IMG/VR virus record: IMGVR_UViG_3300041809_000370
Location: 1 to 35,412 of that record
DNA length: 35,412 nt
Reading direction: 5' to 3' (one strand)
Source of the DNA: a virus
In this document: piece after piece, positions 1 through 35,412 of the stretch
Position numbering within the stretch: position 1 is the first letter of the stretch
Layout of the letters: the number at the start of each line of letters is the position of its first letter
Program-made: the position numbers and the translations under genes
The notes under the pieces: generated by a model
The model's database searches: none
Told to the model about the DNA's origin: nothing
What the model saw: the letters and a program-made list of their open reading frames with translations, nothing else

Positions 1-92
1 CATACGGGGCAGGTGCCGCAGTAGCCGTCCCCGCTGTCGGGCTGCGTCTCGAATATCCGCTGGGCGTGGCGCATGGCTGTGTCGGTAGTCAT
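1..92 (-). CDS. Partial small phage protein with CxxC motif (runs off left edge)
   Basis: The reading frame starts at an ATG (90-92) and stays open to the window edge, giving about 30 visible residues. It overlaps the stop of the tiny frame upstream as ATGA, the junction used throughout this block. The visible part begins MTTDTAMRHA and ends with a Cys-Gly-Thr-Cys pair, which suggests a small zinc-binding protein. The family cannot be recognised because the C-terminus lies outside the window. Confidence 0.55.
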   Translation of the reverse strand, partial: MTTDTAMRHAQRIFETQPDSGDGYCGTCPV

Positions 93-127
93 TTCAGCGC
101 CATCCCTTCGTCCGTCAATGCGCTCAT
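89..127 (-). CDS. Possible 12-residue micro-ORF
   Basis: A 12-codon frame (MSALTDEGMALK) has an AAGGAG sequence about 10 nt before its ATG, and its stop overlaps the next start as ATGA. The layout matches the coupled genes around it, so it could be a leader peptide for translational coupling of the gene that runs off the left edge. It is too short for coding statistics and could be chance. Confidence 0.25.
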   Translation of the reverse strand: MSALTDEGMALK

Positions 128-170
128 GTCCGTGGCTCCTTGAGTTAGGTCCGTTGCGCTGGGGCGCGGG

Positions 171-371
171 TTAGCCTTTGATGCAAAGAAATTGCTTTAA
201 GGTATGGATCGGCCTGACGAGGTCGGTTTGGTTCGCCATCACGACGTCGATATCCTTATAGGCACCGGGTAGCTCATCGAGCACCCCAATATCCTTTCGG
301 CAGTCGACGCCCTCGGTCTGCGCTTCCAGGTCCGCGAGTGTGAAGGTTCGCTTCGCCTGGTTTCGCCCCAT
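171..371 (-). CDS. RtcB RNA ligase C-terminal fragment
   Basis: The 66 residues match the C-terminal end of RtcB, the GTP-dependent 3'-phosphate RNA ligase: a DELPGAYKDID stretch, then DLVRPIHTLKQ and a terminal KG. The same frame is open upstream of the ATG to 419 and encodes SCSHGAGRKMG, which corresponds to the family's guanylylation-histidine motif (SHGAGR). An in-frame TAA at 420-422 ends the frame there. Full RtcB proteins are about 400-480 residues, so roughly 80% is missing. The upstream neighbour (410-703) is unrelated to RtcB, so a simple frameshift does not explain the loss. It may be a remnant or a separately expressed lobe. The start is uncertain: ATG 371 has a GGAG 11 nt upstream, but starting there omits the histidine motif. 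Confidence 0.65.
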   Translation of the reverse strand: MGRNQAKRTFTLADLEAQTEGVDCRKDIGVLDELPGAYKDIDVVMANQTDLVRPIHTLKQFLCIKG

Positions 372-409
372 CTTGCGCCCGGCTCCGTGGGAGCAGGATC
401 GGGACTCGC

Positions 410-703
410 TCAGTCGTGATTATCTGCATCGTAACTCCTCGGAAGTATTCCGTTGTCGTCTACGTTCTCCCTGAACAGCCTTTCGAGTTGGAACCTCCGG
501 CCCTCAGCGGCGAGCGCTCTCTGCACGAGCCTCCTGTTCGCTTGGTCGGCGAGCATCAAAGCCTCCAGCAGGTTCTCGATCTGCATCAAAAGGCCCATCT
601 CCCTGATCTCGTTGCGGACCCCTAGCTGGCGGGTGGAGAAGCGTGTAGGGCGTCCTCGATAGTGGGTCCGCCTTCGCGGAGTGTTCTTCGGCAGCGAATC
701 CAT
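410..703 (-). CDS. Small basic helical phage protein, unknown function
   Basis: This is a 97-residue protein with an ATG start at 703 preceded by AAGGAGTGAACC. The N-terminal 30 residues are Arg-rich (RRRTHYRGRPTR) and look nucleic-acid-facing. Residues about 30-75 are predicted helical (IREMGLLMQIENLLEAL), followed by a polar tail. It sits 3 bp after the stop of the zinc-ribbon gene at 707-904. No family is recognised. Confidence 0.7.
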   Translation of the reverse strand: MDSLPKNTPRRRTHYRGRPTRFSTRQLGVRNEIREMGLLMQIENLLEALMLADQANRRLVQRALAAEGRRFQLERLFRENVDDNGILPRSYDADNHD

Positions 704-706
704 GGT

Positions 707-904
707 TCACTCCTTCAGAGGCTCATCGGGCCTTTTGGCGAGCTGCTTATCGGTCCACCGCTGGAGCTCCTCAACAAAGGCGGGGTTCTTGGTGGCGCAG
801 GAATCGCAGACAAGAAGTTCTCCTGCCTCGAAGTTGGTTCGGTAGTCGTTGGCTTGGATCTTGGTCGTCGCCTGATTCATACAGGCCCCAAATTGACAGT
901 ACAT
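707..904 (-). CDS. Small zinc-ribbon protein
   Basis: The 65-residue protein has two Cys pairs, Cys3/Cys8 (CQFGAC) and CDSC at about residues 33-36, a spacing consistent with one zinc-ribbon site, followed by a helical C-terminus (FVEELQRWTDKQL). The ATG directly follows the TAA of the upstream gene, and GGAGG lies 8 nt before it. Such mini zinc ribbons are common in phage early regions; the partner is unknown. Confidence 0.7.
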   Translation of the reverse strand: MYCQFGACMNQATTKIQANDYRTNFEAGELLVCDSCATKNPAFVEELQRWTDKQLAKRPDEPLKE

Positions 905-1087
905 TTAGCGGGCCTCCTGAAACACCGAGCCCTTCGTCTGGAATCTTTGCGCGGCACGGAGCAGGGCCTCCTCGGCTTCACTGAGGGTCGGCTTCTCCTC
1001 GTTATGGTGGTCGCGTTCGATGATCTGAATCGCGTATACCGCCGCCGCCTCCTGCGCTTCCTTCGTGGTCTTGTACTTGTTCGGCAT
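905..1087 (-). CDS. Small helical phage protein, unknown function
   Basis: The 60-residue, charged, Ala/Glu-rich protein is probably all-helical (TKEAQEAAAVYAIQIIERD, then LSEAEEALLRAAQRF). The ATG start at 1087 has AAAAGGAGA 4 nt upstream, one of the better ribosome sites in the block. No recognised family. Confidence 0.65.
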   Translation of the reverse strand: MPNKYKTTKEAQEAAAVYAIQIIERDHHNEEKPTLSEAEEALLRAAQRFQTKGSVFQEAR

Positions 1088-1130
1088 CGGATCTCCTTTT
1101 CATCGCCAGAAACATTCCGCCGACCTCGAA

Positions 1131-1152
1131 AGCCCACGGTTGCGCGTGGGCT
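1131..1152 (-). terminator. Stop-proximal hairpin, possible terminator
   Basis: AGCCCACG (1131-1138) and CGTGGGCT (1145-1152) form a perfect 8-bp stem with a 6-nt loop. It starts 7 nt after the stop at 1160 and is followed on the minus strand by TTTCG, so it could act as a weak intrinsic terminator or as an mRNA 3'-end stabiliser. Confidence 0.5.
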
Positions 1153-1159
1153 ATCGGGG

Positions 1160-1441
1160 TTAGGCGAAGGCTTCCGCGTCCTTGTTCTCTTCGTCCTTCT
1201 CCTCTTCCTCGTTCGCCTTGCTGCCCACGGTCAACTGCTTGTCGTCTTCCGTGAGGTCGCGCTTGAAAACGACCTTCCCGTTGTCCTTGCGCTTCACGGT
1301 ATAGGTCCCTGCCTCGAAGTTCTTGATCTCCTCGCAGTCCATCATGACCGCTTTGCCCTGCTCCATCTCCAGGATGGTTTCGTCCAGCTTCTCCCGCAAT
1401 TCCTTGATCTCGGCGCGGAACTTGGCCTGGATGTCCTTGGC
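1160..1441 (-). pseudogene. C-terminal part of coiled-coil phage protein, separated by in-frame amber
   Basis: The frame continues that of 1442-1579 straight through a TAG (1442-1444). It encodes AKDIQAKFRAEIKELREKLD, a helical stretch, and then a small beta domain with CEEIKNFEAGTYTVKRKDNGKVV followed by an acidic Glu/Asp/Lys tail. There is no ATG or GTG start with a ribosome site after the TAG; the only initiation-type codon is a TTG at 1399 without usable spacing. The helix plus Cys/'DTGE-like' strand pattern is that of a common small phage protein whose helix would span the TAG. A CAG-to-TAG change (Gln to stop) would explain it. It is either read through, suppressed, or a recent nonsense allele. 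Confidence 0.6.
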
Positions 1442-1579
1442 CTACAAGATCGTCAGGGAATGCTTGCGATAGAGCTTGACGTGGGCCTTCATCAGTTCTT
1501 CTTGGTCTTCTTGGTTCGCCCCGGCGCGGACAGGGTACTTCATGTCCTTGCGGAGGATCGAGCCTTTCGGTGCCGTCAT
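1442..1579 (-). CDS. N-terminal 45 residues of an amber-interrupted coiled-coil phage protein
   Basis: The frame starts at ATG 1579 with AGGAGAAGC just upstream, and that ribosome site overlaps the TAG stop of the preceding gene. It encodes MTAPKGSILRKDMKYPV and a helical segment (QEELMKAHVKLYRKHSLTIL) before the TAG. The downstream 93 codons in the same frame look like the rest of the protein. As it stands, the product would be a 45-residue truncated peptide unless the amber is suppressed. Confidence 0.6.
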   Translation of the reverse strand: MTAPKGSILRKDMKYPVRAGANQEDQEELMKAHVKLYRKHSLTIL

Positions 1580-1587
1580 TGCTTCTC

Positions 1588-2076
1588 CTAGATCAGTGAG
1601 GGTTGACGTTCTATTCCTTGCTTCCATCGTTCAACGGCGTTCACGACTACCTTGGGCCAGTTATCGGGTATGTACCCTTCATAGCCCATGAGGCGGTAAC
1701 GCCATTGAGAGGTTTCCAAGCCTCCGGCCAGGATCTTCTCGGGCTTCGCCTCAATCACAAAACCCTTCTGGCGAAGGTCAGAAATCCGGCCTGTATATTT
1801 CGCGCAGTGAAGTCCCGCGAAAAGTTCCCCGGTCAGAAGCCCTTGATCTCCGGCCAAGGCTAGCCGTATGAGTATGTTCTGGTTTTGGGTAAGCCCGAAG
1901 TCCTCTTCGGGTAGGCGCTCGGCCCGTTTCTCTTCCTGAATCTTGAGGCCCTTCTGGGCCAGATCGCAAAGCGAATCAATGTTTTTAAAAGCGATGGGGA
2001 AAAGTGGGTTAAGCCCTTGCTTAAGTTGCTCAGCCTTTACGCTTCTCCTGATCTGTTCTACTTCCTCGGCGTTCAC
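1588..2076 (-). CDS. Winged-helix DNA-binding phage protein
   Basis: The 162-residue protein has a helical N-terminus (residues 1-55) and a C-terminal winged-helix region (about 60-130): LTQNQNILIRLALAGDQG, a GLLTGELFAGL helix, RISDLRQKGFVIEA as recognition helix plus wing, and a final WRYRLMGYE strand. This layout is typical of small phage regulators or replication accessory factors. It starts with GTG (2074-2076) overlapping the previous stop as GTGA. A regulatory role is inferred from the fold only. Confidence 0.7.
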   Translation of the reverse strand: MNAEEVEQIRRSVKAEQLKQGLNPLFPIAFKNIDSLCDLAQKGLKIQEEKRAERLPEEDFGLTQNQNILIRLALAGDQGLLTGELFAGLHCAKYTGRISDLRQKGFVIEAKPEKILAGGLETSQWRYRLMGYEGYIPDNWPKVVVNAVERWKQGIERQPSLI

Positions 2077-2243
2077 GGTTCAAGCTCTTTTTTGTTGGGC
2101 TCCACGGTCCACCGGACCGACTTCCTTTTTCCGTCGATCAAAAGCTGCTCGACGGCTCGCTGGGCTTGGTGCTCTTCCTCAAAGTCCTCGCTCCTCGGCT
2201 TGGGGTGCGCCGGGGCCTGCCACGTAACCCTCCACTTCTTCAT
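2073..2243 (-). CDS. 56-residue charged small protein
   Basis: The gene encodes MKKWRVTWQAPAHPKPRSED, then a helix (FEEEHQAQRAVEQLLIDG) and a short basic/acidic end. ATG 2243 has GGAGGAGAA immediately upstream and overlaps the upstream stop as ATGA; its own TGA overlaps the next GTG as GTGA. The strong ribosome site and double coupling make it a real gene despite its size. The Trp-Arg-Val-Thr-Trp opening followed by an acidic helix suggests a small alpha/beta protein. Function unknown. Confidence 0.7.
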   Translation of the reverse strand: MKKWRVTWQAPAHPKPRSEDFEEEHQAQRAVEQLLIDGKRKSVRWTVEPNKKELEP

Positions 2244-2473
2244 TTCTCCTCCTTCTTGATCTTCGCAGTGACGGAGGCGTAAGGCAGCAGCGAGCCGCCG
2301 TCCTCGAGCTTGTCCGTGATCTTCATCGAGACGCCAGCCTCTCTCTTGAAGGCGAGCCGTGTGAAGAAGGCCTTATCGTGCAGGAGCGCCCCTAGGACGG
2401 CCTTCAGCTCGCCGACGAGCTCGGTCCCCGATCCTTCAACTTCGATGCATAGCTGGAGCTTCGCGGTTTTCAA
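2240..2473 (-). CDS. Small alpha/beta phage protein, TTG start
   Basis: I place the start at TTG 2473, giving 77 residues: it overlaps the upstream stop as TTGA and has AAGGACG about 4 nt upstream. A GTG at 2527 would force 55 bp of overlap with the upstream coding region. The protein shows strand-helix-strand features (KTAKLQLCIEVEG, ELVGELKAVLGALL, MKITDKL, YASVTAKIKKEE). No family recognised. Confidence 0.6.
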   Translation of the reverse strand: MKTAKLQLCIEVEGSGTELVGELKAVLGALLHDKAFFTRLAFKREAGVSMKITDKLEDGGSLLPYASVTAKIKKEEK

Positions 2474-2910
2474 AACTCGTCCTTCGCGCCCCAGGTCCAC
2501 CCGTTGCGCTGGTTGACCTTGACCCACTCCTGCCTTGCGAAGTCACCACGCTCTAGACCTTTCTTTCGGTCGTAAGGGCTTGGGTACCAGATCCGCTCGG
2601 ATGCGAAAATCGCGATGTTCCTTTCCACGGGTAGGTTCGCCTGATAAAAAATCCCGTAGACCTCCTCCATCTGCTTGCGGTCCCTCCAGCGGTCGACGCA
2701 GTTAGACCAGTCGTCGAAGTTTTGGCGCTGGGCCACAAAGAGATCCCCGCGCTGGAATCGTTCAACAAGATCTTGGGCCTTCGGCCTGTACTGCTGCGCG
2801 TACTCGTCGCTCACCGCGTTTGCGTCCATCTTGCCTCCCTTGATCTCCCGCAATAGCTGGCTCAGTCCACCCTCCTTGACTATGGTTTCGAGTCTTTCGG
2901 TAAGCCTCAT
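2470..2910 (-). CDS. Hypothetical protein coupled to the replication initiator
   Basis: The 146-residue protein starts at ATG 2910 inside the initiator's stop (ATGA). It is Arg/Asp-rich and mainly helical (VERFQRGDLFVAQRQNF, DRWRDRKQMEEVYGIFYQ), with an aromatic C-terminal part (ERIWYPSPYDR, GWTWGAKDEF). Its position directly after an O/DnaD-like gene is where helicase loaders are often found in phage genomes. It lacks a Walker A motif, so it is not a DnaC-type ATPase; a replication-partner role is guilt by association. Confidence 0.65.
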   Translation of the reverse strand: MRLTERLETIVKEGGLSQLLREIKGGKMDANAVSDEYAQQYRPKAQDLVERFQRGDLFVAQRQNFDDWSNCVDRWRDRKQMEEVYGIFYQANLPVERNIAIFASERIWYPSPYDRKKGLERGDFARQEWVKVNQRNGWTWGAKDEF

Positions 2911-3812
2911 ACGTCACCCAGCTTGGATACCTGCCCCGGCGCATCACGCCTCTGCTCTTCCTGACGACCTTGGTTGCCTCCGTAGACCCTCTTAATAAAA
3001 GCGGCATCTGACTCGCCAGGACCTTCCTCTTGCTGGCCGCGTTGCCAGGGTGCCCTTGGGGCCTCTTTCTTTCTTGGAGCCCCAGCGTAACGATCCGGGT
3101 TATAGACGACATCCCAGAAGTCCTTTTTGCAGAAGTCGTCCGCGAGCATATTCAAAAGCCGCCGATAAAGTCCATCCGGTCCAAGCGCATCTAGGGCGGT
3201 ATTGATCGCTGGCTGAAGATTGGACCGCTTCAGCCATACCGGGGGCTGTCCGAACTTCTGCTTCCAGGTGGCCTCCGCCTTTAGCCACCATTCATCCTGA
3301 CGGGGATGCTTCCCAGGCTTGCCCTGGTGGGTTTTAGGTTTTAAGTCCTTAAGAAGGTCCTTAGTACTATTAGGAGATAGGGAAATCCCCTTATCAGACT
3401 GGGGAAATTCCCCTATCAGATCTGGGGATTTCCCTTGTCCCTGATCTGGGGATTTCCCAGATCCCTTTGGTAAAAGGGACTGCTGTTTCGGCTCCCCGTC
3501 CATCCTAAAGCGGGCTATCTCATGGGCCTCATCCCAGGAAATTTCTTCGATGGTTTTTTCATAATCGTAACCATCTGAAGTTCTGGTTCTCTTGAGCCAT
3601 CCTTTTTCGGCCATGCCCTTTGTGAGGTCGTTGATCCGGTCCAATGTCATCCCGGTATAGGCAGCCAATTCCTTTGCCTTGAGTTTCCTTTTCCCGTTCT
3701 TCCATCCCTTGAGGTTGAAAGCCCCAAGAATCTTGCAAAAACCTGGATTGCAGTCTTCTATCTGAGCCCGAAGATCCACCATAGCCATCGGGGAAAGGTT
3801 GCTCCTCGCCAC
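2907..3812 (-). CDS. DnaD/lambda-O-like replication initiator
   Basis: In the 301-residue form the N-terminal ~100 residues look like a winged helix (FCKILGAFNLKGWKNGK, KLKAKELAAYTGMTLDRIND, MAEKGWLKRTRTSDGYDY). A low-complexity linker rich in GKSPD/SDKG follows, then a C-terminal helical domain (WWLKAEATWKQKFG, LYRRLLNMLADDF). This N-DNA-binding, linker, C-partner-binding arrangement is that of phage initiators such as lambda O. The start chosen is GTG 3812 with AGAGG 5 nt upstream; ATG 3788 is possible and a TTG at 3854 is unlikely. The linker-coding DNA holds four regular repeats (3369-3458) beside AT-rich DNA. It is preceded by a promoter and a structured leader. Confidence 0.7.
   Translation of the reverse strand: MARSNLSPMAMVDLRAQIEDCNPGFCKILGAFNLKGWKNGKRKLKAKELAAYTGMTLDRINDLTKGMAEKGWLKRTRTSDGYDYEKTIEEISWDEAHEIARFRMDGEPKQQSLLPKGSGKSPDQGQGKSPDLIGEFPQSDKGISLSPNSTKDLLKDLKPKTHQGKPGKHPRQDEWWLKAEATWKQKFGQPPVWLKRSNLQPAINTALDALGPDGLYRRLLNMLADDFCKKDFWDVVYNPDRYAGAPRKKEAPRAPWQRGQQEEGPGESDAAFIKRVYGGNQGRQEEQRRDAPGQVSKLGDV
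3331..3370. other. AT-rich stretch next to iterons (possible DNA unwinding element)
   Basis: About two thirds of these 40 bases are A or T, in an otherwise GC-rich gene, and they directly abut the first iteron. Low-melting DNA beside iterons is the arrangement found in lambda-type origins. It also encodes part of the initiator linker (TKDLLKDLKPKT), so Lys/Leu codons contribute to the composition. Confidence 0.45.
3369..3458. repeat. Four iterons inside the initiator gene: candidate replication origin
   Basis: Four copies of a G3-4-A/T-rich-C3-4 core occur at 3380-3390, 3401-3413, 3424-3434 and 3448-3458, with centres about 22, 22 and 24 bp apart, close to two helical turns. Copies 2-4 share an extended upstream part, TATCAGA(T)CTGGGGA at its clearest. 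Each core is nearly palindromic, and copy 2 is a perfect palindrome. They lie in the linker-coding middle of the initiator gene, as the lambda ori iterons lie in gene O. Confidence 0.65.
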
Positions 3813-3832
3813 GCCTACCTCTGAAAATAAAA

Positions 3833-3938
3833 ATCGGCTCGGATCGCGGCTCAAGCCCCTGCCATGCCAGGGGACAAGAGGTTGAGGACTCCAGCCCCAG
3901 GAGGAAACCCCGGGACTAAAGCCGCGATCAAAGCCGAT
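3833..3938 (-). promoter_or_regulatory. Structured leader with 19-bp inverted repeat upstream of initiator
   Basis: Bases 3833-3851 and 3920-3938 are inverted repeats of 19 bp with 17 Watson-Crick pairs, one possible G-U and one mismatch on the minus-strand RNA. They enclose 68 nt that include a further 6-bp hairpin (CCCCTG/CAGGGG, near 3855-3875). The 3' arm ends about 10 nt before the AGAGG ribosome site of the initiator. The element lies between the predicted transcription start (~3958) and GTG 3812, so it may control initiator expression, or be an origin-associated structure. Confidence 0.5.
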
Positions 3939-3964
3939 GTGCCCGCCTCAACACGGACCCGCCA

Positions 3965-3993
3965 AATATAGCGGCATCTTTTTTTGCTGTCCA
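3965..3993 (-). promoter_or_regulatory. Sigma70-type promoter for the initiator gene
   Basis: On the minus strand, TGGACA (3988-3993, five of six consensus bases) is followed after exactly 17 bp by TATATT (3965-3970, five of six). The predicted start is near 3958, giving a leader of about 146 nt before GTG 3812. It sits in the gap after the nuclease stop at 4001. Confidence 0.6.
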
Positions 3994-4000
3994 GTTCTTT

Positions 4001-5608
4001 TTAGCGGGAGCCTCCGACCTTCGAGTCGTCAATGATGATGAGCCAATCTTTGCTATTCGCCTCGGTGATCTTGCCGCTCTTGTGCAGCGCCGCGACCACC
4101 TTCTCATCGAACGTCAGGATCGTGTTGACCAGGCTGGCGGGAACCTTGGAGTAGTCCGGGATCGAGAACTTCCATTTCTCCCGGAGCTTCATCCCCGCCG
4201 TTGAGGTCTGGACCGGAGCCGCCGCAGGGAGATCCTGGGCCTTGATCTCCTTCTGCCTTGCCTCCAGATCCGCCTTCTCGGACGCGGCCTTAGCCTTGGC
4301 CTCTTTCTCGCGGGCCTCCTGCGCCTTGGCTTCCGCTTCGGCCTTGGCCTTCTTTCCCACGGCATCCTTGGCGGCCTTCTCCGCTGCTTCGCGGTCGGCG
4401 ATGGCCTTCTCCTCGGCTGCCTTCTTCTTCGCTGCGAGCTCGACGGCTTTGTTGGCGGCCTCGGCCTCTTCCTTGCGCTTGCGCTCCACCTCTTCGGCCT
4501 CTGCCTTTTTCTTCCGCTGGTATGCGGTAGCGTCGGCGTCGAGCGCGTCGATACCCTGCTTCAAGGGGACCAGGGCCTTCTTCGCCGCCTCGTCGATCTT
4601 CTGCTTGAAGCGGAAGAATGGGTCCGCCTTCATCTTGCGGCTGTCGTCGACCAGGGTCCAGAGCCGCGAGAGCTCCTTCCTCATCATGCCCGCCGTCTGG
4701 AAGGTCGCCTCGTCGGTGACGCGCATATCGCGGGCCAATGCGAGCTTGGCTTGGGACTCTTCGATGACCTCCAGCGAGACGATCTGGACCGGGGTGATCA
4801 GGATCTCGTCCGGGATCACCTCGACGACCGTGCCCTCAGTGACAGTAGCGAGCGCGGCCGTGCGTTCCTCCTGCTTTGCCTGGGCAGTCCCGGCCGCCAT
4901 GGCCTGGTACTCCGGGCAGCTCGGCTTCGCCGGGCAGAACTTGCAGTGGTCCCCGGTGATAGCGAGTGGGTTGTCGGACCTGGCCTCCTTGACCACGCCT
5001 TGGATCTCCATGACGCGGGTCTTCAGCTCGTCGTAGCTGAAGGTGTGGGAGGTCAGGCGGCGGTCTGCCTTCCAGGCCGAGGGCTGCGCGATGAAGCCCT
5101 CGATCGACTCCATCTTTGCGCCCGTATCCCTGATCTCTTTCATCTTCCCGGCCAGGTAGGCCCAGAGCTGCTTGTTGAACTCGGCGATCTCGACCTCGCC
5201 GACGCCCATCTTCCAGTCGCCCATCACCCCCTGAACCAGCTTCATCACGTCGAGCGCCTGGGAGTACCAGTCAAAGCGCCCGGCCTTGACGCCCATGAAG
5301 CCGAGGCCGACCTCCCGCTCCACCTCGATCTTCCGCTCCGTGCCCTCGGGCACCAGCGTCAGGCTAAGGTTGAAGCAGTCCTCGACGATCTTCTTGTCTG
5401 CGGGGCCGAGCGTCTCGTCCTTCTCCAGCACCGCCAGGGCCTTGTCCCGTCCCAAGCGCACGAAGGAGGCGATGGCGTCCGCCATGTCCCTTCCCCTCTT
5501 GGCCGCAGGGCTGTCCTCGAACTTCGCCCCCACGCTCCGTAGGGCGGAAGCCCGGCAGGCGAAGAGGCGCGGCAGCGATGAAGCGCGGATCTCGATCGGT
5601 GTGTTCAT
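4001..5608 (-). CDS. Cas4/RecB-like PD-(D/E)XK nuclease fused to a coiled-coil phage domain
   Basis: In the 535-residue protein, residues 1-240 resemble the PD-(D/E)XK nucleases of the RecB/Cas4/DUF2800 type: an N-terminal Cys18 (LFACRAS), Asp113 in GRFDWY, the Asp131-Trp-Lys133 core in GDWKMG, and a late Cys cluster (Cys221, Cys224, Cys230), the four-Cys pattern that holds an Fe-S cluster in AddB/Cas4. Residues about 285-345 look like a separate phage domain (RKELSRLWTLVDDSRKMKADP). Residues 355-456 are a long Ala/Glu/Lys coiled coil, and 470-535 form a small C-terminal domain (REKWKFSIPDYSKVP). ATG 5608 has AGGAGA upstream. Next to a RecT-like gene, it is the likely exonuclease partner. Confidence 0.75.
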   Translation of the reverse strand: MNTPIEIRASSLPRLFACRASALRSVGAKFEDSPAAKRGRDMADAIASFVRLGRDKALAVLEKDETLGPADKKIVEDCFNLSLTLVPEGTERKIEVEREVGLGFMGVKAGRFDWYSQALDVMKLVQGVMGDWKMGVGEVEIAEFNKQLWAYLAGKMKEIRDTGAKMESIEGFIAQPSAWKADRRLTSHTFSYDELKTRVMEIQGVVKEARSDNPLAITGDHCKFCPAKPSCPEYQAMAAGTAQAKQEERTAALATVTEGTVVEVIPDEILITPVQIVSLEVIEESQAKLALARDMRVTDEATFQTAGMMRKELSRLWTLVDDSRKMKADPFFRFKQKIDEAAKKALVPLKQGIDALDADATAYQRKKKAEAEEVERKRKEEAEAANKAVELAAKKKAAEEKAIADREAAEKAAKDAVGKKAKAEAEAKAQEAREKEAKAKAASEKADLEARQKEIKAQDLPAAAPVQTSTAGMKLREKWKFSIPDYSKVPASLVNTILTFDEKVVAALHKSGKITEANSKDWLIIIDDSKVGGSR

Positions 5609-5838
5609 CTTGTCTCCTGATAAAAAGAGCCGAGAACTTCACGTTTCGCGGCTTCGTTGGCATGGTATTGATCGGCTGTAAATGGCCGTGGAAACGGAAG
5701 CGGTCCTAAAAGATTGCGTGGACGAAACCCTTTGCATGGGCAGGCGTCTTTCGTGCGTTTCCTGCCTCCTCGGCAAGATCCCGCTCTAGGATGATGCTCC
5801 AAGCCGTGATTGCATAGGCAAAGTCCAGAAGTGCTCAC
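5605..5838 (-). CDS. 77-residue Cys/His zinc-motif protein
   Basis: The protein starts at a GTG overlapping the RecT-like stop (GTGA), and its TGA overlaps the nuclease ATG (ATGA). It carries a CLCNHGLEHHPRAGSC block followed by ACPCKGFRP: Cys-x-Cys, His, His, Cys and Cys-x-Cys. The C-x-C...H...H...C...C-x-C...F pattern recurs in small phage zinc proteins. The C-terminal half is helical (TADQYHANEAAKREVLG). Its location between annealing protein and nuclease suggests a recombination accessory role, by context only. Confidence 0.65.
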   Translation of the reverse strand: MSTSGLCLCNHGLEHHPRAGSCRGGRKRTKDACPCKGFRPRNLLGPLPFPRPFTADQYHANEAAKREVLGSFYQETR

Positions 5839-6656
5839 GCCTTCACCGCCTTGGAGTCTCTGATCCGCTGAATGCGGTTCCGGTAGGCGATGGTCCCCTC
5901 TGCCGCCGTCGCCGGGCTCTTCTCGGTCCAGTGGTCGGCGAACTTCCGGTGGGCCTCCTCGGCAGCGCCTTCCTCGTTCAGGTCCGCGAGTACGGCGACG
6001 AAGTCCATCACCGCGTCCTCGTCCATCGCGTCGTCCTTCGGGGCCGGGGTGAACTCCGCTTCGACTGTCTTCGCGTCCCCCTTCACCACCGCAGGCTCGC
6101 CGCTGTGGGTCTGGGCAGGCGCGTCCTTGGCGTCCTGGAGCTCCTCGGGGGTATAGACAAAGCCATGGACCGCCTCTGGGCACTCCTCTCTGACCATCCG
6201 CGAGATGCAGCGGGCGAAAAGCATGTCCACCGGGTGGTTCTTCCAGTTGTTCTTCCCGGTGAGCCCCGCCTTCTGCGCCTCCTCAATCGTATAGGAGACC
6301 TCAACGGGCTTGTGGTTTGGTGAGCGCTGGAAGCGGATCCGGCAGATCTTGTCGGTCTTCTCCAGCACATCGACTTGGGCGTGCGGCAGGTTCTCCCGGA
6401 CCTTGATGTTCATGAGCTTCGCGCTGATCCCTGGGTGTCCGTCGATGACGTGGATCTCGTTGAGCGAGCGGATCATCGGCAGGTCCAGCTCCCGGCCGTA
6501 GAGCCCGATGATCAAAACCTGCTCCCACTTGCTTATACTTTTGGGGCAGAGCCCGGACATGAAGAGCTGCTTCGCCTGCTCCTGCATGACCTTCATTCCC
6601 TCGGAGGTCATCAGGGCCTTCTGTTCGTGGACGATCAGGCTATCTTGGGTATTCAT
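5835..6656 (-). CDS. RecT-like single-strand annealing recombinase
   Basis: In the 273-residue protein, residues about 25-170 follow the RecT-family pattern: LIIGLYGRELDLPMIRSLNEI, HVIDGHPGISAKLMNIKV, a strand-rich middle, YTIEEAQKAGL, KNNWKNHPVDMLFARCISR and GFVYTPEELQD. The C-terminal third is acidic and variable. Such proteins anneal complementary single strands and are normally paired with an exonuclease; a PD-(D/E)XK nuclease lies two genes downstream. The ATG at 6656 lies within the end of the small membrane-protein gene. Confidence 0.8.
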   Translation of the reverse strand: MNTQDSLIVHEQKALMTSEGMKVMQEQAKQLFMSGLCPKSISKWEQVLIIGLYGRELDLPMIRSLNEIHVIDGHPGISAKLMNIKVRENLPHAQVDVLEKTDKICRIRFQRSPNHKPVEVSYTIEEAQKAGLTGKNNWKNHPVDMLFARCISRMVREECPEAVHGFVYTPEELQDAKDAPAQTHSGEPAVVKGDAKTVEAEFTPAPKDDAMDEDAVMDFVAVLADLNEEGAAEEAHRKFADHWTEKSPATAAEGTIAYRNRIQRIRDSKAVKA

Positions 6657-6786
6657 TCCTTGCCTCCTGGCGCACTTGGGAGTGTCCGACGTAGAGCCCG
6701 ACCTGGACGCCGACGCAGAACACCGTGAGAATTACGAGAATGACGAGCAAAAAGCGTTGGATATTTTCCTCTATTTTGGGGGACAT
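6640..6786 (-). CDS. 48-residue single-TM protein
   Basis: The gene encodes MSPKIEENIQRF, then a hydrophobic span (LLVILVILTVFCVGVQVGLYV), then a polar tail. ATG 6786 overlaps the upstream TAA by one base (TAATG) and has AGGGAGA about 8 nt upstream; the stop is TAG 6640-6642, just inside the RecT-like gene. The single membrane span with charged flanks, a strong ribosome site and tight coupling support a real gene. A membrane protein in a recombination operon is unexpected; function unknown. Confidence 0.65.
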   Translation of the reverse strand: MSPKIEENIQRFLLVILVILTVFCVGVQVGLYVGHSQVRQEARNEYPR

Positions 6787-7109
6787 TAAAAGTCTCCCTT
6801 CTGCGCCATCTCCGCGTCATAGGCGGCATGGATCATCTTCCGGGCCTCCTCCGCCTGGTCCCTTGAGCCCCAGGAGAAGATATCCGTCCAGACGCCGTCT
6901 TTGTGCTGGCGCTGGGGGACTGAGAGCCAGAAGCCACCGTTTGAGCGGCCCATCAGCTTGAACCCGCAGACCTGACAAATGATAGACCCGTCCGTGTTGA
7001 GGAAGTCCAGGTCCACCACCATGCGCGGATTGTCTCCTGAAGGCGGGATATAGAACTTGTCGATGTGGACTGTTGGCTTCTTCTCGGAAGCCTCAGAAGG
7101 GGATGTCAT
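6786..7109 (-). CDS. SpoVG-like protein, second of a tandem pair
   Basis: From ATG 7109 (GGAGG 9 nt upstream) the protein has 107 residues. The core GFKLMGRSNGGFWLSVPQ, then DGVWTDIFSW and ARKMIHAAYD, aligns with the SpoVG pattern of conserved ID/EG-x-x-G-x-F-V-x-x-P...G...DI...A-Y. An N-terminal extension (HIDKFYIPPSGDNPRMVVDL) and a C-V-C pair (IICQVCGF) set it apart from the upstream paralogue. It overlaps that gene by 17 bp. SpoVG proteins bind nucleic acid; a role in phage DNA or RNA handling is inferred. Confidence 0.7.
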   Translation of the reverse strand: MTSPSEASEKKPTVHIDKFYIPPSGDNPRMVVDLDFLNTDGSIICQVCGFKLMGRSNGGFWLSVPQRQHKDGVWTDIFSWGSRDQAEEARKMIHAAYDAEMAQKGDF

Positions 7110-7401
7110 CGGACTTGGCCTCCTCCGAGCGAGGGTTGGCCCCGGACCCTGCCTCCTGGTGGTAGGCGTCCAGGATGAGGTTCTGAAGCTCGTCTCGGAT
7201 CGCCTTTGAAGCCGGGAAGTAGATGTCCTGGTACTCGCCCGCCGTTGTTTTCTTGCTGGGCATCGAAACGAAAAGGCCGTGCTTCCCCTCAATGACCCGC
7301 AGGCCCGTCAAATAGATCAGGTCGGCCACCTTCACCGAGGCGAGAGCCCGCATTGCGTCCTTCTCAAACAATGAGACTCGAACTTGGCTGAAATTGCTCA
7401 C
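7093..7401 (-). CDS. SpoVG family protein with SSB-type C-terminal tail
   Basis: The 102-residue protein starts at GTG 7401 with GGAGGAACG directly upstream. Residues 8-85 match SpoVG: VRVSLFEKDAMRALASV, LRVIEGKHGLFVSMPSK, GEYQDIYFPAS and LQNLILDAY. The last residues are acidic and end in SDDIPF, the same as the terminal peptide by which bacterial SSB recruits partner enzymes. This suggests an SSB-like role in the annealing/replication module. It is preceded by a hairpin terminator and followed by a second SpoVG-like gene. Confidence 0.75.
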   Translation of the reverse strand: MSNFSQVRVSLFEKDAMRALASVKVADLIYLTGLRVIEGKHGLFVSMPSKKTTAGEYQDIYFPASKAIRDELQNLILDAYHQEAGSGANPRSEEAKSDDIPF

Positions 7402-7418
7402 CGTTCCTCCAAAGGAAA

Positions 7419-7446
7419 GGGGCCGGAGGAAAGCTCCCCCGGCCCC
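7419..7446 (-). terminator. Intrinsic terminator after the DUF932-type gene
   Basis: GGGGCCGG (7419-7426) pairs with CCGGCCCC (7439-7446), and an inner GGA/TCC pairing closes on a small loop. On the minus strand it is followed by TTTCCTTT. It lies between the stop of the DUF932-type gene (7464) and the SpoVG ribosome site, so it may reduce read-through between the two. Confidence 0.6.
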
Positions 7447-7463
7447 GTGGTCTCCTTCTCTTC

Positions 7464-8591
7464 CTAGTTCCTTGAGCGCTTGCTCTCTTCGATCAGCGGC
7501 AGGGGCAGGTCGCGGCTCAGCAAGCTCGCTCCCAGCCTCTCCAGGTCGTAGCGCAGGTCAGCGTTCTTCTGCTGGCGTCCCGCTCCGGTGACCCCGTTGA
7601 TGAAGTCGAACTTGGTGACCGGACCTCCAGCAGCCTCGCGGAGCATCTCCTCCGTGGCCGAGGAAATGATGGACTCGGAGAGTCCTTCTTCTTTCGCCAG
7701 GGACTTCAGCCGCTCCACGGGTTTGTCAATCTGCTCCTTGACCGAGGCCGCCATCAGCCTGCTCATCTCGCGGGCCGCCGGGAGGCTCGCCCTCAGCGCG
7801 TCCGTCACCACCGAAAGCACCCGCTCAGTGCGCCCGGCGTGCCTAACGTACCAGACGCCGCCCTCAAGATCGGCAGCTCGGCCGATCATGCCGTTCCCGC
7901 AGTTGAGCCGCCAGACCATCGGCTCGATCCTTACCGCGCGCTTGCCGACCTCGGAGTTGGAGATCGAAACGCCGAACTCGATGACGTCCCCAACCTTGAC
8001 CTCGTGGCGCTCCCTGCGCCAGCTCAGCTTCAGGTGGAAGGATTCTTCTCCGATCTCCAGCATCCGGACATCGGCACTGGTGGCCTCTTCGATCTTTTCT
8101 AGGATCTCCAGGACGTCCAGGTCATCGACCGGGACATAGCGTTCGGAAAGGAAGGCCCTGCCGACCGAGATGCCCCTCGGGCTCACGGAGCGGAGGAGCA
8201 TCTGCTTCTCCTTGTTCGCCTGCATCCAGGCCTGGAGGTTGATCGAAACGAGCCGCTCATCGTGCGCAAGGCAGGCCCGGAGGTAGCCGGGAAAGTTGAG
8301 CCGTTCCCCGTTCGAAGGCCCTACCAGGCCCGCGAGCTGGAAGAAGGCCCCGTCCGTTAGGGCGTACATCTTCTGGTCCACGGAGCTCTTGATGACGTGG
8401 CCCTTGACCCCCTTGATGATCTCCTGCTGGCCGCCATAGACGATGGAGCCGGGCTTCACGCCCCTGTCCTCTGGCGTCAGCTCCTTCGCCCGCTCGCGGG
8501 TGATTTGGAGCACTTCCCCGAAGGCCGCGCCGCGATCTTGGCGTGGCTTCGAGATGATTCCTTTCGTCTGGATTAGTTCTGCGAGTTCCAT
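7464..8591 (-). CDS. DUF932 (TIGR03299-like) phage/plasmid protein
   Basis: The start is ATG 8591 with GGAGGCACCAA upstream, giving 375 residues; an upstream frame extension has no ribosome site. The pattern matches DUF932: an N-terminal region with YALTDGAFFQLAGLVG and RACLAHDERLVSINLQAWM, a central beta-rich region (VRMLEIGEESFHLKLSW, VGDVIEFGVSISNSEVGKRA, VWRLNCGNGMIG) and a helical C-terminus. This family is common on phages and plasmids beside recombination genes, and its biochemical role is unsettled. Stop is TAG. Confidence 0.75.
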   Translation of the reverse strand: MELAELIQTKGIISKPRQDRGAAFGEVLQITRERAKELTPEDRGVKPGSIVYGGQQEIIKGVKGHVIKSSVDQKMYALTDGAFFQLAGLVGPSNGERLNFPGYLRACLAHDERLVSINLQAWMQANKEKQMLLRSVSPRGISVGRAFLSERYVPVDDLDVLEILEKIEEATSADVRMLEIGEESFHLKLSWRRERHEVKVGDVIEFGVSISNSEVGKRAVRIEPMVWRLNCGNGMIGRAADLEGGVWYVRHAGRTERVLSVVTDALRASLPAAREMSRLMAASVKEQIDKPVERLKSLAKEEGLSESIISSATEEMLREAAGGPVTKFDFINGVTGAGRQQKNADLRYDLERLGASLLSRDLPLPLIEESKRSRN

Positions 8592-8660
8592 TTGGTGCCT
8601 CCATGCTGGAGTACTGCATTGGGCGTGCCTCATCGGCCACGGTGTGCCCAGACCGCAGGA

Positions 8661-8688
8661 CGCCGGGCGATGTCATCGGTCCCCGGCG
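8661..8688 (-). terminator. Stop-proximal hairpin
   Basis: CGCCGGG (8661-8667) pairs with CCCGGCG (8682-8688), with a nested CGATG/CATCG helix inside. It begins 8 nt after the TAA at 8696-8698 and has no T-run. It could be a processing or stabilising hairpin. The 104-bp gap 8592-8695 holds nothing else I can identify. Confidence 0.4.
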
Positions 8689-8695
8689 TTTCGGC

Positions 8696-8980
8696 TTACT
8701 GTCTGTGGAGCCCTCCCCGGTCCCGCCAGCCAGCGTCGTAGGCCGACATGATGAAGTTGCTCGTGGGGTTGTGACCCATCGAGAGGAAGGCGAACTGGAG
8801 CAGAAGCCTCTCCCCGTTCGCGGCGATCTCCGCGAAGTGGGGCGTCGAGCCGGGGTTTTCTGTCAGCACGATCACGTTCGCGGCGAAATTCCGCTCCAGC
8901 ATCTCGATCGGGCGGCTGCACTCGGCGGCGGCCTTGACGAGCTGCTCGGCGGTTAGAGTCTTGAGGTCCATCACTGCCAC
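8696..8980 (-). CDS. Hypothetical phage early protein
   Basis: The GTG start at 8980 has GAGG 5 nt upstream; ATG 8971 (TGATG junction) is an alternative. The 94 residues begin with a helix (LKTLTAEQLVKAAAECSRP) and continue with IEMLERNFAANVIVLTENPG and a Gly/Asn-containing C-terminus. No recognised family. Its start overlaps the end of the 60-residue gene upstream. Confidence 0.6.
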   Translation of the reverse strand: MAVMDLKTLTAEQLVKAAAECSRPIEMLERNFAANVIVLTENPGSTPHFAEIAANGERLLLQFAFLSMGHNPTSNFIMSAYDAGWRDRGGLHRQ

Positions 8981-9153
8981 GCGAACCTCGGCTCCCGCGC
9001 CAGCTTCCGGTCCATCGCCTCGCGGATCGCGATCTGCCCGGAGGTCAGCAGGTGGATGCGTCCCTTCTCGATCTGGTCCTGCGCGTAGAGCGCGGCGTGG
9101 GTCAGCGCCTTACGCAAGAGCTGGCCTTTGGTCAGGTTCATGGGCTTCTTCAT
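8971..9153 (-). CDS. 60-residue basic helical protein
   Basis: ATG 9153 is preceded by AAAGGAGACCTCC. The product is basic and helical (KGQLLRKALTHAALYAQDQI, then REAMDRKLAREPRF). It is one of a run of short early proteins; function unknown. Confidence 0.6.
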   Translation of the reverse strand: MKKPMNLTKGQLLRKALTHAALYAQDQIEKGRIHLLTSGQIAIREAMDRKLAREPRFAWQ

Positions 9154-9188
9154 GGAGGTCTCCTTTGTTTGAGGTTGGGATTGGTTGA

Positions 9189-9506
9189 TTAAAGAGTCGT
9201 GCTTTCTGCATTCGGATCATCGACGCCGTTCTGTCCACGATCGTTGGGGTCGTCGGCTGCCGCTTCCTGCTCGCGCCAGTATTCGTCGAACTTGGATTGC
9301 TCTTTCTGAAGCTCGTCAAGCTTGCGCTCGTAGAGATGCTTCTCTTGCTTCGCCAGCTCCAGAAAGTTGATCGGCAGGTTGGCGTCCTTGCTCAGGCCAT
9401 CCCAGTAGCTGATCGCGATGCCGAGCATGGTCTCAAAAAGATTCTGCTCGTCCTCATCCAGGATCAGCTCCGGGACCAATTCGTCTTCATTGGCTTTGAT
9501 CTTCAT
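9189..9506 (-). CDS. Acidic coiled-coil protein
   Basis: The 105-residue protein is strongly acidic, with a helical/coiled-coil core (LAKQEKHLYERKLDELQKEQ) and a disordered Asp/Asn/Gly-rich tail. ATG 9506 has GGAGGCAAG directly upstream. Small acidic early proteins are sometimes DNA mimics or host-enzyme inhibitors, but nothing here shows that specifically. Confidence 0.65.
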   Translation of the reverse strand: MKIKANEDELVPELILDEDEQNLFETMLGIAISYWDGLSKDANLPINFLELAKQEKHLYERKLDELQKEQSKFDEYWREQEAAADDPNDRGQNGVDDPNAESTTL

Positions 9507-9523
9507 TCTTGCCTCCGCTTGGG

Positions 9524-9539
9524 GATGCCCGAGGGCATC
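9524..9539 (-). terminator. Stop-proximal hairpin
   Basis: GATGCC/GGCATC form a 6-bp stem with a CTCG tetraloop on the minus strand, 2 nt after the TAA of the 63-residue gene. No T-run follows. It is one of several hairpins placed just after stop codons in this window. Confidence 0.4.
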
Positions 9540-9541
9540 GG

Positions 9542-9733
9542 TTAGTGAATCCTTTCTCCGACCTTGTTGAAAAGAATCTTGAACCTGAGCACTTTCGCGT
9601 TCGTCATCAGCGCCGCCTTGAAGCTCGCCGCCGTCTGGATGCTTCCTGTCTTCCTCGCGTTCGCCAGGTTCCGCGCCATCGCCGCGTGGAAGGCGAGAAG
9701 CTTCTTAAATTTGCCGAGTGGGTTGCGATTCAT
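9542..9733 (-). CDS. 63-residue basic protein, first gene of the early block
   Basis: ATG 9733 has AGGGGA upstream, in the T-rich tail of the terminator at 9751-9780. The product is basic and helical (MNRNPLGKFKKLLAFHAAMA, NLANARKTGSIQTAASFKAA). It could bind nucleic acid. How it is transcribed is unclear, because only 17 bp separate its ATG from the terminator. Confidence 0.55.
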   Translation of the reverse strand: MNRNPLGKFKKLLAFHAAMARNLANARKTGSIQTAASFKAALMTNAKVLRFKILFNKVGERIH

Positions 9734-9750
9734 GGAGTCCCCTAAAAAGC

Positions 9751-9780
9751 AAAAAGGCCCTGCGGGATGCAGAGCCTTTT
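9751..9780. terminator. Bidirectional intrinsic terminator
   Basis: GGC-CTGC (9756-9763) pairs with GCAG-GCC (9769-9776) around a GGGAT loop with one internal mismatch. A-runs flank one side and T-runs the other (9751-9755, 9777-9780), and on the minus strand the stem is followed by TTTTTGCTTTTT. This is the best-formed terminator in the window and separates the hairpin-rich noncoding segment from the early genes. Confidence 0.75.
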
Positions 9781-10122
9781 AGCAGTGGGGAGGAGACTCG
9801 CTCCTCCCCCGTCCTCGATCCCCTTCGCTCTTCCCTGTCGTATCCGGTCCGGCCTCTCGGCGGTCCTCTGGGTCCCTGCTCGGGGGTTTCTTCCTCGGTG
9901 CCCTTCGAGAAGGGCCGCGCCACGTCCCAGGTGGCGTCTAGGTATTCCCCGCGCTAGGGGTTCGGGCCTCACCTTGTTGGCCCCCGGTTGCCGCTGCTTG
10001 GCTTCGATCCGCCTCTGGATGGAGCGCCCGCTAAGGGCCTCGCTCTGCATCCGGGAAGATCTCCCTCGTCGCTTGGCTGTCAATGAACTTGGTCTTGGCG
10101 CTTGGCAGTGGCTTCCGGCCAC
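9751..10122 (-). ncRNA. Candidate structured noncoding RNA or long leader
   Basis: No frame here looks like a protein gene: the longest minus-strand frame runs through the terminator and is Arg/Gly/Pro-biased. The minus-strand sequence starts just after a TATAAT (10129-10134), opens with GTGGC-CGGAA-GCCAC (10108-10122), and contains further hairpins at 9964-9983, 9947-9960, 9918-9936 (6 bp), 9901-9914 and 9787-9809 (9 bp perfect, GGGGAGGAG/CTCCTCCCC). It ends at the terminator. It does not show the conserved landmarks of tmRNA or RNase P RNA that I know. A decayed gene is the main alternative. Confidence 0.35.
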
Positions 10123-10260
10123 AAGGGAATTATAGGGGATGGCTGGATTATAGGGAAGCTTTATTTCTCCTTTTTTGGGGCAATTTTAGGGCCTGTTTTA
10201 TGGGCCTTAGAGGCATTTTATGGTGTTTTCTTGATTTTGAGGGGGGTAAGAACATACCCG
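10123..10260 (-). promoter_or_regulatory. AT-rich control region with two TATAAT boxes
   Basis: This stretch is clearly AT-richer than the rest of the window. On the minus strand, CCCTATAAT occurs twice, with the boxes at 10147-10152 and 10129-10134, 18 bp apart. Neither has a convincing TTGACA at 16-18 bp (the lower box has TTCCCT at 17). It is the most likely place for a promoter serving the noncoding segment and possibly the early genes. Confidence 0.45.
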
Positions 10261-10271
10261 ACCCCCCTTTT
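10241..10271 (+). terminator. G7/C7-type hairpin with T-run, plus strand
   Basis: GGGGGGT (10241-10247) pairs with ACCCCCC (10261-10267), followed by TTTT (10268-10271). It would stop plus-strand transcription into the lysis genes; no plus-strand gene is evident before it. Confidence 0.4.
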
Positions 10272-10375
10272 GAACCGATCCTAGGGCATCCTGGCGCGAT
10301 TCATAGGGGTCTTAAAAAGGCCATCCATAAGAAAACCCCCGAACCTACCCTTTCGGGCCAGTCCAGGGGTCTTCG

Positions 10376-10411
10376 TTCCGAGCTGGGAGGGGGGGACCTT
10401 GCAGCTCGGAA
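10376..10411 (-). terminator. Hairpin directly after the NlpC/P60-like gene
   Basis: TTCCGAGCTG (10376-10385) and CAGCTCGGAA (10402-10411) form a 10-bp perfect stem with a 16-nt loop, 2 nt after the TAG at 10414-10416. It has no T-run, so it may mark the 3' end of late mRNA rather than terminate by itself. Bases 10272-10375 hold no gene I can support. Confidence 0.5.
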
Positions 10412-10413
10412 TC

Positions 10414-11010
10414 CTAGCGCACGAGGTAGGCCAGCGGGCTCTCGGGGAAGTCCCCCGGCTTCATCTCGCCCTCGCCGAGGTAGACCGGGACCAATGAAAG
10501 CTTCGGGTGGATCGCCCAAAGCCCCGCCTCCGCGATCACCTCGGCCGTCGTCGAACAAACCGATGCGTGCTTGGTCGAGTTGTAATGGTGCGAGATCCTG
10601 GATGCCGCGCTCTTAAAGCCCATCCGGCAGAGCAGGTCCAGTCCGAGCGCCTTGCCGATGAACCCGAAGTCGTAGGGCTCCGGCGGTGGACCGAGAAACC
10701 TGAGTGCCCGGTCCTGCGCCGCTCTGATGGCCTTCTTGTCGTCGAAGATGTCCTTGCCCTTGAGCTTCAAGCGGAAGACATCGACGCGATGCCAGGGAAC
10801 CTTAGCCAGCGCGAAGAGATGGGCCGCTGGGGGATTCTGCTCGATCGCCGTGCCGGATTCTGGATCGTAGACCATGGCGACGTGCGAATAGCTGGAGAGG
10901 CCCGGCTCGTCCTTTTCTCCGAACTCGATCAAAGCACCGATCAACCCGTGGTTGCGGTAGAGCAGGATATCGAACGGCTTGAGCTGTGCCGGGCGGTCGG
11001 GGCGCTTCAT
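10414..11010 (-). CDS. Permuted NlpC/P60 (YiiX/YebB-like) papain-fold enzyme
   Basis: The 198-residue protein opens with KPFDILLYRNHGLIGALIEFGE, then SSYSHVAMVYDPESGTAIEQ with the candidate catalytic His, and much later ASVCSTTAEVIAEAGL with the candidate Cys. His before Cys is the circularly permuted NlpC/P60 order seen in YiiX-type proteins, which act on peptidoglycan peptides or on amide/ester bonds of lipids. No signal peptide. I start it at ATG 11010, next to the TAA of the upstream gene; ATG 11046 would overlap that gene by 35 bp. It closes the lysis block, so a role in host-wall breakdown is likely but not proven. Confidence 0.65.
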   Translation of the reverse strand: MKRPDRPAQLKPFDILLYRNHGLIGALIEFGEKDEPGLSSYSHVAMVYDPESGTAIEQNPPAAHLFALAKVPWHRVDVFRLKLKGKDIFDDKKAIRAAQDRALRFLGPPPEPYDFGFIGKALGLDLLCRMGFKSAASRISHHYNSTKHASVCSTTAEVIAEAGLWAIHPKLSLVPVYLGEGEMKPGDFPESPLAYLVR

Positions 11011-11011
11011 C

Positions 11012-11767
11012 TTACCAGCTCTTGCTGAAGCCAACGTGGCCGCCATGGTTGTCCGCGAGGATGCCGACCTCTATGGTCTCGAAGTTGAAGACCGGGCCGC
11101 CGCATACATGCCCAGCGACCGGCGCATCCGGCGTGCCGACGTTGACGTCCCCGCCAAGTGTCAGGCCCGCACCGTAGTTCGCCCCCCACTGCCAGGTCGT
11201 CTGCCAGCCGATGTAAAAGCCCGCTGCTGCGGCGTTGAAGTCCCCATGGTTGACGTCGAACATCGTCGCCATGGTAACCCAGGTGTTCTCAATGTATGAA
11301 GCCCCGGCGCTGGGGCTGACGGGGACAGCCATCTCCATCGGGGAGGCGGCAGCCGCGAAAGCGTGGGATGCCAGGAGCAAGAAGCCGATCAGGAGCGCGG
11401 CGCCCGCAGGGGGAACTGAGGGAGCGGCAGAAGGTGCGGGGACTGCCGCAGATGGTTGAGCGGCGGCCTTTGGGAGACTGGCGAGGACCGCATTGATCAC
11501 CGGGACGGCGCCGGGATGGCCCGCTTGGATCGCCTTGATCACGACCGGGGCTGCATCTTCGAGCAAGACCTCCGCCTCCTGGCCCTGGGCAGTTCCGAAC
11601 CAGGCCACGATGCTCTTGTACTTGGCGATGACGATGGCCACCACGCCTGTCACCGCGGCATAGGCAGCCGCCACCCAAGCCGAGATCCCGCCGGCCACTG
11701 CGGGCGCCGCCGCCGTTCCTGTCACCGCAAGCGCGGTCGTTACTGCTGCTGTGCTGCTGACGTCCAT
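11012..11767 (-). CDS. Membrane protein with holin-like N-terminus and secreted beta-rich C-terminus
   Basis: ATG 11767 has GGAGGCAAC upstream. In the 251 residues, about 18-55 are hydrophobic and Ala-rich (SAWVAAAYAAVTGVVAIVIA), followed by an amphipathic stretch and a Pro/Ala linker. Around 133-155 is a signal-peptide-like segment (GAALLIGFLLLASHAFA, with an AxA-type site), followed by about 95 residues rich in Gly, Thr and aromatic strands (FYIGWQTTWQWGANYGAGLTL) ending in GFSKSW, an aromatic terminus like that of outer-membrane beta proteins. It follows the endolysin gene. It may combine holin and outer-membrane (spanin-like) functions; that is inference. Confidence 0.6.
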   Translation of the reverse strand: MDVSSTAAVTTALAVTGTAAAPAVAGGISAWVAAAYAAVTGVVAIVIAKYKSIVAWFGTAQGQEAEVLLEDAAPVVIKAIQAGHPGAVPVINAVLASLPKAAAQPSAAVPAPSAAPSVPPAGAALLIGFLLLASHAFAAAASPMEMAVPVSPSAGASYIENTWVTMATMFDVNHGDFNAAAAGFYIGWQTTWQWGANYGAGLTLGGDVNVGTPDAPVAGHVCGGPVFNFETIEVGILADNHGGHVGFSKSW

Positions 11768-11785
11768 GTTGCCTCCGTTGTTGGG

Positions 11786-12319
11786 CTAGAGCCCGGACTC
11801 TTCGCGGTTAAGCCACCCGCGAAGGAACTGCCTGTCGTTGATGTGGTTGTTCGAGATCTCCAGGTAAGCCTCGGCCCGGATCCAGCAAAAGGAGGCGAGA
11901 AGCCACTTCGGGATCGCCTGCTTTAAGGCGTCGATCGTGGAAGGACCCATCTGGCCGTCGACCAGGACCTGTATCCCTTGGTCGAGGAGCGCGTTCTGAA
12001 GAAGTTTGACCACCGATGCAATGCCCTCGTTGACGGCGGCACCGAAGACATGGGCTTGAAGCAGATCAGGGACCGAATCGATCCCCCAGGCGGTCCACTT
12101 CTCCGCATAGTATTCCTGGGCTCGGGCGTTGACGGCTGGATCGGTGGCGACCGGGCGGCCTGCCGCTTCGGCAGCATCGGCCAGGGCGAAGATCGGGTCG
12201 CCTGGATTGCTCGCCTCGTCAATGCCGAAAACAGTTCGGCCCCCGGTGTCTCCGGGGACCTTCTCGTCGACCTTGCCCTCGTCTTGGATCAAGGGCGGAT
12301 AGACATCAGAAAAGCTCAC
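11786..12319 (-). CDS. Endolysin, GH108 lysozyme with peptidoglycan-binding domain
   Basis: The 177-residue protein matches the GH108/PG_binding_3 layout: LIQDEGKVDEKVPGDTGG with catalytic-type Glu14, TVFGID, YYAEKWTAWGIDSVP, then VFGAAVNEGIASVVKLLQ, VDGQMGPSTIDAL and a C-terminal LRGWLNR. GH108 enzymes cleave the glycan strand of peptidoglycan. It lacks a signal peptide, so it needs a holin. It starts with GTG overlapping the upstream stop as GTGA, with GGAGTGAGAC nearby. Confidence 0.85.
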   Translation of the reverse strand: MSFSDVYPPLIQDEGKVDEKVPGDTGGRTVFGIDEASNPGDPIFALADAAEAAGRPVATDPAVNARAQEYYAEKWTAWGIDSVPDLLQAHVFGAAVNEGIASVVKLLQNALLDQGIQVLVDGQMGPSTIDALKQAIPKWLLASFCWIRAEAYLEISNNHINDRQFLRGWLNREESGL

Positions 12320-12735
12320 TGTCTCACTCCGTTGATCTCGGATTTTGTATCCAAAGCCGCCATGCTTTGAGCGTAGATCTTCTTGACTTGGGCCTGCTCT
12401 GCAAGCGGCAGCGTGGCAAAGATGGCGTCCTGCCTTAGCTCGTTCTTGAGCAGGATGTCGGAAAACTTGTTCATCTTGGAGTCGACCGCATCAAGGGTCC
12501 GGTTCATCCGTTCTATGCTCTCCGGGGTCAAAACGGCGGATGCTTGGGAGGAAGATGTCGGACGAAACAGGAAGTGGTCGCTTCCCCACCCTCCGGCCAT
12601 GATGACGAGCAGCGCGTGGGGAAGGTACTTCCAGGGGATTAGCTCGACGATTCCGCGCACCATCTTGCCGATGGCGGCATCCTTTTTGACCTCGGACTCG
12701 TCCTCTTGGGACGGAAGCGGGTCAACGGGTGCCAT
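12316..12735 (-). CDS. Single-TM protein of the lysis block (holin or inner spanin candidate)
   Basis: The 139-residue protein has an acidic N-terminus (SQEDESEVKKDA), one hydrophobic span at about 39-57 (LPHALLVIMAGGWGSDHF) and a long helical C-terminus (ESIERMNRTLDAVDSKMNKF, PLAEQAQVKKIYAQ). GGGAGGTAAC precedes ATG 12735 and overlaps the upstream TAA. One N-terminal TM followed by a helical periplasmic domain fits an inner-membrane spanin or class III holin, and the endolysin is the next gene. The family itself is not recognised. Confidence 0.55.
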   Translation of the reverse strand: MAPVDPLPSQEDESEVKKDAAIGKMVRGIVELIPWKYLPHALLVIMAGGWGSDHFLFRPTSSSQASAVLTPESIERMNRTLDAVDSKMNKFSDILLKNELRQDAIFATLPLAEQAQVKKIYAQSMAALDTKSEINGVRQ

Positions 12736-12736
12736 G

Positions 12737-13132
12737 TTACCTCCCTATGCCTGTGTCGCCAGGGGCCATCCCGGCGTCGGTGAGATCCTTCTGGTAGGCC
12801 GCGTCATTGGAAGCCGAACCCTGCTTGGCCTGGAAGAATTGCATCAAACTCTTCAAAGCCTCCATCAGACCGCCTTGGGCTGGCACAGGAGGTGCTCCTG
12901 GGGCTTGGGGGGGCATGGAACCGTCCATGGGCGTTGCGGAGGCTGTGGCCGTATCCGGGGACATCATCCCCTGTGGCATCGGCGGCTCGGCAGTCGTTGC
13001 GCCTGGAGCCCCAGGGGTGGATCCGCTGCCAAACATCGCCGCAAGCTTGGCGATCATCGAAGGGTTGACCGCCGGAGCCTGCGCCGTCGGGGGCGTGCCT
13101 TCCTCGTCCTGGGTCCCTGCGTTGTTTCCCAC
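12737..13132 (-). CDS. Pro/Ala/Met-rich protein, probably virion-associated
   Basis: GTG start at 13132 with AAAGGCGG upstream; 131 residues, mostly low-complexity Pro, Ala, Gly and Met (GSGSTPGAPGATTAEPP), with one helix (GLMEALKSLMQFFQAKQG). No family recognised. Similar low-complexity proteins occur among the ejection-type genes to the right. The 71-bp gap 13133-13203 shows only a 5-bp hairpin (CCGAG/CTCGG). Confidence 0.55.
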   Translation of the reverse strand: MGNNAGTQDEEGTPPTAQAPAVNPSMIAKLAAMFGSGSTPGAPGATTAEPPMPQGMMSPDTATASATPMDGSMPPQAPGAPPVPAQGGLMEALKSLMQFFQAKQGSASNDAAYQKDLTDAGMAPGDTGIGR

Positions 13133-13203
13133 GGTGTCCGCCTTTGGTTAGGGTGCTTATCGGGGAGCCCGAGCTACCTCGGACGCCCTCGAAGAGCCCT
13201 AGC

Positions 13204-14088
13204 TTACTGGAGCCCTGCGGTGCCTGGAGCGTTGTCGTATTCGAACTCGACGTAGTAGATATTGAGCAAACCGCCGTTGCCAGCAGCCTTGACGAGATCC
13301 AGGTTGAAAGAGTCGCCCGGGTGGATCGTGTTGTAGATGGGCGGTCCCGCGTCGACGTAGGCGGCGACGGAGTTGTTGACTGGCATCCTAATCCTGCTGA
13401 CGACCTGGACCGGAGAATCCCAGAGGCAGGCCGAAGAGTAGGTGTTGAGTCCAACCAGCAGCGCGACGTTGGATGTCCCGCTGAACGAGACGGCACCACC
13501 TGGCGGCGGAGTGTAGCTGTAGGTGCCCGCCGTCTGGGTGGTATCGTTGAAATGCTGAACGTTGACGTTCGCCGTCATGCTGACGTTATCGGCGATCACC
13601 GTGTCATTGGCGTACAGGAATACCCTGAGATTGCCCTTGAAGTCCCACGGGACGATCCACGAGACCCTGACTTCGGCAGCCCCGGTCGACATCGTCGCGC
13701 AGGTCTGGCTTGCCTGCTGGGAAAGCCACGGGACGGTGCTGCCCGTCGTCGTAACGCTCCCGAGCAAGGCGACTCCCCCGGCGCTGGTGAAGTCGATCGG
13801 ATAACGGTAGTTCCTCTCAAAGGTCTTGCTCTTTATTTGCTTCGGCGCCGGGGTGAACGTCGCCGTCGGCGTGATTGTTCCGCCTGGCGTCAGCGTCACT
13901 GTCGGTGTGAGCGTCGGGAAGGCCGTGGCGATGTAGGTCGCCGTGGCCGCGACGGCCGTCTGGGTCTCTTGGATCTGGGTCTGGATCGCCGTCGCCGTCT
14001 GGTTTGGCGTCGGTGTGGCGGTCGCGGCGGAGGCCATAGAGGCCAGCCCCAGAAGCGCCGACAGGAGGAACAGGGTGACTCTCTTCAT
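13204..14088 (-). CDS. Exported protein with Thr-Pro linker and beta-rich domain
   Basis: I choose ATG 14088 (AGGTGA 6 nt upstream) over GTG 14097. In the 294 residues, 1-21 are a Sec signal peptide (MKRVTLFLLSALLGLASMASA, cleavage after ASA at residues 19-21). Residues 22-75 are a Thr/Ala/Pro linker with TPT-type repeats, and the rest is a beta-rich domain (EVRVSWIVPWDFKGNLRVFL, NVALLVGLNTYSSA). The domain resembles an adhesin or jelly-roll module. Signal peptide and Thr-Pro linker link it to the exported genes at 22984-27509. It lies just before the lysis block. Confidence 0.65.
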   Translation of the reverse strand: MKRVTLFLLSALLGLASMASAATATPTPNQTATAIQTQIQETQTAVAATATYIATAFPTLTPTVTLTPGGTITPTATFTPAPKQIKSKTFERNYRYPIDFTSAGGVALLGSVTTTGSTVPWLSQQASQTCATMSTGAAEVRVSWIVPWDFKGNLRVFLYANDTVIADNVSMTANVNVQHFNDTTQTAGTYSYTPPPGGAVSFSGTSNVALLVGLNTYSSACLWDSPVQVVSRIRMPVNNSVAAYVDAGPPIYNTIHPGDSFNLDLVKAAGNGGLLNIYYVEFEYDNAPGTAGLQ

Positions 14089-14115
14089 GGCTTTCACCTA
14101 CCCTTCCAATAGCCG

Positions 14116-14144
14116 TTGAGTTTTTGGAACTTCCAAGCTATAAC
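14116..14144 (+). promoter_or_regulatory. Plus-strand sigma70-type promoter
   Basis: TTGAGT (14116-14121, four of six) and TATAAC (14139-14144, five of six) are separated by exactly 17 bp. The ATG of the small membrane gene begins 6 bases after the -10 box, so transcription would start at or next to the start codon. Confidence 0.55.
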
Positions 14145-14149
14145 GGCGT

Positions 14150-14338
14150 ATGGCTTGGAAGCGTTTGAAACTCGTTGCGTTGGTGCTGGTCCTCGCCGCC
14201 CTGGCGACCTTCAATCCGGCCATGAAGTCAAGCCTTCAGAAGGCGACGATCTTTGTCTGGACCCTTTTTGTATTCTACTCGATCCATCTTTTGAAACAAG
14301 TACTTCAATGGGTCGAGTCCCGCCTATCTAGCCACTAA
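14150..14338 (+). CDS. 62-residue two-helix membrane protein, apparently leaderless
   Basis: It is the only plausible plus-strand gene. The product has a basic start (MAWKRLK), a hydrophobic span (LVALVLVLAALATF), a short loop, and a second span (ATIFVWTLFVFYSIHLL) with an amphipathic tail. No Shine-Dalgarno sequence is present, but a promoter lies so close that the mRNA would be leaderless. It fills a gap between two minus-strand genes and overlaps the 3' end of the ejection gene by 15 bp tail to tail. It could be a holin-like or superinfection-exclusion protein; that is a guess from topology. Confidence 0.55.
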   Translation: MAWKRLKLVALVLVLAALATFNPAMKSSLQKATIFVWTLFVFYSIHLLKQVLQWVESRLSSH

Positions 14339-16588
14339 AGCCCTGATCAAAGCCGGGAGCGGAGTCGTCACACCGTGGCCCATGCTCCGCGCCATCTCTG
14401 CGGCCTTGGGCAGAGCCACGTTCGCGGCATTGGCCCCTGCTGTCGCCGCTCTTGTCATCATGGACGGCTTTGCTGGGGAGATGTCCGCTGGCTCGAAGGC
14501 GGCCCGAGCTGTTGCAAGATCCTGCGCGGCGGCTCTGCCGCGAGCGATTGCCTCTCCCGCCGCCCCTAGCCCGACCCCAGCGATTCCACCGATAGGGCCA
14601 CCCATCAGCGTCCCCAGGATCGCGCTCGTCCCGATGGCTCCCCCATGCGTGGCCGCAGCCTTCGCCCCGGATTTGATCGCCTCCACCGCTCCCGTCTGGC
14701 TCCCGTTTCTCGCTTGGGTTCCCAGCACCTTAAGGGGAGCCTCTGACCTGGCCGCGCGCTCAAGCGCTTGGTCCATTTCTGAAATGGTCTCCGGCGAGTA
14801 GACCGCCTGCTTCCACTCCGGAGACATCTTGGCCCATGCGCGTCCTATCGTCGCGATAGGGTTGGGAGACTTCTCCCCGAGGTCAGACAGCCAGTCCTTG
14901 CCCATTTGCTCGACCAGGGCCGGGTCCTGCCCGTTGCTTTGGAGGAAGTCCTTGTAGGCCGTGACCTTATTCGCCCCGGCATTGGCGAAGTGCTTTTGAA
15001 AGACCTCCTCTGGGCTGGTCATCTTCTGGGAGTACATCTCCTCCCCTGTCAGCCGCGTTGTCGGTGCCGACAGCTTGCCCTCGAACTGCTTGACGAGATC
15101 CGCGCTCTTCGCCCAATTGGCCCGCTGCTGCGCCCAGGCGTCATAGGCGGGAGCCCCGGCCACGCCCATCGCTGCGTCGCGCTTCTTGATGATGTCCCCG
15201 GCCAGGTCCACGGCCTTCCCCTGAACGTCGCGGAGGAAACCGCTCGAGCTGGCGCCACCTTGGCCTGGCTGGAAAAGTTTCTCCGTCTTCGCGAAGCTTG
15301 AGGCCAAATCCGCGAGCTGCGTCGGGCTTGCCGCCTTCTGAGAGGCCAGGTCGCCGAACTTGAGCGCTGCTGCGACATCGTCCTGGTTGTCACCCGCTTT
15401 GACATCGTAAGGGGTAAGCCCTCCGCCACCCGGTGTAAGCGCCTTGATCTTGGCTTGGGTGAGGCTAAGACCGTCGAGCTTCTTTGCCACGTCCGCGTCG
15501 ACGCTCTGGGAGAACGCCTGCCCCGCGTGGGTGAACTCGCCGATGTCCGTCATCGCCGGGCCGCGTGGGCTGTCCGCGAGCGCGAGCATGTCCTTGTAGG
15601 ATTTCGACCTGGCGTTGATTGCGTTCTGGTGTGCTTTTTGAAGATCTTCCCCGAGCTGCTGCGTGGACTTGTCTCCCACGTCGAGCGGCTTGGACACGTC
15701 GGCCTTCTGGGCCGCGTCGAGCTTGGCACGGTAGGCCTCAGCCTCGGCCGCTGTCGCTGGATTGACCATCGCTGCCTTCAGCGAGGTGTCTCCTGGGTTC
15801 ATGTGGGCGCTGGTGACAGGGTAGCCGTGGTCCTGAAGGTCCTTCGCCGCGATCTGAGCCGGGGTGAGCGTCGGCTCCGCTGGCACGGGCACCTTGGGGA
15901 CGTTGATCGACTCTTCTGCTCCGACAGGAGCGTGCTCTCCGAGGGCCGCCTTCCCTGCGAAGTACGCTGGAAGGGCCTCGACCGCCGTGTCAGCCGCCGC
16001 CCCGGGCAATTGTTTCGCCAGGTTCGCAAGCATCGCCAAGTCGATGCCCTGGCCTTTACTTACGAATGGCTTGTCGGCTCCCGTAAGCTGGTCGGCCTTG
16101 TTCTCGACCGCATTTCCAACGGCGTGGGCTCCCTGGGGCACTCCAGCGGCGTTTAGCGCTGCGCTGAGGCCCGCGAACTTAGCGAGTGGAACGATTCCGC
16201 CCGAGGCTACAGCCGCAGCGGCACCGCCGATGTCCCCGGCGATCTGCCCAGCTCCCTCAGCACCCGAGGCGTAGGCTGGTTTGCCTTCCGCCAGATTGAT
16301 CCCTGCCTTCAAGCCTGGCGTTCCCGATACAAGCCCCTCTCCCGCCCTCTTTGCGACCTCTCCCGGAGAGAAAAAGCTTGGATCCTGTGCGCTTTCCTGG
16401 TCTGTTCCACGTGGAACACTTGCTGGAGCAGCCTGGGAGGCGAAGTGCTGGGCCACGTCGTCCAGCTTGTAACCTGCCTTCTGTGCCTCGGCAAAGCGCG
16501 GGTCGGTCGACGCGAGATGGGAGAAGATCTCGTCGTCGTTGTAGCCCTCTTTGCGGGCCTCAGCGAGTGCGTCCGGGCTGAAGTTCAT
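14324..16588 (-). CDS. Large ejection / internal virion protein
   Basis: The 754-residue protein starts at ATG 16588 overlapping the upstream stop (ATGA). The N-terminus has two copies of a short helical repeat (ARKEGYNDDEIFSHLAS, AQKAGYKLDDVAQHFAS), a motif I associate with phage internal virion proteins. The middle is Ala/Gly/Lys-rich and helical, and near residues 645-680 there is a Gly-rich hydrophobic stretch (GGPIGGIAGVGLGAAGEAI) that could enter membranes. Size and position after nozzle and small Gln/Ala-rich genes fit a DNA-ejection protein of a short-tailed phage. A parS-like palindrome lies inside the gene at 16403-16418. Confidence 0.65.
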   Translation of the reverse strand: MNFSPDALAEARKEGYNDDEIFSHLASTDPRFAEAQKAGYKLDDVAQHFASQAAPASVPRGTDQESAQDPSFFSPGEVAKRAGEGLVSGTPGLKAGINLAEGKPAYASGAEGAGQIAGDIGGAAAAVASGGIVPLAKFAGLSAALNAAGVPQGAHAVGNAVENKADQLTGADKPFVSKGQGIDLAMLANLAKQLPGAAADTAVEALPAYFAGKAALGEHAPVGAEESINVPKVPVPAEPTLTPAQIAAKDLQDHGYPVTSAHMNPGDTSLKAAMVNPATAAEAEAYRAKLDAAQKADVSKPLDVGDKSTQQLGEDLQKAHQNAINARSKSYKDMLALADSPRGPAMTDIGEFTHAGQAFSQSVDADVAKKLDGLSLTQAKIKALTPGGGGLTPYDVKAGDNQDDVAAALKFGDLASQKAASPTQLADLASSFAKTEKLFQPGQGGASSSGFLRDVQGKAVDLAGDIIKKRDAAMGVAGAPAYDAWAQQRANWAKSADLVKQFEGKLSAPTTRLTGEEMYSQKMTSPEEVFQKHFANAGANKVTAYKDFLQSNGQDPALVEQMGKDWLSDLGEKSPNPIATIGRAWAKMSPEWKQAVYSPETISEMDQALERAARSEAPLKVLGTQARNGSQTGAVEAIKSGAKAAATHGGAIGTSAILGTLMGGPIGGIAGVGLGAAGEAIARGRAAAQDLATARAAFEPADISPAKPSMMTRAATAGANAANVALPKAAEMARSMGHGVTTPLPALIRALVAR
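16403..16418. promoter_or_regulatory. parS-like perfect 16-bp palindrome
   Basis: TGTTCCACGTGGAACA is a perfect palindrome and differs from the canonical bacterial parS (TGTTTCACGTGAAACA) only at two symmetric positions; this C/G variant is known among chromosomal parS sites. It lies in the coding sequence for SVPRGT of the large ejection protein. No ParA or ParB gene is in the window. Confidence 0.55.
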
Positions 16589-17889
16589 TGCTTGGGTGCT
16601 TCTCCAAAGATGTCACCGAGGGACTTCCTGGCCGCCGCGCCTGCGGCCGCTCCGGTGGATCCAGGGTTAACGGCCGGGGCGAGTCCGTTGGCCTGAGCCG
16701 CCGCGCCTGCGTTTGCTGGTGCCGCTGCTCCGTTCGCTGCGGCAGCTCCAGCGGCTCCCGGCGTGAGGTTGATCGAGGCCTGCGGTGCCGCCTTTCCGGC
16801 AGGAGCAGCCGGAGCAGTCGAAGCTGTGTTGACGCTGGCGGCCGTGGCCTCTCCCGGATTCAACGCCGTCAGGCCGTGGTACTTCGCCATGACCTGATCC
16901 ATCGCCGGGGTTCCCTGCGCCTGCGAGATTTCGTCAAGCATATTCGCCATGGGCTGGGTCAGTTTTCCCTGCGCCTGGAGTCGGTCCTTCGCATCGCGGT
17001 AGATCTGGGCGAACTTCTGGTCCGCTACAGGATCCGGAGTGCCCGGCTCGACGACCGAGTTCTTGCGGATCGCCGCGCGGACCGACTCGGCAGCGCGTGG
17101 GTTGCCTGTGACGAGCGGGACGAGCTGATCGGTCAGCAGTTCGTTGCGCTGGGCATAATCAGAGACCGCAGGATCCAGACGGCCCATTACCGGACCAGAG
17201 ACGGTGCCCGGAAGGATCCCGTTGAGGAAGTTCATTCCTCCAGATCCAAGGTTTGACAATTTATTTTCGTGGTAGGCGCGCGCCGTCTCGTTGAGTTGCT
17301 GGGCCATCGAGTAGATCTGACTCATCGTCTTCCGCTCGTTCGTGTCGAGGCCGCCAAACATATCAACCGCTCCGGCTGAGGCCCCGGCTCCTGCGCCGCC
17401 CGCAGCTCCTCCGACTCCAGCGGCTCCGCCTCCCTGCCCGGCCAGGGTAATATTCGTGTTGGCACCTGGATGCGTCTTGGCCGCAGCGAGGGCCGCCGCC
17501 GCCTTCTCCTGCTCGATCTGGAGCGCCGTCTTGTTCTTTCCCCCGGCGATATTCTGCGCGGAGCCCAAGGCCTGGAGCTTCTCGATCATCGGAGCGAGGT
17601 ATGTAGTCGGGACGACCGTGTCTGGATTCGCTCCAACTGGCAGCTTGTACCCTGCCGCCGCAGCGAGCTCGCCGATAGTCATCGTCGTCTTCTGCCCCGC
17701 CATAGCCTGCTCTTCGGCAGCGCGGGCCTTCAGGAGCTGGTTGAATGGGCTGTTCGGATCGGCCAGCTTCTCCGCCTGCGCCTTTTCGAGGGCAACGCGC
17801 TCCTGTTCCTGGCGCATCTGAAAAAGGTTCCGGAGGGCGCTCGCCGTGCCGCCCAGGAATCCTCCTCCGGTATTTTCTCCATAGTCCAC
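16585..17889 (-). CDS. Ejection-type / internal virion protein
   Basis: The start is GTG 17889 with GGAGGCACC directly upstream; 434 residues. It has a helical N-terminus (LRNLFQMRQEQERVALEKAQ), a poly-Gly/Ala segment (about 150-170), a central helical domain (NERKTMSQIYSMAQQLNETA, YAQRNELLTDQLVPLV) and a long Ala/Pro/Gly tail. Low-complexity, helical and lacking a signal peptide, it matches the ejection proteins found after nozzle genes in P22-like and similar phages. Its stop overlaps the next ATG. Confidence 0.6.
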   Translation of the reverse strand: MDYGENTGGGFLGGTASALRNLFQMRQEQERVALEKAQAEKLADPNSPFNQLLKARAAEEQAMAGQKTTMTIGELAAAAGYKLPVGANPDTVVPTTYLAPMIEKLQALGSAQNIAGGKNKTALQIEQEKAAAALAAAKTHPGANTNITLAGQGGGAAGVGGAAGGAGAGASAGAVDMFGGLDTNERKTMSQIYSMAQQLNETARAYHENKLSNLGSGGMNFLNGILPGTVSGPVMGRLDPAVSDYAQRNELLTDQLVPLVTGNPRAAESVRAAIRKNSVVEPGTPDPVADQKFAQIYRDAKDRLQAQGKLTQPMANMLDEISQAQGTPAMDQVMAKYHGLTALNPGEATAASVNTASTAPAAPAGKAAPQASINLTPGAAGAAAANGAAAPANAGAAAQANGLAPAVNPGSTGAAAGAAARKSLGDIFGEAPKQ

Positions 17890-17904
17890 GGTGCCTCCGT
17901 CTTC

Positions 17905-18384
17905 CTAGAAGAGTCCGGCGAGCATTGCCGCGCCGCCAAGCGTCGTCAGTCCGGACCCGGCGCCGGAGAGGAGCTGCTGCCTGAGCTCCTGGTTCCCGAG
18001 GTTGTTCTGCGCGCTCGTCGCATACTGCTGCTGAGCCGCCTGGTTGAGCGAGTTGAGCAGACCCTCCTGCTCCTGGAACTGCTGGCTCTGGAGCCCGGAG
18101 AGTCCCTGCGCCTCGCCTTGGGCCGTCTGGCCCGCGATATTGCCGAGCGCGTTGGTCGATTCACTGCCCCCGGCCACGCCTGCGCGCTGAAGGGCTCCGA
18201 GTGCGGCGTTGTCGGCGCGGCCCTGCCCAGCCCCGGCTGCCGTCTGCACGGCTTGAACCTGCTGCGCCATTCCTGGAGTCGCGACCTGCGATGGATCCGT
18301 CAGGATCGTGGGGGTCGCTGGATTCTCTGTCGCCGATGGTCCCCACGGCATCCCGGCCCCTGTCGTCAATGAAGATCCGCTCAT
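17905..18384 (-). CDS. Gln/Ala/Gly-rich ejection-type protein
   Basis: The 159-residue protein starts at ATG 18384 with AGGAGG 6 nt upstream. The second half is a Gln/Asn/Leu-rich helix (GLQSQQFQEQEGLLNSLNQ) ending in a short hydrophobic stretch (LTTLGGAAMLAGLF). This pattern is common in small internal virion proteins. It shares composition with both neighbours, which suggests a common assembly. Confidence 0.6.
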   Translation of the reverse strand: MSGSSLTTGAGMPWGPSATENPATPTILTDPSQVATPGMAQQVQAVQTAAGAGQGRADNAALGALQRAGVAGGSESTNALGNIAGQTAQGEAQGLSGLQSQQFQEQEGLLNSLNQAAQQQYATSAQNNLGNQELRQQLLSGAGSGLTTLGGAAMLAGLF

Positions 18385-18393
18385 GACTTCCTC

Positions 18394-19005
18394 CTAGAAT
18401 CCATTCGCGTTAGCGTTCGCGCCCGCGCGCTGCTGCATCGCCGCCCTGAGGACATCCTCAAGGCTATTCGCTTGGCTGAATCCAGCCTGGTTCGCCTGCT
18501 GCGCCGTACCGAGGCGCGCCTGTTGCGCCGCCTGTCCTGCCGCAGCCTGCGCCGCCGAGTTGTTATTCATCGCCGCCGAGTTCTGGTTCGATATCTTGTC
18601 CAGATTGGCGTTCGTGCGGTTCTTTGACTGGTCCAGCGCCCCGGCGATAGCGAGCGGAGGAGCCAACGCATCTTCTCCGACTTGGAGGCCGACCTTGCCG
18701 ATCTGGCTGAGCCCTCCGCCGATCTGCTTCCCAGCCTCGGAGAAGTTGCCACCGTTTCCGAATCCTTGAGCGATTGCTCCAAGGGTGCCGTTGGCTGGGT
18801 TCCAGCCCATGCCCTTTGTGTTGTTCGCAAATTGGGAGGCTGCGCCCTCCGCGTTCGCTCCAAGTTCGTGCAGTCCAGCGGTTATGTTATTTCCAAGAGC
18901 CTCGCCGCCTTGGTTGATGTTGTGGTTCAGCGCCCCGATGCCGGACTTGAAGTTGTTTCCGAGCTGCTGGAATCCCTGCCCGAAACTGCTCTTGCCTCCG
19001 CCCAT
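18394..19005 (-). CDS. Gly/Asn/Ala-rich ejection-type protein
   Basis: In the 203-residue protein the first 120 residues are Gly/Asn-rich (GQGFQQLGNNFKSGIGALNH) and the last 60 Ala/Gln/Asn-rich (AAQAAAGQAAQQARLGTAQ). ATG 19005 has AGGTGAG upstream. No signal peptide. Composition and position suggest an internal virion protein that enters the host with the DNA. Confidence 0.6.
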   Translation of the reverse strand: MGGGKSSFGQGFQQLGNNFKSGIGALNHNINQGGEALGNNITAGLHELGANAEGAASQFANNTKGMGWNPANGTLGAIAQGFGNGGNFSEAGKQIGGGLSQIGKVGLQVGEDALAPPLAIAGALDQSKNRTNANLDKISNQNSAAMNNNSAAQAAAGQAAQQARLGTAQQANQAGFSQANSLEDVLRAAMQQRAGANANANGF

Positions 19006-19008
19006 GAC

Positions 19009-19365
19009 TCACCTCGTCCTGAGTGATACCGCGTATTCAAATCCGTCGCCGACCTTCTCTTTGGTAACGGGCTTTGAGTAGCGCTCTATGGCCTCGCGAA
19101 AGGGGTGGTCCTCCCTCATCGTGAAGCCGATCCATTCAAACCCGTTAGCTCTTCCCCACCGTTTAATCGACCAGAGCATCGGGAGACCTTTGCCCAGTAA
19201 TCCCGAAAGCCAGATCGCTTTCTTTTCACCCCAGAGGCAGAGACTTGCGAAGTTTTCGCCATCCCCGATGAAGACATCCGCCTCCATGAATCCTTTTGTC
19301 TGCTCGGGTGGAAGCCTTTTCGAGACCGCTGCCTCGAAATCTTCCCTGCTCATTAGATTATACAT
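19009..19365 (-). CDS. GNAT-like small protein (gp13-type position)
   Basis: The 118-residue protein shows VFIGDGENFASLCLWGEKKAI, then GKGLPMLWSIKRWGRANGFEW and IGFTMREDHPFREAIERYSK, a strand-helix-strand-helix run like the core of GNAT acetyltransferases. Small GNAT-fold proteins (T7 gp13 type) often sit among internal virion genes, so a structural role without catalysis is possible. The classical Q/R-x-x-G-x-G/A acetyl-CoA loop is not clear. Confidence 0.5.
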   Translation of the reverse strand: MYNLMSREDFEAAVSKRLPPEQTKGFMEADVFIGDGENFASLCLWGEKKAIWLSGLLGKGLPMLWSIKRWGRANGFEWIGFTMREDHPFREAIERYSKPVTKEKVGDGFEYAVSLRTR

Positions 19366-19380
19366 GACCGAGCCCCCCTG

Positions 19381-19896
19381 TCACGTCAGCGGGATCTCCG
19401 CGACGGAGTATTCCGAGGTCTCCGAGCTTCCGTTCACGACCATCGACCCGGTCCCTACCGCGAGAAACTGGACGGTATGGGTTCCTACGGACAGGACCGC
19501 CGTATGGTCAAACGAGAGGCATCCCCGGATGTACCCGGTGCTTGCGTAGATCGACCTCTGGGCCACCATGACCCCGTCAAGGACTAGCTGAAGCCCTACC
19601 GACTGGCCTCCCCCTGTGTTTGTATAGACCGACCAGTTTGCCGAGATCCGAACAAGTCCACCGTTGGCCTGGAAGCTGAAAGACATTGTAGGATCTAGCA
19701 GCGTCGGGGTCGCCGAAACATTGTGGGTGACTGTTCCGCTCAAAACGACAGTCGGAATCGTTGCGTAGACCGCCGAGTCGGTTGCATTAGCGTTGACCGC
19801 CTGCTGAAGCTGTTGGAGCGCGGCCTGGTTCGCAAGGATCTGCTGGTCCGGGTCCTGAAAGAGAGTCGGAGGAGCGAGGGAGACGGTCTGGCTCAT
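19381..19896 (-). CDS. Beta-rich virion protein, probable receptor-binding or tail-tip component
   Basis: In the 171-residue protein, residues 1-40 form a Gln/Asn-rich helix (QQILANQAALQQLQQAVNAN) suited to trimerisation. The rest is a TNF/C1q-like beta sandwich by pattern (TPTLLDPTMSFSFQANGG, RISANWSVYTNTGGGQSVGL, VGTHTVQFLAVGTG). ATG 19896 overlaps the nozzle stop (ATGA). The layout suits a small fibre attached to the nozzle; no enzyme motif is visible. Confidence 0.6.
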   Translation of the reverse strand: MSQTVSLAPPTLFQDPDQQILANQAALQQLQQAVNANATDSAVYATIPTVVLSGTVTHNVSATPTLLDPTMSFSFQANGGLVRISANWSVYTNTGGGQSVGLQLVLDGVMVAQRSIYASTGYIRGCLSFDHTAVLSVGTHTVQFLAVGTGSMVVNGSSETSEYSVAEIPLT

Positions 19897-22193
19897 AACT
19901 GCGGCCCCTGATTCTCATAGTCAATCCGCAAAACACGGACTTGGACGGGCGTGTTGAGCTGATTGTTTTGTAGCACGATCTTGAAGTAGTGGGCGCGCAG
20001 GTTGATCGCGACCCACTGGCCCTGGGCAAACTGATTCTTGGTCATGTCCACGGGGAAGACATTGGCGACGTCGAAGTTGAAATCCTCATAGACCAGGATA
20101 TTAAGTGTCCCTTGGTTCTGCTGGACTCCCGAGACCCAGATCCACTTGATGAACTTCCACGCGGCCGAGTCTCCCAGATTGAGCCAGGGGGTCGAGTAGT
20201 ACATATTGATCGGCGGGTTCTCGTCCGTCCCGATAACGTCCAAAGTCCAGACTTGTCCAGCATAGTCTCCCCCGTAGAGCTGCGGCGGCGAGACGCTAGG
20301 GTCCTGAAAGAGAGCCGACTCCTTGATGCCCCCAGTGTGGTACAGGAAGTTTCTCCGGCTCCAGTCATAGACGAGAACCACGTCGCCAAGGACCGCGTCG
20401 GCCATCTGGAAATAGATCTGTTTTTTGGCCTGGAGAGAGAAGGCTTGGGACAGCCCAAGGGCCGATATATTCCACCCGTCCGACTCAAGGAACTGGTAGC
20501 GGATCTGGTCATTCTCCGGCAAAAGCTGGGCCGTGAGTCCGTTGATCGCGCAAAGTCCGCTTGAGCTCATGAAGTAGAGATAAACATCCCCGGCAGCGAT
20601 TGAGCGCGGAGAGACTGCCCCGTAGTTGCTCTGAAGCTGCTGGACTTGGAACGGGGAAACCGAGGTGTTTCCGGTGAACGTGCAGACGTAGACCGAGTTG
20701 GTTTTGAAAATGTAAAGATTCCCCTGCCAGACGAAGAGTCCTGTGATGACCTGACCATCGTTTCCGTTGGGAACCTGGATGAAAGCCCCGTCAAGTCCTC
20801 CTTGGGTACCGAAAACTTGGGGGGCACCATAGGCTGAGATCCAGATTGCGCTCGGGTTCCACATGTCCCCGGCCAGGACGAGGAAGTCCTGCCATGCAAC
20901 CGAGAACTGGTAGAAGGGAGCATCGACCTGGCTGGTGAAATAGCCCGGAGCGTCAACCCCGGTATCCGCGACGAGGGTGATAGCGCTTGAAACGGTCGGA
21001 GTGGTGTAGATCGTGAACCCAGTCGCCGAGTTCGGCATTGGGTTAAAGCCAAGGCTGGTATTGGTCGGCATCCCTTGGTTGTCGGGGATGCGGTAAAAGG
21101 TTTGGCTGAGTCCCCCGTTCGGATCTGAGGCCGAGAGCTGTGGGTTGAACGGCGCGGTCATGTACCAAGTCGTCGCGAGATTGTTGATGTCGGTCCCAAA
21201 GAGCGTCCCATCACCATAGGACATCTGAAGGTTTGAGAGCACGATGGAACCAGTTGAACCCACCGGGACATCAACCGAGAACTCGGAGGACCGCTGCCCA
21301 CCGCTTGCAAGCGAAGTGACGGCCAGGAGGCGGATGCAGGTCACGCTTCCCGAAGTCGTGATCGTTCCGCTGCCTCCTGTCGCCACCGCAACCGTTCCTC
21401 CGTTCCAACAGACGCCGGAATAGTCGGAGCCTGGGTATTTGAGCGGGGTCCCGAGGGAGATTGCTAGGACGCAGTACCCGGCCGAGCCTTGCGGGGCTAC
21501 CACCTGGAAGCTAGAAATTGTGTTCGGCTCCATGTAGCCGTAGCTGGTATTGAAAACCCAGATCTGCTTTCCGATGTAGAGCCCGGACGCTGGCTGGCCT
21601 GGAGCCATAGTCAGGAGCGTTCCCGAGACGTTGGCAATGTTCGCTGCGGAATAGTTCCCTTCTGTCCTTAACAGATATGGAGGGGACATCCTAGGCGCAT
21701 GATAGCCAAAGTTTTGAGAGGCTCCGTCCCACCAGCGCGGAGAGACTGGGACCCCGTTGAGGTTGTAAACCGGGGACATGAAGAGCAGGTTCTTGATCGT
21801 TGAAAAATAGGAAAACAGCGCTGCCGTCCAAACGACGCTCAGATTCTCCGTCCAGATCGAGCCAAGGGTCCAGTAGACCGCAGAATTGCAGAGAGCGACC
21901 AGGATCTTGCTCAAGGACCCGAAGGCATTGGCAAAGACGTATCGGTAGAGCCCAAGAACAGGAGCATTGGAAAGTGGATTTCCTACCGGGGACTTTCCGT
22001 TCCTTTTCTCAAGGTATCCGCGCCAGAAGTCGACATCATGGACATCGGGGGAATAGAAGGGAGCACCCGCCGATGCGCCAAACTGAGCCCCAGGAGCCAA
22101 GTTTGCACCGACAAGCTGCTCGTCGGGATGGGTTGGGTCCCATCCGCGCGAGAAGTCCGTGACCGTCAGAGAGCCTGGAACCGGAGCTGGCAT
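19893..22193 (-). CDS. Nozzle / tail stabilisation protein
   Basis: The 766-residue protein is beta-rich throughout, with repeated blade-like segments (GLFVWQGNLYIFKTNSVYVC, SNYGAVSPRSIAAGDVYLYF, SALFQDPSVSPPQLYGGDYA). The pattern NxYGxVSPRSI, DVYLYFMSSSG and an N-terminal DFWRGYLEKRNGKSP is typical of short-tail nozzle or stabilisation proteins (T7 gp12 / P22 gp10 type). It is coupled by a one-base TGATG overlap to the adaptor gene upstream, the usual adaptor-nozzle order. Confidence 0.7.
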   Translation of the reverse strand: MPAPVPGSLTVTDFSRGWDPTHPDEQLVGANLAPGAQFGASAGAPFYSPDVHDVDFWRGYLEKRNGKSPVGNPLSNAPVLGLYRYVFANAFGSLSKILVALCNSAVYWTLGSIWTENLSVVWTAALFSYFSTIKNLLFMSPVYNLNGVPVSPRWWDGASQNFGYHAPRMSPPYLLRTEGNYSAANIANVSGTLLTMAPGQPASGLYIGKQIWVFNTSYGYMEPNTISSFQVVAPQGSAGYCVLAISLGTPLKYPGSDYSGVCWNGGTVAVATGGSGTITTSGSVTCIRLLAVTSLASGGQRSSEFSVDVPVGSTGSIVLSNLQMSYGDGTLFGTDINNLATTWYMTAPFNPQLSASDPNGGLSQTFYRIPDNQGMPTNTSLGFNPMPNSATGFTIYTTPTVSSAITLVADTGVDAPGYFTSQVDAPFYQFSVAWQDFLVLAGDMWNPSAIWISAYGAPQVFGTQGGLDGAFIQVPNGNDGQVITGLFVWQGNLYIFKTNSVYVCTFTGNTSVSPFQVQQLQSNYGAVSPRSIAAGDVYLYFMSSSGLCAINGLTAQLLPENDQIRYQFLESDGWNISALGLSQAFSLQAKKQIYFQMADAVLGDVVLVYDWSRRNFLYHTGGIKESALFQDPSVSPPQLYGGDYAGQVWTLDVIGTDENPPINMYYSTPWLNLGDSAAWKFIKWIWVSGVQQNQGTLNILVYEDFNFDVANVFPVDMTKNQFAQGQWVAINLRAHYFKIVLQNNQLNTPVQVRVLRIDYENQGPQL

Positions 22194-22975
22194 CAGCCGC
22201 CGTAAGAGAAGAGGACTCGGTTGATATCAAGGGACGCCGTGAACGAACGCTCCTCACGGATGTTGCGCCAATAGGCCAAGGCCTCGGCGAACTTGGCGTT
22301 CTTGACCCACATCTCGTCGTATCGGCGAGCGGCAAAGGTCGACGATCCCGCCGCGTCGTCGTAGGCCTCCCACTTTGGATCGCCCAGGAAGAGGTAGGCC
22401 TTCTTGATCGCCCTGTTAATGATCAGGTCCTGAAATTCAGGCGGGCAGATCAGGATGTCTCCCGCGTTGACGAGGTTCGTCGCCCGCTTCATGTAGGGGA
22501 CGTGGACCGAGTATGATCCCGTCGCTGCCGGGGCATCCGCCGCAGGGAAAAGGTAGATTTGGACGTGGTTCGTGGCGTCGTAGGGTGCCTCGATATAGGC
22601 CCAGGGCTTCGCGTTGGCGTAGTTCGTGTACTGGCCTGGATAGTTGGTGATCCACTGGCTATATTCCGTGGCCCAGAGCCGCTGTTGGTAGAACGGGATC
22701 GTCACGTCGATGATCTCGTCGCAGTCGTCCGGCATGGCGTATGGAGTCTGCTGGCCCGCGACCGTGTTGAAATTAAAGGTATCGACGAAACGCCAGCGCC
22801 AGTCTCGCTCCCCGACGACCTCGTTGTAGGCGTCATTGATGAAGCCCGTGATCTGGGTGAGGCCAGGCGTCTGCACCCCATCCTGCGCCGTCAGCGGATA
22901 GGAAATCTTGAACAACAGAGAGGAGATCTGCTGCTGGATCTGGAGAAGGGTTTTCTGGTTCTGAAGGTTTGCCAC
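22193..22975 (-). CDS. Head-to-tail adaptor
   Basis: I start it at GTG 22975 (AGAGG 5 nt upstream), giving 260 residues; a longer frame from 23098 would overlap the exported GH27-like gene. The features are those of podoviral adaptors (T7 gp11/P22 gp4 group): N-terminal helix (TLLQIQQQISSLLFKISYP), FINDAYNEVVGERDWRWRFV, YAMPDDCDEIIDVTI, CPPEFQDLIINRAIKKAYLFLGD and a helical C-terminus. It makes the ring between portal and nozzle. Confidence 0.7.
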   Translation of the reverse strand: MANLQNQKTLLQIQQQISSLLFKISYPLTAQDGVQTPGLTQITGFINDAYNEVVGERDWRWRFVDTFNFNTVAGQQTPYAMPDDCDEIIDVTIPFYQQRLWATEYSQWITNYPGQYTNYANAKPWAYIEAPYDATNHVQIYLFPAADAPAATGSYSVHVPYMKRATNLVNAGDILICPPEFQDLIINRAIKKAYLFLGDPKWEAYDDAAGSSTFAARRYDEMWVKNAKFAEALAYWRNIREERSFTASLDINRVLFSYGG

Positions 22976-22983
22976 GGGTTCCT

Positions 22984-25977
22984 CTAGGGCTCTCCGTAGG
23001 GGGTCCAGGTCGCGGTCGGGGTCGCGGTATGCGACCAGTTTGGCGTGGCCGTTGGGGTAAATGTGTGCGACCAGTTGGGGGTCGCGGTCGGCGTCCATGT
23101 TGGAGTCGGTGAAATAGAGAACGTGGGCGAGATTGAGAAGGTCGGCGAGATCGTCGTAGTTGGGACGAGCGTCGCCGTATAGGTCGTCGTGCAGTTTGGG
23201 GCACTGGGAAGCTCAGCCATGACAACCCCTATCCCAGGGTTGTGTTTTGTCGCCTTGTAGGTCACAGAAGAGGATATCCGCGAGCAACAGTAATCATCCT
23301 CAGAGGCAAAGGTCCCGTAGTTGTTGAAATAGTAGGAATTGGTGAATCCACCAGGCCAAGAGAGGAGCCCATAAAGTCCAGCGTATCCGGCCATGACGAG
23401 GCTTATGCTCGCCTGAGAGGTGAACGTGCAGGTCACGCTTTGGCTCTGCTGCCCTTCCTGCGGTGAAACGGCCCCGTTGACGTTGAGCTGGCCTACCACG
23501 TCATAGATGCCCTGGTACTCCGAGATCGCCACCGCATCGACGTTTATCATTCCCGTTGAAGGCTGGGTGATGACGAGGTTCTGCTGGCCCATTCTCCAAT
23601 TGCTACCAAGGAAAACGTGCCAGAGTTCGCAGCCTTCGGTGTACATAAGCGAAGGGATCTGGATATCCGCCGTCAAAGTCAGCGACCCGAAGGTCATGGA
23701 GGTAATTGTGCTCGCGTTGTCCTGGTTGTTTGTCGCCACCAAGACCGTAAGCATATCCGCAAAGGCTCCTGAGTCCGGGGAATAAGGGATTGTGATGATC
23801 GGAGAGTTTGCCGCCGTTACCGTCATGCCCTCGTCCCAGGAAGGACCAAAGCCGCAGGGCGGAGGCGTCTGGGTCGGGGTTATGCTCGCAACCGGGGAGA
23901 CAGTCATCGTCGGCGTAAATGTCGGGGTCGTCCCGCCGCTAAAATTCAGCGTCAGCATGACTGCTCCCGTGGCCGTAACGTACTGCGAGTAGGAACCAGA
24001 GTAGGTCCCCACGTTAGAATGAGCCCAGAGGTCACGGACGACCGCCGAACCGGATGGAAGCACTTGGTTCCCGCCAACGCTGACAGGCCAGGTTACGGTC
24101 ATTGTCTGGCCCGAGTTGCTCCCGTTGAAAAGCATGACGGAATAAGTGCTTGCCGAAGTGTTGGTCATTGACTTAGCAAAGACCTCAACGTTGGTCGAAG
24201 GGTTGGAAACGAGTTCGGCACCCCACCCGTTATGATCAATGGCGATGACTTCAGCGTTCTCAAGGGTTGTAAGGGACTGGGCGCTTTGCGTGACGTTGTC
24301 CCAAAGGCCAAGATACATACCCTGCTCACAGACCGCTGAGAAATAGCCCTGGTCCTGCCAAGCGGTCATCCCATCGTTTCCGATAGGGCCATCCCAGATA
24401 TCAAAGCCGTTGCCTGGGTTGTTGTAGCCCCAGAGCGGATAGTCAAGGTTCCACTGATTCAAGAAGTTTGACCAAGGCCCTCCACCTCCATAGATCGCCG
24501 TCCACCATCCGTTTGTTCCCACGGACCCGGACCAAGTATAGTTCGCTGGGCCTGTTCCAAACCCCCAGCTTTCAAAGGTCATGACCCGGCTGCTGGAGTT
24601 GTATTCAATCGCATTGTTGAAAACAATTGCCTCCGCCTCAACCGTGTTCGACATGGAGCATGTATCCATAGTGATGTCGTCGGTTCCGTCTGCCGCAAGG
24701 TCGTTTATGTCTGTCGTTTCGTAGCCGTAGCTGCCAGGGGAGGAAGTCCCACACTGGATGCTACCTCCGTCAAGATACATGCTCAATTTCAGGGGGATCG
24801 CCTCCGCGTGGCAGTAGGCGGCAACTGTGGCGATATTGAGCCCAGCGATAGCCACAAGATGCCCGTTGGATCTGGTGGCCTGAGCCCAGCCCGAGTCAAT
24901 ATGGAGGCTCGTGTATCCTGCCGCAGCAAGTCCCGTCGCCTCCATTGCATCCGCCAAGGCTTCACAGGCGACGGTGCTGTTGGTCAGCGAAGCAACCCCC
25001 ATCCAAGGTGCATTTAGAGGGTGAAGGACCGGGCCGGGAGTAAACGAGGGCGTTGGGGAAACCGAGAAAGTCGGAGAAATCGTCGGGCTTATGGTTGGAG
25101 ATCCCGAAGGACCCGAAAGCGTGTCGTTGGCCTTGAAGGTATAGACCCAGTAACCTCCTGTGTTTGAAATCGTGCAGGAGGTGCAGGACCATTCCGGGTC
25201 CGTGTTTGGGTTTGAGAGGATGACGATGCCCGAGCCGCCATTGCCTCCGGTGGTTCCTCCCCCGGTCGAAGATCCACCCGCGCCACCGCCGCCCGAGCCT
25301 GTGTTCGCCGTTGCAGCGGTTCCGTTGGAATTTCCTGTTCCGCCCGCACCGCCGCCGCCTGAGCCACCCGAGCCAGCCGTAGCGCCGCCCGCGCCGCCGC
25401 CGCCTGCATAGGTGTTTCCGGTTATCGGGTCCACCGCTCCAGAACCGCCGCTGCCTCCAACCCCTGACGTGGCATTTGCTCCCGTGGACCCAGCGCCGCC
25501 ACCACCGCCGCCCGCATTAGGGGCGGTCCCCACGCATCCGTTGCTATACCCATTACCTCCGGCATTAGCCAAAGCCCCGCTTGCGGAGCATCCTGAATAG
25601 TAATTGGTTGGGCATCCGCTGTCATAGCCGCAACCACCACCGCCAGAGCCGCCGCTGGTACATCCTCCGCCAGTCCACCCGCCGCCTCCGCCCCCACCCT
25701 TTGCCACGGCCAAGGTTCCAATACTGGTTGTTCCGCCTGATCCGCCAGGACCAGTATAGGTAGCTGCCCCGGTTCCGCCTGATCCAATCGTAATTACAAC
25801 GCTATTTCCAACGGCGACTGTTCCTGTGAGCATTTGCCCAGCACCGCCGCCTCCCTCTGTAGCATATACAGATCCTCCGCCACCACCACCACCGCCACCT
25901 CCAATCACGGTGTCATTAAAGTTCTCAGCGTGAGCCGAGCCTAATGCCATGATGAGGATAAGGCAAAATGCTTTCAC
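22984..25977 (-). CDS. Exported glycine-rich protein with GH27 alpha-galactosidase-like domain
   Basis: The 997-residue protein starts at GTG 25977 inside the upstream stop (GTGA). Residues 1-17 are a signal peptide (MKAFCLILIMALGSAHA), and about 28-270 are glycine-rich, with poly-Gly runs and several Cys, as in receptor-binding phage glycine-rich domains. A Thr-Pro linker follows. About 317-585 have the GH27 pattern: APWMGVASL near Met326, ATGLAAAGYTSLHIDSGW, KLSMYLDGGSIQC, ITMDTC with nucleophile-position Asp438, and ENAEVIAIDHNG near 581. A beta sandwich follows, then a second linker (675-705), a domain related to that of the upstream gene (706-930) and a Thr-Pro tail. The usual WRxxxD acid/base segment is not evident, so catalysis is uncertain. 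Confidence 0.65.
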   Translation of the reverse strand: MKAFCLILIMALGSAHAENFNDTVIGGGGGGGGGGSVYATEGGGGAGQMLTGTVAVGNSVVITIGSGGTGAATYTGPGGSGGTTSIGTLAVAKGGGGGGGWTGGGCTSGGSGGGGCGYDSGCPTNYYSGCSASGALANAGGNGYSNGCVGTAPNAGGGGGGAGSTGANATSGVGGSGGSGAVDPITGNTYAGGGGAGGATAGSGGSGGGGAGGTGNSNGTAATANTGSGGGGAGGSSTGGGTTGGNGGSGIVILSNPNTDPEWSCTSCTISNTGGYWVYTFKANDTLSGPSGSPTISPTISPTFSVSPTPSFTPGPVLHPLNAPWMGVASLTNSTVACEALADAMEATGLAAAGYTSLHIDSGWAQATRSNGHLVAIAGLNIATVAAYCHAEAIPLKLSMYLDGGSIQCGTSSPGSYGYETTDINDLAADGTDDITMDTCSMSNTVEAEAIVFNNAIEYNSSSRVMTFESWGFGTGPANYTWSGSVGTNGWWTAIYGGGGPWSNFLNQWNLDYPLWGYNNPGNGFDIWDGPIGNDGMTAWQDQGYFSAVCEQGMYLGLWDNVTQSAQSLTTLENAEVIAIDHNGWGAELVSNPSTNVEVFAKSMTNTSASTYSVMLFNGSNSGQTMTVTWPVSVGGNQVLPSGSAVVRDLWAHSNVGTYSGSYSQYVTATGAVMLTLNFSGGTTPTFTPTMTVSPVASITPTQTPPPCGFGPSWDEGMTVTAANSPIITIPYSPDSGAFADMLTVLVATNNQDNASTITSMTFGSLTLTADIQIPSLMYTEGCELWHVFLGSNWRMGQQNLVITQPSTGMINVDAVAISEYQGIYDVVGQLNVNGAVSPQEGQQSQSVTCTFTSQASISLVMAGYAGLYGLLSWPGGFTNSYYFNNYGTFASEDDYCCSRISSSVTYKATKHNPGIGVVMAELPSAPNCTTTYTATLVPTTTISPTFSISPTFSISPTPTWTPTATPNWSHTFTPTATPNWSHTATPTATWTPYGEP

Positions 25978-27002
25978 GCTCTGCGCTCCGTCGAACAGGG
26001 CCTGCGATACGGGATTGCCACGTCATCACATGGATCAAAGTCCCAAAAAGCCCTAAGAGGTAAGCTCCAAGGAATCATAGGAAAATCATCAACAGGAACA
26101 TATAAAGGAGTTGAAGTTGGTGTAGCGGTTGGAGTTGCAGTTGGAGTGAACGTTGGGGTGAATGTTGGAGTAGACGTAGGCGTCACCGTCGGCGTCCAGG
26201 TCGGCGTGGACGTCGGCGTGGTGCTGGGCGTGGCGGTCGGTGTCCACGTGGGCGTGCTCGCGACGACGCCCTGGATCTCGGACATGATCTCCGCGCCATA
26301 GACGCTTGCATTGAAATTGAAGTACCCGTTGTAGGTGCCGATCGAAAGATTCAACGTGTTGTAATCGCCGCCCGTCGGATTGATCACGCTCGACTGCTGC
26401 AGCTGCGTCATGAGCCCGCTATTGTAGCTGTTGATCACGGTGGGCGAATTGCCCCAGCTGATCGAGACGTCGATGATTGAATTTGCGACCGTGGTCGTGA
26501 GACTGACGGACATGAGCGCGGAATTGCCGGGAACCTCACCCTTGGCGTCGTCCTTGAAGGGCGTCGTCTGATTCACGCCCGAATACTCTTCGTAATCGAT
26601 CGTCACGCCCTGATTGTTGGCCGTGGCCGCTGTCAAGGTCACGGTGAAGGTCGCGCCCGTGCTATTGGCCGGGTTCAGGAGATACCAAACTTCATCTCCG
26701 TAATATTGGTTCGTGCCGCTGGCTGGATAGCGGTCATACAGCGTCATCGCGCTCGTGCCCCATTCAGCTGTGGACACGTTGCCGCTCGGGGTGATCCAGT
26801 AGTGAGCGTGGAGGACGAGCATCTTGTTCGTCCCGGATCCGGACGTCGAGTAACTGGAGGTCGTGTAGTGACTCGCGCCCGTGGACGGACTCGCTGAGTA
26901 CATGCCGCTATTGATGTAGACGGGGTTCGTCGCGTGAGCGGCGTTGACGAGCAGGAGCAAGGCCGCTAAGAGGGCGAAGGTGAAGCGCGGAAGGCGGGTC
27001 AT
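25974..27002 (-). CDS. Exported beta-sandwich adhesin with Thr-Pro linker
   Basis: The 342-residue protein has a signal peptide at 1-24 (FALLAALLLLVNAAHA). Residues 26-245 form a beta domain (LVLHAHYWITPSGN, EVWYLLNPANSTGATFTV, VTIDYEEYSGVNQTTPF) whose order of elements recurs in residues 706-930 of the downstream protein. A 12-bp degenerate repeat encodes Thr-Pro runs (about 248-300), followed by a distinct 42-residue end rich in Pro, Phe and Trp. Codon composition changes inside the repeat near 26180. Function is likely surface binding; catalytic motifs are absent. Confidence 0.6.
   Translation of the reverse strand: MTRLPRFTFALLAALLLLVNAAHATNPVYINSGMYSASPSTGASHYTTSSYSTSGSGTNKMLVLHAHYWITPSGNVSTAEWGTSAMTLYDRYPASGTNQYYGDEVWYLLNPANSTGATFTVTLTAATANNQGVTIDYEEYSGVNQTTPFKDDAKGEVPGNSALMSVSLTTTVANSIIDVSISWGNSPTVINSYNSGLMTQLQQSSVINPTGGDYNTLNLSIGTYNGYFNFNASVYGAEIMSEIQGVVASTPTWTPTATPSTTPTSTPTWTPTVTPTSTPTFTPTFTPTATPTATPTSTPLYVPVDDFPMIPWSLPLRAFWDFDPCDDVAIPYRRPCSTERRA
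26100..26265 (-). repeat. Degenerate 12-bp tandem repeat encoding Thr-Pro linker
   Basis: Repeats of the form G-T-(C/T)-G-G-(A/C/T)-G-T on the plus strand encode (Ser/Thr)-Pro-Thr-(Trp/Phe/Ala)-Thr-Pro units. Copies below ~26180 are AT-richer, those above GC-rich. Related repeats lie in 22985-23160 and 13860-14035, giving scattered homology that could support domain exchange. Confidence 0.6.
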
Positions 27003-27005
27003 GGG

Positions 27006-27509
27006 TTAATACGGCCAATTGGTAGGAAGGTAGTACCAGCAGGAGGTCGTGATTGCCGTGGGGGTCGTTCCACCTGCGGCGAAAGGAACGCCTATGCTCG
27101 GGGGAGTGTCGACGTAGAGGTAGCGGGCGATCTTGGGGATGGCGTAGCAGCCGATTTGGTTCGGTCCCCCTGGGATCGCGTAGGAGGTGAAGGTCCCCGC
27201 CGAAACGGTCGTCCCCGCCGTGTAGGAGGTCGAGTTGCTGGTCCACCAGACCCGAAGGTTCGCTCCTCCCGTTGAGGTGACGTTGAGGAAGAAGCACCCG
27301 ACGAGGCCAAGGTCCACCGTCGCGGAGGCCGTCCCGGTCAGCGCCTTGTTGAGCAGATAGGTCGCTGTCCCGGTCGCCTGGTGGGCGCAATAGTCCGGGT
27401 TCAGCGTTCCGGTCGGCTGGTTATTGTACGGGCTCGCTGCGCTTGCGAACGAGCTGATGCCTAGTATCGCGCACAGGAACAGTGTGAATAGGAATAGGCG
27501 GCGGAGCAT
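27006..27509 (-). CDS. Small exported Cys-containing protein
   Basis: I place the start at ATG 27509, preceded by AGGGGGAAAAAG, because it gives a clean signal peptide (MLRRLFLFTLFLCAILGISS, cut after ASA near 24). The mature part of about 143 residues is Thr/Ser/Gly-rich and beta-like (LRVWWTSNSTSYTAGTTVSA, FFLNVTSTGG) with four Cys, enough for two disulphides. It opens the cluster of exported proteins. Its first 89 bp overlap the end of the upstream gene. Confidence 0.55.
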   Translation of the reverse strand: MLRRLFLFTLFLCAILGISSFASAASPYNNQPTGTLNPDYCAHQATGTATYLLNKALTGTASATVDLGLVGCFFLNVTSTGGANLRVWWTSNSTSYTAGTTVSAGTFTSYAIPGGPNQIGCYAIPKIARYLYVDTPPSIGVPFAAGGTTPTAITTSCWYYLPTNWPY

Positions 27510-27861
27510 CTTTTTCCCCCTGGGAGGTGGGCCGCCCTCGCGCTGCATCAAGCGCTTGCGGCAGGATTTCCCGGAGTCGGTCCTTATTGATGAGCCGCTT
27601 CCGGACCAAAAGCTTAAAGACGGAGATATAGCCCCTGGCTACGCGCCCCGCCTTGTCAATGAAGTCGTACTTGGGAAAGGAACCGTGGAAAGGGGACGGG
27701 TAGCCGCAGACCTCGCAGAGTCCATACAGGCCCGAGTCTGGGTGATAGGAGCGCCGCTCGTAGATCATCGAGCTCCGCTTGCTCCTGCTCGGGAAGGTCC
27801 TGAGGTTGCCATTGAGCTTCCTCAGGGTCCTGTAGAACTCTTCAAAAGATATGCTGCTCAC
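27421..27861 (-). CDS. Hypothetical protein with CxxC...H motif
   Basis: The start is GTG 27861 with AAGGGGGAC upstream; 146 residues. The core LYGLCEVCGYPSPFHG suggests a metal site, followed by KYDFIDKAGRVARGYISVF and a basic helix (LLVRKRLINKDRLREIL). The last ~30 residues, coded in the region shared with the exported gene, are Pro/Arg-rich and look unconstrained. The overlap of 89 bp is far larger than elsewhere in the window, so the true end may be earlier (a mutation or frameshift) or the tail may be tolerated read-on. Confidence 0.5.
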   Translation of the reverse strand: MSSISFEEFYRTLRKLNGNLRTFPSRSKRSSMIYERRSYHPDSGLYGLCEVCGYPSPFHGSFPKYDFIDKAGRVARGYISVFKLLVRKRLINKDRLREILPQALDAARGRPTSQGEKDAPPPIPIHTVPVRDTRHQLVRKRSEPVQ

Positions 27862-27889
27862 CCGTCCCCCTTTTCACGAGTTTTGGATC

Positions 27890-28153
27890 TTAGTCCACGC
27901 CCTTGTCTTCGCTCTCCGGAACCTCGCGATTCTGGTTGACGAAGCCGCCACGCGCCTTCAGGAGGTTCTCAGGACCGACGACCTCCTTGAACGCCTTGGT
28001 GTAGTTGCCTTCGCCCTTGTTCCGCAGGTCCGATCCAGCCGCAAAGATCTGGATGGAACGGCCCTGAGCATCGGCTTCGACGTTGATGTTCTCGCCGTCG
28101 CCAATTTCCGAAGCCTCCCGGAAGGGAGGCGCCATGCCCTTGTCCTTCATCAT
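27890..28153 (-). CDS. Small head-region protein, unknown function
   Basis: The 87-residue protein has a GAGGAC ribosome site before ATG 28153 (or the adjacent ATG 28150). It mixes short strands (ENINVEADAQGRSIQIFAAG) and a helix (NYTKAFKEVVGPENLLKA). Located between head proteins and the exported cluster; no family recognised. Confidence 0.6.
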   Translation of the reverse strand: MMKDKGMAPPFREASEIGDGENINVEADAQGRSIQIFAAGSDLRNKGEGNYTKAFKEVVGPENLLKARGGFVNQNREVPESEDKGVD

Positions 28154-28156
28154 GAC

Positions 28157-28552
28157 TCAGTCCTCCAGCGGCGAGAGAGCCGCGATCGAGACGCCCCGCT
28201 TCGGCACCGGGAACTGCACCTGAGCGGAGAACGTGACGCCCTCGTAGGTGGTGACGTCCACGAGAACGGCCTGGGTGATGTTCCTGACTTCCTGGTTCGG
28301 GCCGACTTTCATCGGCACAACCTGGGTCACCACATTCCCCTTCTCGTCGCGCTGCGGGCCGCGAGAGACATTGGAGCCTGTGACGAGCAACAGGTGGGTG
28401 CTGACTTTCTTGGTCCTCGGGTCCGTCTCCGTCAGATTGACGAAGGTTCCGACCTTCGGAGACCACGCCGGAGCGGCAGGAGCCGCAGCCGGGGGTGGGG
28501 TTTTAGCCGGAGCGGCAGGAGCCGCAGCCGGAGTAGCGTCATCGGTGGGCAT
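28157..28552 (-). CDS. Beta-rich head-region protein with Ala/Pro tail
   Basis: In the 131-residue protein the first 30 residues are Ala/Pro-rich and the rest is strand-rich (KVSTHLLLVTGSNVSRGPQ, VTQVVPMKVGPNQEVRN, AQVQFPVPKRGVSI). It follows the capsid gene and may be a head decoration or completion protein, by position only. ATG 28552 has GGGAGGA upstream. A 26-bp direct repeat (28467-28492 and 28506-28531) encodes part of the Ala/Pro stretch. Confidence 0.6.
   Translation of the reverse strand: MPTDDATPAAAPAAPAKTPPPAAAPAAPAWSPKVGTFVNLTETDPRTKKVSTHLLLVTGSNVSRGPQRDEKGNVVTQVVPMKVGPNQEVRNITQAVLVDVTTYEGVTFSAQVQFPVPKRGVSIAALSPLED
28467..28531 (-). repeat. 26-bp direct repeat pair inside a head-protein gene
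   Basis: Two identical copies, 28467-28492 and 28506-28531, are separated by 13 bp and encode Pro/Ala units. Slippage could change linker length. Confidence 0.7.
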
Positions 28553-28582
28553 TTTCCGATCCTCCCTATGATGGTTTCTAAC

Positions 28583-28607
28583 AGACCTTCCGGATTAGAA
28601 GGTCTGC
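28583..28607 (-). terminator. Hairpin over the capsid gene stop
   Basis: CAGACCTTC (28583-28591) and GAAGGTCTG (28599-28607) form a 9-bp perfect stem; the TAA of the capsid gene lies in the loop. Only a short TT follows on the minus strand, so attenuation or 3'-end stabilisation is more likely than strong termination. Confidence 0.5.
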
Positions 28608-29536
28608 TCCGAGACAGCGGACTCGACGATGAAGCCACGGATGCCGTCGCTGATGTCGCCAGCGGCATAGGTGGCTTTCCAGCCGACCGTTCCGACCTGG
28701 CCGAGCGGGTTGGCGGCGTTGACGTTCGTCGCCGGGCTGACGAACAGCGAGAAGGGCATCGACTCCACGTCCACGTTCAGGAGCGCGTCGGGGCCTCCGG
28801 CGATGGACTGGTAGACGGTGACTCCGTTCGTCTGCGTCTGCTGGATGTTCGAGGAGCTGACGATCCGGAACCCGGCCAGGCGCGTGAGCTCGCCCGTCCA
28901 GATGCCGTCCGACTGGTCCCCGCCCATGGCGCGGCGCTGGACGTCCAAAGTGCCGCCGACCTTGTCGTCGATGTCCAGGTCGTACTGCTGGTCGGGATGG
29001 ATGATCCAGTTGTACAGGTCATCGTCTCCCGGCATGACGTCCTTGGCCTGGAAGATCTTGCGGATGCGCCGGATCTGCTGGGCCGTGATCACGTCTCCCG
29101 CGTCGATCGTGCCCGCCGTCTTGTTGTTGGCGTAGAGCACGGTCCAGGCGCCCAGGATGACGTTCATCGTGACCGTATCCAGGGTTAAAGCGGCGTTATA
29201 GCCGAGCACCTTCGTCGCGACATCCATCATGGAGCTACGGCCAGTGACTTCCAGAAGGTCGGAAATCTTGACGTAGGCGCCCCACTGCTGGAGGGTCGTC
29301 GTGTAGGTGTTCGTGGTGATCGCGATGTCTGCGGGAGCGGTTCCTTCGGTCAGCGCCGTGGTCTGGGCTGCGACCGGGATGGGACGCCAGGTGGAGAGGG
29401 TCTGGCCGCTGTAGCGGTCGATCTCTTCCTGGGTCCCCAGCTTGGCGACGTAGAGCTTCTTCCTCAAGAAGCTTTGCGAGCGCTTCTTGTAGTAGGTCAT
29501 CGCCGCCGCGCTGACTGTTGCGGTTGTCATGGACAT
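28595..29536 (-). CDS. Major capsid protein, N4-gp56 family
   Basis: The 313-residue protein fits the N4-gp56 group of HK97-fold capsid proteins: N-terminal AAMTYYKKRSQSFLRKKLYV, the conserved RPIPVAAQTTALTEGTAP, QWGAYVKISDLLEVTG, ALTLDTVTMNVILG, and later PDQQYDLDI and IWTGELTRLAGFRIV. It assembles the capsid with the scaffold encoded upstream. ATG 29536 (or 29530) follows an AGAGG that lies in a small hairpin. Length is normal for the group. Confidence 0.8.
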   Translation of the reverse strand: MSMTTATVSAAAMTYYKKRSQSFLRKKLYVAKLGTQEEIDRYSGQTLSTWRPIPVAAQTTALTEGTAPADIAITTNTYTTTLQQWGAYVKISDLLEVTGRSSMMDVATKVLGYNAALTLDTVTMNVILGAWTVLYANNKTAGTIDAGDVITAQQIRRIRKIFQAKDVMPGDDDLYNWIIHPDQQYDLDIDDKVGGTLDVQRRAMGGDQSDGIWTGELTRLAGFRIVSSSNIQQTQTNGVTVYQSIAGGPDALLNVDVESMPFSLFVSPATNVNAANPLGQVGTVGWKATYAAGDISDGIRGFIVESAVSEQTF

Positions 29537-29540
29537 GACT

Positions 29541-29561
29541 GGGGCCTCTGAGGGTGGCCCC
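29541..29561 (-). promoter_or_regulatory. Hairpin at the capsid ribosome site
   Basis: GGGGCC (29541-29546) and GGCCCC (29556-29561) pair around a 9-nt loop; the AGAGG ribosome site of the capsid gene falls at the edge of the 3' arm. It could tune translation or stabilise the 5' end after processing. Confidence 0.4.
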
Positions 29562-29577
29562 GAGCCTACTTACCCAA

Positions 29578-30546
29578 TTATCTGCGCTGGTTCACTTGGC
29601 GGGAGAGCGACTTCTCGATGACGTCCATCGGAAGCTTTTCCCGTTCCTCTTCGGACATGGAGTTGATCTCGGCCTCGGTCAGCTTCTTCTCGCCGCCCGG
29701 AGCGACTGCCCCGCTTGCCTTGAAGCTGCGACCACCCTTGCCGGACTCCTGAGCCTGCTTTGCCGCGACCTCAGCCCCTTTGGCCTGGACGGTCTTGGAG
29801 CGCTCTTGGAGAGCTCGCAGGATCAGCTCATGTGGGTCCCAGCTCTTGACGATCCGGTCCAGGCGGGCTGTGGCGGCCGCGTCCCCTGCTTGCGAGGCGG
29901 TCATATCGTCTTCCATCAGCTTCTTCATGATCGGATCGACTTCTTTCGTGTCGATCCCCATGTCGGTTACCTGCTTCCGGATCCCGTCGCGGAACGAGAC
30001 CAACTGGCTTTCGGCCTGCTGCTTCTGGAGGAACTGGATGATTGGGCCATATTGCGCCTCGACCATCGTGCTCAGTTCCTTCCCCATGAACTCTTTGAGG
30101 AACTTTTCCGCCTCCGTGCGCTGCGCCTCTTGGGCCTGCTGCTCGGGGGTCAATGGGGTGGCTGGCGCGGCTGGCTTGGCTTCGAGCTGCTTCTGCACCC
30201 GGTCGAGCTGGGCGCGGAGCGCTGCGTAGCTTCTGTTCTCTCGCGTCAGTTGGGACAGAGTGTTCTCAAGAGCCGCGTACTTGGCCTGGAGCTGTTTGAG
30301 GGAGTCTGCTGCGCTCGGCTCTGTTACCGCCGGGGCTCCTCCCTTCCCTGCATCCACTCCTGCCGTTCCTTCAGCGCTTGCGCCCGTCTTCCCTGCTTCC
30401 ACGCCTCCTGCACCTTTGTCCGCCGAAGCCGCTTGGTCTCCCTTGGGTGCGCTGCCTTGCATCGGCAGGTCTTTCCCAAGTTCCTCCATCGACATATCTT
30501 TGAACTCTTCTGTGCCGGGCATGTCTGAGCTGAGTTCTTCGGGCAT
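29578..30546 (-). CDS. Scaffolding protein
   Basis: The 322-residue protein directly precedes the capsid gene. It is highly charged and helical: Gly/Ala-rich N-terminus, a coiled coil around 85-115 (LQAKYAALENTLSQLTRENR, LDRVQKQLEAKP), a helical middle, and a Lys/Glu-rich C-terminus (LTEAEINSMSEEEREKL, ending NQRR). Acidic-helical with a basic C-terminal end is the usual scaffold pattern, the basic end contacting the capsid. ATG 30546 has GGAGGAC upstream. Confidence 0.7.
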   Translation of the reverse strand: MPEELSSDMPGTEEFKDMSMEELGKDLPMQGSAPKGDQAASADKGAGGVEAGKTGASAEGTAGVDAGKGGAPAVTEPSAADSLKQLQAKYAALENTLSQLTRENRSYAALRAQLDRVQKQLEAKPAAPATPLTPEQQAQEAQRTEAEKFLKEFMGKELSTMVEAQYGPIIQFLQKQQAESQLVSFRDGIRKQVTDMGIDTKEVDPIMKKLMEDDMTASQAGDAAATARLDRIVKSWDPHELILRALQERSKTVQAKGAEVAAKQAQESGKGGRSFKASGAVAPGGEKKLTEAEINSMSEEEREKLPMDVIEKSLSRQVNQRR

Positions 30547-30594
30547 TTGTCCTCCGCATTGGGATAGACCCCTTACAGGGCGGTCCCTAGCCTA

Positions 30595-31032
30595 TCAAAT
30601 TTCGTCTTGACCTGGGGTGGGCCGGATGGCGGCCCCTGGTCCGTTCTGAGTGGATTCTTCACCCTTGACAGAGATCTTGTCAAGAAGATCTTTTGCTTGG
30701 TGCGCCCGTTCCCGGAGCTTGATATAGATCTGGACCGCTTCCTCCAAGGCCAGGAGCATAACCTTCGCTTGGATAAAGGCCTCTTCCGACTCCGGTGCGC
30801 GGTTAAGAAGCAGGTTGTCGATGGCGTCCTCGAGCACTTCGCGCTGGTTCTTGGCCCGCTTATGCAGCTCCAGGATGAAGGTCTCCCAAGCAGGCAGCAG
30901 GGCCATATCGCGGACCGCATTGTAGGCCGCCATGGCGTTGACGCACTCCTCGATCCCCCTCTCGCGCTGTTTCTTTGCGGAATCCAAAAGTCCAAGCGGG
31001 TCGGCCTGTGAAATCTCTGGCTCTAAATCCAT
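30595..31032 (-). CDS. Helical protein between portal and scaffold
   Basis: The 145-residue protein is all-helical and charged (AAYNAVRDMALLPAWETFIL, RAKNQREVLEDAIDNLLL, LEEAVQIYIKLRERAHQ). ATG 31032 follows AAGGAGGGGGA, an excellent ribosome site, so it is probably made in quantity. Small helical proteins at this position are often head-assembly factors; no family recognised. Confidence 0.65.
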   Translation of the reverse strand: MDLEPEISQADPLGLLDSAKKQRERGIEECVNAMAAYNAVRDMALLPAWETFILELHKRAKNQREVLEDAIDNLLLNRAPESEEAFIQAKVMLLALEEAVQIYIKLRERAHQAKDLLDKISVKGEESTQNGPGAAIRPTPGQDEI

Positions 31033-31041
31033 TCCCCCTCC

Positions 31042-33078
31042 TTATGCCCCTGTTGGCGTTCCTGGAACAAATCCTGGCTGCGGCGCGATCGGCGGCCCTG
31101 CGGGAGCTGGAGCGCCTGCTGGTGCTCCCGGTGCCCCTGGAGGCAGACCTGCCCCGGTTCCTGGCTGCGCGACGGGGTGCATCGAGAAGTAGCTGCGCCC
31201 GTTGCGGACCCCGGCCTTCGGCAGGATCTCCTTGAGGATGAAATCCATGACGTCGAAGTGCCACATATTGCCCTTGCCGTCGATCATGGCCTGTGGGTTC
31301 GTCACCTGGAGCTGGCCGAGCTGCTGCGCGATCTGCATCTGGCTTTGGAGCTGGGCTCGGGAATCATTCAGGGCCGCCGAAGTGACAGGGACGAAGAAGT
31401 AGTCGTTGACCAGATCCTCGCGGGTGATCTCGCGTGGCGCGCCGTCCAAGGTGCTCTCGCGGACCACCAGGTCCCCATCCTTCGCCCACTTGCGGATCGA
31501 CCACCAAAAGAGGTTCGCCATCCCCGCGAAGAACTCATAGCTGAACATGTCGACGAAGAGCTGGAAGCGCGTCCCGTTGTTGGCGTTCGTGATGGCCGCC
31601 GCCGTGGCTGTGGCATTCGCCAGCTCCGCGTCGGGGACGCCCTGGGCCTGCTCGTTGGCTGCGACTGTCTCCTGCGCCTGCTGGATGACCCACTGGCGCT
31701 CTGCCGAGACAGCCTTGATCTGGTTGCCGTCGATTGGGTTGGACTTCACCTTTTCCGGATCGGTGACGGCGATGATCGAAAGCTCGTCTTGGAAGAGCCT
31801 CAGCGTATCGAGCCCGGCTGCGCGCGAGACGAATGTGGGGTTGCGGGCCACCTTCTTGATCAGCTTGCCGACGGATTCGTGCAGGTTGTTCGCGTCGACC
31901 TGGAGGCCCATGATCGGGAAGAGGACCGAGTTTCCCAGCAGCTCGCGAGGCATCAAGGACTGGCGGCAGGAGAAGAACGGATGGTGCGGACCGCCTCCGC
32001 TCTCGTCTGTCCATGGGTTCGGCTCGCACTTCACCAGCGTCTTGTCGTTGACGATCATGAAGTGCAAAGAGACCTTCTCCCACTTCTTGGTCCCATCGGC
32101 TTGCGGGGCGTGGTAGGGAATCCAGCCGAACCACTCGTCGAGAAGTCGGACGCTTTCGTCCTGGGTGCCTTCCGAAGGGCCGACCGAACCTGGGCCGAGG
32201 AGCTGCTTGCGCTTCAAGTCTGGGTTCTGCTGCTCGAGCTTGGTGCTCTCCGCGATCTTCTCGATCTCGTTGACATCCTGGATGTCGCCCTTCTCCTCCA
32301 TTAGCAGCAGATCCGTGGTCGTCGGGAACTGGCGATGGGCGACGAACTCCGAGTTTTGGATCCTGAAGCTCTCGCGATCGTCCCAGATCAAGTTCTGCAT
32401 CGGGACGCCTTCCCAGGTCGGCCCGTGGACCTTCTTAATCATCCGGACCTCGCCGATCACAGCGCCTGGAACGTCGCCGCCGATCGGATCCTTGAGCATA
32501 ACCGGGGGAGGGATCGTCTCGAGCTCGCGCTCCTCCCAGGAGACGCGACCGAAGGCGGTCCCCTCGATCTTGAGGCCCTTCATGAAGTCGAAGGCCTTCT
32601 CCCCTGTGCGAGCCTGGGAGAAGAGCAGCTCCTGGTTCATCAGGTCCTCGATCGTCGTCTTGTTCTCATTGTCGAACTGCTGGCTGCGCGGCTGCGCGTC
32701 GACGACCTTCGCTCGGGAAAAAGCGGCCTGATAGCTCTTGGCCGTGTCGGTTTCGATGATGGAGTTGGAAAGAGGGATGTGGCTCGGGCTCGCCTGCCCC
32801 GCCATCATCTTGCCCGTATAGGCCTTCCAGGCGTTCATGACCTTCTCCGCCTGGCCGTTTGAGTCCCCGAACCAACGCTGGTGGCGCTTCTTCTTCTTGA
32901 AGGCCCATTCCATCAGCGCGTCCTTTGTCAGGCCTTCTGGCAGCATGACCGGGAAGGGCTTGTCACCCATCGGCCGCTTCTCATCGTGGGGCGCCTGCGG
33001 ATCGTTGTCGAAGCCGCTCGGATCCGGATCCGGTGGATCCGAGGAGCTGAAGGTCTGGGACTCGCCGCTGGGGATCAT
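31042..33078 (-). CDS. Portal protein
   Basis: The 678-residue protein has podoviral portal features: N-terminal helices (KKKKRHQRWFGDSNGQAEKV, SNSIIETDTAKSYQAAFS), the wing/stem region (AFDFMKGLKIEGTAFGRVSWE), VPMQNLIWDDRESFRIQNSE, LLGNSVLFPIMGLQVDANNL, and a C-terminal helical barrel (LQSQMQIAQQLGQLQVTNPQ). The tail is Pro/Gly/Ala low complexity. Length fits P22-like portals. It follows GroES by 9 bp with a GAGGG ribosome site, in the usual terminase-portal order. Confidence 0.75.
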   Translation of the reverse strand: MIPSGESQTFSSSDPPDPDPSGFDNDPQAPHDEKRPMGDKPFPVMLPEGLTKDALMEWAFKKKKRHQRWFGDSNGQAEKVMNAWKAYTGKMMAGQASPSHIPLSNSIIETDTAKSYQAAFSRAKVVDAQPRSQQFDNENKTTIEDLMNQELLFSQARTGEKAFDFMKGLKIEGTAFGRVSWEERELETIPPPVMLKDPIGGDVPGAVIGEVRMIKKVHGPTWEGVPMQNLIWDDRESFRIQNSEFVAHRQFPTTTDLLLMEEKGDIQDVNEIEKIAESTKLEQQNPDLKRKQLLGPGSVGPSEGTQDESVRLLDEWFGWIPYHAPQADGTKKWEKVSLHFMIVNDKTLVKCEPNPWTDESGGGPHHPFFSCRQSLMPRELLGNSVLFPIMGLQVDANNLHESVGKLIKKVARNPTFVSRAAGLDTLRLFQDELSIIAVTDPEKVKSNPIDGNQIKAVSAERQWVIQQAQETVAANEQAQGVPDAELANATATAAAITNANNGTRFQLFVDMFSYEFFAGMANLFWWSIRKWAKDGDLVVRESTLDGAPREITREDLVNDYFFVPVTSAALNDSRAQLQSQMQIAQQLGQLQVTNPQAMIDGKGNMWHFDVMDFILKEILPKAGVRNGRSYFSMHPVAQPGTGAGLPPGAPGAPAGAPAPAGPPIAPQPGFVPGTPTGA

Positions 33079-33087
33079 CTGGCCCTC

Positions 33088-33402
33088 TTACTTGAAGGTG
33101 ACGAGGATATCGTCGTGGCTGATGACGATGTAGCTGGTCTCGCCGAGACGGAAGTCGTTCCCGGCGTACTTGCTGAAGAGCACCTTCTGGCCCGGCTTCA
33201 GATTGATCGGCCGAAGCTTGCCATCGACGATGCGCCCCTCCCCCACCGCGACGACGGTGCCACGGTTCGGCTTATCCTGCGCCGTCTCCGGAACCACCAG
33301 CGTCAGCGTGCCATGCTTCATCTCTTTGTCTTCAGGGATCGGAATGACCAAAATGTGGTCGCCGATCGGCTGGATCTCGCTCTTCACCTTGGCTTCAGTC
33401 AC
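33088..33402 (-). CDS. GroES-like co-chaperonin
   Basis: The 104-residue protein matches Cpn10 along its length: IQPIGDHILVIPIPEDKE, a mobile-loop region MKHGTLTLVVPETA with a hydrophobic stretch where GroES has Ile-Val-Leu, NRGTVVAVGEGRI, LKPGQKVLFSKYAG and YIVISHDDILV. GroES caps GroEL and drives folding, and phages that need altered caps (T4 gp31 type) encode their own. It sits between terminase and portal with a GTG start at 33402, eight bases inside the terminase end. No GroEL gene is present in the window, so it would work with host GroEL. Confidence 0.85.
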   Translation of the reverse strand: MTEAKVKSEIQPIGDHILVIPIPEDKEMKHGTLTLVVPETAQDKPNRGTVVAVGEGRIVDGKLRPINLKPGQKVLFSKYAGNDFRLGETSYIVISHDDILVTFK

Positions 33403-34831
33403 GGCCGTCCCCCAGGAAGTATTTATCCAGGATCATGTTGTCAAACTCGTTTTTGTTCTTCCGCTGCATGGGCTTCGGCGTCGAGACCGTCTCCAAAACT
33501 CCCATGACAAGATACCGCAGCGCGTCGGGCGGGTCATCATCTTTCTTAATCGGCCGATCTGTGTTGTCCATGTTGCGGTTCGGAGGCTGCCAGGCGTAGA
33601 GCTTCATCGTGCGGACGAGCTGCGGGCAGAGGTCTCGGAAGATGAAGAGCTTCGGCTTGACCTTCCGCTCTGGGTCGAAGTGCAGGCGCTCGGCGACCTT
33701 GTTGATCCCGGCCGCGACGGAGTTGTTGGCAGGGGTGCCGTAGACCTTGTTCTCCGCGAACTCCCCCATCACCGTCCGCTCGACGACCCCGTGGTGCTGG
33801 TTGGTGGATGGATCGAAAAAGGCGCAGAGTCCGCCGTCATCCGCCCGCTGGACCGCCGAGTGCTTCTTGCTCTTCTGGTGCATATACTCCGCAACTTCGG
33901 AGACTAGCTTGCCCACGCAGTAAATCTCGTCGTAAATGTAGAGCTCCCCCTTCTCGTTGATCGCCCCCCAGAGAACGCAGCAGGGATGGTTGAAGCCCCA
34001 ATCCAAAGCGACAAAGCGGGGCCAGTGGGAGGGGATCCTGAAGGGCTCGACGCAATGAACCGTCTCGTCGAACTCCTGGTAGACGGCGCCGCCCCTGATG
34101 TCCCAGGAGCCGTTGAGGAATCGCTCGACCCATGCCTTTGGGTGGGTACGAAGTAGCTCCTCGATGAAGCCCGGCGGCAGGTTCTTCCGGTTGTGCTCTA
34201 CCGTCGTCTGGAAGTGGAGCCACTCTTTGGCCTCCTTATCAAAGAGAAACTCCTTCAGCCAGCCAGGGTCCGGGTTCGCCGCGATCGACTCGAAGGTCTG
34301 CGGGTAATAGCCCATCCGCGTCTTGAACTCTTCCCGGCGCTTTTGGTTCCACCAGCTTAGGCGGGAGCGGACGTGGTCGAAGACCTCCGGGTCCACCTCC
34401 TCGAGCTGATCCAAGAAGTACTCCGAGATCTCAAGCCCGAGCTGCTTGCCGATCTTGTCGACGGGTCGGAAGTGGATCGCGGAGGGAAGCCACTTGGTCC
34501 GCAGGTAGATCGAGTGTCCGCCAGCGCTGCCGTCGCTCCTGATGACCAGCGGCCCAGGCTCGAGCGCATTGCCCCCGTTGCGGGTCGCGATCAGCCCCAG
34601 GACTTCCTTCATCGTCGTCGCCTTCAAGTCCGTGAAGTACTTGCGGCCGACCAGGATATTCGAGCCGGGCATGATGTCGGCGTGGTAGAGGATTCGCGCC
34701 GCGCCCCCGAGCGTCTTTCCCGAGCGAATGGCTCCGGTATAGGCCGTCTTGCGCTTCACCGAGAAGACGAACTCCTCCTGCATCGGATTGTTCTCGAAGC
34801 TCAGGATCGTCGGGTCCGCTACCTCGGTCAT
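33395..34831 (-). CDS. Terminase large subunit
   Basis: In the 478-residue protein the ATPase domain has Walker A GAIRSGKT (residues 33-40) and a Walker-B-like stretch (LGLEISEYFLDQLEEVDP). The nuclease domain has Asp277 in VALDWGFNHPCCVLW, a middle acidic region, and DDDPPDALRY near 431-440. It translocates and cuts DNA during packaging. The ATG overlaps the upstream stop (ATGA) with AAGAAGAG nearby. Head order terminase-GroES-portal is otherwise standard. The small terminase subunit may lie outside the window to the right. Confidence 0.85.
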   Translation of the reverse strand: MTEVADPTILSFENNPMQEEFVFSVKRKTAYTGAIRSGKTLGGAARILYHADIMPGSNILVGRKYFTDLKATTMKEVLGLIATRNGGNALEPGPLVIRSDGSAGGHSIYLRTKWLPSAIHFRPVDKIGKQLGLEISEYFLDQLEEVDPEVFDHVRSRLSWWNQKRREEFKTRMGYYPQTFESIAANPDPGWLKEFLFDKEAKEWLHFQTTVEHNRKNLPPGFIEELLRTHPKAWVERFLNGSWDIRGGAVYQEFDETVHCVEPFRIPSHWPRFVALDWGFNHPCCVLWGAINEKGELYIYDEIYCVGKLVSEVAEYMHQKSKKHSAVQRADDGGLCAFFDPSTNQHHGVVERTVMGEFAENKVYGTPANNSVAAGINKVAERLHFDPERKVKPKLFIFRDLCPQLVRTMKLYAWQPPNRNMDNTDRPIKKDDDPPDALRYLVMGVLETVSTPKPMQRKNKNEFDNMILDKYFLGDGRD

Positions 34832-35103
34832 CGGAACTCTTCTTTGAAGCCCGAGCCCTTGCAGCTCTGGCAGATCTTCATCCGAAGGGCAGTATCAGCC
34901 TCCACAACCCCTTTGCCTCGACAATCCTCGCAAGCGGCATTGGAATCAAACCACATCTCGATCTGCTGAAGCGTCGGGTACTCCGGGAAGCAGCAGACGC
35001 CCTTGGGGTTCCAAGTCGCCCCGATGAAGTGGTCCGGAGGTAGTTCGTGGGCCTGCGTCCAGGCGTCCAGCTTCTGGTTGAGGTTGCGGATTGTTGGGAA
35101 CAC
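34828..35103 (-). CDS. Small protein with DnaJ-type Cys motifs
   Basis: The 91-residue protein starts at GTG 35103, directly after the upstream TAA. The C-terminal part has CEDCRGKG and CQSCKGSG, two CxxCxGxG motifs as in the DnaJ zinc domain, so it probably binds one zinc. The N-terminal half (TQAHELPPDHFIGATWNPK, YPTLQQIEMWFDSNA) is unknown. No clear Shine-Dalgarno; it is presumably translated by coupling. It precedes the terminase. Confidence 0.65.
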   Translation of the reverse strand: MFPTIRNLNQKLDAWTQAHELPPDHFIGATWNPKGVCCFPEYPTLQQIEMWFDSNAACEDCRGKGVVEADTALRMKICQSCKGSGFKEEFR

Positions 35104-35412
35104 TTACATAACCGTGATCGCCCAGCCGCCAGGCTCGAAGCCTCCGACGGGCGCGTTGTCGTCCCCGTTGTCCATGGTGTTGCTGTTGACGACGGCTCCG
35201 GGCGGAACTAACGACATCGCGAGCTTGGTAAAGGGCGCCTTCAGCTCCTTGAGCGCCTTCTCCAAGTCCAGGCCCTGGCCCATCACCTGCGCCTTGCGCG
35301 GAAGATAGATCGTTGTCTGTCCCGCCTTCATCCGGTCGAAGACCATCTGGGCCGACTTCCGGACACCCTCATTGGGGTCGCGGCGGTAGCGTTCGGTGAG
35401 CTGCGCGTCGAG
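35104..35412 (-). CDS. Partial phage protein running off the right edge
   Basis: The frame is open from the edge to TAA 35104. Visible residues include LDAQLTERYRRDPNEGVRKS, then MVFDRMKAGQTTIYLPRKAQ, a helix (LEKALKELKAPFTKLAM) and a Gly/Asn/Asp-rich end (DNGDDNAPVGGF). The start lies to the right of the window, because good coding continues to the edge; ATG 35346 is only an internal Met. No family recognised. Confidence 0.55.
   Translation of the reverse strand, partial: LDAQLTERYRRDPNEGVRKSAQMVFDRMKAGQTTIYLPRKAQVMGQGLDLEKALKELKAPFTKLAMSLVPPGAVVNSNTMDNGDDNAPVGGFEPGGWAITVM

Follow-up and report, generated by a model that had tools for sequence, protein, structure and literature searches.

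Replication origins that lie inside the gene of their own initiator are established for phage lambda and the Stx phages, where repeats are combined with an AT-rich DNA-unwinding element (DUE) (PMC7466680). In these phages, dimeric O protein occupies four iterons to form the O-some, the AT-rich tract opens and P-DnaB is recruited (PMC3985674; PMC7466680). The origin oriL of phage SPP1, located in gene 38, is likewise composed of direct repeats and an AT-rich DUE, and a second origin, oriR, is found about 13 kb from oriL (PMC6316719).

Here we analyzed a lone virus record of 35,412 b, referred to in its entirety as the window. Judging from the sequence, positions 3330–3459 very likely constitute a phage replication origin with a lambda-type layout, placed inside a gene that we infer to encode its initiator. 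Such an origin would be a fresh example of the known in-gene design, with an orphan protein that has no detectable relatives. The initial annotation had proposed a likely origin of this lambda-like, mid-gene kind, and the proposal is well supported by the statistics and by the comparison with lambda presented below.

Palindromic cores and the adjoining AT-rich stretch

Four palindromic cores of the form GGGA[W]2-3TCCC can be read directly at 3379–3459, inside the presumed initiator gene. On the plus strand they read AGGGAAATCCCC (3379–3390), GGGGAAATTCCCC (3401–3413), GGGGATTTCCCT (3424–3435) and GGGGATTTCCCA (3448–3459), and in ascending window coordinates their centers are separated by 22.5, 22.5 and 24 bp. 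The GGGA-to-TCCC palindromes proper cover 3380–3389, 3402–3412, 3425–3434 and 3449–3458. This agrees with the near-identical cores at steps of about 22–24 bp that had been described before; the count of four iterons also stands, whereas the span of 3369–3458 given for them has to be corrected to 3379–3459. The distance from TCCC through GGGA between neighboring cores is 20–22 bp, and the array covers offsets 329–409 of 882 nt, i.e. 37–46% of the gene. Two consecutive 24-nt units (3419–3442 and 3443–3466) are 88% identical, and tandem duplication was therefore probably the source of part of the array.

The gene is encoded on the minus strand, so that the cores are met in reverse order when read in its direction. 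The first (TGGGAAATCCCC, 3448–3459) and the second (AGGGAAATCCCC, 3424–3435) both code for GKSPD. The third core (GGGGAATTTCCCC, 3401–3413) has 1 bp more than the others and codes for GEFP in a different frame, and the fourth (GGGGATTTCCCT, 3379–3390) codes for GISL. Repeated GKSPD units, which the linker had been said to carry, are thus present at two of the four cores only. Since the cores fall in two frames and one of them is longer by 1 bp, the repetition does not lie in the peptide.

The whole window contains four matches to GGGA[W]2-3TCCC, all of them within the array. A first-order Markov simulation of the window gave an expectation of 0.38 sites per 35 kb, and two sites within 80 bp were obtained in none of 100 runs. 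We also recoded the gene synonymously 20,000 times, keeping the protein sequence fixed and sampling codons from the phage's own usage. No core was present in 18,239 of the recoded sequences, one in 1,704 and two in 57, while three or more were never reached, compared with the four observed. This indicates that the repeats are kept as DNA. The constraint of DNA on a protein region that the initial annotation had put forward is therefore even stronger than claimed, with cores in different frames both here and in the genes of other phages (see below).

Directly downstream of the last core in the gene direction lies the presumed DNA-unwinding element (3330–3380, no strand assigned), which contains the 50-mer of lowest stability in the window. 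When all 35,362 50-mers were ranked by nearest-neighbor energy, the one starting at 3330/3331 came first for low stability. The stretch 3331–3370, previously pointed out as AT-rich and lying beside the repeats, does have an AT content of 67.5%; shifted by one nucleotide, 3332–3371 reaches 70% and is the top 40-mer of the window. The AT-rich stretch begins about 8 nt past the last core in the gene direction, at offset 417 of the gene.

The presumed initiator and its surroundings

The presumed initiator gene (2907–3812, minus strand) starts either with GTG at 3812 or with ATG at 3788, giving a protein of 301 or 293 aa, respectively; the GTG, which is preceded by AGAGGT, is the likelier start. 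The protein is predicted to consist of a winged-helix N-terminal domain, the iteron-coding linker and a helical C-terminal part. Comparison with sequence families of Pfam, PHROG, NCBIfam and PDB returned nothing convincing. MarR_2, at 0.0017, remained under its cut-off, no match to PF04492 (Phage_rep_O) or to a PHROG initiator was obtained at E<=1, and a one-on-one HHalign comparison with two O-like proteins was marginal (E 0.022). The C-terminal part did not match a DnaD domain in Pfam, PHROGs or NCBIfam.

Modeled alone, the N-terminal 106 residues adopted a winged helix with modest confidence (pLDDT 61.6), with fold matches to MarR, IscR and other winged-helix proteins, a fold that is common among repressors. 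In the viral library, the model matched many HTH proteins, two of which carry the name lambda O N-terminal. The lambda O DNA-binding domain was not among the PDB fold matches listed, an absence that is uninformative. Folding of the whole protein without an alignment reached a pLDDT of 43, with a C-terminal part that is helical at low confidence.

Homologues of the presumed initiator were found neither in viral_contigs, genome_contigs, phage records and plasmids, nor in two RecT-related viral contigs and the full record of the sibling contig L004, nor in about 1,190 genomes from three phyla that were chosen by guess. Searches for related contigs by way of the RecT-like protein, the exonuclease, the DUF932 protein and the 146-aa protein described below either led to distant contexts that lack a matching initiator or gave no result. 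A four-copy array in L002 (12739) was considered as a positional counterpart and rejected, as it falls outside the listed ORFs. The designation "O/DnaD-like" in the initial annotation is thus not borne out at the level of the protein, for which only a generic winged helix is predicted; from its sequence, the term appears to suit the layout rather than a demonstrated descent.

The downstream gene (2470–2910, minus strand) encodes 146 aa, overlaps the initiator gene by 4 nt (ATGA, 2907–2910) and holds the place of lambda P. Its product matched neither P nor DnaC nor any other family in Pfam and NCBIfam, and its PHROG match was at chance level, making it an orphan like the presumed initiator. Upstream of the initiator gene lie genes for an exonuclease-like protein (DUF2800/phrog_69), a RecT-like annealing protein (phrog_561), a SpoVG-domain protein and a DUF932 protein. 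They form an early replication-recombination cluster, the place where an initiator is expected.

The leader of the initiator gene (3813–4000, minus strand) is highly structured, with a folding energy of -85.6 kcal/mol (z = -4.06 against shuffled sequences). Its long hairpin (arms 3833–3859 and 3912–3938) ends in UUUUUAUUUU just ahead of the Shine-Dalgarno sequence, and the leader also holds a promoter-like site (3993–3965), the sole such site found nearby. It looks like an attenuator or terminator ahead of the initiator gene, and this structure with its terminator-like tail suggests that transcription of the initiator is regulated. Rfam and tRNA scans gave no matches. The sibling viral contig L004 is 99.9% identical to the window over 12 kb (23398–35412) and extends 3.35 kb past its right end, so the window is probably an incomplete genome. 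The GC skew shows no turn at 3.4 kb; this is weak evidence against an origin, because skew also tracks the direction of the genes and the contig is probably incomplete.

The same core in other phages and alternative readings

To look beyond the window, viral_contigs were scanned for two GGGAWWTCCC cores spaced 16–30 bp apart. The scan returned 46 viral loci, of which eight lie inside genes that PHROGs names replication initiators. These are a lambda-O-like gene (L010, PF04492) and its near-copy L046, and genes assigned to phrog_270 (L007), phrog_2149 (L020), phrog_4707 (L021) and phrog_11233 (L023, L037 and L049). On the assumption that an initiator gene makes up about 2.5% of a phage genome, the binomial probability of eight in 46 is about 1.7e-5, and that of seven in 38, which allows for near-copies, about 3.9e-5. 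In two Desulfosarcina genomes an array is present in a gene of one type, and the one that was scanned (L059) matches phrog_270. Cores occur in two or three frames within one gene in L007, L010, L021, L037, L049 and L059, where they are read as GKSP, GDIP/GEIP or GNP depending on the frame. Thus, in the initiators of other phages as well, it is the DNA and not the peptide that is conserved.

A control palindrome, GGCAWWTGCC, was meant as the null. Its pairs also fell in initiator genes (about 15 of 76 ORFs), essentially of one family. Paired palindromes are therefore a mark of initiators in general, and the GGGA core is not alone in being enriched there. The GGCAWWTGCC arrays (GGCAAATGCC in L086) are found in winged-helix phage initiators that resemble phrog_391 and have the linker AANAAPPAAAAP; carriers include L086, L087, L098, L107, L115, L132, L133 and others, and they represent another class of in-gene iterons.

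Among the remaining matches to the GGGA core are short tandem arrays that precede terminase small subunits, as well as isolated instances in ORFs that are structural or unassigned. In L006, L011, L028, L032 and L044, 13-bp tandem arrays of GGGGAATTCCCAT are located at the start of the terminase small subunit gene or immediately ahead of it, where they are possibly packaging or regulatory repeats. A ParB-like gene (L031, 205–888) carries two GGGGATTTCCCC palindromes at its 3′ end. In L071, from a Proteobacteria MAG, an ORF at the edge of the available DNA resembles DNA gyrase subunit B by eye and carries three GGGGATTTCCCC palindromes 24 bp apart (about 2376–2434) at its 5′ end. One Ignavibacteria MAG contains separate arrays of AGGGATATCCCT-like palindromes with a spacing of 21–22 bp, mostly outside long ORFs (L060, L062, L069 and L070); these are a dispersed repeat element of that MAG.

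The palindromes of the window could instead be operators, through which a MarR-like winged-helix protein or another regulator controls the transcription of its own operon. Dimeric repressors suit palindromic sites, and the general fold of the predicted domain is nearest to repressors of the MarR/IscR type. However, four evenly spaced sites in mid-gene, roughly 330–410 nt past the start and adjoining the weakest duplex, would be an odd layout for operators; the only promoter-like site nearby is about 0.5 kb upstream of the cores, and matching arrays elsewhere reside in annotated initiators. We therefore consider regulation by such operators improbable. Even less probable are partition or copy-control (incompatibility) sites, i.e. 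centromere-like palindromes to which a ParB-like protein or some other phage protein binds, while the true origin lies elsewhere. The two cores near the 3′ end of the ParB-like gene in L031 and fold matches to the centromere-binding winged-helix proteins TubR and pNOB8 centromere-binding protein would fit this explanation, but a non-exhaustive look beside the initiator gene revealed no ParA/ParM/TubZ-type gene, and the AT-rich flank together with the lambda-like layout favors an origin.

Local duplication might also have enlarged the linker and left coding or neutral repeats without a function in the DNA, in line with the high identity of the two 24-nt units. Such a history hardly accounts for cores that span two frames, one of them 1 bp longer, for the failure of all 20,000 synonymous recodings to reach three cores, or for the same core in several frames within the initiator linkers of other phages, and it has very little likelihood in our view. 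A replication origin is the reading that we favor.

Proposed mechanism and comparison with known origins

By analogy with the described systems, the winged-helix N-terminal domain of the presumed initiator would bind, probably in dimeric form, to the four GGGAWW(W)TCCC palindromes. The cores are spaced by two helical turns, so that the sites would all face the same side of the helix. Once assembled, the complex could strain and open the adjoining AT-rich stretch (3330–3380). Recruitment of the host's replicative helicase may then fall to the helical C-terminal part, perhaps assisted by the product of the overlapping downstream gene.

Palindromes that occur in pairs at iteron spacing can point toward a phage initiator and its origin even where the protein has no detectable relatives, and in this case the in-gene-origin class would gain an orphan initiator. 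The recurrence of one core across initiator groups and in differing frames offers a simple means of annotating the origins of uncultured phages. It also raises the question of whether initiators with this core share DNA specificity. GGGA-W2-4-TCCC might be a shared iteron "word" of the lambda-O-like, phrog_11233, phrog_4707, phrog_270 and phrog_2149 initiators and the orphan, arising by convergence or retained from the specificity of a winged-helix ancestor while the proteins diverged, although we regard a common word of this kind as rather doubtful.

The layout is shared with lambda (NC_001416) in several respects. Both loci have four sites, with a spacing of 20, 24 and 23 bp in lambda and of about 24, 22.5 and 22.5 bp in the window. 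The lambda iterons are at offsets 348–432 of the 900-nt O gene, i.e. at 39–48% of its length, compared with 37–46% in the window gene. The AT-rich stretch follows on the same side, 3 nt after the last site in lambda, where the highest-AT 40-mer begins at offset 435, and about 8 nt after it in the window. The 4-nt overlap of O with P, like that of the window gene with its downstream neighbor, has the sequence ATGA.

The repeat had been described as different from that of lambda, which is correct for the order of its half-sites but not for the half-sites themselves, since TCCC and GGGA are used in both. The lambda iterons read ATCCCTCAAAACGAGGGA, with TCCC...GGGA half-sites at a fixed distance and variable junctions. 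The fixed unit in lambda is therefore TCCC...GGGA (18 bp), whereas the window has the inverse order, GGGA-W2-3-TCCC, i.e. the same half-sites in another phase; in lambda this order is confined to a single junction between iterons, GGGAAAATCCC. The proteins differ as well, as by sequence the window protein has no Phage_rep_O domain and the downstream protein does not match P.

With SPP1 the proposed origin shares the combination of repeats and an AT-rich DUE within the gene of the origin-binding protein. The core itself is found again in the GGGGATATCCCC arrays of the phrog_11233 "replication initiation protein" genes (L023, L037 and L049), with a spacing of 21–22 bp. Although these initiators are not recognizably related to the window protein, their arrays are likewise placed in mid-gene, at 35–48% of the initiator gene, and in L037 and L049 they also extend over more than one reading frame.
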